DNA from: Citrobacter freundii
Lineage (GTDB): Bacteria > Pseudomonadota > Gammaproteobacteria > Enterobacterales > Enterobacteriaceae
Length of the DNA stretch: 64,000 bases
Reading direction: 5' to 3'
NCBI RefSeq assembly: GCF_029717145.1
Contig: NZ_CP099222.1
Coordinates: 1,550,001-1,614,000, forward strand
The notes below the pieces were generated by a model, which was not told the DNA's origin, did not search any database, and saw only the letters and a program-made list of their open reading frames with translations. Both the position numbers and the translations under genes were made by a program. Shown here in pieces: positions 1 through 64,000 of the stretch (positions are counted from its first letter, which is position 1; each line of letters opens with the position of its first letter).

Positions 1-1844
1 GTATGTATGAGCGACGTATTTTTATCCCTGCGGAAAGCGATGCCCAGCGTCTGGAAGAACATGAACAGTTTAACCGTAAAATTGTTGCCTCTGCGCCAGT
101 CGGTATTTGTATTCTGCGCACTATCGACGGTATTAACATCCTGAGTAACGAGTTGGCGCATACCTATCTGAATATGTTGACCCACGAGGACAGGCAGCGG
201 CTAACACAGATCATCTGCGGTCAGCAGGTTAATTTCGTTGATGTGCTCACCAGCAATAATACCAATCTGCAAATCAGCTTTGTGCATTCGCGCTATCGCA
301 ATGAAAACGTGGCGATTTGCGTACTGGTTGATGTTAGCGCACGTGTCAAAATGGAAGAGTCGCTGCAGGAGATGGCGCAGGCAGCGGAGCAGGCTAGCCA
401 GTCTAAATCGATGTTCCTCGCCACAGTCAGCCATGAGCTGCGTACGCCGCTGTACGGCATTATCGGCAACCTGGATTTGCTGCAAACCAAAGAGTTGCCG
501 AGTGGTGTCGATCGGTTGGTCACGGCGATGAACAACTCCTCAAGCCTGCTGCTGAAAATTATCAGCGATATTCTCGACTTCTCAAAAATTGAATCTGAAC
601 AGCTTAAGATTGAGCCGCGTGAGTTTTCACCGCGCGAGGTGATGAACCACATAACGGCCAACTACCTGCCGCTGGTGGTACGTAAGCAGCTGGGATTGTA
701 CTGTTTCATCGAACCGGATGTGCCGGTGGCGTTGAATGGCGATCCCATGCGCTTGCAGCAGGTGATCTCTAATCTGTTGAGCAATGCGATTAAGTTCACC
801 GATACCGGCTGCATTGTGCTGCATGTGCAGCGTCATGGTGATTATCTCAGTATTCGCGTACGTGATACCGGCGTGGGTATTCCGGCCAAAGAAGTCGTGC
901 GTCTGTTCGATCCGTTCTTTCAGGTCGGCACCGGGGTTCAGCGTAATTTCCAGGGGACCGGATTGGGGCTGGCGATTTGTGAAAAACTGATCAGCATGAT
1001 GGATGGTGATATATCCGTCGATTCCGAACCCGGAATGGGCAGCCAGTTTACGGTGCGTATTCCACTGTATGGTGCGCAGTATCCGCTGAAGAAAAGTGTG
1101 GAAGGGCTGACCAATACCCGCTGCTGGCTGGCGGTACGTAATGCTTCACTGTATCGCTTTATCGAAGCCAGCCTGACGCGTAACGGGATGACGGTGCTGC
1201 GCTATGAAGGTCAGCAACCCGACGCTGATGACGTGCTGATTGCCGATGATGTGCAGGAACAGGCATGGCAGGGACGCGCCGCGGTGATTTTCTGTCGCCG
1301 ACATATCGGCATTCCGCAGGAGAGAGCGCCGGGTGAGTGGGTGCACAGCGTGGCCTCACCGCACGAGCTGCCTGCGCTGCTGGCGCATATATATCGCGTT
1401 GAGCTGGAGGATGAAAATCTCTCCAGCGCGCTGCCTGCCCCGGATAAAATCGGCAGTACCCACGATGACATGATGATTCTGGTGGTTGACGATCATCCGA
1501 TCAACCGCCGCTTGTTGGCCGATCAGTTGGGATCGTTGGGGTATCAGTGCAAAACCGCCAATGACGGTGTGGATGCGCTCAATGTGTTGAGCAAAAATCA
1601 TATCGATATCGTGTTGAGCGACGTCAACATGCCGAATATGGACGGTTACCGCCTGACGCAACGCATTCGTCAGCTGGGGCTCACACTACCGGTGGTTGGC
1701 GTAACGGCGAACGCACTGGCAGAAGAGAAGCAGCGTTGTCTGGAGTCAGGGATGGATAGTTGCTTATCCAAGCCGGTGACGTTGGATGTGCTGAAGCAGA
1801 CGCTGACGGTGTATGCGGAAAGAGTGAGAAAAACGCGGGGATAA
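1..1844 (+). CDS. rcsC: RcsC hybrid sensor histidine kinase, 5'-truncated by window edge
   Basis: This is the C-terminal 613-plus residues of RcsC, the inner-membrane kinase that starts the Rcs phosphorelay (RcsC to RcsD to RcsB) under envelope stress. Counting from the first Met at base 3, the phospho-accepting His is at about residue 144 in SHELRTP. The HATPase follows (SNLLSNAIKF, DTGVGIP, GTGLGLAI), then the RcsC-specific linker domain. The receiver domain carries the acceptor Asp at about residue 540 (LSDVNMPNMDGY). These positions are offset by about 335 from the 948-residue E. coli protein, so the periplasmic sensor and membrane segments lie outside the window. It converges on rcsB, as in E. 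coli. The frame stays open to base 1. Confidence 0.97.
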   Translation, partial: MYERRIFIPAESDAQRLEEHEQFNRKIVASAPVGICILRTIDGINILSNELAHTYLNMLTHEDRQRLTQIICGQQVNFVDVLTSNNTNLQISFVHSRYRNENVAICVLVDVSARVKMEESLQEMAQAAEQASQSKSMFLATVSHELRTPLYGIIGNLDLLQTKELPSGVDRLVTAMNNSSSLLLKIISDILDFSKIESEQLKIEPREFSPREVMNHITANYLPLVVRKQLGLYCFIEPDVPVALNGDPMRLQQVISNLLSNAIKFTDTGCIVLHVQRHGDYLSIRVRDTGVGIPAKEVVRLFDPFFQVGTGVQRNFQGTGLGLAICEKLISMMDGDISVDSEPGMGSQFTVRIPLYGAQYPLKKSVEGLTNTRCWLAVRNASLYRFIEASLTRNGMTVLRYEGQQPDADDVLIADDVQEQAWQGRAAVIFCRRHIGIPQERAPGEWVHSVASPHELPALLAHIYRVELEDENLSSALPAPDKIGSTHDDMMILVVDDHPINRRLLADQLGSLGYQCKTANDGVDALNVLSKNHIDIVLSDVNMPNMDGYRLTQRIRQLGLTLPVVGVTANALAEEKQRCLESGMDSCLSKPVTLDVLKQTLTVYAERVRKTRG

Positions 1845-1848
1845 AAAA

Positions 1849-1940
1849 TGCCGGATGGCGGTGTTTGCCTTATCCGGCCTACGGAACATACCTCAATGAG
1901 GTATCGTTCGTAGGCCGGATAAACGTAGCGCCATCAGGCA
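1849..1940. repeat. BIME: two inverted REP (PU) elements
   Basis: Two palindromic REP units in opposite orientation (GCCGGATGGCGGTG...TTATCCGGCCTACG and CGTAGGCCGGATAA...GCGCCATCAGGCA) lie between the convergent rcsC and rcsB genes. This is the usual enterobacterial place for such elements, where they stabilise 3' ends and can bind gyrase or IHF. Confidence 0.9.
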
Positions 1941-1958
1941 TGTTGATGGTAAAAGGAA

Positions 1959-2609
1959 TCAGTCTTTGTCGGACGGGCTTAGCGTCACGGACGAGAGATA
2001 ATTCAGCAGGGCGATATCGTTTTCAACACCCAGTTTCATCATCGCGGACTTTTTCTGGCTACTGATGGTTTTAATGCTGCGGTTGAGCTTTTTGGCGATT
2101 TCAGTGACCAGGAAACCTTCCGCGAACAGGCGCAGAACTTCGCTCTCTTTCGGCGAAAGACGTTTGTCACCATACCCGCTGGCACTGATTTTCTCCAGCA
2201 AACGAGAAACGCTTTCTGGGGTAAATTTCTTGCCTTTTTGCAGCGCCGCCAGTGCTTTTGGCAGATCCGTTGGCGCACCCTGTTTCAGCACGATCCCTTC
2301 AATGTCGAGATCCAGCACCGCGCTGAGGATCGCCGGGTTGTTGTTCATGGTCAGGACGATGATCGACAGGCTCGGGAAATGGCGCTTGATGTATTTAATT
2401 AACGTGATCCCGTCACCGTATTTATCTCCCGGCATAGAGAGATCGGTTATCAACACATGCGCGTCTAATTTCGGCAAATTGTTGATCAGTGCAGTGGAGT
2501 CTTCAAATTCGCCGACAACGTTCACCCATTCGATTTGCTCAAGTGATTTACGAATACCGAACAGTACAATCGGATGGTCATCGGCAATAATTACGTTCAT
2601 AGTGTTCAT
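1959..2609 (-). CDS. rcsB: RcsB response regulator of the Rcs phosphorelay
   Basis: A 216-residue NarL/FixJ-family regulator, nearly identical to E. coli RcsB. The N-terminal receiver has acidic residues DD in MNVIIADDHPIV and the phospho-acceptor Asp in LITDLSMPG. The C-terminal LuxR-type helix-turn-helix has TEIAKKLNRSIKTISSQK. It takes phosphate from RcsD and controls capsule, flagella and the rprA sRNA, alone or with RcsA. An in-frame upstream extension of 15 residues exists, but MNTMNVII matches the known N-terminus and is preferred. It lies 16 bp downstream of rcsD on the same strand and is probably co-transcribed with it. Confidence 0.97.
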   Translation of the reverse strand: MNTMNVIIADDHPIVLFGIRKSLEQIEWVNVVGEFEDSTALINNLPKLDAHVLITDLSMPGDKYGDGITLIKYIKRHFPSLSIIVLTMNNNPAILSAVLDLDIEGIVLKQGAPTDLPKALAALQKGKKFTPESVSRLLEKISASGYGDKRLSPKESEVLRLFAEGFLVTEIAKKLNRSIKTISSQKKSAMMKLGVENDIALLNYLSSVTLSPSDKD

Positions 2610-2625
2610 GTATTGGGCTACCTTG

Positions 2626-5295
2626 CTACAGCAAGCTCTTGACGTAAGTGTCAATGTCGCTGATGTACTTTTCTATACCTGGAGCATCTTTTTCTTGAAT
2701 AAGATGTTCCAGCGCTTCACATAACTGCTTGCCGGGTACCAGATTAAGCATGGCAAACACGCCTTTCAGGCGATGGGCGGTTTGGGCTAACGCAGCGAAA
2801 TCGCTGGTTTCCGCCTCAGTATACAACCTCTTAACATCATCCGGTACTGTGTCTACAAAGAGTGCATAGTAACCACTGGCATGAAGTTCGGCGTTTTCAT
2901 CTCCGCCGAGGGGGATTTCCTGGATCTCTTCCTGCGCCAGCTGCTCTTCTATTAGCTCGAGGACAGCTTCCTGCATAGCATTGCTCATATTAAAGTTGAC
3001 GCGCAGCTGGCCAGGGCCAATTTTGCGTACGCCAGACTCATCATCGCTTAAAAGCAAGCCCGAGGCAGTAAGATTAGACGGATTATCAGTTAAAAAGAGA
3101 TCATATTCTTGACTACTCAACCGTTCATCGGGCGTGATGCAGGTGGCTCCCCAGTTTTCTAGCTGACGTAATACGATGCTACGTACCTCACTGGAGGTGA
3201 CATCAACCATCACGCAGACGTCATCCAACAGGCGCTCTTCAATGTCAACATGTTGGTCATGCAGCGGCATTTTAACATGGACGATATAACGCGTTCCAAG
3301 TTCTTCACGCGCTTTGATATTCAGGTGCCCGCCCAGTTTACGGGCCAGCTGATCGCATAGCCAAAAGGTCAGCGGGTTGGCTTTGCCATAGCGATCGCCC
3401 TGCGTTTCATTGATGAACGGAAAATGTAGATTATCAATTTCATTCAACGTTACGCCTTCACCAGTATCCAGAATACGGAAGGTCAGGCGCTCTGCCTCTG
3501 ATTCATCCTGGTCAACTTCGAGGGTAATTTTCCCAATTTGCGTGGTGGTTACCGCGTATTGAATCAACAGCAGCAGAATACGGCGCAGGGCGTCACGGTC
3601 GCCGCGGCGTTCATCGCTGGCGCTGAGGTTATTTTTAATCAGCAGCTGCAGGCCTTTGCGTTTAATGACTGGCAGAACGTCAGGCACCACTTCATCAATT
3701 AACGTTTGAACGGAGAACAGCGTGGACTCGCTTTTCCAGCTGTCGCTCTCGAGAATATTGGCCAACTGAATTTCATCAACCATTCGCACCAGCACATCGG
3801 CCTGATTTGCCAGTTTTTGGCTGTCAGGCGTATTGAGTGCGGCGGCATTAACGGCCAGTATTCTGGCCGGATCTTTCAGGGCACTGCCGATATTCTGCAT
3901 AAACGCGGCGCGGGCCTGCTGATTTTTCTCATACAGGCGCTGGGCTTGTTTCAGTTTTTTATTCACCAGCACTTCTTTGTCCTGGTCGCGAATAATAAAG
4001 ATCTGCGTACGCGGTGATATCTGGCTGCGGAACAGTCGGATTTCATACAGTTCATTATTAATGGTGGCCTGGATCACGCCCTGATGCTGCTCAGCCATGC
4101 TGGTTATGTTTTGCAAATTCAAATGCGGCAGCAGGTGGTCGGCAATTTTATTGCTGATGACCGTACGGTTAGCCTCCTGATCGTGCACCAATAAGCCCAG
4201 CGGCAGCAGTGAAACAATCTCTTCGTTGATTGCTCGCAAAACGCGTAATTCATTATTGGCGGCAAGATTTGGCGCCACGTCGGTCGAGCGGGCAGGGAGG
4301 TGGCGAAAGGTGGTATAGCCAAATAACGCCAGTGCCAGCAATGCGATGTTCAGCAACAGCGGCAGCAGGATATTTTGCAAGGTGTCGAGCAGCAATGAAC
4401 CGAACGGGACCTGCCAGACCAGTCGCATATCCGTTGAGTTTAGCGCCGATGAAATCTCAATTTTGGCGTTATTGAAGCTGATACTGACGCTGTCAGGCGA
4501 CTCTTTTTCATTACTGTGCTCGACCGTTGAGGTGGCATCAGGTTCCAAATGAAAACTGTCCAGCGGCATGCCTGGCGGGATCAGATCATTAATGGGCAGG
4601 TCAAACGCCACCACGGTGGCCAGATGTCCCGGCTGATTAAAGGTGGTACGCAGTGTGAAGTAATGGCCGTTTTGCCAGACCAGGCGGCGCAGCGAGGAGA
4701 AGCTTTCACGTTCATCCAGCGCATTGGCCTGCTGTAGCATTTCTGCACGGCGCGAATCGACGATATTACCAATCGTCGACTCTTTAAAGCCGGAGGTCAG
4801 ATCTTTCAGTGGCAACGTCGAAATCAGGATCAGGCTGTTGTCCTGGCCATTGAGATAATACATTGACCATGGGACATTCTCGGCTCCCCACAGGGTATCC
4901 AGGTAGGTTGAGATACGCTGGGTCATCTCCAGCGTTGAGCTGTCATGCGAGCCAAAAATAAGCGCTTCGGTTTTTCTGCGTGGTTTCTCAAGATAGTAGA
5001 TATCTTGTTTCAAACGGGTTTCTTGTAGTCCATCCGCTGTGGCGGATTGCGGGGTGGCGGCAATATTGTCATAAATTTGCCACGTGACGTACCGCCAGGT
5101 ATCTACTCGTTTATGGATGGCATGCGTGATATCGACAATCTGATAGCTCTTATCTTTTAGCCAGGTGTTGACCGCGCTCTGGACCATCACGCCCATCATC
5201 ACTAACAGCACAACGATCAGTAATAAGAAGAAACGGGTAATACTTCCCGGAAGTAGGGAAAATCGGGTAGAAGCCGTTGTGTCTGACTGACTCAT
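2626..5295 (-). CDS. rcsD: RcsD histidine phosphotransfer protein
   Basis: An 889-residue inner-membrane intermediate of the Rcs relay (E. coli about 890). It has an N-terminal membrane helix (about residues 20-42), a periplasmic domain, and a second helix near residue 310. A histidine-kinase-like region without catalytic function follows, then a C-terminal HPt domain with the phosphotransfer His at about residue 841 (AQTAHRLKGVFAML). It passes phosphate from RcsC to RcsB and also receives signals from IgaA. The start MSQSDTTASTRFSLLP matches the family. Transcription runs away from micF and ompC into rcsB. Confidence 0.96.
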   Translation of the reverse strand: MSQSDTTASTRFSLLPGSITRFFLLLIVVLLVMMGVMVQSAVNTWLKDKSYQIVDITHAIHKRVDTWRYVTWQIYDNIAATPQSATADGLQETRLKQDIYYLEKPRRKTEALIFGSHDSSTLEMTQRISTYLDTLWGAENVPWSMYYLNGQDNSLILISTLPLKDLTSGFKESTIGNIVDSRRAEMLQQANALDERESFSSLRRLVWQNGHYFTLRTTFNQPGHLATVVAFDLPINDLIPPGMPLDSFHLEPDATSTVEHSNEKESPDSVSISFNNAKIEISSALNSTDMRLVWQVPFGSLLLDTLQNILLPLLLNIALLALALFGYTTFRHLPARSTDVAPNLAANNELRVLRAINEEIVSLLPLGLLVHDQEANRTVISNKIADHLLPHLNLQNITSMAEQHQGVIQATINNELYEIRLFRSQISPRTQIFIIRDQDKEVLVNKKLKQAQRLYEKNQQARAAFMQNIGSALKDPARILAVNAAALNTPDSQKLANQADVLVRMVDEIQLANILESDSWKSESTLFSVQTLIDEVVPDVLPVIKRKGLQLLIKNNLSASDERRGDRDALRRILLLLIQYAVTTTQIGKITLEVDQDESEAERLTFRILDTGEGVTLNEIDNLHFPFINETQGDRYGKANPLTFWLCDQLARKLGGHLNIKAREELGTRYIVHVKMPLHDQHVDIEERLLDDVCVMVDVTSSEVRSIVLRQLENWGATCITPDERLSSQEYDLFLTDNPSNLTASGLLLSDDESGVRKIGPGQLRVNFNMSNAMQEAVLELIEEQLAQEEIQEIPLGGDENAELHASGYYALFVDTVPDDVKRLYTEAETSDFAALAQTAHRLKGVFAMLNLVPGKQLCEALEHLIQEKDAPGIEKYISDIDTYVKSLL

Positions 5296-5610
5296 TCGTG
5301 TTTAAGACCTGTTAGAACGATGCTTAAGATGAAGGGGCAGTATAAAGGGTAATGGATGAATTGCCATACTCTCGCAGCACCGGACGCATGGCATGTGTTT
5401 ACCGCACATCTTGCTTCGTCACGGCGTGGTCAATCTGTACAGCCCACCGTGTCAGGTACAAATAGAAATTTTGAACCTAAGAAATTAGCATTAAATAACA
5501 AGAAATTATTAGATAAGCTTAGGTGTGATTAATACACAAAGAAATAGTTAATAATTGTTATAGTTTTTCGTTGGTAGCACAGGACTGTCAGTTTTGTGTA
5601 AATTAGGGTA
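5296..5610. other. rcsD upstream region, no gene seen
   Basis: About 315 bp between the rcsD start and the 3' end of micF. The part nearest rcsD is of mixed composition, and 5460-5580 is very AT-rich. It must hold the rcsD promoter, but I could not pick a convincing -35/-10 pair by eye. No open frame resembles a protein. Confidence 0.5.
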
Positions 5611-5703
5611 AAAAAAAACCGAACGCAGAGCATTCGGTTGAAATAGGGGTAAACAGACATTCAAGAATGAATGACGGTAATAAATAAAGTTAATGATGAT
5701 AGC
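5611..5703 (-). ncRNA. micF: MicF antisense sRNA
   Basis: The minus strand starts GCTATCATCATTAACTTTAT, which matches the E. coli MicF 5' end. It runs about 93 nt to a GC hairpin (CCGAATGC...GCGTTCGG) followed by a run of nine T. MicF pairs with the ompF mRNA leader and blocks its translation when osmolarity, temperature or redox stress is high. As in E. coli it is divergent from ompC and shares its OmpR-type upstream region. Confidence 0.93.
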
Positions 5704-5858
5704 AGTGCTATTTTAGTTGCGAGTGAAGATTTTGTTTTGTCATTCAGTGCTATGAGTTTTTCGAATGCAATTAGTTGATTTATATCGTTATATGTATGTT
5801 TCTTGACTATTTGTGCTTATTTTGCTCATTTTTGATTTTTAAAAAGTTCCCTGATATT

Positions 5859-5957
5859 AACATTTTGAAACATCTATGTAGATAAATGAAACACCTTTAA
5901 AGTTTTAGTATCATATTCGTGTTGGATTATTCTGTGTTTTTGCGGAGAATGAAGTTG
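5859..5957 (+). promoter_or_regulatory. ompC promoter with OmpR-type sites
   Basis: The -35 TTGGAT (5922-5927) and -10 GAGAAT (5945-5950) are 17 bp apart and match the published E. coli ompC promoter as I remember it. The upstream stretch 5859-5919, with repeated TGAAACA-like motifs (TTGAAACATC, ATGAAACACC), corresponds to the tandem OmpR boxes. The start site would be near 5957, giving a leader of about 78-80 nt. The OmpR assignment rests on similarity to E. coli, not on a scored motif search. Confidence 0.8.
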
Positions 5958-6034
5958 CCGACTGGTTAATGAACGTAATCAGTATGCAGTGGCATAAAAA
6001 AAGCAATAAAGGCATATAACAGAGGGTTAATAAC

Positions 6035-7159
6035 ATGAAAGTCAAAGTACTGTCCCTCCTGGTCCCAGCTCTGCTGGTAGCAGGTACCGCGAATGCGGCT
6101 GAAATTTACAACAAAGACGGCAACAAATTAGATCTGTACGGTAAAGTCGACGGTCTGCACTATTTCTCCGATAACAAAGGTGATGATGGTGACAAGACTT
6201 ATATGCGTATCGGCTTCAAAGGCGAAACTCAGGTTAACGACCAACTGACCGGTTACGGCCAGTGGGAATACCAGATTCAGGGTAACGCGGCTGAAAGTGA
6301 AAACAACGCCTGGACCCGTGTGGCGTTTGCGGGTCTGAAATTCGCTGATGCCGGTTCTTTCGATTACGGTCGTAACTACGGTGTTACTTATGATGTAACG
6401 TCCTGGACCGACGTCCTGCCGGAATTCGGCGGCGATACCTACGGTGCTGATAACTTCATGCAGCAGCGTGGTAACGGCTTTGCGACCTACCGTAACACCG
6501 ATTTCTTCGGCCTGGTTGATGGTCTGAATTTTGCCCTGCAGTACCAAGGTAAAAACGGTAGTGTAAGCGGTGAAAATGATACGGGCCGTGGTACGTTGAA
6601 ACAGAATGGTGACGGCTTCGGTGGTTCACTGACTTATGATCTTGGTGCTGGTTTTGGTATCGGTGGTGCAATCACTTCCTCCAAACGTACTGCAGATCAG
6701 AATGCGGCTGGCGTGTATGGTAGTGGTGATCGTGCGACGGTTTACACCGGTGGCCTGAAATATGATGCCAATAATGTATATCTGGCGGCACAGTATTCTC
6801 AGACTTACAACGCAACCCGTTTTGGTGATTCTAAATCTACCAATGGCAATGACATCTACGGTTTTGCTGATAAAGCGCAGAACTTCGAAGTTGTTGCACA
6901 GTACCAGTTTGACTTCGGTCTGCGCCCTTCAGTGGCTTACCTGCAGTCAAAAGGTAAAGACATCACTAACGGTAGCACCAACTTTGGCGACCAGGATATC
7001 CTGAAATATGTTGATGTTGGCGCGACTTACTACTTCAACAAAAACATGTCTACCTATGTTGATTACAAAATCAACCTGCTGGATGACAACGAGTTCACTC
7101 AACGTGCCGGTATAGCTACCGATGATATCGTAGCGCTGGGTCTGGTTTACCAGTTCTAA
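6035..7159 (+). CDS. ompC: Outer-membrane porin OmpC
   Basis: A 374-residue general porin (E. coli OmpC 367). The signal peptide [21 protein letters not shown] is followed by mature [19 protein letters not shown], which is diagnostic for OmpC/OmpF/PhoE. The protein forms a 16-strand trimeric barrel and ends in the C-terminal Phe (LGLVYQF) read by the BAM complex. Length differences from E. coli fall in the surface loops, where porins vary most. A ribosome-binding site (AGAGGG) lies before the ATG. The gene is followed by its own terminator. Confidence 0.97.
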
Positions 7160-7177
7160 TCTGTGTTCATTGTTATT

Positions 7178-7203
7178 AAAAGGCCCTGCGGGGCCTTTTT
7201 TAA
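7178..7203 (+). terminator. ompC intrinsic terminator
   Basis: Stem AAAGGCCC/GGGCCTTT with a short loop and a T tract, 20 bp after the ompC stop. Confidence 0.9.
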
Positions 7204-7275
7204 TGCCGTTATTCCGGCGTACAGGCAACCCTTTTTGGTGTACTCTTGCGTCCGTTCGCATGAGGATAATCACGT

Positions 7276-8331
7276 ATGGATATGAATTTTTGCCGCGCAG
7301 CCCTGTTGGCTGTGACGATCTTTTTTGTCGGCTGCGATAACGCACCAAAGCCGGTTCAGACCACACCGCCTGCGGCCACCGTACTGGAAGGCAAAACGAT
7401 GGGCACCTTCTGGCGGGTTAGCGTGGTGAACGTTGATGCTAAACGCGCCGAAGAACTGCGGGTCAAGATCCAGACGCAGCTTGATGCTGACGATCAGCTG
7501 CTCTCTACCTATAAAAACGATTCTGCGCTGATGCGTTTTAACTTGTCGAAAAGCCTGTCGCCCTGGCCGGTCAACGATGCCATGGCGGATATCATCACCT
7601 CGGCGCTGCGTATTGGCGCGAAAACCGATGGCGCGATGGACATCACCGTCGGCCCGTTGGTTAACCTGTGGGGATTTGGTCCGGACAAGCAGCCGCTGCA
7701 TATCCCCACGCAGGCACAAATTGATGCCGCAAAAGCACAAACCGGGCTGCAGCACCTGAGCGTAATCAATGACACGCGGCAGAACTATCTGCAGAAAGAT
7801 CTACCGGATCTGTATGTCGATCTCTCTACCGTTGGTGAAGGTTATGCTGCCGATCATCTGGCCCGACTGATGGAGCAGGAGGGGATCGCCCGTTATCTGG
7901 TGTCCGTTGGTGGGGCGCTGAACAGCCGGGGGATGAACGCCGAGGGACGTCCGTGGCGAGTAGCGATCCAGAAACCCACAGATCGGGAAAACGCGGTGCA
8001 GGCGGTTGTAGATATTAACGGTCATGGCATCAGCACGTCCGGCAGCTATCGCAATTATTACGAACTGGACGGAAAGCGTCTGTCGCATGTTATCGATCCG
8101 CAAACCGGTCGGCCAATTGAGCATAATCTGGTCTCGGTGACGGTGATTGCGCCTACGGCACTGGAAGCCGACGGCTGGGATACCGGCCTGATGGTGCTCG
8201 GCACGGATAAAGCCAAAGAGGTGGTGCGTCGTGAAGGGCTGGCGGTTTATATGATTGTCAAAGAAGGCGAGGGGTTTAAAACCTGGATGTCGCCGCAGTT
8301 CGAAAGCTTTCTGGTCAGCGATAAAAATTAA
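7276..8331 (+). CDS. apbE: ApbE FAD:protein FMN transferase, lipoprotein
   Basis: A 351-residue periplasmic lipoprotein that transfers FMN from FAD to Thr residues of respiratory flavoproteins such as the Nqr and Rnf subunits. The lipobox is FFVGC with the lipidated Cys at residue 20. Core motifs include GKTMGTFWR, TVGPLVNLWGFGP, VDLSTVGEGYAAD, GGALNSRG and the C-terminal HVIDPQTGRP and EADGWDTGLM. Length equals E. coli ApbE. An alternative ATG two codons downstream would also serve. Its stop codon lies inside the Ada box of the following gene. Confidence 0.95.
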   Translation: MDMNFCRAALLAVTIFFVGCDNAPKPVQTTPPAATVLEGKTMGTFWRVSVVNVDAKRAEELRVKIQTQLDADDQLLSTYKNDSALMRFNLSKSLSPWPVNDAMADIITSALRIGAKTDGAMDITVGPLVNLWGFGPDKQPLHIPTQAQIDAAKAQTGLQHLSVINDTRQNYLQKDLPDLYVDLSTVGEGYAADHLARLMEQEGIARYLVSVGGALNSRGMNAEGRPWRVAIQKPTDRENAVQAVVDINGHGISTSGSYRNYYELDGKRLSHVIDPQTGRPIEHNLVSVTVIAPTALEADGWDTGLMVLGTDKAKEVVRREGLAVYMIVKEGEGFKTWMSPQFESFLVSDKN

Positions 8332-8338
8332 AAAGCAA
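8326..8338 (+). promoter_or_regulatory. Ada box (operator for methylated Ada)
   Basis: AATT-AAAAA-GCAA has the same layout as the E. coli ada operator (AATT, five bases, GCAA), followed by AGATTG. Methylated Ada binds such a site to activate ada-alkB. It overlaps the apbE stop codon at 8329-8331. Confidence 0.75.
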
Positions 8339-8410
8339 GATTGCAGGTTTTTACGCCCTGCAATGCGGACACACTGAGGCTAAGCACTATGCTTAACAAA
8401 GGAGTCCATT

Positions 8411-9475
8411 ATGAACAATCTTCAACGCGTAACCGATGAGGACCGTTGGCAGTCTGTGTTACAGCGTGATGCGGACGCTGACGGTCAGTTTGTTTTTGCC
8501 GTACAGACCACGGGTATCTTTTGTCGACCGTCATGTCGGGCTAAACATGCGCTGCGTAAAAATGTCCGTTTCTTTGCCGATGCCGGGCAGGCGTTAGCGG
8601 CAGGATTTCGTCCCTGCAAACGCTGTCAGCCGGAGAAAGCCAACGCGCAGCAGCAGCGGCTGGAGAAGATTAGCCTGGCCTGCCAGTTGTTAGAGCAGGA
8701 GTCGCCGCTCACGCTGGAGGCTTTAGCTCAGCAGGTGGCGATGAGCCCGTTTCATCTACATCGTCTGTTTAAAGCTACGACGGGCATGACGCCGAAAGCG
8801 TGGCAGCAGTCCTGGCGCGTCAGGCGTTTGCGTGACGCGCTGGCGAAAGGCGCACCGGTGACCCAGGCGATTTTGAATGCCGGCTTCCCCGACAGCAGCA
8901 GCTATTACCGTAAAGCGGATGGAGCGCTGGGCATGACGGCAAAGCAGTTTCGTCAAGGCGGCGATAAGCTGGCGATTCGCTATACCGTGGCGGACTGCGC
9001 ACTGGGCCGCTGCCTGGTAGCGGAAAGTGAACGCGGTATCTGCGCAATTTTACTCGGCGACGACGATGCTACGCTGGTATCTGAGCTGCATGAACTGTTT
9101 CCTGCAGCACGTGGTGTGCCTGCGGATCCCGATTTTCAACAGCGTGTGCGCGAAGTGATCGCGGTCATTAACTCACGCAATACCCCATTGTCGCTGCCGC
9201 TGGATATTCGGGGAACCGCGTTTCAGCAGCAGGTGTGGCAGGCGCTGCGTGACATTCCCTGTGGCGAAACGGTGAGCTACCAGCAGTTGGCGAATGCCGT
9301 GGGGAAACCGAAAGCGGTGCGCGCTGTGGCGAGTGCCTGCGGAGCAAATAAGCTGGCGATTGTGATCCCGTGTCATCGGGTGATCCGCGGCGATGGCGCG
9401 CTTTCGGGTTATCGCTGGGGCGTCGCCCGCAAGGCGCAACTGCTGCACCGTGAAACCACAGGTGAGGACAGATAA
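8411..9475 (+). CDS. ada: Ada bifunctional DNA alkylation repair protein and activator
   Basis: 354 residues, the same length as E. coli Ada. The N-terminal zinc site holds Cys38, Cys42, Cys69 and Cys72 (GIFCRPSC, FRPCKRC). Cys38 takes methyl groups from phosphotriesters and turns the protein into an activator. An AraC-type helix-turn-helix follows (about residues 85-180). The C-terminal methyltransferase has Cys321 in the IPCHRV motif and repairs O6-methylguanine. The start has a good ribosome-binding site (AAAGGAG). alkB follows with a stop/start overlap, so the two are co-translated. Confidence 0.97.
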   Translation: MNNLQRVTDEDRWQSVLQRDADADGQFVFAVQTTGIFCRPSCRAKHALRKNVRFFADAGQALAAGFRPCKRCQPEKANAQQQRLEKISLACQLLEQESPLTLEALAQQVAMSPFHLHRLFKATTGMTPKAWQQSWRVRRLRDALAKGAPVTQAILNAGFPDSSSYYRKADGALGMTAKQFRQGGDKLAIRYTVADCALGRCLVAESERGICAILLGDDDATLVSELHELFPAARGVPADPDFQQRVREVIAVINSRNTPLSLPLDIRGTAFQQQVWQALRDIPCGETVSYQQLANAVGKPKAVRAVASACGANKLAIVIPCHRVIRGDGALSGYRWGVARKAQLLHRETTGEDR

Positions 9476-10125
9476 TGCTCGATCTCTTTGCGCAGGCAAA
9501 ACCCTGGCAGGAGCCGCTGGCGTCCGGTGCGGTCATTTTGCGCCGTTTTGCGTTTGATGCCGCGCCTTCTTTATTACAGGAAATGGCGGTTGTCGTCAGA
9601 CAATCGCCGTTTCGCCAGATGGTGACCCCCGGCGGATATACGATGTCGGTGGCGATGACCAACTGTGGTCAATTGGGGTGGACGACCGATCAGCATGGCT
9701 ACCTCTATTCTCCGGTCGATCCGTTGACCGGTAGCGCCTGGCCGCGTTTACCTGACGTTTTTGCCGAACTGTGTCAACAAGCGGCGACCGCTGCGGGCTA
9801 TCCCGATTTCCGACCAGATGCCTGTTTGATCAACCGCTATACGCCAGGGGCAAAACTGTCGTTGCATCAGGATAAAGACGAACCCGACCTGCAAGCGCCC
9901 ATTGTTTCTGTCTCGCTGGGCCTGCCGGCAATCTTTCAGTTCGGTGGTCTGAAGCGCAACGATCCGTTAAAGCGGCTGCTGCTGGAACACGGTGATGTGG
10001 TGGTGTGGGGCGGGAAATCACGCTTGTTTTATCATGGTATACAGCCGCTTAAGACTGGCTACCATCCGTTGACAACGGACTGCCGTTACAATCTGACTTT
10101 TCGTCGGGCGAGTAAAGAAGAATAA
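9475..10125 (+). CDS. alkB: AlkB Fe(II)/2-oxoglutarate DNA dealkylase
   Basis: A 216-residue oxidative demethylase for 1-methyladenine and 3-methylcytosine. The iron-binding His131 and Asp133 are visible in LSLHQDKDE. The third ligand region lies in RLFYHGI, and 2-oxoglutarate-binding Arg residues are near the C-terminus (CRYNLTFRRA). Its ATG overlaps the ada TAA stop by one base, the standard ada-alkB arrangement, so it should be induced by alkylation through Ada. Confidence 0.96.
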   Translation: MLDLFAQAKPWQEPLASGAVILRRFAFDAAPSLLQEMAVVVRQSPFRQMVTPGGYTMSVAMTNCGQLGWTTDQHGYLYSPVDPLTGSAWPRLPDVFAELCQQAATAAGYPDFRPDACLINRYTPGAKLSLHQDKDEPDLQAPIVSVSLGLPAIFQFGGLKRNDPLKRLLLEHGDVVVWGGKSRLFYHGIQPLKTGYHPLTTDCRYNLTFRRASKEE

Positions 10126-10200
10126 AAATAAGAATTATTATTGCTGTCGGCGAAGAGATGTTTAAACTGCGGGCTGTTATTACTTGTCCGGGTTGAACAC

Positions 10201-11844
10201 ATGGAACTTTTACTTCTTGTCTGGCGGCAGTATCGCTGGCCATTTATCAGCGTCATGGCGCTCAGCCTTGCCAGTGCTGCGTTGGGGATTGGGCTGATTG
10301 CGTTTATCAACCAGCGCCTGATTGAAACGGTCGACACCACGCTTATGGTGCTGCCGGAGTTTCTCGGCCTGCTGCTGTTGCTGATGATCGTGACCCTTGG
10401 TTCACAGCTGGCGTTGACCACGCTGGGACACCACTTTGTCTACCGTCTGCGTAGCGAATTTATCAAACGTATTCTGGATACTCACGTCGAGCGCATCGAA
10501 CAGCTCGGTAGCGCCGCGTTGCTGGCTGGCTTAACCAGCGATATCCGCAATATCACCATCGCCTTTGTCCGCCTGCCGGAGCTGGTGCAGGGGATTATAT
10601 TGACCGTCGGGTCTGCGGCATATCTGGCGATGCTGTCGACCAAAATGTTGCTGGTGACGGCAATCTGGATGGCGATCACCATCTGGGGTGGATTTGTGCT
10701 GGTGGCGCGGGTGTACAAACACATGGCCACGTTGCGTGAAACCGAAGACAAGCTGTACAACGATTACCAGACGGTGCTGGAAGGGCGCAAAGAGCTGACC
10801 CTTAACCGTGAACGTGCTGAGCATATTTTTAATCAACTGTACGTCCCGGATGCCAAAGAGTACCGCCACCATATTATTCGTGCCGATACCTTCCACCTGA
10901 GCGCGGTCAACTGGTCGAATATTATGATGTTGGGTGCCATTGGCCTGGTGTTCTGGATGGCTAACAGCCTCGGCTGGGCGGATACCAACGTCGCGGCAAC
11001 CTATTCGCTGACGCTGCTGTTCCTGCGTACGCCGCTGCTGTCTGCCGTTGGCGCGCTGCCCACGCTGCTCACCGCCCAGGTGGCGTTTAATAAACTGAAT
11101 AAATTTGCACTGGCACCGTTCAAGGCTGAATTCCCTCGTCCTACTGCATTCCCAAACTGGAAAACGCTCGAGCTACGTAACGTAGTTTTCCACTATCAGG
11201 ACAATGCTTTCTCCGTTGGGCCGGTCAATCTGACCATTCACCGTGGCGAGCTGATCTTCCTGATTGGCGGCAATGGCAGCGGGAAATCTACGCTGGCCAT
11301 GTTACTGACTGGGTTATACCAGCCGCAGTCTGGCGAGATCCTGCTCGACGGTAAGGCGGCGGCGGTCGACAAACCTGAAGACTACCGCAAGCTGTTCTCC
11401 GCCGTGTTTACCGACGTCTGGCTGTTTGACAAACTGCTGGGGCCGGAAGGTCAATCGGCCAACCCGGCGCTGGTCGATAAGTGGCTGGAACATCTGCAGA
11501 TGGCGCACAAGCTGGAGTTGAACGACGGGCGCATTCTGAATCTTAAGCTGTCGAAAGGGCAGAAAAAACGCGTGGCGCTGCTGCTGGCGTTAGCCGAGGA
11601 ACGCGACATTATTCTGCTGGATGAATGGGCTGCCGATCAGGACCCGCACTTCCGGCGCGAATTCTACCAGGTGCTGTTGCCGTTGATGCAAGAGATGGGC
11701 AAAACCATTTTTGCCATTAGTCACGATGATCACTACTTTATTCATGCCGATCGCTTGCTTGAGATGCGCAATGGCCAGCTGACTGAGCTGTTGGGCGACG
11801 ATCGCGACGCTGCCTCGCGTGATGCCGTCGCACGTACTGCCTGA
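10201..11844 (+). CDS. yojI: YojI ABC exporter (microcin J25 / peptide efflux type)
   Basis: A 547-residue half-size ABC exporter with an N-terminal membrane domain (about six helices, residues 1-300) fused to a nucleotide-binding domain. Walker A is GGNGSGKST, the signature region is [10 protein letters not shown] and Walker B is DIILLDEWA. In E. coli YojI exports microcin J25 with TolC and also L-cysteine. An open frame extends 20 codons upstream, but [15 protein letters not shown] is the conserved N-terminus. The signature reads LSKGQ in place of LSGGQ, as in E. coli YojI. Confidence 0.94.
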
Positions 11845-11859
11845 ATCGGTGAGTTGTTA

Positions 11860-11888
11860 CCCGATGGCACTACGCTTATCGGGCCTAT
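11860..11888. repeat. Single REP-like element
   Basis: CCCGATGGCACTACGCTTAT followed by CGGGCCTAT is one variant REP unit directly after yojI. Confidence 0.65.
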
Positions 11889-11898
11889 AACTCCGCGT

Positions 11899-11934
11899 GC
11901 CGCCGGTTTTTTATCCATCCGGCGGCTTCGTTTA
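11899..11934 (+). terminator. Possible yojI terminator hairpin
   Basis: Perfect 8-bp stem GCCGCCGG/CCGGCGGC with a 12-nt T-rich loop, followed by TTCGTTTA. The loop is long and the T tract broken, so it may be only a stem-loop. Confidence 0.45.
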
Positions 11935-11995
11935 TTGTTATTTACATAATTCGGCATCATGATTAATGATATTTCATATCATGGATTTATGATTG

Positions 11996-13432
11996 ATGTC
12001 CGTAATAAACAAAAATAGCGCCAGGCTACGTGATGAAGAACGTGCCCGCCTGATCTGGCTGCTGACCACTGATAAAGCCATTATTTCAACGCTGTTGGGC
12101 AAGCTTACCCTGGCTGAGCAATATGACGTCGGTACGCTTGCCGACGATATTGCTGAGGTAGGGGCGCTGGTGGAGCATTTGCCGCCACCCGATCTGGCCG
12201 ATACCCTCGAAGCATTACCCTCCGAAGAGCGTCACGCGCTGTGGCGGCTGATCCAAAGCGACAAGCGTGGTTATGTGTTGCTGGAGGCGTCTGAAAACGT
12301 CTGGGACGATCTGATCGATGAAATGTCGGACCGGGAATTGCTCGACGCGCTGCAATACCTCGACATCGACGAGCAGATTTACGTGGTGCAGCATTTACCG
12401 CGTAACCTGACCGGTCGACTGCTGGCGACGTTACCGGCGGAAGAGCGGGCGCGCGTGCGCCAGGTGATGCACTACGAGAAGAATCGCGTCGGTGCGATCA
12501 TGGAGTTCGAGGTCATTACCGTGCGCCCGGACGTGACGCTGGAGGTGGTACAACGCTACCTGCGACGGCTGGGTAAAATGCCGGAGAACACCGATAAACT
12601 CTTCGTCACCGACCGCAATAAAGTGCTGGTGGGCGAGCTGACGTTAACCCGTATTCTGCTCAATGACGTGCAACGCAAAGTCAGTGAGGTGATGGAAGAC
12701 GATCCGCTCACCTTTGCTCCGGAAGATATCGCCGAGCACGCCGCGCGTACCTTTGAACGTGATAACCTGGTCAGTGCGGCGGTGGTGGACCCAACCGGCA
12801 AGCTGATGGGGCGTTTAACCATCGATGAGATCGTCGATGTGGTGTATGAAGAAACGGACACCGATCTGCGCCGGATGGGGGGCTTAAGCGCCGGAGAAGA
12901 TGTCTTTGCCCCGGTTACCAAAGCGGTAAAAACCCGTTGGGCCTGGCTGGCCGTTAATCTCTGTACCGCATTTATCGCATCGCGCGTCATCGACGGTTTT
13001 GAACACACGATTTCACAGTTGGTGGCGCTGGCCTCGCTCATGCCCATCGTGGCGGGGATCGGCGGCAATACCGGTAATCAGACCATCACCATGATTGTCC
13101 GCGCACTGGCGCTGCAAAACATTCAGCCAGGAAACCTTACGTTCCTGATCCTGCGCGAAATGGGCGTGGCGGTGATTAACGGGCTGGTCTGGGGCGGGAT
13201 TATGGGCGGCATCACCTGGTGGTTGTACGATGACATGGCGCTCGGCGGCGTGATGACCCTGGCAATGATGCTTAATCTGTTAATGGCAGCGCTGATGGGG
13301 GTGATTATTCCAATGACCATGGTCAAGCTGGGGCGCGACCCGGCGATCGGCTCAAGCGTGATGATCACCGCTATTACCGACACCGGCGGGTTCTTTATTT
13401 TTCTCGGTCTGGCGACGCTGTTTTTGGTGTAG
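11996..13432 (+). CDS. mgtE: MgtE family Mg2+ channel/transporter
   Basis: 478 residues with the MgtE architecture. A helical MgtE_N domain (to about residue 130) is followed by paired CBS domains (about 135-260, VGAIMEFEVITV...VSAAVVDPTGKLMGRLTIDEI). The C-terminal pore domain has five membrane helices and the conserved GGNTGNQT motif. CBS domains sense cytosolic Mg2+ and close the pore. ATG 11996 is chosen, although a TTG lies one codon upstream and the ribosome-binding site is weak. E. coli K-12 has no gene here; yojI and mqo are adjacent there. The 3' end overlaps the convergent SulP gene by 38 bp. Confidence 0.9.
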   Translation: MSVINKNSARLRDEERARLIWLLTTDKAIISTLLGKLTLAEQYDVGTLADDIAEVGALVEHLPPPDLADTLEALPSEERHALWRLIQSDKRGYVLLEASENVWDDLIDEMSDRELLDALQYLDIDEQIYVVQHLPRNLTGRLLATLPAEERARVRQVMHYEKNRVGAIMEFEVITVRPDVTLEVVQRYLRRLGKMPENTDKLFVTDRNKVLVGELTLTRILLNDVQRKVSEVMEDDPLTFAPEDIAEHAARTFERDNLVSAAVVDPTGKLMGRLTIDEIVDVVYEETDTDLRRMGGLSAGEDVFAPVTKAVKTRWAWLAVNLCTAFIASRVIDGFEHTISQLVALASLMPIVAGIGGNTGNQTITMIVRALALQNIQPGNLTFLILREMGVAVINGLVWGGIMGGITWWLYDDMALGGVMTLAMMLNLLMAALMGVIIPMTMVKLGRDPAIGSSVMITAITDTGGFFIFLGLATLFLV

Positions 13433-14642
13433 TCGGGCGTTTGCCTCTGACGATGCGCGGTAGGACCAGCATCGTCAATACCCCGGCAACCACGCCAATA
13501 GCCAGGTTGCCGGTCGACACCGTTGCAGCAACGGTAATCAGCATCACCAGCGTTTCGCTGACCGGCATTTTCGCCAGTGTCGCTGGCTGAATGCTGTGCC
13601 AACTGAACGTTTTCACCGCCACAATGACCATAATACCTGCCAGCACTGACATGGGGATTTTTGCCATCATGTCGCTTAACGCAGTGACCAACAGCAGCAA
13701 GACCAGCCCAGCGGCGAACGTGGAGACGCGGCTGCGTCCTTTACCCATCTCAACGTTAACAATCGTTTGACCAATCATCGCGCATCCGGCGATACCGCCA
13801 TATAACCCGGCCAGAATATTGGCTATCCCCAGCCCCGTACTTTCACGATTTTTATTCGAGGGCGTGACCGTCAGATCGTCAACCAGTCGGGCGGTAAGCA
13901 GCGACTCCATCAAGCCGACAAAGGCAATACTCAGCGCGCAGGGCCAGATAATCGCCAACGTGTGCAGGTTGAGAGGCACCAACAGCTGCGTGAATCCGGG
14001 TAATCCACCGCTCAATGAGCCTTCGTCACCGACGGTAGGCAACAACTGCCCGCTGGTCACGGTGAAGACCGTCAGCAGCACGATGGCAATCAGCGGCGCG
14101 GGAATGCTTTTAATAAACCGCGGTACCCACAGCACGATAAGCAGCGTCAGAACAAACAGCCCCCAAATCAACGGGCTTTTACTCCAGAAGTGCGGAACCT
14201 GAGCAAAGAAGATCAAGATGCCTAGCGCGTTAACAAAGCCGGTCATCACGGCCCCAGGGATAAAACGCATCAGTCGTGCCATCCCCAATACACCAAACAG
14301 GATTTGGATAACCCCGGCCAGCAGCACCGCGGGCAGGATGTACTGTACGCCGTGCTGATGCACCATTGGGCCAATCACCAGCGCCACCGATCCGGCTGCG
14401 GCGGTAACCATGGCCGGACGTCCGCCTAAAAAGGACATCGCCAGACACAGGACAACCGAGGCTATCAGGCTGACTTTGGGGTCTACGCCGGCGATAACAG
14501 AAAACGAGATCACTTCCGGGATCAGCGCCAGCGCCGTGACCACGCCGGCCAGTGTTTCGCGCATCAGCAGGCGGGGTTGACGCAGCACAACGCCGACGGA
14601 ATGTTCCGCCACGGCGGCAGGGGATGAATCAGTCGCAGACAT
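13395..14642 (-). CDS. SulP-family anion transporter lacking a STAS domain
   Basis: A 415-residue SulP/SLC26-type carrier. The family start ALALIPEVISFSVIAGV, the GGRPAMVTAAAGSVA motif and VGLMESLLTARLVDDLT are clear. About 10-12 membrane helices are visible, and the protein ends just after the last one in a short basic tail (GKRPTTPKTASPDREK). Most bacterial SulP proteins carry a cytosolic STAS domain of about 100 residues, which is absent here. The substrate (sulfate, bicarbonate or dicarboxylate) cannot be told from sequence. It is convergent with mgtE, sharing 38 bp at the 3' end. Confidence 0.85.
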   Translation of the reverse strand: MSATDSSPAAVAEHSVGVVLRQPRLLMRETLAGVVTALALIPEVISFSVIAGVDPKVSLIASVVLCLAMSFLGGRPAMVTAAAGSVALVIGPMVHQHGVQYILPAVLLAGVIQILFGVLGMARLMRFIPGAVMTGFVNALGILIFFAQVPHFWSKSPLIWGLFVLTLLIVLWVPRFIKSIPAPLIAIVLLTVFTVTSGQLLPTVGDEGSLSGGLPGFTQLLVPLNLHTLAIIWPCALSIAFVGLMESLLTARLVDDLTVTPSNKNRESTGLGIANILAGLYGGIAGCAMIGQTIVNVEMGKGRSRVSTFAAGLVLLLLVTALSDMMAKIPMSVLAGIMVIVAVKTFSWHSIQPATLAKMPVSETLVMLITVAATVSTGNLAIGVVAGVLTMLVLPRIVRGKRPTTPKTASPDREK

Positions 14643-14920
14643 AGTTACTCTCAGGTCAGAAATGGCCTGATAACAGCAGACCGGCAGGCATCCGTGCGGT
14701 GAATAGCAAAGCGCTGCATAGTACCCGCCTGACGGGTAGGTTTCCAGAAATGATTGTCAATAACCGTATAAAGAATCAACCTATTAATAACATTTTTAAA
14801 ATTTAAACATAAATTATAAACAATATTTTATTATTTTTTACTTAAGTGTTACCGTTGGGCCGTTCGATTTTCACCTGCATGAAAAGCAAAAAGCGATACT
14901 AAAAGTAAGGCATTAACATT

Positions 14921-16582
14921 ATGAAAAAAGTGACAGCCATGCTCTTCACCATGGCCCTGGGGCTGAATGTTGTCTCGATGGCGGCAAAAGCGAAAGCAGT
15001 GGAAGAGCAGGAAACGGATGTACTGTTGATTGGCGGCGGCATCATGAGCGCCACATTGGGAACCTATTTACAGGAACTGGAACCACAATGGTCTATGATC
15101 ATGGTCGAGCGACTGGATGGGGTGGCCGAGGAGAGTTCAAACGGCTGGAACAATGCCGGCACGGGCCACTCCGCGCTGATGGAACTGAACTACACGCCGA
15201 AAAAAGCCGACGGTACTGTCAGCATTGAAAAGGCCGTTGAAATTAACGAAGCCTTCCAGATTTCCCGCCAGTTTTGGGCCTATCAGGTCAACAACGACGT
15301 GATGCATGACCCACGCTCATTTATCACTACCGTTCCCCACATGAGCTTTGTCTGGGGGGATGAGAACGTTAACTTCCTGCGCGCGCGTTATAAAGCCCTG
15401 CAGCAAAGTTCGCTGTTCCGTGGCATGCGCTACTCCGAAGATCACGCCCAGATCAAAGAGTGGGCACCGCTGGTGATGGAAGGACGCGATCCAAACCAGA
15501 AAGTGGCAGCAACGCGTACCGAGATTGGGACTGACGTCAACTACGGCGAAATTACGCGCCAGCTGATCGCCTCGTTACAGAAAAAACCTAACTTTGCGCT
15601 GCAACTCAGTACCGAAGTACGGGGTTTTAAGCGTAACGCTGATAACAGCTGGACTGTTACGGTTGCCGATCTGAAAAACAACGCAGCGGAACGCGACATC
15701 AAGGCGAAGTTTGTCTTTATTGGCGCCGGTGGCGCTGCGCTGAAACTGTTGCAGGAAACCGACATCCCGGAAGCGAAAGGCTACGGCGGATTCCCGGTTG
15801 GCGGACAGTTCCTGGTGGCGGAAAACCCGGATGTGGTGAATCGCCACCTGGCGAAAGTATACGGTCAGGCTTCTGTCGGTGCACCGCCGATGTCCGTACC
15901 GCACATTGACACCCGTATTCTGGATGGCAAACGCGTGGTGCTGTTTGGGCCGTTTGCGACCTTCTCCACCAAGTTCCTGAAAAACGGTTCATTGTGGGAT
16001 CTGCTGAGTTCTACCACCACTTCAAACGTTATGCCGATGATGAATGTGGGTCTGGATAATTTCGATCTGGTGAAATATCTGGTCAGCCAGGTCATGCTCA
16101 GCGACGACGACCGTTTTGCTGCGCTGCAGGAATACTACCCGCAGGCGAAGAAAGAAGACTGGCGTTTGTGGCAGGCGGGCCAGCGCGTGCAGATCATCAA
16201 AAGTGATGAAGACAAGGGCGGCGTTCTGCGTCTGGGGACCGAAGTGGTGAGCGACAAAGACGGCACGATTGCCGCACTGTTGGGTGCATCACCGGGCGCG
16301 TCAACGGCGGCACCGATCATGCTGCATCTGATGGAAAAAGTGTTTAAAGATAAAGTCGCCAGCCCGCAATGGCAGGCGAAGCTGAAAACGATTATTCCGT
16401 CTTACGGCACCAAGCTGAACGGTAACGTCGAGGCCACGGAACAAGAGCTGCAGTACACCAGTGGCGTTCTGGGTCTGAAATACGATAAACCGCAGGTGGC
16501 TGATGAAACGCCTCAACCGCAGTTAAAACCTCAGGCTCAACCGCAGCCAGAGCAGAAAGCGGTTGCGGATATCGCACTGTAA
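14921..16582 (+). CDS. mqo: Malate:quinone oxidoreductase
   Basis: A 553-residue FAD-dependent enzyme (E. coli 548) that oxidises malate to oxaloacetate and passes electrons to quinone at the inner membrane. The FAD-binding motif is [13 protein letters not shown] (about residues 34-46), followed by [22 protein letters not shown]. The N-terminal 26 residues look signal-like, as in E. coli. The Pro/Gln-rich C-terminal tail ([16 protein letters not shown]) is slightly longer than in E. coli. The 278-bp AT-rich gap upstream serves both mqo and the divergent SulP gene; I saw no further gene in it. Confidence 0.95.
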
Positions 16583-16595
16583 TCGCATGGTTGCA

Positions 16596-16673
16596 TGCCG
16601 GATGGCGCTGCGCTTATCCGGCCTACAACACGCTATACGTAGGCCGGATAAGGCGGTACGCCGCCATCCGGCA
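16596..16673. repeat. BIME: paired inverted REP elements
   Basis: TGCCGGATGGCGCTGCGCTT...CCGGCCTAC and GTAGGCCGGATAAGGCG...GCCATCCGGCA lie between the convergent mqo and eco genes. Confidence 0.92.
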
Positions 16674-16682
16674 CATTCTCAT

Positions 16683-17192
16683 TTATCGCGCGACTGCGTC
16701 CTGAATCTTCTCTTCTGCTTTCCAGATACGGTATTTTACTTCTACGTTTTCCGGGGTGTAGACCACAATCGGTAATTTGCTGTTGTAACGCAGCATACCG
16801 TCGTCACCTAAATGAGCGGTAATAAACTTCTTCTCTTTCTTGCCGTCCGGGCAGGCCATCATGGTTGACACCGGAGAGGTAACTTTGTCGAATACGTAGT
16901 AGTCATAACCCCAACCTTCCAGCGTTTTGCTGTCCAGTTCTCCACCCAGGCGATGCTGGTTGCAGTCAACGTCCAGCGTTTGGCCGATCAGCAGTTCTAC
17001 CTTTAGAGTAGATTCATCTTTCTCAGGAGTAAGCTGGATAACCTGGCGTTTCATCCCTTTGTCTGCTTTCGGATACGGGGCGACTTTTTCCAGCGGCTGC
17101 GCGGGAGTATCACTGGTTGCTGCCCATGCAGAGGTGCTGGCAAACGTGGCTAACAGGATGGCAGGGACGATGGTCTTCATCTTATTGTTCAC
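16683..17192 (-). CDS. eco: Ecotin, periplasmic serine protease inhibitor
   Basis: 169 residues from a GTG start, or 165 from an internal ATG four codons later. GTG is preferred because AAAGGA lies at normal spacing before it. The signal peptide ends SAWA (about residue 24). Mature ecotin is a dimer that blocks trypsin-fold proteases. The reactive-site loop [11 protein letters not shown] has the P1 Met at about residue 111, and two Cys residues form the loop-supporting disulfide. The protein protects against gut and neutrophil proteases. Confidence 0.95.
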
Positions 17193-17441
17193 AGTGTTTC
17201 CTTTCTTCTGTCTTCTGAACGTGTTTTTCGCAGATTAGCATATTCACATGCGCTATTAATCTAAATTTACTTATATTTAAGGTGTATTAATTGAATGTTT
17301 AATTATTAACTAGAGATATATGCTAAGAATTATCCTATTTTTAAGATTATTCTCTTGTATATGTATTCGCTATATAATTGTTTATATAACTCATTGAAAT
17401 GTGAGTAAAAGCGCGTTTTTTTATACCAACCCTACACTCTT
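17193..17441. other. eco-nap intergenic region, no gene seen
   Basis: Very AT-rich sequence upstream of both the divergent eco and nap genes. I saw no convincing open frame; the small yojO frame known from this place in E. coli is not evident. Regulatory sites for nap begin at 17442. Confidence 0.5.
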
Positions 17442-17476
17442 TTGATCCGGCAACAGCATTTACCCCGATTGGGGTA
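17442..17476 (+). promoter_or_regulatory. napF control region: FNR half-perfect site and NarP 7-2-7 site
   Basis: TTGAT-CCGG-CAACA (17442-17455) has one perfect FNR half and a degenerate second half. TACCCCG-AT-TGGGGTA (17461-17476) is an inverted pair of NarL/NarP heptamers. The two centres are 20 bp apart, as in E. coli napF (-64.5 and -44.5). That geometry predicts a start near 17513, about 83 bp before the napF ATG. The operon should be switched on without oxygen and at low nitrate. Confidence 0.8.
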
Positions 17477-17595
17477 TGCACCTCTAACACATCCTGAAAT
17501 ATCTTACTGTTAAAAATAACTACTCATAAATAGTGCGGTTACTTATTGTCGTTCAACCCGCTCAGGGAGAGCGTCATTTATGGAAGGACAATGTC

Positions 17596-18087
17596 ATGGT
17601 TGATTTATCCCGTCGAGGCATGTTGACAGGTAGCTGGCGTAACGCCAGTACGGGGATCCGTCCGCCGTGGAGCATGGAAGAATCTCACTTTCTGGCGCAT
17701 TGCCTGCGTTGTGACGCCTGCGTCCAGGCGTGTGAAACCGGCATCCTGCAGCGAGGCCAGGGCGGTTTTCCGAGCGTAAATTTCAAACACGGCGAGTGCA
17801 GCTTTTGTTACGCCTGCGCAGAGGCCTGTCCCGAATCACTCTTTCTTCCGCGCCACACCAGGGCCTGGGATCTGAATGTTACGATCGGTGAAAACTGTCT
17901 CGCCAATCAATCTGTAGAGTGTCATCGCTGTCAGGATAGCTGTGAACCCATGGCCATTACCTTTCGCCCCACGCTGTCCGGTATATATCAGCCACAGCTC
18001 GACAATCAAGCCTGTAGCGGATGTGGTGCGTGTGTCGCGACCTGTCCGGTATCAGCCATTAATGCGGAGTACCACCATGGACACTAA
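17596..18087 (+). CDS. napF: NapF ferredoxin-type maturation protein
   Basis: A 163-residue cytoplasmic protein with several 4Fe-4S cysteine clusters (CLRCDACVQACE, CSFCYACAEACP, CSGCGACVATCP). NapF binds NapA and helps load its iron-sulfur cluster. The open frame extends 21 codons upstream, but the ATG at 17596 has a clear ribosome-binding site (GGAAGGA) and MVDLSRRGMLTG matches E. coli. It is the first gene of napFDAGHBC and overlaps napD by 11 bp. Confidence 0.95.
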   Translation: MVDLSRRGMLTGSWRNASTGIRPPWSMEESHFLAHCLRCDACVQACETGILQRGQGGFPSVNFKHGECSFCYACAEACPESLFLPRHTRAWDLNVTIGENCLANQSVECHRCQDSCEPMAITFRPTLSGIYQPQLDNQACSGCGACVATCPVSAINAEYHHGH

Positions 18088-18340
18088 CTGGCAGGTTTGC
18101 AGCCTGGTCGTTCAGGCCAAAAGTCAGCACATCAACGATATCGCTACGCAGTTACGTACATTTCCAGGTTGTGAAGTTGCACTCAGCGATGTGGAAAGCG
18201 GCCAACTGATTGTGGTGGTAGAAGCAGAACACAGTGAAACACTAATGAAAACAATTGAGTCAGTGCGCAACGTTGCGGGCGTACTGGCGGTGTCGCTGGT
18301 TTATCACCAGCAGGATGAGCAAGGTGAGGAAACACCATGA
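18077..18340 (+). CDS. napD: NapD, chaperone of the NapA twin-arginine signal
   Basis: An 87-residue cytoplasmic protein with a ferredoxin-like fold. It binds the Tat leader of NapA and prevents export before the molybdenum cofactor is inserted. [15 protein letters not shown] matches E. coli NapD, as does the end [12 protein letters not shown]. It overlaps napF by 11 bp and napA by 4 bp (ATGA), so translation is coupled. Confidence 0.95.
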
Positions 18341-20823
18341 AACTCAGTCGTCGTAGCTTTATGAAAGCTAACGCCGTTGCGGCCGCTGCGGCGGCTGCCG
18401 GGTTAAGCGTGCCGGGCGTTGCCCGCGCGGTAGTCGGTCAGCAAGAAGCGATCAAATGGGACAAAGCCCCGTGCCGTTTTTGCGGTACTGGCTGTGGCGT
18501 ATTGGTTGGCACCCAGCAAGGCCGTGTTGTGGCATGCCAGGGTGACCCGGAAGCGCCGGTTAACCGTGGACTTAACTGTATTAAAGGGTATTTCCTACCC
18601 AAAATCATGTACGGAAAAGACCGTTTAACGCAGCCAATGCTGCGCATGAAGGACGGGAAATATCACAAAGAAGGCGAGTTCACCCCGATTAGCTGGGATC
18701 AGGCCTTTGATGTGATGGAAGAAAAATTCAAAACGTCGCTGAAAGAGAAAGGACCTGATGCCATCGGCATGTTTGGTTCCGGTCAGTGGACCATCTGGGA
18801 AGGCTACGCCGCCGCGAAGCTGTTCAAAGCCGGTTTCCGTACCAACAATATCGACCCGAACGCACGTCACTGCATGGCGTCGGCGGTGGTTGGCTTTATG
18901 CGTACCTTTGGTATGGATGAGCCGATGGGCTGCTATGACGATATCGAACATGCGGATGCGTTCGTGCTGTGGGGTGCGAACATGGCGGAAATGCACCCAA
19001 TTCTGTGGTCGCGCATCACTAACCGTCGTCTGTCCGATCCCAACGTCAACGTTGCGGTTCTCTCTACCTATCAGCATCGTAGCTTTGAGCTGGCAGATAA
19101 CGGCATGGTCTTCACGCCGCAAAGCGACCTGGTGATCCTCAACTACATCGCCAACTATATCATTCAAAACAATGCGATAAACCAGGATTTCTTCAGCAAA
19201 CACGTTAACCTGCGCAAAGGTGCGACGGATATTGGCTACGGCTTACGCCCAACGCATCCGCTGGAAAAAGCCGCGAAAAACCCAGGTTCCGATGCGTCTG
19301 AGCCGATCAGCTTCGAAGAGTACAAGGCGTTTGTTGCGGACTATACGCTGGATAAAACCGCAGAAATGACCGGTGTGCCGAAAGATCAGCTGGAACAGCT
19401 GGCGCAACTGTATGCCGATCCGAAGAAGAAAGTTATCTCCTACTGGACGATGGGCTTTAACCAGCATACTCGCGGCGTATGGGCCAATAACCTGGTCTAT
19501 AACCTGCACCTGCTAACCGGCAAAATCTCTCAACCTGGCTGCGGACCGTTCTCGCTGACCGGTCAGCCTTCCGCCTGTGGTACCGCCCGTGAAGTGGGGA
19601 CGTTCTCTCACCGTCTGCCTGCGGACATGGTGGTGACTAACGAGAAGCACCGCGATATCTGTGAAAAACACTGGAATCTTCCGACCGGCACCATCCCGGC
19701 GAAAGTCGGTCTGCACGCCGTGGCGCAGGACCGTGCGCTGAAAGACGGCAAGCTGAATGTCTACTGGGTGATGTGTAACAACAACATGCAGGCCGGGCCA
19801 AACATCAACGAAGAGCGTATGCCGGGTTGGCGCGATCCGCGCAACTTTATCATCGTGTCCGATCCGTATCCGACTGTCAGCGCTCTGGCTGCCGACCTGA
19901 TCCTGCCGACCGCAATGTGGGTAGAAAAAGAAGGGGCCTACGGTAACGCCGAGCGTCGTACTCAGTTCTGGCGTCAGCAAATTAAAGCGCCGGGTGAAGC
20001 GAAGTCTGACCTGTGGCAAATGGTGCAGTTTGCCCGTCGTTTCAAAACCGAAGAGGTCTGGCCGGAGGAACTGCTGGCACAGAAACCGGAGCTGCGCGGT
20101 AAAACGCTGTACGACGTCCTGTTCGCCACGCCTGCGGTGACGAAATTCCCGCTGACGGAACTGGCTGACGATCAGCTGAACGATGAATCCCGCGAACTGG
20201 GCTTCTATCTGCAAAAAGGGCTGTTCGAAGAGTACGCCTGGTTTGGTCGCGGTCATGGTCACGATCTGGCGCCATTTGACGATTACCACAAAGCGCGCGG
20301 TTTACGCTGGCCGGTGGTCGACGGTAAAGAGACCCAGTGGCGCTACAGCGAAGGTAACGACCCTTACGTGAAGGTGGGCGAAAGCTACAAGTTCTACGGC
20401 AAGCCGGATGGCAAAGCGGTCATCTTCGCGCTGCCGTTTGAACCCGCCGCAGAAGCACCGGATAAAGAGTATGACCTGTGGCTCTCCACCGGTCGCGTGC
20501 TGGAGCACTGGCACACCGGTAGCATGACGCGCCGTGTACCTGAACTGCACCGCGCCTTCCCGGAAGCCGTCCTGTTTATTCATCCGCTGGATGCGAAAGC
20601 CCGCGATCTGCGTCGTGGTGACAAGGTGAAAGTGGTTTCCCGTCGTGGCGAAGTGATTTCGATTGTTGAAACCCGCGGTCGTAACCGCCCACCGCAGGGG
20701 CTGGTGTACATGCCGTTCTTCGACGCCGCACAGCTGGTGAACAACCTGACGCTGGATGCGACGGATCCGCTCTCTAAAGAGACGGATTTCAAGAAGTGCG
20801 CCGTGAAGCTGGCGAAGGTGTAA
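18337..20823 (+). CDS. napA: NapA periplasmic nitrate reductase catalytic subunit
   Basis: An 828-residue Mo-bisMGD enzyme that reduces nitrate to nitrite in the periplasm. The Tat signal is [20 protein letters not shown], cut near VARA. A 4Fe-4S cluster is held by [10 protein letters not shown] and the Cys in GLNCIKGYF. The Mo ligand Cys is at about residue 179 ([13 protein letters not shown]). The C-terminal MopB domain binds the second pterin. Length equals E. coli NapA. Electrons come from NapC through NapB and from NapGH. Confidence 0.97.
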
Positions 20824-20829
20824 CGCGTT

Positions 20830-21525
20830 ATGTCCCGGTCAGCAAAACCCCAAAATGGCCGCCGCCGCTTTCTGCGCGATATGGTTCGCGCAGCGGGCGG
20901 GCTGGCCGCCGTTGGCGTGGTGCTGGGGTTGCAACAGCAAACTGCACGTGCAACCGGCGTGCGGTTGCGCCCGCCAGGGGCATTGGCTGAAGACGCCTTT
21001 GCCAGCGCCTGCGTGCGCTGTGGACAGTGCGTTCAGGCTTGCCCGTACGACACGCTGAAACTGGCGACGCTAGCCTCCGGGCTGGCAGCGGGGACGCCGT
21101 ATTTTATCACGCGCGACATTCCCTGCGAAATGTGTGAAGACATCCCGTGCGCCAAAGTCTGCCCAAGCGGCGCGTTGGACAAGGAGATCGAATCCATTGA
21201 CGATTCACGCATGGGACTGGCGGTACTGCTGGATCACGAGAACTGCCTCAACTATCAAGGGCTGCGCTGCGATGTCTGTTATCGCGAATGTCCAAAGATA
21301 GACGAGGCCATCACCCTGGAACTGGATCGCAATATGCGCACCGGTAAGCACGCGCGGTTTATTCCGACCGTACACAGCGATGCCTGCACCGGATGCGGTA
21401 AATGTGAAAAGGTCTGCGTGCTGGAACAGCCGGCAATAAAAGTGCTGCCGCTGTCGCTGGCGAAAGGGGAGTTGGGACACCATTACCGCTTCGGTTGGCT
21501 GGAGGGGAACAATGGCAAATCGTAA
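20830..21525 (+). CDS. napG: NapG ferredoxin-type quinol dehydrogenase subunit
   Basis: A 231-residue periplasmic iron-sulfur protein with a twin-arginine leader ([21 protein letters not shown]). Its four cysteine clusters are [35 protein letters not shown] and [11 protein letters not shown]. With NapH it passes electrons from ubiquinol to NapA. It starts 6 bp after napA and overlaps napH by 14 bp. Confidence 0.96.
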
Positions 21526-22375
21526 ACGTGATGCCGGGCGTGAAGCGCGGGAGAAAAAAGGCTGGTGGCGCAGCCACCGTTGGCTGGTGCTGCGTCGTCT
21601 GACGCAGTTTTTGGTGCTGGCAATGTTTCTCAGCGGCCCGTGGTTAGGGGGGTGGATCCTGCATGGCAATTACAGCAGCAGCCTGTTGCTGGATACCATC
21701 CCATTCACCGATCCGCTGATTACGCTGCAAAGCCTCGCCAGTGGACATCTGCCTGCGACCGTAGCGTTAATCGGTGCTGCACTTATTACGGGGCTGTATG
21801 CCCTGGCCGGTAAGCGGTTGTTTTGCAGCTGGGTCTGCCCAATGAACCCGGTCACTGATTTGGCAAGTGTGTTACGCAGAAGGTTTGACCTGAATCAGTC
21901 TGCGACTATTCCGCGCCATATACGGTACGTCCTGCTGGTCGTTATCCTGGTGGGATCCGCGCTGACCGGTACGCTGCTGTGGGAATGGATAAACCCGGTC
22001 TCTTTGCTGGGACGTAGCCTGGTAATGGGATTCGGTAGCGGTATCCTGCTGATTATTGCACTGTTTTTATTTGATTTACTGGTTGTTGAGCATGGCTGGT
22101 GCGGGCACCTTTGCCCATTAGGCGCTCTGTATAGCGTGCTGGGAAGCAAAGGGGTGTTAACCGTGTCAGCAAAAGAACGCGAGAGATGTAACCGCTGTAT
22201 GGATTGTTTTCATGTTTGCCCGGAACCGCATGTGCTACGTGCCCCGGTGCTGGATGAGCAAAGTCCGGTGCAGGTAACCAGTCGCGATTGCATGGGTTGC
22301 GGTCGCTGTGTGGATGTCTGTTCTGAGGATGTTTTTACAATAACAACACGATGGAGTTCGGGAGCGAAATCATGA
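21512..22375 (+). CDS. napH: NapH membrane quinol dehydrogenase subunit
   Basis: A 287-residue inner-membrane protein. About four helices are visible, with [12 protein letters not shown] and [11 protein letters not shown] motifs at the membrane edge. The C-terminal end holds two 4Fe-4S sites ([25 protein letters not shown]). It forms a quinol-oxidising complex with NapG. The gene overlaps napG by 14 bp and napB by 4 bp. Confidence 0.96.
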
Positions 22376-22821
22376 AAAGCCATGACCTGATTAAAGCGCT
22401 GAGTCAAATGGCGGCCGCGCTGGCCCTGGTAGTGAGTGGGGCCGTTTGGGCTGCAAACGGAGTGGATCTGAGCCAGTCACCGGAAGTCTCGGGGACCCAG
22501 GAAGGGGCGATTCGCATGCCGAAAGAGCAGGAGCGTATGCCGCTGAACTATGTTAACCAGCCGCCGATGGTCCCGCACAGCGTTGACGGTTACCAGGTAA
22601 CGACCAACACCAACCGCTGCCTGCAATGCCACGGCGTCGAAAGCTATCGCACCACCGGCGCGCCGCGCATTAGCCCGACGCACTTTATGGATAGCGATGG
22701 CAAAGTACTGGCGGAAGTCGCGCCGCGTCGCTATTTCTGTCTGCAGTGCCATGTCCCGCAGGCGGATGCTGCACCGATTGTCGAAAATACCTTCACCCCC
22801 TCGAAAGGTTACGGGAAATAA
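22372..22821 (+). CDS. napB: NapB dihaem cytochrome c subunit
   Basis: A 149-residue periplasmic electron-transfer subunit of nitrate reductase. It has a signal peptide (ending about VWAANG) and two haem-binding CLQCH motifs. The open frame extends seven codons upstream, but [13 protein letters not shown] overlaps the napH stop as ATGA and matches the E. coli N-terminus and length. Confidence 0.96.
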   Translation: MKSHDLIKALSQMAAALALVVSGAVWAANGVDLSQSPEVSGTQEGAIRMPKEQERMPLNYVNQPPMVPHSVDGYQVTTNTNRCLQCHGVESYRTTGAPRISPTHFMDSDGKVLAEVAPRRYFCLQCHVPQADAAPIVENTFTPSKGYGK

Positions 22822-22830
22822 GAGGTCATT

Positions 22831-23433
22831 ATGGAAAATTCTAACCGTAAACCAGGCTGGATTAAGCGCGTCTGGCAATGGTGGCGTCGCCCCAGCCGTC
22901 TGGCGCTCGGCACGCTGTTGTTAATCGGCTTTGTGGGCGGCATTATTTTCTGGGGCGGCTTTAATACCGGTATGGAAAAGGCCAATACGGAAGAGTTCTG
23001 CATTAGCTGTCACGAAATGCGCAACACGGTATACCAGGAATACATGGAAACCGTACACTACAACAACCGCAGTGGTGTACGAGCTACGTGTCCTGATTGC
23101 CACGTCCCGCACGAGTGGGGCCCGAAAATGATCCGTAAAATCAAGGCCAGCAAAGAACTGTACGCGAAAGCACTGGGGTTGATAGATACACCGCAAAAAT
23201 TTGAAGACCATCGTCTGACGATGGCGCAAAATGAATGGCGGCGTATGAAAGACAATAATTCGCAAGAGTGTCGTAACTGCCACAACTTCGAGTTTATGGA
23301 TTTAACTGCCCAGAAAGGCGTGGCGGCTAAAATGCATGACCAGGCCGTAAAAGAAGGGCAAACGTGTATTGACTGTCATAAAGGGATTGCACACAAGCTG
23401 CCTGATATGCGCGAAGTCAAACCGGGCTTTTAA
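22831..23433 (+). CDS. napC: NapC tetrahaem quinol dehydrogenase
   Basis: A 200-residue NapC/NirT-family protein. One N-terminal membrane helix (about residues 28-48) anchors a periplasmic domain with four CxxCH motifs (CISCH, CPDCH, CRNCH, CIDCH). It oxidises menaquinol or ubiquinol and reduces NapB. It is the last nap gene; ccmA follows after 19 bp, so nap and ccm are read together. Confidence 0.96.
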   Translation: MENSNRKPGWIKRVWQWWRRPSRLALGTLLLIGFVGGIIFWGGFNTGMEKANTEEFCISCHEMRNTVYQEYMETVHYNNRSGVRATCPDCHVPHEWGPKMIRKIKASKELYAKALGLIDTPQKFEDHRLTMAQNEWRRMKDNNSQECRNCHNFEFMDLTAQKGVAAKMHDQAVKEGQTCIDCHKGIAHKLPDMREVKPGF

Positions 23434-23452
23434 CAGGATGTAAATAATCAGG

Positions 23453-24073
23453 ATGCTTGAAGCCAGAGAACTGCTCTGTGAGCGAGATGACAGAATACTG
23501 TTTAGCGAGCTGTCATTTCGCGTTAACGCAGGGGAATGGGTGCAAATTACCGGAAGTAACGGTGCGGGGAAAACGACCCTGTTGCGGTTGCTTACCGGGC
23601 TGGCTCGTCCTGATGCCGGAGACGTTCTCTGGCAAGGTCAACCGCTGCATCAGGTGCGGGACAATTTCCATCAGGAACTGCTGTGGATCGGACATCAGCC
23701 GGGGATAAAAACCCGGCTTTCGGCGTTGGAGAATCTGCGGTTTTTCCATCATGATGGCGATATCGCCCAGTGTCTGGAGGCGCTGGCACAGGCAGGTCTT
23801 GCCGGATATGAAGATATTCCGGTCAATCAGCTCTCCGCCGGGCAGCAGCGTCGTGTTGCGCTGGCTCGCCTGTGGCTAACCCGCGCCCGACTGTGGATCC
23901 TCGATGAACCGTTCACCGCGATTGATGTTAATGGCGTTGAGCGTCTCACCCAACGTATGGCACAGCATACGGAGCAGGGCGGAGTTGTTATTCTGACGAC
24001 TCACCAACCTCTCAATGTAGAAACCAATAAAGTGCGGCGCATCGCGCTGACCCGCGAGAGGACAGCACAATGA
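23453..24073 (+). CDS. ccmA: CcmA haem exporter ATP-binding subunit
   Basis: A 206-residue ABC ATPase of cytochrome c maturation System I. Walker A is GSNGAGKTT, the signature is QLSAGQQRR and Walker B is LWILDEP. With CcmB and CcmC it drives release of haem-loaded CcmE. The ATG at 23453 follows an AGGA site. The end overlaps ccmB by 4 bp. Confidence 0.95.
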
Positions 24074-24729
24074 TGTGGCGAATTTTCCGTTTAGAACTGC
24101 GGGTTGCGTTTCGTCATAGTGCGGAGATCGCCAATCCGTTATGGTTCTTCCTGATTGTGATTACGTTATTCCCGCTGAGCATTGGCCCAGAGCCACAGCT
24201 GTTGGCGCGCATTGCGCCGGGGATTATCTGGGTGGCGGCATTACTGGCGTCGTTGCTGGCGCTGGAACGCTTATTCCGTGATGACCTGCAGGACGGTAGC
24301 CTTGAGCAGCTGATGCTGTTGCCGTTACCGTTACCGGCTGTGGTGCTGGCGAAGGTGATGGCGCATTGGGTAGTGACTGGCCTGCCGCTGCTGATCCTCT
24401 CGCCGTTGGTGGCGTTGCTGCTGGGCATGGATATGTACGGGTGGCAAATTATGGCGCTAACCCTGCTGCTCGGCACGCCAACACTGGGTTTTCTCGGGGC
24501 ACCGGGCGTGGGGTTAACGGTGGGATTAAAGCGTGGCGGCGTATTGTTAAGTGTACTGGTGCTACCGCTCACGATTCCATTACTGATTTTTGCTACCGCC
24601 GCGATGGATGCTGCCTCAATGCACTTACCCGTTGAAGGCTACATGGCGATTCTGGGCGCACTGTTGGTTGGCAGCGCAACGTTAAGTCCGTTTGCGACAG
24701 CGGCGGCGCTACGTATTAGCGTGCAGTAA
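24070..24729 (+). CDS. ccmB: CcmB haem exporter membrane subunit
   Basis: A 219-residue inner-membrane protein with about six helices, nearly identical to E. coli CcmB ([20 protein letters not shown]). It is the membrane partner of CcmA in the CcmABCD complex. A REP element rather than a close start codon follows it, so the ccmB-ccmC junction is looser than the rest of the operon. Confidence 0.95.
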
Positions 24730-24730
24730 C

Positions 24731-24767
24731 TGTAGGCCGGATAAGGCGCAAGCGCGGCCATCTGGCA
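24731..24767. repeat. REP element inside the ccm operon
   Basis: TGTAGGCCGGATAAGGCGCA followed by AGCGCGGCCATCTGGCA is a single REP unit in the 82-bp gap between ccmB and ccmC. Confidence 0.85.
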
Positions 24768-24811
24768 CCAAGGTAATTTCATTTGTTTTGCTTGAGTCTG
24801 GTGACTGAACT

Positions 24812-25549
24812 ATGTGGAAAATACTTCATCAACTGGCGATGCCCCCACGGCTCTATCAGATCTGTGGCTGGTTTATCCCGTGGCTGGCCATTGCCAGCGC
24901 AGTGGTACTGGTAACGGGCTGGATCTGGGGATTTGGCTTTGCACCCGCGGATTATCAGCAGGGACAAAGTTATCGCATCATCTACCTGCACGTCCCGGCG
25001 GCAATCTGGTCGATGGGCATTTACGCCTCAATGGCGGTTGCCGCGTTTATCGGCCTGGTCTGGCAGATGAAAATGGCCAACCTGGCGCTGGCGGCGATGG
25101 CGCCCATTGGTGTGGTGTTTACCTTTATTGCCCTGGTGACCGGTTCTGCATGGGGTAAACCGATGTGGGGAACCTGGTGGGTGTGGGATGCCAGACTCAC
25201 CTCTGAACTGGTGCTGCTGTTTCTCTACGTTGGCGCGATTGCGCTGTGGCACGCATTTGATGACCGCCGTGTAGCAGGGCGTGCCGCGGGGATTCTGGTG
25301 CTGATTGGCGTGGTGAACTTACCGATCATTCACTACTCGGTGGAGTGGTGGAATACGCTGCACCAGGGGTCAACCCGTATGCAGCAAAGTATCGACCCGG
25401 CTATGCGCGCGCCGCTGCGTCTGGCGATCGTCGGTTACCTGTTACTGTTTGTCACGCTGACGCTGATGCGCATGCGTAACCTGATTTTGTTGATGGAAAA
25501 ACGCCGCCCGTGGGTGAGTGAACTGATCTTAAAAAGAGGCCGCCAATGA
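24812..25549 (+). CDS. ccmC: CcmC haem-handling protein
   Basis: A 245-residue inner-membrane protein with six helices and the tryptophan-rich WWD motif (WGTWWVWDARLT) flanked by conserved His residues. It presents haem to CcmE for covalent attachment. Length equals E. coli CcmC. It overlaps ccmD by 4 bp. Confidence 0.96.
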   Translation: MWKILHQLAMPPRLYQICGWFIPWLAIASAVVLVTGWIWGFGFAPADYQQGQSYRIIYLHVPAAIWSMGIYASMAVAAFIGLVWQMKMANLALAAMAPIGVVFTFIALVTGSAWGKPMWGTWWVWDARLTSELVLLFLYVGAIALWHAFDDRRVAGRAAGILVLIGVVNLPIIHYSVEWWNTLHQGSTRMQQSIDPAMRAPLRLAIVGYLLLFVTLTLMRMRNLILLMEKRRPWVSELILKRGRQ

Positions 25550-25758
25550 CCCCTGCATTTGCATCCTGGAGTGATTTTTTCGCCATGGGCGGTTACGCCT
25601 TGTATGTCTGGCTGGCCGTGGCGATGAGCGTTATCCCGCTGACGGTGCTGGTACTGCATTCCGCGCTACAGCACCGCGCGATTTTACGCGGCGTGGCGCA
25701 GCAGCGGGCAAGAGAAGCCCGCATGCGTGCGGCGCAAGTACAACGGGAGGCGGCGTGA
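25546..25758 (+). CDS. ccmD: CcmD small membrane subunit
   Basis: A 70-residue protein with a single membrane helix (about residues 15-38) and a basic, helical C-terminal tail ([16 protein letters not shown]). It helps holo-CcmE leave the CcmABC complex. Overlaps ccmC by 4 bp and ccmE by 4 bp. Confidence 0.94.
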
Positions 25759-26234
25759 ATATTCGACGTAAAAATCGGCTATGGATAGCCTGTGCGGTAC
25801 TGGCGGGCCTGGCATTGACCATCACGCTGGTGCTTTACGCGCTGCGTTCCAATATCGACTTGTTCTATACGCCGGGCGAAATCCTCTACGGCAAGCGTGA
25901 AACCCAGCAGATGCCAGAAGTCGGCCAACGCCTGCGCGTGGGTGGCATGGTCATGCCGGGCAGTGTAAAGCGTGACCCGCAATCGCTGAAGGTGAATTTC
26001 AGCATCTATGACGCCGAAGGCGTGGTGGATGTGACGTATGAAGGCATCCTGCCGGATCTGTTCCGTGAAGGGCAGGGCGTCGTTGTTCAGGGTGAGCTGG
26101 GCGAGGGGAATCATGTTCAGGCAAAAGAAGTTCTCGCCAAACATGATGAGAATTACACCCCGCCGGAAGTCGAAAAAGCGATGCAGGAAAACCATCGTCG
26201 CCCGGAAAGTGTGTATAAGGATAAAACGTCATGA
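25755..26234 (+). CDS. ccmE: CcmE haem chaperone
   Basis: A 159-residue periplasmic protein on an N-terminal anchor helix. Haem is bound covalently to His130 in [12 protein letters not shown]. It carries haem from CcmC to the CcmFH ligase. The start is GTG at 25755, overlapping the ccm[17 protein letters not shown] matches the family. Confidence 0.95.
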
Positions 26235-28186
26235 TGCCTGAAATTGGCAACGGGCTGCTGTGCCTGGCGCTTGGCGTCGCATTGCTGCTCTCGGTTTATC
26301 CGCTGTGGGGCGTTGCGCGCGGCGATGTACGGATGATGGCCTCTGCGCGGCCCTTTGCCTGGCTGTTGTTTATCTGTGTGATGGGCGCGTTTTTGGTGTT
26401 GATTAACGCCTTTGTGGTCAATGACTTTACCGTGACCTACGTCGCCAGTAACTCTAATACCCAGCTTCCGGTCTGGTATCGTGTGGCGGCCACGTGGGGC
26501 GCGCATGAAGGCTCGCTGCTGCTGTGGGTGCTGCTGATGAGTGGCTGGACCTTTGCCGTGGCGCTGTTTAGTCAGCGTATGCCGCTGGATATCGTCGCCC
26601 GTGTGCTGGCGGTGATGGGGATGGTTAGCGTCGGCTTCCTGCTGTTTATTCTGTTTACCTCCAACCCGTTTTCCCGCACGCTGCCGGACTTCCCGATAGA
26701 AGGGCGCGATCTGAACCCGCTGTTGCAGGATCCGGGGCTTATTTTCCACCCGCCGCTGCTGTATATGGGCTATGTCGGCTTCTCCGTTGCCTTTGCTTTT
26801 GCCATTGCAGCGCTGATGAGCGGGCGTCTGGACAGCACCTTTGCCCGTTTTTCACGCCCGTGGACGCTGGCGGCGTGGGTGTTTCTGACGCTGGGTATTG
26901 TGCTCGGTTCGGCCTGGGCTTACTACGAGTTGGGCTGGGGTGGCTGGTGGTTCTGGGATCCGGTAGAGAACGCCTCGTTTATGCCGTGGCTGGTGGGGAC
27001 GGCGCTGATGCACTCCCTGGCCGTTACGGAGCAACGCGCCAGCTTTAAGGCCTGGACGTTACTGCTGTCGATCTGCGCGTTCTCACTGTGCCTGTTGGGG
27101 ACGTTCCTCGTGCGCTCGGGCGTGCTGGTGTCGGTACATGCCTTCGCCTCCGATCCGTCGCGCGGGATGTTTATCCTGGCCTTTATGGTGCTGGTGATTG
27201 GTGGTTCACTGCTGCTGTTTGCGGTACGTGGGCATAAGGTTCGATCGCGGGTCAATAACGCACTGTGGTCGCGTGAATCGCTGCTGCTGGGGAACAACGT
27301 TTTGCTGATTGCCGCCATGCTGGTAGTCCTGCTGGGCACGCTGCTGCCGCTGGTGCATAAACAGCTGGGGCTGGGCAGTATTTCGATTGGTGAGCCGTTC
27401 TTTAATACCATGTTCACCTGGCTGATGGCACCGTTCGCGCTGTTGCTGGGGATTGGACCGCTGGTGCGCTGGGGACGCGACCGACCGCGCAAACTAAAAA
27501 CGTTGCTGATTATCGCTTTTGTCACCACGCTGGTAATGTCCGTGCTGCTGCCGTGGTTGTTTGAGGATCGCATTGCCGCGATGACCGTCGTCGGCATGGC
27601 AATGGCCTGCTGGATATTTGTGCTGGCCATGTCTGAGGCATTTCTGCGTATTTCACGCGGCACGAAGCTGACGCCGAGTTACTGGGGTATGGTGTCGGGT
27701 CACGTAGGGCTTGCCGTCACTATCGTCGGTATTGCGTTTAGCCAGAACTACAGCGTTGAACGCGATGTGCGCATGAAGGCGGGCGATAGTGTCGGCATTC
27801 ATGATTACCAGTTCACCTTCCGTGAAGTGAAAGATATCACCGGTCCTAACTATCGCGGCGGTGTCGCGATTATTGGCGTCACGCGTGACGGCAAACCGGA
27901 AGCGACGCTGCATGCGGAAAAACGCTTTTATAACAGCACCAGCTCGATGATGACCGAGGCGGCCATTGACGGCGGATTTACCCGTGACCTGTACGCGGCG
28001 CTGGGCGAGGAGCTGGACAACGGCGCATGGGCCGTGCGTCTGTATTACAAACCGTTTATTCGCTGGATTTGGGCCGGAGGGTTACTGATGGCGCTGGGCG
28101 GATTGTTCTGCCTGTTTGATCCGCGCTATCGCCAGCGCACGCGTCCCCGCACTGCAGGGCAAGAAAAAGCGCCGGAGGCTGTATGA
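26231..28186 (+). CDS. ccmF: CcmF cytochrome c haem lyase subunit
   Basis: A 651-residue multi-helix inner-membrane protein (E. coli 647) with the WWD haem-binding domain ([19 protein letters not shown]). It ligates haem from CcmE to CxxCH cysteines of apocytochromes, in complex with CcmH. It overlaps ccmE and ccmG by 4 bp each. Confidence 0.96.
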
Positions 28187-28740
28187 AGCGCAACGCACTG
28201 TTAATTCCGTTTATTATTTTTCTCGTGATTGCCGCAGCGTTGCTGTGGCAGCTGGCACGTAACGCGCAGGGCGACGATCCTACAAATCTGGAGTCGGCGC
28301 TGATCGGTAAACCGGTACCGACATTCCGTCTGGAGTCGCTGGAGAACCCGGGTCAGCATTATCAGGCCGATGTGCTTACGCAGGGCAAGCCGGTATTGCT
28401 TAACGTCTGGGCGACCTGGTGTCCGACCTGTCGCGCTGAACATCAGTATCTGAACCAGCTTTCAGCGCAGGGCATTCGGGTTGTGGGTCTGAACTACAAA
28501 GACGATCGCCAGAAAGCTATTGTCTGGCTGAAAGAGCTGGGTAATCCGTATGCGCTGAGCCTGTTTGACGGCGACGGGATGCTGGGTCTGGATCTGGGGG
28601 TGTACGGCGCGCCGGAAACGTTCCTGATCGACGGGAAAGGCATTATTCGTTACCGCCATGCCGGTGATTTAAACGCCAGGGTGTGGGAGAGCGAGCTCAA
28701 ACCGTTGTGGGATAAGTACAGTAAGGAGGCCGCGCAATGA
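28183..28740 (+). CDS. ccmG: CcmG (DsbE) thiol:disulfide oxidoreductase
   Basis: A 185-residue membrane-anchored thioredoxin-fold protein with the active site WATWCPTCRAEH. It keeps apocytochrome or CcmH cysteines reduced, with electrons from DsbD. The N-terminal helix is an uncleaved anchor. Overlaps both neighbours by 4 bp. Confidence 0.96.
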   Translation: MKRNALLIPFIIFLVIAAALLWQLARNAQGDDPTNLESALIGKPVPTFRLESLENPGQHYQADVLTQGKPVLLNVWATWCPTCRAEHQYLNQLSAQGIRVVGLNYKDDRQKAIVWLKELGNPYALSLFDGDGMLGLDLGVYGAPETFLIDGKGIIRYRHAGDLNARVWESELKPLWDKYSKEAAQ

Positions 28741-29786
28741 GGTTTTTACTGGGCGTGCTGATGCTGATTGTCTCAGGTTCGGCGTTGGCCACTATCGATG
28801 TAATGCAGTTCAAGGACGAAGCGCAGGAGCAGCAGTTCCGCCAGCTTACCGAGCAGCTGCGTTGTCCAAAATGTCAGAACAACAGCATTGCTGATTCGAA
28901 CTCGATGATTGCCACCGACCTGCGTCAGAAAGTGTATGAGCTGATGCAAGAAGGGAAAAGCCAGAAAGAGATCGTCGATTACATGGTGGCGCGTTATGGC
29001 AACTTCGTGACCTACGATCCGCCGCTGACACCACTGACCGTACTGCTGTGGGTGATGCCGCTGGTGGCGATTGGTCTGGGAGGCTGGATTATCTTCGCCC
29101 GTTCTCGTCGTCGCGTTCGCCTGAAGCAGGAAGAATTTCCTGACGATACCACACCGGATGGCACGCGGGGTGGATGGTGGCTGTTTGCACCTGGCGTGGT
29201 GGTGGCGCTTGTGGTGGGTGCGGTGAGCTATTACCACACCGGTAATTATAAGCAGGTAAAAGTTTGGCAGCAGGCCACCGCCCAGGCTCCGGGGTTGCTG
29301 GAACGCGCGTTGGATCCGAAAGCCGAGCCGCTGAATGAAGAGGATATGACGCGCCTGGCGCTGGGGCTGCGTACGCGGCTGCAATCTGACGCCGGAAACG
29401 TTGAAGGCTGGATCATGCTCGGGCGTATTGGCATGGTATTAGGCAATGCCAGTACGGCGACCGAAGCCTATGCTAACGCTTACCGGCTGGATCCGAAAAA
29501 TAGCGATGCCGCGCTGGGTTATGCGGAAGCGTTGACCCGTTCCTCCGATCCGGACGATAACCGCCGGGGAGGAGAACTGCTGCGTCAACTAGTCAGAAGC
29601 GATCATGCCAACGTCCGTGTGCTGAGTATGTATGCGTTTAATGCGTTTGAGCAGCAGCGCTTTGGTGAAGCGGTCGCCGCGTGGGAGATGATGCTGAAAT
29701 TATTACCTGCCAACGATACCCGCCGCTCGGTGATTGAGCGCAGCATTAAACAAGCGCTGGAACAGCTGTCGCCGCAGGAGAAATAA
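28737..29786 (+). CDS. ccmH: CcmH apocytochrome c reductase/TPR subunit
   Basis: A 349-residue protein with two parts, as in E. coli. The CcmL-like N-terminal domain has a signal peptide and the redox motif LRCPKCQNNSIADS. After a second membrane helix the CcmI-like C-terminal part carries TPR repeats (about residues 200-320) that hold the apocytochrome C-terminus. It is the last gene of the nap-ccm operon. Confidence 0.95.
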   Translation: MRFLLGVLMLIVSGSALATIDVMQFKDEAQEQQFRQLTEQLRCPKCQNNSIADSNSMIATDLRQKVYELMQEGKSQKEIVDYMVARYGNFVTYDPPLTPLTVLLWVMPLVAIGLGGWIIFARSRRRVRLKQEEFPDDTTPDGTRGGWWLFAPGVVVALVVGAVSYYHTGNYKQVKVWQQATAQAPGLLERALDPKAEPLNEEDMTRLALGLRTRLQSDAGNVEGWIMLGRIGMVLGNASTATEAYANAYRLDPKNSDAALGYAEALTRSSDPDDNRRGGELLRQLVRSDHANVRVLSMYAFNAFEQQRFGEAVAAWEMMLKLLPANDTRRSVIERSIKQALEQLSPQEK

Positions 29787-29795
29787 GCGTGGAAG

Positions 29796-29879
29796 ATGCC
29801 GGATGGCGACGCAAAGCGTCTTATCCGGCCTACTGATGCACGCAACTTGTAGGCCCGATAAGCGTAGCGCCATCGGGCA
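29796..29879. repeat. BIME: paired inverted REP elements
   Basis: ATGCCGGATGGCGACGCAAA...CCGGCCTAC and TGTAGGCCCGATAAGCGTAG...CATCGGGCAA lie between the convergent ccmH and narP genes. Confidence 0.9.
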
Positions 29880-29887
29880 ATATCTGG

Positions 29888-30535
29888 TTATTGCATGCCG
29901 CGTGTTTGTAAAAACAGGATGGTAGCCGCAACGCGAGAACGCACGTTAAGTTTGCGCAGCAGATTGCGAATATGCACCTTTACTGTTTGTTCGGAGATAT
30001 TCAGCACTGACGCGATCTGTTTGTTTGACAGCCCCTGTGCCAGTTCGTGTAATACATCCAGTTCGCGTTCGGTCAGCATGCTGAACGGATCTTCTTCTGC
30101 GCCAAATAGCTCACGTTCACGCAGGTAGTTGCTGACGCGTTCGCTGAAGGCTTTACCGCCTTTCGCACCGCTGCGAATAGCTTCGAGCAACACTTCCGGA
30201 TCGCTGTCTTTCAGCAAATAACCGTCAGCGCCAGCATCAATTAAGGCATAAACATCGCTGGCGGAATCCGATACGGTAAGAATGATAATTTGTGCTGTGA
30301 TGCCATCCCGGCGCAGCGCATTCAGGGTATCCAGTCCGCTCATACCTTTCATATTGAGATCCAGCAGGATCACATCCAGGTCAAGCCGGTTTGCCAGATC
30401 GATAGCACTCGCGCCGTCGCCTGCTTCGGCAACCACGTCAAATGCGCTATCCAGCTGCAGTAATTGACTGATTCCTCGCCGCATGAGTGGGTGGTCATCA
30501 ACGATCATCACCTTAAAAGGTGTTAATTCAGGCAT
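29888..30535 (-). CDS. narP: NarP nitrate/nitrite response regulator
   Basis: A 215-residue NarL-family regulator. The receiver has MIVDDHPLMRRG and the phospho-acceptor in ILLDLNMKGMSG. The LuxR helix-turn-helix is LSNKQIASVLNISEQTVKVHIRNLL. An open frame runs 72 codons further upstream, but MPELTPFKVMIVDD with AGGAGAAG before it is the family start. It activates the adjacent nap operon through the 7-2-7 site found at 17461. Confidence 0.96.
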   Translation of the reverse strand: MPELTPFKVMIVDDHPLMRRGISQLLQLDSAFDVVAEAGDGASAIDLANRLDLDVILLDLNMKGMSGLDTLNALRRDGITAQIIILTVSDSASDVYALIDAGADGYLLKDSDPEVLLEAIRSGAKGGKAFSERVSNYLRERELFGAEEDPFSMLTERELDVLHELAQGLSNKQIASVLNISEQTVKVHIRNLLRKLNVRSRVAATILFLQTRGMQ

Positions 30536-30737
30536 CTTCTTCTCCTGAGCACTCTTAATTTCGTTATATTTCGGGGCATGGGATAATCCTGATTTATCAC
30601 GCAGATGATAAGGCAACGTGACCCTACTTTTTACAGGTGCAAATAGTATATCCTGACTCAAAAAGCTCTCATTGGAATTTTTACAAAGAATACTCTTTAT
30701 GACTTGAATCAAGGTGCTGCCGGTTTGCGAGACGAAA

Positions 30738-30772
30738 TAAAAAAACCGCAACGACTGGCGCTGCGGTTGCCT
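30738..30772 (-). terminator. norB intrinsic terminator
   Basis: On the minus strand AACCGCAGCG/CGTTGCGGTT forms a stem with one mismatch, followed by a run of T, 34 bp after the norB stop. Confidence 0.8.
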
Positions 30773-30805
30773 TTTAATTGCTGAGCGTCATCTTAAAAAT
30801 GGCGC

Positions 30806-33070
30806 TTAGTTTTTCTCGTTTGCCAGCGTCATCGATTTAGCGTTGGCTTTGGTAAGCAGTTTCAGCGCAAAGAGCGCCAGCAGCAGTCCACCGATACCGA
30901 AGATGATGTCGCCCGGGACACGCAGCCAGACCAGTGTTTCAACGATATGCGAGTGAATCACTTCCGGAGAGCGCGCGTACCACAGCCCCTTATCAATGCT
31001 GGCCCATGACTGATAAATCCCTACCGGCAGCAGCGAGACAAAGACCATCCACGTTAAGCCGATGTTCATCAACCAGAATGCCCATTTCAACAGAGAATCA
31101 ACCCAATGGTTGTCCGGCAGCAGACCACGCAGACAGAACAACATTAGACCAATACCGAGCATACCGTATACGCCAAACAGCGCGGCATGAGCATGCGCTG
31201 CCGTCAGGTTCAGACCCTGCACGTAGTACAGTGAAATCGGCGGGTTGATGGCGAAGCCCAGCAGGCCAGCGCCGACCATATTCCAGAATGCCACGGCCAC
31301 GAAGAAGAAGATCATCCAACGGTAACGCTGTACCCACGGTGCTTTACGTGCCAGTGAGTAACTGTGTGCAGCTTCGATCCCCACCAGCGAAAGCGGAACC
31401 ACTTCCAGTGCAGAGAAAATTGAACCCCAGGCAATGACGGAGATCGGTGCGCCAGTGAAGTACAGGTGGTGCAGCGTTCCCAGAATGCCACCAAACAGGA
31501 AGATGATGGTCGAGAACAGTGTTGCTTTGTTCGCCGCGCTACTACGAATAAGACCGAGACGACAGAAGATAAGCGCAATCACGGCGGTGGCGAAGACTTC
31601 AAAGAAACCTTCTACCCACAGGTGAACCAGCCACCAGCGCCAGTATTCAATAATGGCGTAATGCGTCTTAAAGCCCCAAATCAGGGACGTAGAGTAGAAC
31701 AGGCCGATACAAATGGCTGCCAGGAACATCAGCATGATCAGACCACGGTTTTCTGATGGACGGGTGAGGGCAGGCCATAATGCACGTCCCACCAGCACCA
31801 GCCAAATCATCAGGCCGATAAACAGCAGCCACTGCCACATGCGTCCCATGTTGGTGAACTCGAGACCCTGGGCACCAATATAGAAGTTCTGTTTGGCATC
31901 CAGATAGCCCATTGCACCCAACCAGCCGAAGCCCAGCGAACCAACCACCAGAATCAGCAGCGCAACAAACAGAATATTAACGCCCAGACGCTGGAATGCG
32001 GGTTCTTTGCCGGAAATCAGCGGGGCGATATACAGACCGGTTGCCAGCCACGCGGTAGCAATCCACAGAACTGACAGCTGGGTGTGCCAGCTACGCAGTA
32101 CGGTGTACGGTAAGATTTTCGATAGCGGGATGCCGAAGAAATCCTGGCCTTCCACGCTGTAGTGCGCAGTCATCGAACCGAGGAAAATTTGCACCATAAA
32201 CAGGGCGATAACCACGTAAAAATATTTTGTGGTTGCGCGCATCGACGGTGTCAGCGTCAGCCGGAACAGCGGATCGCTGGCCGGGGAGACAATGGTTTCG
32301 TCTTCTTCGTTACGGAAATGGTACCAGACCAGGGCACCAATACCGCCCAGCAGCAGAATGACGCTGGCAATAGACCAGATGCCTAAGCTGGCACTTGGCG
32401 TATTACCCACCAGCGCTTCATGCGGCCAGTTGCTGGTGTAAGTGATGGTATCACCTGGGCGTTCGGTGGTGGCAGCCCAGGCGCTCCAGAAGAAGAAGGC
32501 GCCGAGATCCTGCCGGTCCAGAGAAGAGGAAAGTGTATTTTCCTTCATCGCATAGTCAACGCGCAGCGCGTGGAAATCAGGCGCGTCGCTGAACAGACCG
32601 TCATAATGCGCGGCAACCTCACGAATGGCTTTGGCGCGCTCCGGTGTAATAATGATGACATTACGCAGCGCGTCATAGCTATTATGGCGCATCTCCTGTT
32701 TCATCAGGCCGCCCGCAACCAGCTGTTGTTCTTGCGTTAGCGCATCGAACGGTTGCTGATATTTTTTCTCGGCGATGATGTCGCGTAAGGCAAGCGCTTC
32801 ACGGTGCAGCCAGTCCGCAGACCAGTCAGGCGCAACGTAGCTGCCATGGCCCCAAACGGAACCCAGCTGTTGACCGCCAGATTTGAACCAGGCCTCCTGC
32901 CCATCCTGAATTTGTTCCCCGGTGAAAACCTGCTCACCATCCGTCGTGATAACTTGTGCCGGAATAGGCGGAGCCTGCTGATAAATCTCGCCGCCCAGCC
33001 ACAGTAGCACGCCAAAGGACGCCAGGCAGATAACGAGAAGCGTTAGCCATAAACGCTTTGAGTAATGCAT
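30806..33070 (-). CDS. norB: Quinol-dependent nitric oxide reductase (qNOR)
   Basis: A 754-residue single-subunit NO reductase of the haem-copper oxidase superfamily. The N-terminal extension after the first helix replaces the NorC subunit. The catalytic part of about 12 helices carries the expected His ligands (RSWHTQLSVLW, VHLWVEGFFEVFA, LHHLYFTGAP, HAHAALFGVYG). It reduces 2 NO to N2O with electrons from quinol. E. coli K-12 has no homologue here and uses Hmp and NorVW. It lies convergent-side of narP and has an NsrR-like site upstream. The symbol norB (also norZ) is used for the family. Confidence 0.93.
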   Translation of the reverse strand: MHYSKRLWLTLLVICLASFGVLLWLGGEIYQQAPPIPAQVITTDGEQVFTGEQIQDGQEAWFKSGGQQLGSVWGHGSYVAPDWSADWLHREALALRDIIAEKKYQQPFDALTQEQQLVAGGLMKQEMRHNSYDALRNVIIITPERAKAIREVAAHYDGLFSDAPDFHALRVDYAMKENTLSSSLDRQDLGAFFFWSAWAATTERPGDTITYTSNWPHEALVGNTPSASLGIWSIASVILLLGGIGALVWYHFRNEEDETIVSPASDPLFRLTLTPSMRATTKYFYVVIALFMVQIFLGSMTAHYSVEGQDFFGIPLSKILPYTVLRSWHTQLSVLWIATAWLATGLYIAPLISGKEPAFQRLGVNILFVALLILVVGSLGFGWLGAMGYLDAKQNFYIGAQGLEFTNMGRMWQWLLFIGLMIWLVLVGRALWPALTRPSENRGLIMLMFLAAICIGLFYSTSLIWGFKTHYAIIEYWRWWLVHLWVEGFFEVFATAVIALIFCRLGLIRSSAANKATLFSTIIFLFGGILGTLHHLYFTGAPISVIAWGSIFSALEVVPLSLVGIEAAHSYSLARKAPWVQRYRWMIFFFVAVAFWNMVGAGLLGFAINPPISLYYVQGLNLTAAHAHAALFGVYGMLGIGLMLFCLRGLLPDNHWVDSLLKWAFWLMNIGLTWMVFVSLLPVGIYQSWASIDKGLWYARSPEVIHSHIVETLVWLRVPGDIIFGIGGLLLALFALKLLTKANAKSMTLANEKN

Positions 33071-33158
33071 AACCTAACCTTTTTTATTGTACAAAGCCTG
33101 AGCCATCGCGACGCAGGAGGGGGAAGGTACTTTCCCCTGACATATCTTTACACATATA

Positions 33159-33181
33159 AACATGTATTTTAAATACAACTT
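33159..33181 (-). promoter_or_regulatory. NsrR-like operator upstream of norB
   Basis: An 11-1-11 inverted repeat, AACATGTATTT - T - AAATACAACTT. Each half matches the NsrR consensus half (AAGATGCATTT) at 9 of 11 positions, and the inner TGTATTT-T-AAATACA is a perfect palindrome. Its proximal edge is 89 bp from the norB start. NsrR is the NO-sensing iron-sulfur repressor, which fits the gene product. Confidence 0.8.
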
Positions 33182-33392
33182 TGTGTGTATAAAGAGGGTT
33201 ATGCGTTGATTTTGATTTATAAGTAAGTCGATGGGGCGAGTACGGAAGTGTCACTATCAACAGATAGCGTTAAATGTGTTTCTTAACGACACAAAAATTA
33301 TTCAGTTATTACGTCACTATTTTTCAATCGTGTTAAATAATGGCAGGCACATTATTGCTAAGCAGGTATCCATCGAACACCTGCTCATCGTA
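33182..33392. other. norB-bor intergenic sequence, no gene seen
   Basis: Together with 33071-33158 this makes a 322-bp gap between norB and the bor-like gene. A short frame on the + strand is only the antisense of the bor-like gene and has no family resemblance. Confidence 0.45.
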
Positions 33393-33692
33393 TTATTTAG
33401 CGCAATACACTCTCGCCTCACGAGGTGTGTAGATACCGATAGTAATAATACGCAAGAAAACATCCATTCCCGATTCCTGTACTTCGGTACGGATAACTTT
33501 GTCTGCACCACCACAAACAAGTGCTGCATCAATAGTTTGCGACTGGCCTATGCCGTGAACAAAAAAGCTCTGTTTGACCTCTTGGGTCGGTTTTTCGGCA
33601 ATGCCGTTATTTATTTTAAAGGTTTGCTGTGCACAACCTGATAACGCTACAGCTGCCACTAATGCCATCATTAACTTTTTCATTTTTACCAT
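33393..33692 (-). CDS. Bor/Iss-family outer-membrane lipoprotein
   Basis: A 99-residue lipoprotein with lipobox ALSGC (Cys20) and the Bor hallmarks AQQTFKINNG, FFVHGIGQ, DAALVCGGADKVIRTE and the end ITIGIYTPREARVYCAK. Lambda Bor, its closest recalled relative, is a lysogeny-expressed lipoprotein linked to serum resistance. A second ATG three codons in (MKKLMMAL) is possible and the ribosome-binding site is unclear for both. No other phage gene is nearby, so it is probably a domesticated copy. Confidence 0.88.
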   Translation of the reverse strand: MVKMKKLMMALVAAVALSGCAQQTFKINNGIAEKPTQEVKQSFFVHGIGQSQTIDAALVCGGADKVIRTEVQESGMDVFLRIITIGIYTPREARVYCAK

Positions 33693-33780
33693 CGTAGGGT
33701 TAGGATAGAAATGTCATGTTCTTATTTATTTTATTTCGCACATATCCGACCAGCGATTCATTCTGCTATGAAATGCTTAA

Positions 33781-33797
33781 CGTTTAAGCAGGGTTTA
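33781..33797 (+). promoter_or_regulatory. PhoP-box-like direct repeat upstream of bor gene
   Basis: CGTTTA-AGCAG-GGTTTA is a direct repeat with the 5-bp spacer of the PhoP box (TGTTTA-N5-TGTTTA type). It reads on the strand opposite the gene, about 90-105 bp before the bor start. Assignment is by eye and by analogy with Mg2+-responsive bor copies in E. coli. Confidence 0.45.
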
Positions 33798-34008
33798 TTA
33801 AAGTGAAAAATTAATAAAATATTTGTGTCATTACTGTAATCTCGATTTGCTGTTTGACAACATTAATTAAATATCAACTTTAATGAGCGGCAATAATAAA
33901 CAATGTTGATATTAAAGATGCAAGCAGCTGGAAGAGAAGTCAGCAGGGTGAATTATGCCAGGCACCGGCCAGGAAAGAGGGCGCTGAGTCCCGGCAAATT
34001 GCAGACAT
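33798..34008. other. bor-proL intergenic sequence, no gene seen
   Basis: The first half is very AT-rich; the second (33918-34005) is of normal composition with GC-rich segments. I saw no tRNA-fragment duplication that would mark a phage attachment site. Confidence 0.4.
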
Positions 34009-34040
34009 AAAAAAACCAATCGTAGAAGATTGGTTTTTTT
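34009..34040 (-). terminator. proL terminator (bidirectional)
   Basis: Stem AACCAATC/GATTGGTT with a 5-nt loop and A and T tracts on either side, 10 bp beyond the CCA end of the tRNA. Confidence 0.85.
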
Positions 34041-34049
34041 GGGGAATTT

Positions 34050-34126
34050 TGGTCGGCACGAGAGGATTTGAACCTCCGACCCCCGACACCCCATGACGGT
34101 GCGCTACCAGGCTGCGCTACGTGCCG
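34050..34126 (-). tRNA. proL: tRNA-Pro (anticodon GGG)
   Basis: A 77-nt gene whose minus strand starts CGGCACGTAGCGCAGCCTGG and ends GTGCCGACCA, with the CCA encoded. The anticodon loop reads CATGGGGTG. The T arm (GGTTCAAATCC) is intact. This is proL, which occupies the same place next to yejM in E. coli. Confidence 0.97.
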
Positions 34127-34140
34127 ACACTATGGCGCTA

Positions 34141-34168
34141 ATACTACTGCTTTCCACCACGATTGCAA
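34141..34168 (-). promoter_or_regulatory. Probable proL promoter
   Basis: On the minus strand TTGCAA and TAGTAT are separated by 16 bp, and the -10 ends 14 bp before the tRNA 5' end. Confidence 0.6.
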
Positions 34169-34180
34169 GAGGATGGTTTA

Positions 34181-34207
34181 CTAACTGATTTATAATTAAT
34201 CAGTTAG
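34181..34207 (-). terminator. Stem-loop overlapping the yejM stop codon
   Basis: CTAACTGATT and AATCAGTTAG form a perfect 10-bp inverted repeat with a 7-nt loop that includes the yejM stop. No strong T tract follows, so terminator function is uncertain. Confidence 0.5.
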
Positions 34208-35960
34208 CAATAAAACGTTTCTCATCCGTCAGAACCTGTAGCAGTAAGCTCAGCTGTGGTTTCTGATCTTTAATCTTCTCGCCGCGTAAATCATAGGTCT
34301 GGTAATTACCGTTGTTGTTGAGCACTAGCGTCATTTCTGGAGTGGTAATCGCCATTGTGCTGCTGTCGGCGGCCGTTACCCAATAGTGGCGTCGCGTGGC
34401 ATTAAACAAATCCTGGCCTTGCGAATATTCGTTTGCCGGTGTGCTGACGTGCAGCAGTCGCTGCATCAGCGTGGTCATCAGGTCGGTATGATCGGTCAGG
34501 CTATTAATGCGCTGAGCGGGTGTACCCGGCCAGTGAATTATCAGTGGAACCTGAAGATGACCGCGCGACCAGTCGAAGCGATTCTCATCCTGCGACAGTG
34601 GGACACCCCGACCGGCGGTAATAATCACCACCGTGTTGTTGAGCTTACCCGAATCACGCAGGGCGCCCAGAACGCGGTTAATGTTCGCATCTACGTCCTG
34701 AGCCGCGTTGGCGTAGCGTTTAGCAAAGTTCTTCTGGTTGCTGTCATCAATGTTAGTCCCGTTAAAGGAGACCCATGAGAACCAGCGGTTATCTTCCTGC
34801 GCGTAGCGGCCCAGCCAGTTGATCCATTGGTTCGCCGTTTGTTCGTCAGATTGTGTCTGCACGCTTGGCATGGAGAAGTCTGACAGCAGCGCCTGGCGAT
34901 AGAGCGGGCTGGTAAAGCCATCAGAGGAGAATAACCCTAACTGATAACCTTGTTGATTTAGGGCAGAGATCAGCGCGGCAGGCGTTCTGCTTGCCAGAAT
35001 GCCGTCCATATAGCTTGGCGACACGCCATAGAACAGGCCAAAAATACCGTTATCGGAGGTATTACCGGAACTCATATGGCGCGTGAAGGAAATATTTTGC
35101 CCGGCAAATTCCGCCAGGGCTGGCATCTGTTTTTCAAAGCGCGAGTAGTTCAGACCGTCTACGGTGATCAGCAGGACGTTCTGGCCGGTACCCATATCAC
35201 GATAGCGTAAATCGCTAAGCGGATACTGCACGGAGACCGCTTCCGGATTACCTTGTTCGATCAGGCGGCGCTGATACTCTTGCGCATCCAGCAAACCATG
35301 TTTTTCCAGAAACTTACGCGCTGTCATTGGGTAAGACAGCGGCAGGTTTGCGCGCTGCATAGTGATCGGCCGATAGAAATTGGCGTCCGCCCAGATGTAC
35401 ACCACATGCGATGCGATGAACGATACGAAAAAGAAAGCGGCTAAAGGTTTCGCGAAATGACGGCGACGCGTCAGGCTGCGCAGCTTTTGCCAGCTCCAGG
35501 TCGCAAACAACATTTCTATTAGCAGAATAATCGGCACGCTGATGAACATCAGCTGCCAGTCACGCGCCGTTTCGTTCTGATCGGGGTTAATGACCAGTTC
35601 CCAGACAATCGGATTGAGATGCAGGTGGAAACGGGTGAACACTTCGCTGTCAATCAACAGCAGCGTCATGCCCACGGTCGCCAGGATGGCTGATAAGAAT
35701 CGCATCAGCCTCTGGGACATGACGATAAACGTCAGGGGGAACAGGATCAGCAAATAGGCGGCAAACACCAGGAAGCTAAAATGCCCGACAACGCTCAGAT
35801 AAGAATAAACACGACCTGCAAGCGTTGTCGGCCAGTCGGCGACAAACAGGTAACGACTACCGAGCACCATGGCCAACAGAATGTTGAACAAGGCGAACCA
35901 GTGCCCCCAGCTAACCATCTGGGAGACTTTCTCACGGTAGCGTTGACGATGAGTTACCAT
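34200..35960 (-). CDS. yejM: YejM (PbgA/LapC) regulator of LPS synthesis
   Basis: A 586-residue inner-membrane protein. Five N-terminal helices (to about residue 190) are followed by a periplasmic sulfatase-like domain (LLITVDGLNYSRF...SSGNTSDNGIFGLFYG). In E. coli it senses periplasmic LPS and restrains LapB-FtsH breakdown of LpxC; the membrane part is essential. Length equals E. coli YejM. It is downstream of yejL on the same strand. Confidence 0.95.
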   Translation of the reverse strand: MVTHRQRYREKVSQMVSWGHWFALFNILLAMVLGSRYLFVADWPTTLAGRVYSYLSVVGHFSFLVFAAYLLILFPLTFIVMSQRLMRFLSAILATVGMTLLLIDSEVFTRFHLHLNPIVWELVINPDQNETARDWQLMFISVPIILLIEMLFATWSWQKLRSLTRRRHFAKPLAAFFFVSFIASHVVYIWADANFYRPITMQRANLPLSYPMTARKFLEKHGLLDAQEYQRRLIEQGNPEAVSVQYPLSDLRYRDMGTGQNVLLITVDGLNYSRFEKQMPALAEFAGQNISFTRHMSSGNTSDNGIFGLFYGVSPSYMDGILASRTPAALISALNQQGYQLGLFSSDGFTSPLYRQALLSDFSMPSVQTQSDEQTANQWINWLGRYAQEDNRWFSWVSFNGTNIDDSNQKNFAKRYANAAQDVDANINRVLGALRDSGKLNNTVVIITAGRGVPLSQDENRFDWSRGHLQVPLIIHWPGTPAQRINSLTDHTDLMTTLMQRLLHVSTPANEYSQGQDLFNATRRHYWVTAADSSTMAITTPEMTLVLNNNGNYQTYDLRGEKIKDQKPQLSLLLQVLTDEKRFIAN

Positions 35961-35991
35961 AAACTGTTGTTCGTTTCCCCGGAGCAGGCTC

Positions 35992-36219
35992 TTAGTGCGC
36001 TTGGTCGTCGTTTATCGAAGACTGCAATGCGCGGGCAAATGAATTCGCAATCGCCTGGCGCTGGGCCGGTGCGACGCTTGTATTGATAAGGTTAGTGACC
36101 ATGTTTCCCAGTACCATCAGGGAAAGATCGGTCGGTGCCTTATGTTTTTCCAGTACGTTGAGCATTTCATTCAGCAATTGTTCAACGTGTTCGTCACTAT
36201 AGCGGGAAATTTGTGGCAT
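35992..36219 (-). CDS. yejL: YejL, small conserved protein (UPF0352)
   Basis: 75 residues, start [20 protein letters not shown]. It is highly conserved in gamma-proteobacteria next to yejM. Predicted all-helical; the function is not established. A ribosome-binding site is not obvious, but family length and N-terminus support the start. It is divergent from yejK across a 134-bp gap. Confidence 0.92.
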
Positions 36220-36353
36220 AAATCGAAATCTGTCTGTTCATGAAAGGGCAACATATTACCGTAGCGACAGTTTTTTTTCTGCTTTTTTATCTTCTATTGC
36301 GTCACTGCCCGGCAGGTGGTTGAATACCGCCCGGTCTTAAAGGAGAGTTTATC

Positions 36354-37361
36354 ATGAGTCTGGATATCAACCAGATTGCCCTGCACCAGCTTATCAAGCG
36401 TGATGAGCAGAACCTTGAGCTGGTCTTGCGCGATTCATTACTGGAGCCGACGGCGACCGTTGTCGAGATGATGGCTGAGCTGCATCGGGTATATAGCGCC
36501 AAGAATAAAGCCTATGGCCTGTTTAGCGAAGAGAGCGAACTGGCGCAAACGCTGCGTTTGCAGCGTCAGGGCGAAGAGGATTTTCTGGCGTTCAGTCGTG
36601 CTGCAACCGGGCGTCTGCGCGATGAGCTGGCGAAGTATCCGTTTGCTGACGGCGGCATCGTGCTGTTCTGTCATTACCGTTACCTGGCGGTAGAGTATCT
36701 GCTGGTGGCGGTGCTGAACAACTTAAGCAGCATGCGCGTGAATGAAAATCTGGATATCAACCCGACGCACTATCTGGATATCAATCATGCTGATATCGTG
36801 GCGCGTATTGATTTAACCGAGTGGGAAACCAACCCGGAGTCCACGCGGTATCTGACGTTCCTGAAAGGAAGGGTAGGACGTAAAGTTGCCGATTTCTTTA
36901 TGGATTTCCTCGGGGCCAGCGAAGGACTGAATGCGAAAGCGCAAAACCGTGGCCTGCTGCAGGCGGTAGACGACTTCACTGCCGAAGCTCAACTGGATAA
37001 AGCTGAACGCCAGAACGTGCGTCAGCAGGTTTATAGTTACTGTAACGAGCAGCTTCAGGCTGGTGAAGAGATTGAACTGGAGTCCCTGTCAAAAGAACTT
37101 TCCGGCGTCAGCGAAGTCAGCTTCAGTGAATTTACCGCGGATAAAGGCTATGAGCTGGAAGAGAGCTTCCCGGCAGATCGCAGCACGCTGCGTCAGTTAA
37201 CCAAGTTTGCCGGTAGCGGCGGTGGGTTAACGATCAATTTCGACGCCATGCTGCTGGGCGAACGCATTTTCTGGGATCCGGCGACGGACACCTTAACCAT
37301 TAAAGGTACGCCGCCTAACCTGCGCGATCAGTTGCAGCGTCGTACTTCTGGCGGGAAATAA
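36354..37361 (+). CDS. yejK: YejK nucleoid-associated protein (NdpA)
   Basis: A 335-residue abundant nucleoid-associated protein, the same length as in E. coli ([20 protein letters not shown]). The 37-kDa family binds DNA, but its exact role is unclear. A strong ribosome-binding site (AAAGGAGAG) precedes the ATG. A REP element and a shared terminator follow. Confidence 0.95.
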
Positions 37362-37370
37362 CATGGATGA

Positions 37371-37404
37371 TGCCGGATGGCGGCGTAAATGCCTTATCCG
37401 GCCA
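37371..37404. repeat. Single REP element
   Basis: TGCCGGATGGCGGCGTAAAT followed by GCCTTATCCGGCCA, 10 bp after the yejK stop. Confidence 0.88.
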
Positions 37405-37437
37405 CATGTCATACATTGTCATCGGTTAAAAATGACA

Positions 37438-37466
37438 TAAAAAAACCCCGCCGAGGCGGGGTTTTT
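37438..37466. terminator. Bidirectional terminator between yejK and rplY
   Basis: AAAACCCCGCC-GA-GGCGGGGTTTT has a GC-rich stem with A and T tracts on each side, so it can end both convergent genes. Confidence 0.92.
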
Positions 37467-37483
37467 CTTCAACTTGTTGGCGA

Positions 37484-37768
<285 letters not shown>

Positions 37769-37892
37769 TTAAATCTCTCTTTAATAATTCCTGCTACAGG
37801 CGACCCAGCAACAGGTAAGTGATCTGCTTTGCGTATGCAAAAGCGGGCGAGATTCTATCCTCAAATGACGGGTACATCAATCAAAAGTACGA

Positions 37893-39653
37893 TTAACCGC
37901 GCAATTCATGTGCCCGTCGGAAGCGGCCTTCATAATCAAAGACCTTTTCACGTACCTGCCAGTACTGACCTTTCATGCGAGCGACCACAAAATCGGGATG
38001 GCGTAACAGCGCCTGCTGCGCCAGGATGTCGGCGGCGGTTATCCAGCGTATAGGGATGCCGGGCGTGCGGGTGTGTGGGCGAATAAACAGCTGTTCAAAG
38101 GCGGTACGTTGAGCGGGGGTGTGCAAACGAAATCGTTCGCTGACGTCGGCGCCATCCTCGTCATAATAGGTAATCTTCAGCCATTCGCCTTTTTCATCCT
38201 GGCCGTTTTGTAACACCATACCGCTGCAGCGCAGGACCAGCGCATCTTTGAGCCTGAGCGCTGCTTTCAGCATATCGTCCGGATCGACCAGTATGGTATC
38301 GCATGCCCGACAGCGGCGAGCGGCAATGTCATTTTCAGCATTGCACTGTGGGCAGTTTTTAAAACGAAAGCGGAAGTCACATTGTTCACGGTGACCGTCA
38401 TCATCTTCAAACCAACCCTGACAGCGACGGCCAAAGTGTTCGATCAGCGTGCCATCGGCTGTGGTCTTACCCCAGAAGGTGTTAGCAAACCCGCAGGCCG
38501 GGCAGAATACCTGTACCGGAACGTTGTCGCTTTTGCCCTTCGGCGCACCCACTTCCGGGGCATACAGATCGTGAGGATTACCCGCGTAGTCGAGGATCAG
38601 ACAATCCGTTTTTCCCGGCGATAGGCGTAGCCCACGTCCGACGATTTGTTGGTACAGGCTTACGGACTCGGTGGGGCGCAGGATCGCAATGAGATCGACA
38701 TGTGGGGCGTCAAACCCGGTGGTCAGCACCGCTACGTTGACCAGATAGCGAAAGCGCTGGGCTTTGAAATCCTCAATCAACACATCTCGCTCTGCGCCAG
38801 GCGTGTCACCGGTGATCAGTGCGGCATCGTCTGCGGGCAGCAGACCAACAATCTCTTTCGCGTGCTCCACGGTAGCCGCAAATATCATGACGCCTTTACG
38901 CGTCTGGGCAAATTCGACAATCTGGCTGATGATATGCGGTGTTATCCGCTGCTGTTTTTTCAGCTCATGGTTGAGGTCAGCTTCGCTGAACAAACCGTTA
39001 CTTTGTGCTTGCAGGCGGCTGAAGTCATACTGGACGACCGGCATGTCGAGGCGCTCTGGCGGCGTCAGATAGCCGTGCTTAATCATGTAGCGCAGCGGCA
39101 GCTCATAAATACAGTCGCGAAAAAGCGCTTTTTCATCGCCGCGCACCATACCGTGATAATGAAAATGGTAAATCCAGCCTTTACCGAGGCGGAAAGGCGT
39201 AGCGGTCAGTCCGAGCAGGCGTAGGTGAGGGTTGACGTGGGTCAGGTGAGTCAGAATTTGCTGATACTGGCTCTCTTCGTCGTCACCAATGCGATGGCAC
39301 TCGTCGACGATGAGTAGGGAAAATTCACCCTGAAACGCTTCCAGATTACGTGCCACCGACTGTACGCTGCCGAAAACCACTTTACCGTGGCTCTCTTTAC
39401 GCTTCAGGCCAGCGGCAAAGATATCGGCTTCCAGCCCCAACGCACAATATTTGGCATGATTCTGTGCGACCAACTCCTTCACATGCGCCAGCACTAATAC
39501 GCGCCCACGCGCCACACGCGCCAGTTCAGCAATCACCAGGCTTTTACCCGCCCCGGTTGGCAGGACGATGACCGCAGGTGCGCGGTGGTGGCGAAAATGG
39601 TTGAGCGTGGCATCCACGGCTTCTTGTTGGTAAGGGCGAAGTGTAAAAGTCAT
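37893..39653 (-). CDS. radD: RadD superfamily 2 DNA helicase/ATPase
   Basis: 586 residues. Walker A PTGAGKS is at about 32-38 and the DEAH-type box is DECH ([12 protein letters not shown]). The helicase C-terminal motif [11 protein letters not shown] is present. Two Cys-rich clusters near residues 375-470 ([14 protein letters not shown] with CRACD) look zinc-binding. In E. coli RadD (YejH) works with RecA and SSB in repair of strand breaks and crossover intermediates. It is divergent from rsuA. Confidence 0.95.
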
Positions 39654-39805
39654 GGTCTCACTAGGGTAAACAATAACAATGAATAGTATGCCACGAATCT
39701 TTTTCCCTTGAGGGAAGTTGTTAGCCCGCTATACTGAGCGGAAAACGGCTCCACTTTTCGGGCATAACGCTCGATTTCCGTATTGTTACAGGCAAAATCA
39801 CACTC

Positions 39806-40513
39806 ATGCGACTTGATAAATTTATCGCTCAGCAACTCGGCGTCAGCCGCGCTATTGCCGGGCGTGAAATCCGTGGTAACCGCGTTACCGTCGATGGCGA
39901 AATCGTCAGAAATAGCGCCTTTAAACTGCTGCCAGAACATGACGTCGAATACGACGGTAATTCACTGGCTCAGCAAAATGGCCCGCGCTATTTTATGCTC
40001 AACAAGCCTCAGGGCTATGTGTGCTCCACGGAAGACCCGGATCATCCGACAGTGCTTTATTTCCTCGATGAACCTGTTGCTCACAAGCTGCATGCGGCAG
40101 GGCGTCTGGATATCGACACCACCGGGCTGGTACTGATGACCGATGACGGTCAGTGGTCACACCGCATCACCTCCCCGCGTCACCATTGTGAGAAAACCTA
40201 TCTGGTGACGTTAGAGTCGCCGGTGGCGGAAGATACCGCCGAACAGTTTACCCGTGGTGTACAGTTGCATAACGAAAAAGATCTGACAAAACCGGCGGTG
40301 CTGGAAGTGATTACGCCAACCCAGGTGCGCTTGACCATTAGCGAAGGGCGCTATCATCAGGTTAAGCGTATGTTTGCCGCCGTTGGCAACCATGTTGTGG
40401 AACTGCACCGTGAGCGAATCGGCGCCATCAAACTGGATGACGATCTTGCGCCCGGCGAATACCGCCCCTTGACTGAAGAAGAAATCGCCAGCGTTAACGT
40501 AACCCCTCGTTAA
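39806..40513 (+). CDS. rsuA: RsuA 16S rRNA pseudouridine(516) synthase
   Basis: A 235-residue enzyme (E. coli 231) with an N-terminal S4 RNA-binding domain ([16 protein letters not shown]) and a catalytic domain. The nucleophile Asp102 lies in [17 protein letters not shown]. It modifies U516 of 16S rRNA. A few extra C-terminal residues (SVNVTPR) are the only difference noted. bcr follows 15 bp later. Confidence 0.95.
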
Positions 40514-40528
40514 TTTCAGGAGCTAAAT

Positions 40529-41725
40529 GTGACCACCCGGCAGAACTCTTCAATTGCCATTGTTTTTATCCTTGGCTTGTTGGCCATGTTAATGCCGTTG
40601 TCGATTGATATGTATCTTCCGGCGCTGCCGGTGATCTCTGCTCAGTTTGGCGTGCCTGCGGGCAGTGCGCAAATGACCCTCAGTACCTATATTTTGGGGT
40701 TTGCAGTGGGGCAACTGATATACGGCCCTATGGCAGACAGCATCGGGCGTAAGCCGGTGATTCTGGGGGGAACGCTGGTGTTTGCGGCGGCGGCAGTCGC
40801 CTGCGCGCTGGCACAAACTATCGATCAATTGATCACTATGCGTTTCTTCCACGGCCTGGCGGCTGCGGCGGCGAGCGTGGTGATTAACGCCCTGATGCGC
40901 GATATTTATCCGAAAGAAGAGTTTTCACGCATGATGTCCTTCGTCATGCTGGTCACGACGATTGCGCCGCTGCTGGCGCCGATTGTCGGTGGCTGGGTGC
41001 TGGTATGGTTAAGCTGGCACTACATCTTTTGGATCCTGGCCGTGGCGGCAATTCTGGCTTCGGTGATGATTTTCACCTTGATCAAAGAGACCTTGCCCGT
41101 TGAGCGACGCCAGCCGTTTCGTTTGCGTACCACAATGGGCAATTTCGCCTCGCTGTTTCGCCATAAGCGCGTGTTGAGCTATATGCTGGCCAGCGGATTT
41201 AGTTTTGCCGGGATGTTCTCGTTTCTCAGCGCTGGTCCCTTTGTCTACATTGAGATCAACCATGTTTCGCCGCAGAACTTTGGCTATTACTTTGCGCTGA
41301 ACATTGTCTTCCTGTTTGTGATGACCATTATTAACAGCCGCTTTGTTCGGCGGGTTGGGGCATTGAATATGTTCCGCACCGGGCTGTGGATCCAGTTTGC
41401 GATGGCGGGCTGGATGGTATTTAGCGCGCTGTTCGGGTTGGGCTTCTGGGCGCTGGTGGTCGGTGTTGCGGCGTTTGTTGGTTGCGTATCGATGGTGTCA
41501 TCTAACGCGATGGCAGTGATCCTCGATGAGTTCCCGCATATGGCTGGCACGGCGTCATCGCTGGCGGGAACCTTCCGCTTTGGCATCGGTGCCATTGTAG
41601 GTGCGCTACTGTCACTGGCGACCTTTAACTCGGCCTGGCCGATGATCTGGACGATTGCCTTTTGTGCGTCCTGTTCCATTCTCTTCTATCTCTATGCCAG
41701 TCGAGCCAAAAAAACGGTGATCTAA
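40529..41725 (+). CDS. bcr: Bcr multidrug/sulfonamide efflux transporter
   Basis: A 398-residue major facilitator of the Bcr/CflA type with 12 helices. The A-loop motif between helices 2 and 3 is [13 protein letters not shown]. In E. coli it exports bicyclomycin, sulfathiazole and cysteine. The start is GTG at 40529 after a CAGGA site; [16 protein letters not shown] matches E. coli. It is probably co-transcribed with rsuA. Confidence 0.95.
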
Positions 41726-42056
41726 TACACAACCTGGGGGGCATTTGCCTCCCGGAGTTGATGTACATCAACCGCTAATCTATCTATTCCCCTGGTTATG
41801 TTTATTTTATGTAAAATCAATTTATGTAAAAAGTCACATCATTGTAGTTAAAAAGGTTGAGTTAGATCGCAGAAACGCGTACATATAGCCCGGAAAACTG
41901 CCAGAACCGTTGAATAAATTTAAATATTGGGTTCGGAAAGTGGCATACGGACAGGGTGTAAACGTTTGCCAACTGTCTAAAGACGTATTGTCAATGATGT
42001 GTTAATATTGATGTAAAATAATTGTGAAGTAATTGTACTTCCAGGGAAAGAAAGTG
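41726..42056. other. bcr-yejG intergenic region with a perfect palindrome
   Basis: 331 bp without a gene. It holds a 16-bp perfect palindrome, GTTGATGTACATCAAC, at 41757-41772. Just before it is a GC-rich near-inverted repeat (GGGGGGCA..TGCCTCCC) without a T tract. The rest is AT-rich and should contain the yejG promoter. Confidence 0.6.
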
Positions 42057-42398
42057 ATGACATTACAACTCTCAATCGTTCACCGTCTGCCGCAGTGCTA
42101 TCGTTGGTCGGTGGGTTTCGCAGGTTCAAAAGTTGAACCGATTCCGCAAAACGGCCAGAGCAATGAGAATAGCCTGGTGGCGCTCAAGTTACTCAGTCCG
42201 GACGGTGACAGTGCGTGGTCGGTAATGCATAAACTCAGCCAGGCGTTGAGCGACATTGAAGTTCCGTGTTCCGTACTGGAATGTGAAGGGGAGCCGTGTC
42301 TGTTCGTCAATCGTCAGGATGAATTTGCAGCGACCTGCAGACTGAAAAATTTCGGCGTGGCTATCGCAGAACCTTTTTCAAATAATAACCCATTTTGA
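42057..42398 (+). CDS. yejG: YejG conserved protein of unknown function
   Basis: 113 residues, closely matching E. coli YejG throughout ([39 protein letters not shown]). No domain with a known role is recognised. ATG 42057 is chosen with AGGGA upstream; a GTG directly before it is an alternative. It is convergent with yejF, 3 bp apart. Confidence 0.93.
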
Positions 42399-42401
42399 GC
42401 G

Positions 42402-43991
42402 TCAGCTTAGCGCGAGCAGCTGACGCGTATAGGCTTGTTGTGGCGCGTTGAAGACGTGCTCGCATTGCCCCTGTTCCACGACCTCTCCTTGCCGTAGCAC
42501 AATAACCTGATGGCATAGCGCACGTACAACATGCAAATCGTGGCTGATAAAGATGTAGGCCAGGCCATGCTTTTGCTGTAATGACTTAAGCAACGTCAGG
42601 ATTTGCGCCTGGACGGTCCTGTCGAGTGACGATGTCGGCTCATCCAGAATAATCAGCGATGGTTTTAAAATCAGTGCTCTGGCAATCGCAATACGTTGAC
42701 GCTGACCACCGGAAAACTCGGCAGGGTAACGATGCCGCGTGTCGCTATCCAGGCCGACTTCTGCCATTACCGCTTTCACCTGCGCTTCACGTTGCTCGGC
42801 AGACAACGTGGGTTGATGCACGCGTAACCCCTCTTCAATAATCTGTAACACGCTCAGGCGCGGGTTCAGCGATGAGTTAGGGTCCTGAAAAACAACCTGA
42901 ATGCGGTGGCGTACCGGCAGCAGTTGACGGCGGTTTAAAGTATGCAGTGCCTGACCATCGAATACAATGCGTCCTTGTGAGGCGATGAGCCTCAGCAGTG
43001 CCAGACCGGTGGTACTTTTCCCCGATCCTGATTCGCCAACCAGTCCCAGCGTTTCTCCCGGTTTCAGAGAAAAACTGACGTTGTTGACCACCACGTTATG
43101 GTCCACCACGCGCTTAAGCAGCCCTTTACGGATGGGGAAAGCGACGCGAAGCTGCTCCACTTCCAGCAAGGGGGGTTGGCCGGTGGGTAAAGGCACTGGA
43201 TCGCCGGCAGGTTCACTGTTGAGCAATTTCTGCGTGTAAGGATGGGTGGGGGCAGAAAGCAGTTGCCCGGCACGGTTTTGTTCAACGCACTGACCGTTTT
43301 GCATCACCGCAACGGTGTCAGCTAACTTTTTGACGATACTGAGATTATGGGTGATGAACAGCAGGCCCATATTCAGCTCGCGTTGTAGCTCGCGCAGCAG
43401 TTGCAGGATTTGTGCCTGCACGGAAACATCCAGTGCGGTGGTGGGTTCGTCGGCAATCAGCAGTTCAGGGCGAGTGAGCAGCGCCATGGCGATCATCACG
43501 CGCTGACGCTCTCCGCCGGAAAGCTGGTGTGGGAAATCCGCCAGACGCTTGACGGCCTGACGGATCCCGACGCGATCCAGACAGGTCAAGATCTCTGCCC
43601 GTGCGGCTTCCCGACGCATTCCCCGATGCAGCGACAACACTTCATAGAGCTGTTTTTCCAGAGTGTGCAGCGGGTTGAGCGACACCATCGGCTCCTGGAA
43701 AATCATGGCGATTTTATTCCCCCGTACGCCGCGTAGCGTTTGTTCGCTGGCGTGGAGTAGTGATTCACCGTGAAAGCGGATATCACCGGCAAGATAGACC
43801 GCTGGAGGTATGGGGAGCAAACGTAAAATCGAGAGTGCGGTGACGCTTTTACCCGAACCGGACTCGCCCACCAGTGCCAGGGTTTGCCCGGCTTCGACGT
43901 GCAATGAAATTTCGTTCACCACGGTACGTACGGTTCCCTGCTGACGAAAACCGACCGATAAATTGTCAATGGCTAACAGAGGTTGCGTCAT
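42402..43991 (-). CDS. yejF: YejF ABC transporter ATPase, two fused nucleotide-binding domains
   Basis: 529 residues holding two complete ATPase domains, each with Walker A ([20 protein letters not shown]), signature ([16 protein letters not shown]) and Walker B (LLIADEP, LIILDEP). It powers the YejABEF importer for peptides such as microcin C. An upstream in-frame extension of 16 residues overlaps yejE and is rejected in favour of [15 protein letters not shown]. Confidence 0.95.
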
Positions 43992-43992
43992 C

Positions 43993-45018
43993 TTATACCG
44001 CCTTGTTGGGATCAAATGCGTCGCGTACCGCTTCACCAATAAAGATCAGCAGCGATAATAACAGGGCTACCGACACGAACGCGGTGATCCCAAGCCACGG
44101 TGCCTGTAAGTTGTTTTTTCCCTGCAACAGCAGTTCTCCGAGCGACGGGGAGCCGAGCGGTAAGCCGAACCCCAGAAAATCTAGCGAGGTCAGTGTGGTA
44201 ATTGAGCTACATAAAATAAACGGCAAAAAGGTCAGCGTGGCGACCATCGCATTCGGCAGCATGTGGCGCAGGATAATGCTGCGATCGCTCACGCCGAGCG
44301 CCTGTGCGGCGCGGATGTAATCAAAGTTTCGCGTGCGTAAAAACTCTGCGCGTACCACGCCGACCAGGCTCATCCAGCCAAACACGACCGTAATGGCCAA
44401 TAGCCACCAGAAGTTGGGTTGGACGACGCTGGAGAGCAGGATTATCAAAAATAGCGTCGGCATCCCGGACCAGACTTCAATGAAGCGTTGCCCCCACAGG
44501 TCCACCTTTCCGCCGTAATAGCCCTGCAGCGCACCGGCCATCACGCCCATGACGCTGGAACACAGGGTTAACATCAAACCAAACAGGATGGAAATGCGGG
44601 TCCCATAGAGGATGCGTGCCAGTACGTCGCCGCCGTTGGCATCGGTGCCCAGCCAGTTTTGTGCGGACGGCGGGGAAGGGAAGGGGGTGTCGGTGGCAAA
44701 GTTAATGCTGGTGGCGCCAAAGCGCACGGGTGCCCACAGGATCCATCCCTGGCTTTCCAGACGCTGCTGCAGCCACGGATCCTGATAATCTGCTTTGGTG
44801 GCTAACGGGCCGCCGAAATCGCTTTCACTGTAGTTTTTGACCAGTGGAAAGTACCAGCTGCCGTCATAGCGCACCAGCAGTGGCTTATCATTGGCAATCA
44901 GCTCGGAACACAGGCTTAAGCCGAACAGCAGCAGAAAAATCCACAGCGACCAGTAGCCACGGCGATTGTGGCGAAAACGCGCCCAGCGGGCCTGATTGAC
45001 GGGGCTTAAGCGCGACAT
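43993..45018 (-). CDS. yejE: YejE ABC transporter permease
   Basis: A 341-residue inner-membrane permease of the DppC/OppC type, start [21 protein letters not shown]. The conserved cytoplasmic EAA-like loop is seen around RTRNFDYIRAAQALGVSDRSI. It pairs with YejB. Its ATG overlaps the yejB stop by one base. Confidence 0.95.
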   Translation of the reverse strand: MSRLSPVNQARWARFRHNRRGYWSLWIFLLLFGLSLCSELIANDKPLLVRYDGSWYFPLVKNYSESDFGGPLATKADYQDPWLQQRLESQGWILWAPVRFGATSINFATDTPFPSPPSAQNWLGTDANGGDVLARILYGTRISILFGLMLTLCSSVMGVMAGALQGYYGGKVDLWGQRFIEVWSGMPTLFLIILLSSVVQPNFWWLLAITVVFGWMSLVGVVRAEFLRTRNFDYIRAAQALGVSDRSIILRHMLPNAMVATLTFLPFILCSSITTLTSLDFLGFGLPLGSPSLGELLLQGKNNLQAPWLGITAFVSVALLLSLLIFIGEAVRDAFDPNKAV

Positions 45019-46112
45019 TAGCGTCCCTCGAAATCAATACGCGGATCGACCAGCGTATAGCTAATATCACTGAGGATATTGAGCAGCAGGCCGATCAGCG
45101 TGAAGATATAAAGCGTACCAAACATCACCGGATAGTCGCGTGACACGGTTGATTCATAGCCCAGTAATCCCAGACCGTTCAGCGAGAACATGACTTCAAT
45201 CAACAGTGAGCCGGTGAAAAACATACTGATGAAGGTGGCTGGGAAACCGGCTATCACTAACAGCATGGCGTTACGAAAGACGTGTTTGCGCAGAATGTTT
45301 TTCTCGCTAACGCCTTTAGCGCGCGCGGTGACGACATACTGTTTGCGAACCTCATCCAGAAAGGAGTTTTTGGTTAGCATCGTCAGTGCGGCAAATCCAC
45401 CCACCACCGTTGCCAGCACCGGTAGGGTGATATGCCACAGATAATTGGTGATTTTTTGATACCAGGGCAGAGCGTCAAAATTGGCGGAAACTAGACCGCG
45501 TAGCGGGAAAAGGTCGTAATAGCTGCCGCCGGCAAAGAAAACGATCAATAAAATTGCAAATAGGAATGCGGGGATGGCGTAGCCGATAATAATGAATGCG
45601 CTGCTCCACACGTCAAAGCGGCTGCCGTTGTACACCGCTTTGCGGATCCCCAGCGGAATCGACACCAGATAGATAATCAGCGTACTCCATAATCCCAGCG
45701 TGACGGAGACGGGCAGGCTGTCTTTGATTAATGTCAAGACCGAGGCGCTGCGAAACAGGCTGTCGCCAAAATCGAAGCGGAGATAGTTCCAGAGCATGTT
45801 GAAATAACGTTCGTGAATCGGTTTATCGAATCCGTAACGGCGGGTGATTTCAGCAATCACTTCCGGATCCAGGCCGCGACCACCACGATAATTGCTGTCG
45901 CTGATGTTCCCGACGCCAGTTTGCGCGTGGCTGGCACGCACACCCTCACTACCGGCGCCCGGCAGTGCGCCACTTTGCCCGAATTCAATGGCGGCGACGG
46001 CCTGCTCGACCGGGCCGCCTGGGGCAATCTGCACGATAAAAAAGTTGATGGTAATGATGGCCCAGAGCGTCGGGATCACCAGCAGCAAACGTCGAATCAG
46101 ATATGCGCCCAT
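45018..46112 (-). CDS. yejB: YejB ABC transporter permease
   Basis: A 364-residue DppB/OppB-type permease with the N-terminal signature [21 protein letters not shown] long periplasmic insert follows helix 1 and the EAA loop is near [19 protein letters not shown]. It directly abuts yejA and overlaps yejE by one base. Confidence 0.95.
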
Positions 46113-47933
46113 TTATTCTCCCTGTCGTCTGGCAGCGGGAAGTTTGGCCGCTTTGTTGACGTCATACCACCAGTTGTCCACGCCGATGGTGTAAATCGGG
46201 CGAACGGCAGGCTGCGAAAATTTGTCCCACCATGCCAGCCGATCTTCGGCCATAAACCACATCGGCAACATGTAATAATTCCAGGTTAACACGCGGTCCA
46301 GCGCGCGTCCCAGCGGGATAAGTTTTGCTTTATTACCTTGCGCCGCAATGATCTGGCTAATCAGCTTATCAATGGCCGGGCTTTGCACGCCGGGAGCGTT
46401 ATAGCTGGAATCAATATATTCGGAAGCCCACAGAATTTGCAGATCCGAGCTGGGCCACGGCATCGCACGATACAGCCTTGGCATCATGTCATAGTCGCGG
46501 CTGCGCAGGCGGTTGGTGATTTGTGAGTTATCGACCTGGCGGATATTCATCGTAATGCCCAGCCGCTGCAGGTTATGCTGGAACGGCAATACCCATTGGC
46601 TGTTACTGCCTGCCGGGAGCAACAGCTCAAAAGTCAGCGCTTTGCCGCTGGTGATGTTGACCCGCTGCTGCCCTTTCAATACCCATCCGGCCTTGTCCAG
46701 GAGTGCACTGGCCTTCAGCAGGTTTTCACGATCGTAACCGTCGCCTTTTGATGTGGGTGGCTGATAGATTTGGCTGAAGACTTCGGGAGGCAGATCGTTT
46801 TTCATCGGCGCAAGTAGCACCAGCTCATCCGCGTCGGGATAATTTTTGGCGGCATATTCGGTGTTCTGGAAATAGCTGGTCGTCCTGCTCCAGGCATTAT
46901 AAAACAACGCCTTATTCATCCATTCAAAATCAAAGGCCAGCGTGATCGCTTCACGAACACGGCGGTCGCTGAACACCGGACGCTGGATGTTAAACGCTAA
47001 CCAGCGCGTATCCTGCGCCGACTCGTTTTTTTGTTCGGCTTTGACGATGTACTGTTTTGTGAAGTTCTTACCGGTATAACGTGTTGCCCAGTTTTTGGCA
47101 TCGTTCTCAAGACGCAGGTCAAATGCACCGGCTTTAAATGCTTCAAAGGCCACGTTGTCATCAAGGTAATAGTCGTAGCGGAGGGTATCAAAATTCCAGC
47201 GCCCACGATTAACCGGCAGGTCAGCGGCCCAGTAATCTTTGACCCGTGAGTAGACGATATACTGCCCCATTTTCCATTGGGTGATGCGGTAAGGTCCGCT
47301 GGCAAGGGGTGGGGAGGATAACGGGTCGCTGAGCTTGTGATCTTTCCAGTATTTCTCAGGCATCACCGGTAATGAAAACAGGCTGAGCATGTCTTCTTTA
47401 CCCGGTTTGGCTAACTCAATTCGCACGGTTAACGGGGCGATCGCTTTAACGGTGGTCCCTTTGTATACCAGACGAAACTGCGGCACGCCTTCGGTCATAA
47501 ATTTTTGGAAGGTAAAGGCAACGTCGCGGGCGGTGATTGGTGACCCATCGTGAAAACGCGCGCGCGGGTTAATGGCGATTTCAACCCAGGAATAGTCGTC
47601 CGCGTAGCGGGCTCTGTCGGCAATGAGCGGGTAATAGCTACCGGGTTCATCATCGGAAGTGGTAAACAGCGCATCGTAAAGTGATTCAGTCCGGGCGCCG
47701 GGATTCCCTCGCATCGAGTAGCGGTTGAAATTATCGAAGGTGCCGATGGACGAGAGCGTGATTTGCCCCCCTTTGGGGGCAGCGGGATTCACATAGTCGA
47801 AGTGGGTAAAATTGAACGCATACTTGGGTTCGCCCAGTACGGAAAATGCATAGCTTTCTTTGATGGACTGAGCCTGAGCGCTAAAACCTATAACGGTGAA
47901 AAATAGCAGCAGTACGCGAACAATCCTATGCAC
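46113..47933 (-). CDS. yejA: YejA periplasmic peptide-binding protein
   Basis: 606 residues from a GTG start (E. coli 604). It is an SBP family 5 protein with signal peptide MHRIVRVLLLFFTVIGFSAQ and cleavage near AQA. It captures oligopeptides, including microcin C, for YejBEF. The open frame runs 30 codons further upstream, but GTG 47933 has AAGGA at correct spacing and gives the E. coli N-terminus. It follows pdeN after 97 bp. Confidence 0.94.
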   Translation of the reverse strand: MHRIVRVLLLFFTVIGFSAQAQSIKESYAFSVLGEPKYAFNFTHFDYVNPAAPKGGQITLSSIGTFDNFNRYSMRGNPGARTESLYDALFTTSDDEPGSYYPLIADRARYADDYSWVEIAINPRARFHDGSPITARDVAFTFQKFMTEGVPQFRLVYKGTTVKAIAPLTVRIELAKPGKEDMLSLFSLPVMPEKYWKDHKLSDPLSSPPLASGPYRITQWKMGQYIVYSRVKDYWAADLPVNRGRWNFDTLRYDYYLDDNVAFEAFKAGAFDLRLENDAKNWATRYTGKNFTKQYIVKAEQKNESAQDTRWLAFNIQRPVFSDRRVREAITLAFDFEWMNKALFYNAWSRTTSYFQNTEYAAKNYPDADELVLLAPMKNDLPPEVFSQIYQPPTSKGDGYDRENLLKASALLDKAGWVLKGQQRVNITSGKALTFELLLPAGSNSQWVLPFQHNLQRLGITMNIRQVDNSQITNRLRSRDYDMMPRLYRAMPWPSSDLQILWASEYIDSSYNAPGVQSPAIDKLISQIIAAQGNKAKLIPLGRALDRVLTWNYYMLPMWFMAEDRLAWWDKFSQPAVRPIYTIGVDNWWYDVNKAAKLPAARRQGE

Positions 47934-48030
47934 GGGTTTTCCTTTTCTTGTCCACCAGCCGATGGACCTCATGTCCGAGCCTCGGGGAGGTTCCGGCAAG
48001 CGTAGTGTATCGACGAATCGCACTGTGCGA

Positions 48031-49593
48031 TCACCACTTTGGCATATCTGGCTTCGCCATCCAGCGTACGAAATCAGCCAGCTTTAACGGACGGCTGACC
48101 CAGTAACCCTGGAAGAAATGCACGCCGCGATCGCGCAGCCACCGGGCCTGCTCCTGCGTTTCTACGCCTTCAGCAACCGTCAGCATATTGAGGCGTCTGG
48201 AGAGTGTCAACACGGCATCCAATACCGGCGACGTCAGCGTCTCGGTACCAATGGCATTGATAAATCCACGGTCAATCTTCAGGTAATCGACCGTAAAACG
48301 TTCCAGATAGATAAGGGCACTATGGCCGGTGCCGAAATCATCAATGGCAATTTCGAGTCCGGCAGCATGCAGCCATTCAAAAATTTTCGTGGCTTCGTGC
48401 TGATCGAGCATATCGCGTTCGGTGATTTCCAGTACCACCTGAAAATAGTTGGCGGGTAACGAGGCGCTCAGTTCCTGAATATCTGCTTTGAAACTCTCAC
48501 CATGCAAATGTGAAGGAGCGATGTTGATCCCCAATTTTGCGCCCTTGGGGAGTACTTTTTGCAGGGCAGCGGCATCGCTGGCCACCAGCTTAAAGAGATG
48601 CTGCGTGAGTGGCACAATCATTTGCTGCGATTCGGCGTAATGAATAAAGGCATCTGGCGGGATCTCGCCCGTCGTTGGATGACGCCAGCGTAATAAGACT
48701 TCTACGCCTTTTACCTCCAGCGTTTGCATCTCCATGACCGGTTGGTAGACCACATAAAACTGATTGTGCTTGATGGCGTTCAGAATATCTTTCCCGGGCC
48801 GTAAACGGAGGGTGTAGATGTAGTACCAGACAAGCAGGGCCGCCATAATCCCAGCCATGCATCCCAGCATGAGGGAATACCAGATATCGTTATACGTCCA
48901 CTCTTCTGCGTACAATCGAACGGTCACCGGCAGGCCGTCAATCGTCGCCTGTCGTGGGGTTGAGGCATCAGGAAGATCGGAGACGGGTATCAGGTGAGCT
49001 GAAAATGTCGAAATAGCCGTCTTGCCCACGATAATAGCAATACCGTCAAAATCATCTTGCCGGGCGGTATAGAGAAGATAGGGGGCCAGATTGATGTTCA
49101 GTGAACTAAATACGCCGCTATTCGGTAAGGCAGGATGACGATACCAAATCATTATTGCGGGTTTGTCAGGCACCATCGGCGTACCCGGGAGCAGGGCCAC
49201 ATCGATATCGTGGTTGATATTAATCGACGGCATCAGCTCCTGGATGGGGGTGTTCATGGGGCCCGTTGCGGAAGAGCAAAATGCGATGCTGTCTTTTACC
49301 AGCAAAAAAGCCCGTACGTTCAGGCTAAAGGCCGCGCTGGAGGTTAGTTTCGTGGCAACTTGTTGGCAACTGTCAGTGACCAGGGGTTGTAGTTCATCGG
49401 TGGTCGTTTTGAGTTCTGAGAAGTAACTTTTGACGTAATTCTGTATATCGGAGAGCAGCGTGTCGTACTTCACTTCTCGTTTATGCCACGAGACGAAAAA
49501 TTGCAGTGTGCTGACGAGTAAGGCGACGGCGAGCCCCGTTAAAATACAGGTGATCAGGATTTTCCGACCGGAAGAAGAGGCACGTTTGAACAT
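48031..49593 (-). CDS. pdeN: PdeN (Rtn) cyclic-di-GMP phosphodiesterase with CSS sensor domain
   Basis: 520 residues (E. coli Rtn 518). Two membrane helices (about residues 12-33 and 235-258) flank a periplasmic CSS-motif domain whose paired Cys are in TDSCQQ and FCSSATG. The cytoplasmic EAL domain has the variant EVLLRW, as in E. coli, with NIAPSHLH, EITERD, DDFGTGHSAL and the YLKIDRGF loop intact, so it should be active. Disulfide formation by DsbA/B holds related enzymes off. Confidence 0.94.
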   Translation of the reverse strand: MFKRASSSGRKILITCILTGLAVALLVSTLQFFVSWHKREVKYDTLLSDIQNYVKSYFSELKTTTDELQPLVTDSCQQVATKLTSSAAFSLNVRAFLLVKDSIAFCSSATGPMNTPIQELMPSININHDIDVALLPGTPMVPDKPAIMIWYRHPALPNSGVFSSLNINLAPYLLYTARQDDFDGIAIIVGKTAISTFSAHLIPVSDLPDASTPRQATIDGLPVTVRLYAEEWTYNDIWYSLMLGCMAGIMAALLVWYYIYTLRLRPGKDILNAIKHNQFYVVYQPVMEMQTLEVKGVEVLLRWRHPTTGEIPPDAFIHYAESQQMIVPLTQHLFKLVASDAAALQKVLPKGAKLGINIAPSHLHGESFKADIQELSASLPANYFQVVLEITERDMLDQHEATKIFEWLHAAGLEIAIDDFGTGHSALIYLERFTVDYLKIDRGFINAIGTETLTSPVLDAVLTLSRRLNMLTVAEGVETQEQARWLRDRGVHFFQGYWVSRPLKLADFVRWMAKPDMPKW

Positions 49594-49702
49594 AGTTCTT
49601 TATGTTTACCTGCAGTAACTGCTTATTATTAAACCGCTTAATTTGTAAGACTATAGCCTGGATTGACGCTTATCGTGAGATTTTTCTGTTGTGTAAAAGA
49701 AA

Positions 49703-49735
49703 AGCAAAAAGCACCGCCTAAGCAGTGCTTTTGAT
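49703..49735 (-). terminator. mepS terminator
   Basis: On the minus strand AAAAGCAC...GTGCTTTTT forms a stem with a T tract, about 40 bp after the mepS stop. Confidence 0.75.
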
Positions 49736-49775
49736 TTGTCTCATCAGGATAGCCAAGGGATAGCTGCCAAACGAA

Positions 49776-50345
49776 TTAACTGCGACTCAGAACCCGGCGG
49801 GCTTCGTTGTAACGCTTTTTCCAGTAAGGCTCGTTCATACTGGAAATAACAACGCCGCTGCTGGTCGAGGCATGTACAAACTGGTTGTTACCGATATAAA
49901 TACCGACGTGACGACCCGTAGAGCCCGCACGGAACAGAACCAGATCGCCGGTGCGCAGATTGGTGCGCGAAACGGATTTACCCGTTTCCTGTTGTTCGTA
50001 GGTTGAGCGAGGAAGCTCTAAACCAAATTGTTCACGGAATGTACGCTGTACAAAACTTGAACAATCAATCCCTTTCTTAGTGCTGCCGCCAAGGCGGTAA
50101 CGCACGCCTTTCCAGTCAGCGTATTGGTCCATAATACGAGATTTAACATCGATATTACGTACCATACTTTCAAATTCATCCTGAGAGGCTTGCAGTGAAG
50201 AGTTATCTCCATTGCCCACAGCATGCGTCTCAGAATGCATATTCTTGGCGGTGTTCGTTGTGCTACATGCAGAAAGCAGAACCGCAACTGCTATCGCGGG
50301 TATGCCCCGCAAGATATATCTCAAAATCGGTTGAGATTTGACCAT
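49776..50345 (-). CDS. mepS: MepS (Spr) murein DD-endopeptidase lipoprotein
   Basis: A 189-residue outer-membrane lipoprotein with lipobox LLSAC (Cys27). The NlpC/P60 domain has the catalytic Cys at about residue 95 (GIDCSSFVQ) and His residues in TGRHVGIYI and NQFVHAS. It cuts D-Ala-mDAP crosslinks to let the wall grow and is degraded by NlpI-Prc. E. coli Spr is 188 residues. Confidence 0.96.
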
Positions 50346-50758
50346 GTTGTTTGTTTTCCCTTGAAGTCCTTAACGATAAATATCGTTATAAAAAATGCCA
50401 AACGTGACGAGACTAATTACCTACACACGATGAGACAATTCTTTATGGTCAAATCTGTGGTGGAACGCACAAATTTATTCGTAAAGAGAATAATTATCTC
50501 GCGAGGCAAAACGAGTTCGAGATTACCCGATCGCCACAGTCATTGCGAGTGATTTTACGTGATTTCTTATAAGAAAAATTGATACAGAAAGTGAATAAAC
50601 GGCATTGGCTAAATTAAGAACAATTAGGCTGAAAAACACGCAATTCATTCATTTTCAACAGGAATAAGATGACAAGAGAATGACAGTCAGCAAGAGAGAT
50701 TATCGTCAGATATCATCAGGGAATCAGAAGTATCCCTGATGATGTTAATTACTCTGCG
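50346..50758. other. mepS leader and lpxT 3' region, no gene seen
   Basis: 413 bp. An 8-2-8 inverted repeat TAACGATA-AA-TATCGTTA lies at 50371-50388, in the mepS leader. An 11-bp stem ATCATCAGGGA/TCCCTGATGAT (50712-50743) lies after the lpxT stop without a T tract. No credible open frame. Confidence 0.6.
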
Positions 50759-51472
50759 TTATTTGTTTAAAAAATGTTTGTTTTTACCTGGGAGATAATT
50801 CGTGAACAGGGTGACCAAACGGTCGCTTAATGGTGTCATTAGCCACCAGGGCAGGCCAATCAAAACGACGGTCATCGAACCGACCACGATATCAGTAAGC
50901 CAGTGAGCACCAATCATTACGCGAGGAAAGGCAAAAACCACAGCGATAATAAGGCCGATTAATCCTGCGACTTTTCCGAAATACCGCAGCATAAATGCGG
51001 AAAAAATAAGCAGCATCATGCCGTGATCGCCCGGGAAGCTGTCTCTTGACGCATCTTTGGTTGAAATATGCAGCAGCTCGCTGACACGATGAATATTATC
51101 TAGCATCAGCGTTGGACTGGCGCGTTTAACCGGAATAAGCGCCTGGCCTAACTGATTTAATACCACCGCCGTGAGCAGCATCACCAGACCAATTGCGATG
51201 ATACGGCGGCGACCGTCCGGGGTTTCTTTGCGCCAAAAACTCAGCATCAGGGCACCCATTGCCAGCAGCGAGCAGCCGTCAAACGCGCGGTTGTTGGTGA
51301 TTGCGACAACCCACAGGAACATTGGGCTGTCGACCAGTTTTTGGTTGAAGAAATGGAAAACACCAAAATCGATGGAATACCAGAACCCATGTCCGGCTGG
51401 AATATACCAGGACAGAAACAGCGCCAGACCTGCGATATTAAGCAGGAGAATAAAAGGGTATCGGGTTTTCAT
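50759..51472 (-). CDS. lpxT: LpxT lipid A 1-diphosphate synthase
   Basis: A 237-residue inner-membrane PAP2-family phosphotransferase with about six helices. The three phosphatase motifs are KRASPTL, SFPGDHG and RVMIGAHWLTDI. It moves phosphate from undecaprenyl pyrophosphate to the 1-position of lipid A. Length equals E. coli YeiU/LpxT. It follows yeiR after 33 bp. Confidence 0.95.
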   Translation of the reverse strand: MKTRYPFILLLNIAGLALFLSWYIPAGHGFWYSIDFGVFHFFNQKLVDSPMFLWVVAITNNRAFDGCSLLAMGALMLSFWRKETPDGRRRIIAIGLVMLLTAVVLNQLGQALIPVKRASPTLMLDNIHRVSELLHISTKDASRDSFPGDHGMMLLIFSAFMLRYFGKVAGLIGLIIAVVFAFPRVMIGAHWLTDIVVGSMTVVLIGLPWWLMTPLSDRLVTLFTNYLPGKNKHFLNK

Positions 51473-51505
51473 CGTCGTTCACCATTGCCAAAATCGCAGG
51501 CAACC

Positions 51506-52492
51506 TTACGCGTTAGCGTCTAAACGAAGCTTCAACAATGCACCCTGTAACGCGTTCCAGTCAGTCTCGGTGTCCGAGATGAGTTCAATACGGCTGTCCG
51601 GAGGTGCGACGTTTTGGGTCTCAATGTGCCAGTCATCACCCTGACGGTTGATGCGTACCAATCCTTCCTTGATTCGCATGACGCCTTTTACGCGACCTAC
51701 CGGCGCGAGACGCGACCATTCCAGCAGGCCGATGGTATCGAACACGGTGTCCGCATCGAAAATCCAGCCGCAGGCCTGATGCCCCTGACCGCTGTTGAGA
51801 CTACGACGCCAGCGCTGCTGTGCCGGCAGGCTCAGTGCCGCCAGCCCTTTTTTGTCGGCATGCTGGTGGGCGTGTGCCGCACTTGTGGGAAGCTCTGCCA
51901 GATTCAGACGCGGTAAATCCAGTAACTGCGTGTCAATGTGTCCATGGTCGGCATGAACCAACTGACGGTGACCGCCGTAGTGCTGCCACCAGGTTTGCAA
52001 GGCATGTTCACTTTCAGCCGTAGCGCGATCGGTTTTGTTGGCGACGATAACGTCAGCGGCGGCCAGCTGGTCGCGGAAATTCTCATTGGCGACGCTTTTT
52101 TCATCCAGCAGCAGGCGAGGGTCAAGGATACAGAGTGTCGCGCGCAGATCGATCCACGGTTCGTAAACCGGGGCGGTGAGTAAATCCAAAATCTGTTTTG
52201 GATGCCCGAGGCCGGTAGGTTCGATCAATAACCGGTCGGGTTTGCCCTGACGCAGTAACGTATTAAGGCCTACCTGCATCGGCAAACCGTTAACACAACA
52301 CATGCATCCTCCGGGGATCTCTTTTAGCAGTGCGCCGCTGTCGGCCAACAGCGCGCCGTCAATACCGACTTCGCCAAACTCATTGACCAGCACAGCCCAC
52401 TTCTCAGCGGGATCTTTGTTGGCGAGTAAATGAAGAATAGAGGTGGTTTTACCGCTGCCGAGAAAACCGGTAATGAGGTTGGTTTTGGTCAC
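51506..52492 (-). CDS. yeiR: YeiR zinc-binding GTPase (COG0523 metallochaperone family)
   Basis: 328 residues from GTG 52492, which has GGAG before it and matches E. coli YeiR length; a longer frame of 14 codons upstream is rejected. Walker A is GFLGSGKTT (about residues 9-17), the metal motif is GGCMCCVNG and NKTD is the guanine-specificity motif. E. coli YeiR hydrolyses GTP in a zinc-stimulated way. The His-rich stretch AHAHQHADKKG fits metal binding. Confidence 0.93.
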   Translation of the reverse strand: MTKTNLITGFLGSGKTTSILHLLANKDPAEKWAVLVNEFGEVGIDGALLADSGALLKEIPGGCMCCVNGLPMQVGLNTLLRQGKPDRLLIEPTGLGHPKQILDLLTAPVYEPWIDLRATLCILDPRLLLDEKSVANENFRDQLAAADVIVANKTDRATAESEHALQTWWQHYGGHRQLVHADHGHIDTQLLDLPRLNLAELPTSAAHAHQHADKKGLAALSLPAQQRWRRSLNSGQGHQACGWIFDADTVFDTIGLLEWSRLAPVGRVKGVMRIKEGLVRINRQGDDWHIETQNVAPPDSRIELISDTETDWNALQGALLKLRLDANA

Positions 52493-52611
52493 GTTGGCTC
52501 CAGAATCATCAAATGCTGTTATAGCGTTCAACAATCCTGGCGAAAAAAGGATAAAAAGAGAAGGGCAGAGAGGACGAAGGTGCGCTTCGTCCCGCTGAAT
52601 GGCAGAAATTG

Positions 52612-54078
52612 TTAATTTTTTAACGTCTGCATGACGGCCTGATGCGCGCCATATTGCGCAATATTCTGCCAGGCCTGCTCGATAGCTGCGACGAATTGCG
52701 GATTCTGCACCAGATCGGGGGCAAAAATCTCGCGCAGGGAAAGCAGTGCGCTGACGCGCTCTGATAGGGAACTGTGCTCGACAAGCGCGCGGATCTTATC
52801 ACGCAACGGATCGCGCACATCAATGGCTGCACCCGCATCATCAATGCCGCTCACGTAGCGCATCCAGCCCGCAACGCCCAGTGCCAGCAGAGGCCAGTCG
52901 CTTTGCCGTGATAAATGTACGCGGATCCCTTCCAGCATTCTTTGCGGCAATTTTTGGCTGCCGTCCATCGCGATTTGCCATGTCTTATGCTTCAGTGCGG
53001 GATTGGCAAAACGTTGCAGCAGGCTTTCGGCATACTGATTTAGATCGACGTTAGTGATGTGCAGCGTGGGGGCCTGCTCCGTCATCATCAGACGGTAAGC
53101 CGCTTCACGAAAGGCGTTGTCCTGCATGCAATCGCTGATGTGCTGAAACCCGGCCAGATAGCCAATATAGGCCAGAAATGAGTGACTGCCGTTTAGCATC
53201 CGCAGTTTCATCTGTTCCCACGGCAGCACGTCATCAACCATCTGGACACCGGCGGTTTCCCACTGCGGGCGGCCGGCGACAAAATTGTCTTCAATCACCC
53301 ACTGGATAAACGGCTCACAGCTGATGCCACAGGGGTCAGCGATGCCCAGCGCTTGGGCAATTTCTTCCAGCGATTCGTCGGTTGCTGCAGGGACAATTCT
53401 GTCGACCATGGTGCCCGGAAAACTGACCTGCTGTTGTATCCACGTCGCCAGCTCAGGCGAACGTTTTTGCGCCATGCCCAGGATCGCGTTTTTCACCACA
53501 TGCCCGTTGTCCGGGATGTTATCGCACGAGAGTACAGTAAACGGCGGTAATCCGCGTTCGCGTCGGCGATGCAGGGCTTCGACGATAATGCCCGGCGCTG
53601 AGTGCGGTTCATCCGGCGACTGCAAATCATGAATAATGCGTGGGTTTGTGACATCAAGCGACCCGGTGGACGGATCAATACAGTAGCCTTTTTCCGTGAT
53701 GGTTAACGACACAATCGCCACCTGCGGTTCACAGAATTTTTCAATAATGGCCGCCAGCGAATCCAGCGTGGCGTTCAGGCATTCGTTAACGGCACCTATC
53801 ACTATCGGTTGATTGCCGTCGGCACCTTTTTCTAACACGGTATACAGATGATCCTGCTCACGAAGCTGGCTCATCAGCCGATCGCCGCTGAACAAGCTGA
53901 TCTCACAAATTCCCCAGTTTCCTCCCTGCGTATTGAGTACGCGATCGGTCAACAATGCTTGATGAGCACGGTGAAAAGCACCGAAACCAAAATGTACGAT
54001 CCGCGAGGTTAAGCGTTGGCGATCGTACTGTGGCATCTGTACATTTTTGGGGAGTGAAGCCGAGGCAATTGTCTTCAT
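52612..54078 (-). CDS. yeiQ: YeiQ mannitol/fructuronate dehydrogenase-family oxidoreductase
   Basis: 488 residues, equal in length to E. coli YeiQ and closer to it than to UxuB by remembered sequence (SRIVHFGFGAFHRAHQALLTDR). The polyol dehydrogenase signature KLRMLNGSHSFLAYIGYLAG and the active-site KHKTWQIAMDGSQKLPQR are intact. The likely reaction is NAD(H)-dependent fructuronate/mannonate or tagaturonate-type interconversion. The upstream ATG (MVNQVYL) adds seven residues and is less likely. It is divergent from uxuA, which supports a hexuronate role. Confidence 0.9.
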   Translation of the reverse strand: MKTIASASLPKNVQMPQYDRQRLTSRIVHFGFGAFHRAHQALLTDRVLNTQGGNWGICEISLFSGDRLMSQLREQDHLYTVLEKGADGNQPIVIGAVNECLNATLDSLAAIIEKFCEPQVAIVSLTITEKGYCIDPSTGSLDVTNPRIIHDLQSPDEPHSAPGIIVEALHRRRERGLPPFTVLSCDNIPDNGHVVKNAILGMAQKRSPELATWIQQQVSFPGTMVDRIVPAATDESLEEIAQALGIADPCGISCEPFIQWVIEDNFVAGRPQWETAGVQMVDDVLPWEQMKLRMLNGSHSFLAYIGYLAGFQHISDCMQDNAFREAAYRLMMTEQAPTLHITNVDLNQYAESLLQRFANPALKHKTWQIAMDGSQKLPQRMLEGIRVHLSRQSDWPLLALGVAGWMRYVSGIDDAGAAIDVRDPLRDKIRALVEHSSLSERVSALLSLREIFAPDLVQNPQFVAAIEQAWQNIAQYGAHQAVMQTLKN

Positions 54079-54139
54079 TAAATACACCTGATTAACCATT
54101 AATTAACAATGGCAGTATAAAGTTATATGACAGCAAGTT

Positions 54140-54157
54140 AAATTGGTGTGCCTTATT
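54140..54157. promoter_or_regulatory. Possible UxuR/ExuR site, distal
   Basis: AAATTGGTGTGCCTTATTT-like sequence resembles the UxuR/ExuR palindrome (AAATTGGTATACCAATTT), with a good left half and a weaker right half. It lies about 62-79 bp before the yeiQ start. Confidence 0.45.
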
Positions 54158-54249
54158 TATCCGGGGAATGTGAGCTGGATCAATCAATCATCGGCGTTCT
54201 GTTGATCATCCACCCGATGCCTGTATGGTAGTCGTCATGCAGCTAACTT

Positions 54250-54267
54250 AATTTGGTATAACAACTT
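54250..54267. promoter_or_regulatory. Probable UxuR/ExuR operator, uxuA-proximal
   Basis: AATTTGGTATAACAACTT contains TTGGTATAACAA, which differs by one base from the palindrome TTGGTATACCAA known for UxuR/ExuR. It ends 14 bp before the uxuA start, overlapping the ribosome-binding region. Confidence 0.65.
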
Positions 54268-54280
54268 GTGAGGTGAAGCA

Positions 54281-55471
54281 ATGGAACAAACCTGGCGTTG
54301 GTACGGACCTAACGATCCGGTATCGCTTGATGATGTGCGTCAGGCTGGCGCAACCGGTGTTGTGACCGCCTTGCACCACATTCCTAATGGTGAAGTGTGG
54401 CCGGTAGAAGAGATTCAAAAGCGACAGGCTATTTTGGCTGAAAAGGGGCTGACCTGGTCGGTGGTGGAAAGCATTCCCGTTCACGAAGACATCAAAACCC
54501 AGTCTGGACAGTATCAAACGTGGATCGCCAATTATCAGCAGAGTATCCGTAATCTGGCGACCTGCGGCATTGATACCGTGTGCTATAACTTCATGCCGAT
54601 CCTCGACTGGACGCGCACTGACCTTGAATATCAGCTCCCGGACGGTTCTAAAGCCCTGCGCTTCGATCAAATTGCTTTTGCGGCCTTTGAGCTGCATATC
54701 CTGCAGCGCCCCGGTGCGGAAGCGGATTACACCGCAGAAGAACAGCGTCAGGCTCTGGACTATTTCAATGCCATGAGCGAAGCCGATGTAGAGAAGCTGA
54801 CTCGCAATATTATCGCCGGTCTGCCGGGTGCAGAAGAAGGTTATACGCTGGACAAGTTTCGCGCGCGCCTGGCGGAGTATGACGGTATCAGTAAAGACGA
54901 TCTGCGCAATAATATGGCCGTATTCCTGCGCGCAATTGTGCCGGTAGCTGAAGAAGCAGGCGTGCGCCTGGCCGTGCATCCTGACGATCCGCCGCGCCCG
55001 ATCCTCGGCCTGCCGCGTATTGTTTCCACCATTGAAGATATGCAGTGGTTGAAAGAAACAGTAGACAGCATCTATAACGGCTTCACCATGTGTACCGGTT
55101 CTTACGGTGTACGGGCGGATAACGATCTGGTGAAAATGATTGAAACCTTTGGCGATCGTATTCACTTTACGCATTTGCGTTCGACCTGCCGTGAAGATAA
55201 CCCGAAAACCTTCCATGAAGGTGCTCACCTGCAGGGCGACGTAGATATGGTCTCTGTTGTGGCGGCGATCCTGCGTGAAGAACAGCGTCGTAAGAAGGCG
55301 GGCGATCTGCGTCCTATCCCAATGCGTCCGGATCACGGGCATCAGATGCTGGACGATCTGCACAAGAAAACCAATCCGGGTTACTCCGCAATTGGTCGTC
55401 TGAAAGGGCTGGCAGAAGTTCGTGGCGTTGAGCTGGCGCTGAAACAAACGCAGTTCCGTGATCTGCTGTAA
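54281..55471 (+). CDS. uxuA: UxuA mannonate dehydratase
   Basis: 396 residues (E. coli UxuA 394), start [20 protein letters not shown]. It dehydrates D-mannonate to 2-keto-3-deoxygluconate in glucuronate breakdown. Metal and substrate residues lie in [16 protein letters not shown] and [11 protein letters not shown] ribosome-binding site (GAGGTGAAG) precedes the ATG. In E. coli uxuA sits with uxuB far from here; in this window it is divergent from yeiQ. The opposite strand is also open for 410 codons but looks like a shadow. Confidence 0.95.
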
Positions 55472-55517
55472 TGGCATCAACAGGGATTGGGCGAGTCGCT
55501 CGATCCCTGTTCTGCCT

Positions 55518-56990
55518 TCAGGGCTGAATTAACGCCTGCTCCAACACTCTCAGCACTTTATTGATCTGCGGTAACTGCAACCCGCCAAAACCGAAAAACA
55601 TCACCCCGGCGTTGTTCTCCTTGCGCCAGATTTCTTCTGAACCATTTTCAATGTCCTGTAACGTATCAAAGCGAACACCTGCCTGCAGGCAGCGCTGTTG
55701 CAGCAAGGCGATGACGTCGGGCGAGCGATCGATGTGTAACGAGAGATGCAGGCCCGCCGTTGCGCCGTCAATTTTTCCGTCGGGGAACAGCGCAGAAAGA
55801 CCGTCCCGGAGAAGCGCGAGCCGGGACGCGTAGCTGCAGGCCAGTTTGCCGAGGTGGGTATAAAATACCTGATTTTGCATTAACTCAGCGAGAAACTGCT
55901 GCAATAACCACTGGCTGCCGTTGTTGTTTAACGCTTTCATATTCTGCACTGCCGGGAGCAGTTCATCCGGGCAAATGAGATAGCCAAGACGCGCACCCGG
56001 CCCCAGCGTTTTTGAGAATGTCCCCATATAGATAACCCGATCGTGATAATCCATGGCTTTCAGCGCGGGGAGGGGATTTTCGCCGTACGTAAAAACGGCA
56101 TCATAATCATCTTCGATAATGTACGCCCCGACACGCTGCGCCCAGGTCAGCAACGACAGACGCCGCTCCACTGAAAGCACGCTCCCCATCGGATACTGAT
56201 GTGCGGGCGTCACGTAACAAAGTTGGGTTGCATATTCGGGTAATTTATCCGTGCACAGTCCCTGATTATCCACCGCGATAGGCGTAATGTCGGCACCGTA
56301 GTAATTAAACAGATGCCAGGCTCCAGAATAACAAGGGGATTCGGTCACAATATGACACTTTTTTTCCTGACTTGCCGCGTGATGAATAATAAATATTTGG
56401 CTGAGCAGTGATAACCCTTCCTGAATTCCGTTGGTAATAATGATTTTTTCTGCGCGAGTATTAATTCCCCGGGATAGATTAAGGTATCTAACCATTTGCT
56501 CACGCAATGAAAATAATCCATTTGGTGAATGATATCGGGTAAACAATTGCTCTTTTAGTACGCTGGGAGCATTATTCCATTTTCGCCAGCTTGACCAGGG
56601 AAAGGCATTGGGATCGGGGACGCCCATCCGGCAATAAAAATCCCGTCCCATCTCACCGTAAACATCGGTGGAAACGCCTGCAGGCTCAGGCTTTACCGGC
56701 GGTGAACCCTGGGCTAACGGTATGTGTGTCGCGGGTGTACGTACTGGTGTAGTAAAGATCACTTCATAGCCAATACCCTGTCGGCTCTTAATCAACCCTG
56801 CCGCCATCAATTTTTCATACGCCATAACGACTGTGATTTTGGCCACGTTCAGCGCCTGCGCCTGCTCGCGGATAGAAGGAAGTTTGTCCCCGCACAGCAA
56901 ATTCCCCCGCTGAATAGCCTGAAAATAAAATTGAAAGATCTGCAGTTGCAGCGATGTACGGCTTTCTCTGTTGAGAAACAGTGCCAGCAT
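55518..56990 (-). CDS. MocR-type GntR regulator with aminotransferase-like domain
   Basis: 490 residues. The N-terminal winged helix is of the GntR type (LPSIREQAQALNVAKITVVMAYEKLMAAGLI). After a Pro-rich linker there is a fold-type I aminotransferase domain. The PLP lysine lies in YMGTFSKTLGPGARLGY, with the Asp and Tyr of EDDYDAVF. Such proteins use PLP as a sensor. The target is unknown: it is divergent from the torC-like gene and convergent with uxuA. Distantly like PdxR and TauR; no E. coli orthologue is recalled at this place. Confidence 0.88.
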   Translation of the reverse strand: MLALFLNRESRTSLQLQIFQFYFQAIQRGNLLCGDKLPSIREQAQALNVAKITVVMAYEKLMAAGLIKSRQGIGYEVIFTTPVRTPATHIPLAQGSPPVKPEPAGVSTDVYGEMGRDFYCRMGVPDPNAFPWSSWRKWNNAPSVLKEQLFTRYHSPNGLFSLREQMVRYLNLSRGINTRAEKIIITNGIQEGLSLLSQIFIIHHAASQEKKCHIVTESPCYSGAWHLFNYYGADITPIAVDNQGLCTDKLPEYATQLCYVTPAHQYPMGSVLSVERRLSLLTWAQRVGAYIIEDDYDAVFTYGENPLPALKAMDYHDRVIYMGTFSKTLGPGARLGYLICPDELLPAVQNMKALNNNGSQWLLQQFLAELMQNQVFYTHLGKLACSYASRLALLRDGLSALFPDGKIDGATAGLHLSLHIDRSPDVIALLQQRCLQAGVRFDTLQDIENGSEEIWRKENNAGVMFFGFGGLQLPQINKVLRVLEQALIQP

Positions 56991-57156
56991 GAGAAATTCC
57001 TTATTAAAACGATAGCCGCATATTACGAGTTTCCATTTTTAACTATTTTGACTCGCCTCATAGAGTGAACGCTGTTCCTATACTCTGCTGCCGGTGTCTC
57101 TATTCTCCTTTTTTAATATCCCTTAGCGTGTCGCTATTAAAATAAGGGAGCCAAAT

Positions 57157-58284
57157 ATGTCGTGGATGAGAAAGAACGCACTATGGTGGGCATTTGGTGG
57201 AGCCGTTGCCATGGCCTTTGCCATTTGGGGAACGTGGCAAGGCGTGCATTACACCAGTAGCACCGAGTTTTGTTTGTCGTGCCATTCGATGCGTACGGTG
57301 GGGGAGGAATATCAGACCAGCATACATTTTCGCAATGCCTCCGGCGTGCGTGCCGAGTGTAAGGATTGCCATATTCCACCAGGCATCGTTCCGACGCTTC
57401 TGCGCAAAACGGAAGCCTTGAACGATCTCTACCATACGTTTATTTCCCCGTCGATTGATACGCCTGAAAAGTTTACCGCCAAACGGGCAGAACTTGCCCA
57501 GCGGGAGTGGGCGCGAATGAGCGCCAATAATTCAGCGGCCTGTAAATCCTGCCATAGCTATGAGGCGATGGATCACGGCAAGCAATCGACGAATGCAGCG
57601 GCACAAATGACCGCAGCGGCGGCGAAAGACAGCAACTGCATTGACTGTCACAAAGGTATTGCCCATCACAAGCCTGATATGAGCAGCGGCTTTCGCGATC
57701 GGTTTAAGCAACTCCAACGCCTGGGAGAGACGCCGTCGGAGGCGACCACGCTGTTTTCGTTAGGCGAGAAAGCCCTGACGGCAACGGCTGGGAGCCCCGC
57801 CGGTAAAGCGCTACTTTTTCCGGCCACCGAAGTCAGAGTGCTGAAAAAAGAGGGCAGTAATGTCCAGTTGGAAGTGACGGGGTGGCGTGAAAGTAAAGGC
57901 CGTGGGCGGGTGATCACGCAGTTTATGGGCAAACGCGTTTTCTCCGCGGTGCTTGATGACTCCCTGATGGCAAACGTAAAAATTCTGCAAACCCAGGTTG
58001 ACCCAGATTCGCACCAGCAGTGGCAGCAAGTGAGCGTGACCGCATGGACCTCCGCGCAGGGGCTTATCACCAGTATTGCACCGGTGTGGGAATACTCAGA
58101 ACAAATGCTGCAATCCACCTGCAGCGCCTGCCACAGCACACCGCCGACCATCCGTTATACCGCCAATGGCTGGATTGCCGGACTGAAAGCGATGTCGACC
58201 TATTACCGGCTTAATCCGGTGGAAGAACGCACGCTGTTGAAATACCTCCAGACGCACGCCAGCGATGTGCCTGCCCCCCAATAA
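57157..58284 (+). CDS. torC: TorC/TorY-type pentahaem cytochrome c
   Basis: 375 residues (E. coli TorC 390, TorY 366). One N-terminal membrane helix (about residues 9-28) is followed by a NapC-like domain with four haem motifs (CLSCH, CKDCH, CKSCH, CIDCH). A C-terminal domain has the fifth (CSACH). It takes electrons from menaquinol and hands them to the TorA-like reductase 16 bp downstream. Haem attachment depends on Ccm, also encoded here. The symbol follows the arrangement with TorA and TorD, not proven orthology. Confidence 0.85.
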   Translation: MSWMRKNALWWAFGGAVAMAFAIWGTWQGVHYTSSTEFCLSCHSMRTVGEEYQTSIHFRNASGVRAECKDCHIPPGIVPTLLRKTEALNDLYHTFISPSIDTPEKFTAKRAELAQREWARMSANNSAACKSCHSYEAMDHGKQSTNAAAQMTAAAAKDSNCIDCHKGIAHHKPDMSSGFRDRFKQLQRLGETPSEATTLFSLGEKALTATAGSPAGKALLFPATEVRVLKKEGSNVQLEVTGWRESKGRGRVITQFMGKRVFSAVLDDSLMANVKILQTQVDPDSHQQWQQVSVTAWTSAQGLITSIAPVWEYSEQMLQSTCSACHSTPPTIRYTANGWIAGLKAMSTYYRLNPVEERTLLKYLQTHASDVPAPQ

Positions 58285-58299
58285 TAAAGAGGATAATGT

Positions 58300-60798
58300 A
58301 TGGATATTCACGATTTTAATCCGTCCCGTCGCCGTTTTCTGAGCGGCATGCTGGCGGTAGGTGCCGCCAGTGCGCTGGCGCCGAACCCGCTGATATCAAA
58401 GGTATGGGCGGCAGGAGAAAACCCTGAGCAGTGGATCCAGTCCGGCTCGCATTACGGCGCTTTTGAAGCCAAAGTGGTCAACGGCGAGTGGACCGAAACC
58501 CGGCCCTTTAAACACGATAAATATCCGTGCGATATGCTGAATGCAGTACGTGAAGTGGTCTACAACCCTTCGCGAGTCCGCTACCCGATGGTCCGTCTGG
58601 ACTGGTTACGTAAGCGTGAAAAATCAGACCGCAGCCAGCGCGGTGATAACCGTTTTGTGCGGGTCAGTTGGGATCGGGCGCTGGATCTGTTTTACGAAGA
58701 GCTGGAGCGGGTGCAAAAAAACTACGGATCTTCCGGTGTCTTTACCGGGTTGGCCGACTGGCAAATGGTGGGTAAATACCATAAAGCGGGTGGCGCAATG
58801 GACAGGGGGCTTGGCCTGCACGGGAGCTATGTCACCACCGTTGGCGACTACTCGGCGGCGGCTGCACAGGTCATCTTGCCGCATGTGATTGGTTCGCTGG
58901 AAGTCTACGAGCAGCAAACCTCGCTGCCGCTGGTGATTGAGAATACCCATACCATCGTGTTGTGGGGCTGCGATCCGATTAAGAATTTGCAGATAGAATT
59001 CCTGGTACCCGACCACGAAGCGTTTGGCTACTGGCAGCAGATTAAAGAGGCGGTCGCACAGGGCAAAATGCGCGTCATCAGCGTTGATCCGGTGCGCAGT
59101 AAATCGCAAAACTATCTGGGTGCTGAACAACTGGCGCTGCGACCGCAAACCGATGTTGCTTTGCTGCTGGCGCTCGCGCACACCTTGTATGAAGAAAAAC
59201 TGTACGACACGGCATTTATTAACGATTACACCGTCGGCTTTGAACAGTTTTTACCGTACCTGACGGGCGAGACTGACAAGCAGGTGAAAAACGCCGAATG
59301 GGCAGCCCAAATCTGTGGCCTGAGCGCAGAACAAATCCGTGACTTCGCCCGCCTGCTGGTGAAAGGTCGCACGCAGTTTATGGGCGGCTGGTGCGTCCAG
59401 CGTATGCACCACGGAGAGCAGTATCCCTGGATGCTGGTGGTGCTGGCGAGCATGGTCGGACAAATTGGTTTACCGGGCGGCGGTGTAGGATTTGGCTGGC
59501 ACTACAACGGCGGTGGAACGGTAACGTCGGCCGGGCCTGTGCTGTCGGGGCTGGGAAGTATTAACAATCCCCCAGAGGCGAAATATAAAGCGGATTTTCG
59601 TGGCGCATCGGCGCATATTCCCACCTCGCGTATCGTCGACTGCCTGCTTGCGCCGGGTAAGAAAATTGCCTTCAACGGTGAAACGTTAACCTGGCCTGAT
59701 ATCAAAATGGCCGTCTACAGCGCGGCCAATCCGTTCCATGCGCAGCAGGATCGCAACCGCATGATTGAGGCATGGAAGAAGCTGGAAACCGTCGTGGTAT
59801 TAGATCACCAATGGACTGCATCCTGTCGCTTTGCCGATATTGTCCTGCCCGTCACTACGCGCTTTGAGCGGAATGACATTGAGCAGTTTGGCACGCATTC
59901 GAATAAAGGACTGATGGCGCTGCGTCAGGTGGTCAAACCGCAATATGAGGCACGTCACGACTTTGACGTATTTGCCGGGCTGTGTAAGCGCTTTGATAAA
60001 GAAGTGGCATATCGTGAAAACCGCGATGAAATGCAGTGGATACAAGCGCTTTATGACGAAGGTGTGAAAATGGGCGCATCGCTCGGCGTCACCTTACCGG
60101 ACTTTGATACCTTCTGGAAAGGGGACGGATATATTGAATATCCGGCGGGGCAGCCGTGGGTGCGGCACGGTGAGTTCCGCGACCAGCCCGATCTTAATCC
60201 GTTAGGCACCCCGTCGGGGCTTATTGAAATCTACAGTAAAACCATCGCGGGTTTTCAATATGAAGATTGTCCAGGACACCCGGTGTGGATGGAGCCGTTT
60301 GAACGTAGCCATCAGGGCAAGACGAATAAATATCCGCTGCATCTGCAATCCTGTCACCCGGACAAGCGTCTTCACTCGCAGTTATGCTCCAGCGAGGCGT
60401 TTCGTAACACCTACGCGGTGGCCGGCAGAGAACCGCTCTACATCAGCGAGCAGGATGCAACCGCCCGCAGTTTAAAAGCCGGAGATATTGCTCGCGTCTT
60501 TAACGCCCGAGGTCAGGTGCTGGCGGGCGTAGTGATTAGCGCCGATTTTCCCGCTGGCGTGATCCGCATTCATGAGGGCGCGTGGTATTCCCCGCAGGAA
60601 GGCGGGAAAACCGGGACACTATGCACCTATGGCGATCCGAATGTCCTGAGTGCGGATATTGGAACATCGCAGCTGGCGCAAGGCCCTTCCGCGCATTCCG
60701 TGCTGGTAGAGGTTGAACGCTTCCAGCAGAAGGCCCCGCAGGTAACCGCTTTCGGTGGACCTGAGACAGTGAAAGAGGAGGGGGCCAGTGCCGCATAA
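58300..60798 (+). CDS. torA: TorA-like periplasmic N-/S-oxide reductase
   Basis: An 832-residue Mo-bisMGD enzyme of the DMSO reductase family with a Tat signal (PSRRRFLSGMLAVGA). The molybdenum ligand should be Ser185 in GDYSAAAAQVILP. E. coli TorA and TorZ read GDYSTGAAQ there. Overall it looks closer to TorA (DWLRKREKSDRSQRGDNRFVR) than TorZ. No N-terminal FeS cysteines, as expected. The substrate could be TMAO, another N-oxide or an S-oxide. It overlaps the torD gene by 11 bp. Confidence 0.85.
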   Translation: MDIHDFNPSRRRFLSGMLAVGAASALAPNPLISKVWAAGENPEQWIQSGSHYGAFEAKVVNGEWTETRPFKHDKYPCDMLNAVREVVYNPSRVRYPMVRLDWLRKREKSDRSQRGDNRFVRVSWDRALDLFYEELERVQKNYGSSGVFTGLADWQMVGKYHKAGGAMDRGLGLHGSYVTTVGDYSAAAAQVILPHVIGSLEVYEQQTSLPLVIENTHTIVLWGCDPIKNLQIEFLVPDHEAFGYWQQIKEAVAQGKMRVISVDPVRSKSQNYLGAEQLALRPQTDVALLLALAHTLYEEKLYDTAFINDYTVGFEQFLPYLTGETDKQVKNAEWAAQICGLSAEQIRDFARLLVKGRTQFMGGWCVQRMHHGEQYPWMLVVLASMVGQIGLPGGGVGFGWHYNGGGTVTSAGPVLSGLGSINNPPEAKYKADFRGASAHIPTSRIVDCLLAPGKKIAFNGETLTWPDIKMAVYSAANPFHAQQDRNRMIEAWKKLETVVVLDHQWTASCRFADIVLPVTTRFERNDIEQFGTHSNKGLMALRQVVKPQYEARHDFDVFAGLCKRFDKEVAYRENRDEMQWIQALYDEGVKMGASLGVTLPDFDTFWKGDGYIEYPAGQPWVRHGEFRDQPDLNPLGTPSGLIEIYSKTIAGFQYEDCPGHPVWMEPFERSHQGKTNKYPLHLQSCHPDKRLHSQLCSSEAFRNTYAVAGREPLYISEQDATARSLKAGDIARVFNARGQVLAGVVISADFPAGVIRIHEGAWYSPQEGGKTGTLCTYGDPNVLSADIGTSQLAQGPSAHSVLVEVERFQQKAPQVTAFGGPETVKEEGASAA

Positions 60799-61420
60799 TC
60801 ACATTCATCAGCAGCGTGCAGCAGTATATCAGTGGTTTTCGCAACTGCTGTTTCGTGAACTGGACGAGAAGCAATTAGCCCGTCTTGAGAGCGAGGAGAG
60901 CCGGGAGTGGATGACCTCACTGACGGGGATCCCCGGACTGGCTGCTGACGTCAAAAAGTTAGCGCGTAGTCTGTCTCAGGTGCTGCGGCGCGAATGCCGA
61001 CAACTGGAGCTGGCGGCCGATTTTGCTTCACTGTTTTTGCTGTCCCCTCCACAGAGCGTGTCGCCTTATGCAGGGCATTACCCGCACACGACGGCACCTG
61101 AAGAACGACGGCAAATGAATGTGCTGTTAGTTGAACAGGGGCTGGCTGCGCGGGAGAATGAACCTGCCGATCATATTGCGGTACAGCTGGCGTTAATGGC
61201 GAAAATGGTAGACAAAGAGCAGAGCGTCGCTGAGCAATATTACTTTTTGCATCATCATATTATGTGCTGGGCATCATTGTTCCGGGATAGCTGTCTGCAT
61301 CGCGACGGCGAGGGCTTTTACCCTCAGGCGGTTAATGTCATCGTGCGTTTTATGCGCGAGGATGAGCAGTATCTGGAATCATTATTGATGGATGATTTTT
61401 ATCTCAGCAGTCAGCGCTGA
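60788..61420 (+). CDS. torD: TorD-family chaperone for the TorA-like enzyme
   Basis: A 210-residue, all-helical cytoplasmic chaperone (E. coli TorD 199). It binds the Tat leader and core of the molybdoenzyme and helps cofactor insertion. Family motif: DFASLFLLSPPQSVSPYAG; the C-terminal HHHIMCWASLFRD region is also conserved. The start is GTG 60788 with GAGGAGGGG before it, inside the torA-like gene. Terminator follows. Confidence 0.88.
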   Translation: MPHNHIHQQRAAVYQWFSQLLFRELDEKQLARLESEESREWMTSLTGIPGLAADVKKLARSLSQVLRRECRQLELAADFASLFLLSPPQSVSPYAGHYPHTTAPEERRQMNVLLVEQGLAARENEPADHIAVQLALMAKMVDKEQSVAEQYYFLHHHIMCWASLFRDSCLHRDGEGFYPQAVNVIVRFMREDEQYLESLLMDDFYLSSQR

Positions 61421-61425
61421 AAACA

Positions 61426-61455
61426 GCAAAGGGACAGCGTGCGCTGTCCCTTTTA
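61426..61455. terminator. Bidirectional terminator between torD and efpL
   Basis: AAAGGGACAGCG/CGCTGTCCCTTT stem with flanking A and T residues between two convergent genes. Confidence 0.88.
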
Positions 61456-61476
61456 GTCTGTGTCTTAGCAGAAACG

Positions 61477-62049
61477 TTAGTCTGCACGCCCCATATAACG
61501 GCGTTCTTCGATATGAATGCGGATTTTCTCACCGGCACTCAGATACTCAGGAACCAGGATCACCAGGCCGGTGGTCAGGGTGGCTGGCTTGTTACGTGCA
61601 CTGGCTGACGCACCTTTAATGCCAGGTGAGGTTTCAACGATCTCAAGGTCTACGGTCTGCGGCAGTTCAAGCGCCAGCAGTTGGCCATCCCAGGTCAGCA
61701 CCTGCATGTCCGGCATTCCGCCTTCCGGGATAAACAGCAACTCTTCTTCGATCTGGTCTTTGGTAAAGGTATACGGGGTATAGTCTTCTTTATCCATAAA
61801 GACATATTCGTTGCCATCGACGTAAGAGAAATCAACGCCACGACGGCTCAGGGTGACGGTATCCACAATATCGTCGCCTTTGAAGCGCTCTTCGACTTTT
61901 AGGCCGGTACGGACATCAGAAAAACGCATTTTGTACAGCGTGGCTGCACCACGTGCGCTCGGTGATTGAATATCAATGTCTTTTACAATCAGCAGCTTGC
62001 CGTTGTAGTTAAGTACCATACCTTTTTTAATTTCGTTCGCTCTTGGCAT
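61477..62049 (-). CDS. efpL: EfpL (YeiP), EF-P-like elongation factor
   Basis: 190 residues, the same as E. coli YeiP. Three-domain EF-P fold: KOW-like N-terminus ([20 protein letters not shown]) and two OB domains. The loop that reaches the peptidyl-transferase centre is [12 protein letters not shown], with Arg in place of the modified Lys of EF-P. It relieves ribosome stalling at proline and other motifs. The start lies 158 bp from the divergent yeiW. Confidence 0.95.
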
Positions 62050-62206
62050 CGAAAAAATCCTGTAGTGAGGAGTGTCTAAAATATCGCGTCAAACTACTCG
62101 CGCCGGGTCATTCAGGCAAGCGGAATTCGCACTTTTGCGGGTGCAAAAAAGGTGGTACTGTTCGCTACCTACACAATCCGCGGGTTTACCTTAAAGAGAA
62201 TATTGT

Positions 62207-62461
62207 ATGGAATGCCGTCCGGATTGTGGCGCATGTTGCACTGCGCCTTCTATCTCCAGCCCCATCCCCGGCATGCCTGAGGGCAAGCCTGCCAATACGC
62301 CATGCGTTCAGCTTGATGAATTCCTGCGCTGTAAAATTTTTGGTTCCGCACTGCGGCCAAAAGTGTGTGCAGGCTTACAGCCCAGCGCTGAAATGTGTGG
62401 CCAGACAACGCGCCAGGCTATGGTGTACCTTATTGAGCTTGAAGCGCTCACTGCACCTTAA
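62207..62461 (+). CDS. yeiW: YeiW, small YkgJ-type cysteine-cluster protein
   Basis: 84 residues with a zinc- or iron-type Cys cluster at the N-terminus ([15 protein letters not shown]), followed by NTPCVQL and RCKIF. Later Cys are at KVCAG and MCGQ. Resembles the UPF0153/YkgJ family; function not known. The E. coli homologue has the same start. It overlaps setB by 4 bp on the opposite strand. Confidence 0.9.
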
Positions 62462-63639
62462 ACGTCTTTGATCCGCGCCAGGCAAAAGACCGTGGCGATA
62501 ATCATCACCAGCGCAAACCAGAACACCGCATGGTAGTTCCAGATTTCAGCGGCAATACCGGCCAGCGATCCGGCTATAATCCAGCCCACGCGGATGGTGT
62601 TGGTGTAAAGAGTGGTTGCAGAACCCGCCTGTCCTGGCATTAAGTCCTGGAAATAGAGCATGCCAATACCGCCGAGGATACCGATGTAAATCGCGTTCAG
62701 CAGCTGCAAGCTGAGCAGAATGACCGGCGAATGCGCCAACAGCATTCCGGCATAAAATAAGAAACCGGCGACCACGGCGATCCGCATCAACAAACGCTTG
62801 CCCAGACGTTTAGCAAAGTATCCGGCAATGAGCATCGTCGGTATTTCCAGCCCGGCGGCGGTGCCCATCATAATGCCTGCGAGTTTTTCCGGCAGATGCA
62901 GTTCGTTGATGATAAACAGTGGCATATTAATGATGTACAGGCTGTTGGTGCCCCACATTAATGTGCAGATAGCGAACAGCAGCAGCGTATCGCGCCGGTT
63001 ACGACGCGGGGCTTCCACCGCGCCTGTGGCGAGGGACGCATTTTTGTTCATCGACGGTAAGAACAACCACACCATGACGCCGCAGACGATAAACGCAACG
63101 GCGGCACTCAGATACATCACCGTAAAGCTGAAACCCATAGCCAGCGCGTAAGCTAACGGCGGGCCAATCACCCATGCCAGCGAAACCTGAGCACGCAAAA
63201 TAGAGCTGAACATGACGGCTTCCCGGCCCGTGCGGTCAGCATGCTCGCGGGCGAGGGCAAACATTTGCGGGTTAGCGGTCGATCCAAAGCTACTGAGGAA
63301 GACGCCGACAAACAGCAAAATAAAATAGTTACGGTTCCAGGCAAACAGCACACAGGCCAGCATCCCCAGTACGCAGCAAAAAACGATCAGATTTTTGCGA
63401 TCGCCCTTCTTATCAGAACGCCCAGCTAAAAACTGGCTTACCAGGATGCCGATGACAGCGCTACCGGTAAAAAAGAAACCGACCATACCCGGACGGGCAT
63501 GAACTTCATCGGTCAGAAAAAGGCTGAGCGTAGGGGTCTGCAATGCGCCGGCGATACCCGTAAGAAAAGCGACAAGCAGGAACGCCGAAGACGTTAAATC
63601 AAACGACTTGGGGGAGGCGGCTACCGGGGTGTTATGCAT
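62458..63639 (-). CDS. setB: SetB sugar efflux transporter
   Basis: 393 residues, a 12-helix major facilitator of the SET family that exports lactose and glucose in E. coli. [28 protein letters not shown] and the [15 protein letters not shown] loop match SetB. Divergent from the fru operon with 361 bp of shared upstream DNA. Confidence 0.95.
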
Positions 63640-64000
63640 GTTTCAATATCTTTGATGTGAAGAGACGCGGAGTTTACGCTGCCTGTCAGAAAATAAACAG
63701 GGCGCGAAATCAAAATCGGCATGAAAAATCAAAATAGCATTTCAGTCTCTAAAAACAGTCTGCTGACGATGCTGAAATCGATAACTTAGCTTCCTTTCTA
63801 TGTCAGCAATTATTGATGCACAGAAGAAAAAATGTGCGTTATATCTAAATTCAGCAAGCAAATTGCTAACTTTACTTGCGTGCTGAAGCAGAAAGCGCAA
63901 AACTTCTTGAAACGTTTCAGCGTCATCTTTTCTTAAGTTTTGGAGTTGGGTGGCGCCTTTTTTCTCATGTTAGCTGAATCGTTTCAATTCAGCAGGAGAG
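63640..64000 (+). promoter_or_regulatory. fruB leader with two Cra (FruR) sites
   Basis: A 361-bp region divergent from setB. TGAAACGTTTCA (63908-63919), followed by GC, is a near-perfect Cra palindrome. GCTGAATCGTTTCA (63973-63986) is a second site of the GNTGAATCGNTTCA type and starts an inverted repeat with TTCAGC at 63988-63993. A ribosome-binding sequence (CAGGAGAG) ends the window, so the fruBKA operon should begin just beyond. No gene seen inside. Confidence 0.8.

Follow-up and report, generated by a model that had tools for sequence, protein, structure and literature searches.

An NsrR-type operator sequence upstream of a quinol nitric oxide reductase gene in Citrobacter

NsrR is an Rrf2-family [Fe-S] repressor of the nitric oxide (NO) response; its established targets include ytfE and hmp. 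For Neisseria, Chromobacterium, Ralstonia and Burkholderia, norB has been predicted to be under NsrR control (PMC1274295), and in Neisseria NsrR is reported to control genes of denitrification (PMC3032703). The locus described here shares with the NsrR regulon of E. coli and Salmonella (hmp, ytfE, hcp-hcr, ygbA and yeaR-yoaG) the same 11-1-11 operator, the same repressor and NO-defence targets. It differs from that regulon in norB itself, for which the E. coli genome collection contained no near match, in line with the earlier note on this DNA, which had described the NO-consuming enzyme as absent from E. coli K-12.

An NsrR-type palindrome upstream of norB

We analyzed a 64-kb stretch of Citrobacter DNA (the window), in which the following two features are central.

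33159..33181, no strand assigned: NsrR operator, an 11-1-11 inverted repeat, AACATGTATTTTAAATACAACTT (consensus match, matrix scores and conservation)
30806..33070, minus strand: norB, single-subunit quinol-type nitric oxide reductase of 754 aa (Pfam, solved qNORs and motifs)

The plus strand of the window reads AACATGTATTT T AAATACAACTT at 33159–33181, and the norB strand reads AAGTTGTATTT A AAATACATGTT. The 23-bp palindrome agrees with the NsrR consensus at 20 of the 22 scored positions. Its two half-sites, 1 bp apart, each match AAGATGYATTT at 10 of 11 positions, or at 9 of 11 when only C is accepted at position 7, which is the figure that the earlier note had given; the perfect palindromic core that it claimed corresponds to the inner seven bases of each half. 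Two positions separate the site from that of E. coli hcp, AAGTTATATTTAATATACATGTT, which has ChIP support (PMC5320621). The norB gene starts at 33070 on the minus strand; the far edge of the operator lies 111 bp and its near edge 88 bp ahead of the ATG. The ytfE, hmp and DUF1971 sites of the same genome are only 26–27 bp from their start codons, and the greater distance for norB implies a longer leader.

The earlier note had proposed scoring the site with an NsrR matrix. Our first matrix was built from the hmp, ytfE, DUF1971, ygbA and hcp sites of relatives (Enterobacteriaceae), with norB left out. The norB site scored 33.6 bits, on a par with ytfE and higher than hmp; the leave-one-family-out scores in the same genome were 36.0 for ytfE, 35.0 for DUF1971 and 24.6 for hmp. 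The maximum among 97.8 million random positions was 24.2 bits, and the second-best spot in the window reached 8.2 bits. Because the training sites of this matrix had been collected by consensus similarity, we ran a second matrix derived from 16 ChIP-supported NsrR sites of E. coli CFT073 (PMC5320621). The norB site scored 29.0 bits on this matrix, within the range of the published E. coli sites (ytfE 31.2, hcp 25.7 and hmp 21.9) and above the random maximum of 23.9 in 78 million positions.

The palindrome was the sole match in the window at three or fewer mismatches, and 100 shuffles of the window gave no match at this threshold. The whole 4.74-Mb genome contained four such matches including norB, and a reversed-pattern control over the whole genome gave none. 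Of the other three, one lies ahead of ytfE, one ahead of hmp and one ahead of a DUF1971 gene next to dsbB. Each of these genes is a known or likely target of NsrR; we take the DUF1971 gene to be of the STM1808 type, partly from its gene neighbourhood. STM1808 of Salmonella is counted in the NsrR regulon (PMC7082413). A fourth site, with three mismatches, ATGATGTATTTGATTTGCATCTT, is common to three Citrobacter genomes (G011 C4:104652, G001 C2:94249 and G012 C2:2332429).

Four enterobacterial norB lineages carry the palindrome at a similar distance from the norB ATG: C. gillenii at −111 (the window norB matches the gene of Citrobacter gillenii UMG736 at 100% identity), Intestinirhabdus alba at −111, genome G254 at −110 and an Enterobacteriaceae MAG at −106. 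For the norB genes of I. alba and the MAG, the identity was 83% and 85%, respectively. Among the four lineages, 13 of the 23 palindrome columns are invariant, compared with 3/70 in the upstream and 10/70 in the downstream flank; that is, the sequence and spacing of the palindrome were kept while the flanks diverged. The earlier note would have counted low matrix scores across related genomes against its reading, and the site withstood this comparison. The I. alba and G254 sites scored lower (20.2–20.4 bits), a level at which approximately 0.7 matches per genome, and far fewer within one upstream region, are expected by chance. The I. alba half-site AAGTGGTATTT is identical to one given for the c5065-nrfA ChIP peak (PMC5320621), and that of G254 is one base off. 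In G052, which belongs to a different family of the order, AAGATGCATACCATATACATCTT lies approximately 91 bp ahead of the start of the tblastn match to norB.

Additional NsrR-like sequences were observed near other norB genes. A perfect single half-site, AAGATGCATTT, lies at −38 from the norB ATG in G254 (L016); I. alba has a 10/11 version near the norB start codon and C. gillenii has none. In G049 (L009, 4448–4520), two adjoining NsrR-like palindromes occur approximately 0.8 kb upstream of norB; a different gene, itself located before norB, apparently follows them.

The NorB enzyme, NsrR and the variable neighbourhood

NorB contains the Pfam domains NorB_cytochrome_c-like and COX1 (at 37–217 and 279–723), that is, a NorC-like N-terminal domain fused to the haem-copper catalytic domain, and a search of the protein for the CxxCH haem-c motif found none. 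It aligns over its full length with the solved qNORs 8bgw, 6qq5, 6fwf and 3ayf (E about 1e-240) and has the catalytic motifs HLWVEGFFE, HHLYF and HAHAALFG at 483, 534 and 626. By family, the norB product is a true quinol NO reductase, with predicted activity; the reduction of NO to N2O would follow from the family. The same genome encodes NsrR between rnr and purA, as read from the sequence of these neighbours, with a profile score of 286.5 bits against a cut-off of 182 and three C-terminal cysteines in the cluster-binding region.

We searched the genome for the other enzymes of denitrification and found no match to NosZ, no NirK above the cut-off and no credible candidate for NirS. A protein matching PF02239 (cytochrome d1) was rejected as NirS on length and sequence, as it is an exported protein of 356 aa and too short. 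Given that the genome lacks NosZ and a NirK above the cut-off, NorB is more likely to detoxify NO during nitrate ammonification than to take part in denitrification.

The surroundings of norB in the window include the following features.

29888..30535, minus strand: narP, nitrate/nitrite response regulator, same-direction downstream neighbour (NCBIfam PRK10403, 437 bits against a cut-off of 343)
30744..30768, minus strand: intrinsic terminator following norB, at the border of the variable segment (10-pair stem followed by a T tract)
30738..33835, no strand assigned: variable segment with norB and bor (exact-junction absence in the norB-less Citrobacter G007)

The norB gene lies 270 bp upstream of narP, and the nap genes, read from translations, occupy approximately 17.5–23.4 kb of the window. 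The clustering of norB with narP and nap that the earlier note had pointed out is therefore real in the window; it is restricted to the lineage of C. gillenii, as norB has other surroundings in I. alba and G254. As the clustering is confined to one lineage and a terminator separates norB from narP, the arrangement is no evidence of co-regulation.

In the sister genome G007 (L064), which lacks norB, the sequence continues directly from window position 30737 to 33836. The present-or-absent segment with norB and bor is approximately 3.1 kb long and lies near a tRNA gene (34053–34126), the only match of an RNA-family scan of 30500–34300. The difference may reflect gain or loss, with neither direction proven. 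Direct repeats were rejected as an account of insertion, since only short AT-rich matches were found at the two junctions. The distribution of norB is sparse: it occurs in 3 of 17 Citrobacter genomes and 5 of 295 genomes of the family.

The gene adjoining norB (33393–33692, minus strand) encodes a lambda Bor-like lipoprotein (Pfam Lambda_Bor), is also found beside norB in G008, and is probably of phage origin, carried along with the variable segment. In G008 (L065, about 5550–9258), an extra cargo of approximately 3.7 kb with three ORFs separates the norB/bor segment from the tRNA-proximal sequence, indicating that the norB spot is variable in Citrobacter. In G254 (L068, 4416–7847), norB is split by an insertion whose two ORFs look like a transposase pair of the IS3 family, and norB lies just upstream of a DUF1971 gene bearing its own strong NsrR site.

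Proposed regulation of norB and its alternatives

The matrix scores, the conservation in four lineages and the presence of nsrR in the genome support the earlier note in taking the palindrome for an NsrR operator, and from these data we infer regulation. We are highly confident that the palindrome would be the operator through which NsrR controls norB, and repression by NsrR that is relieved by NO is very likely. In the absence of NO, NsrR would sit on the site and block the norB promoter. NO would react with the NsrR cluster, NsrR would leave the operator, and norB would then be made along with hmp, ytfE and the DUF1971 gene. The predicted NorB would draw electrons from the quinol pool to reduce NO to N2O, and would thereby complement Hmp under oxic and NorVW under anoxic conditions.

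We scanned for a sigma-70 promoter, and a single weak candidate was found.

33166..33193, minus strand: candidate sigma-70 promoter TTTATA-16-TAAAAT, weak, with the −10 element inside the operator (one found)

Shuffled sequences gave an expectation of 1.2 such matches, and the candidate was not conserved in the other norB lineages. The sigma-70 scan thus found no convincing conserved promoter upstream of norB; together with the distance of the operator from the ATG, this leaves the geometry of repression unproven.

Control of norB could instead lie mainly with NorR and sigma-54, FNR or NarP, the palindrome being secondary. The genome encodes norR with a divergent norV, narP adjoins norB, and an FNR-like sequence with an 8/10 match, TAAATCAAAATCAA, is located at −149 in C. 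gillenii. However, 52 of 200 shuffles reached as good a match, nothing corresponding to it occurs in the other three norB lineages, and the sigma-54 and NarP consensus matches upstream of norB are weak and unconserved; the best sigma-54 match in C. gillenii was equalled by 15 of 200 shuffles. Consensus scans of the four lineages for FNR, NarP, CRP and sigma-54 were at or near chance, and we consider primary control of norB by NorR, FNR or NarP improbable. FNR activation alongside NsrR has been proposed for hcp (PMC1274295), and FNR could add anaerobic activation of norB alongside NsrR. Palindromes are also common in AT-rich DNA such as this intergenic region (about 40% GC), and the repeat might be a chance product or a structural element of DNA or RNA that serves no regulator. 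Such an origin is more improbable still, because shuffles predict zero matches by chance, the matrix score exceeds anything in 98 million random positions, and the palindrome persisted at its spacing where the flanks changed.

Under control by NsrR, a membrane NO reductase would join the NsrR regulon in a few Enterobacteriaceae. Nitrate reducers could then clear NO anaerobically via the quinol pool, releasing N2O, under direct control of an NO sensor. The locus would also exemplify a sporadically present gene bearing an operator that the host regulator can already read.

Relation to described norB systems

Among plasmid records, the closest norB genes outside the enterobacteria are those of Eleftheria and Variovorax plasmids (60.8–62.5% identity). 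Their operons comprise a DUF2249 gene and norB, followed in Eleftheria by nsrR and nnrS, with an NsrR-like palindrome upstream (TAGGTGCATTCGAAATACACCTT in the Variovorax plasmid operons). The Rrf2 regulator of the Eleftheria operon, which also encodes NnrS, is 43% identical to NsrR of the window genome. The Eleftheria copy has its own nsrR and companions, whereas the Citrobacter norB stands alone and would use the resident NsrR. We tentatively suggest that a norB cassette with its own operator and terminator moved among Enterobacteriaceae, possibly from a β-proteobacterial origin with an accompanying nsrR. Since these groups have an operator code in common, such a cassette could have joined the resident NsrR regulon immediately.

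In our search of the open-licence literature we found no previous description of norB under NsrR control in Enterobacteriaceae. The systems of Neisseria, Chromobacterium, Ralstonia and Burkholderia involve the same enzyme family and the same repressor as the Citrobacter norB. Their norB belongs to a denitrification set, whereas the searches of the Citrobacter genome gave no NosZ match, no NirK above the cut-off and no credible NirS, and norB is rare in the family. NsrR control of norB is already known from Neisseria and β-proteobacteria; the Citrobacter case is well supported and would be an unsurprising addition to a defence circuit of this known kind.
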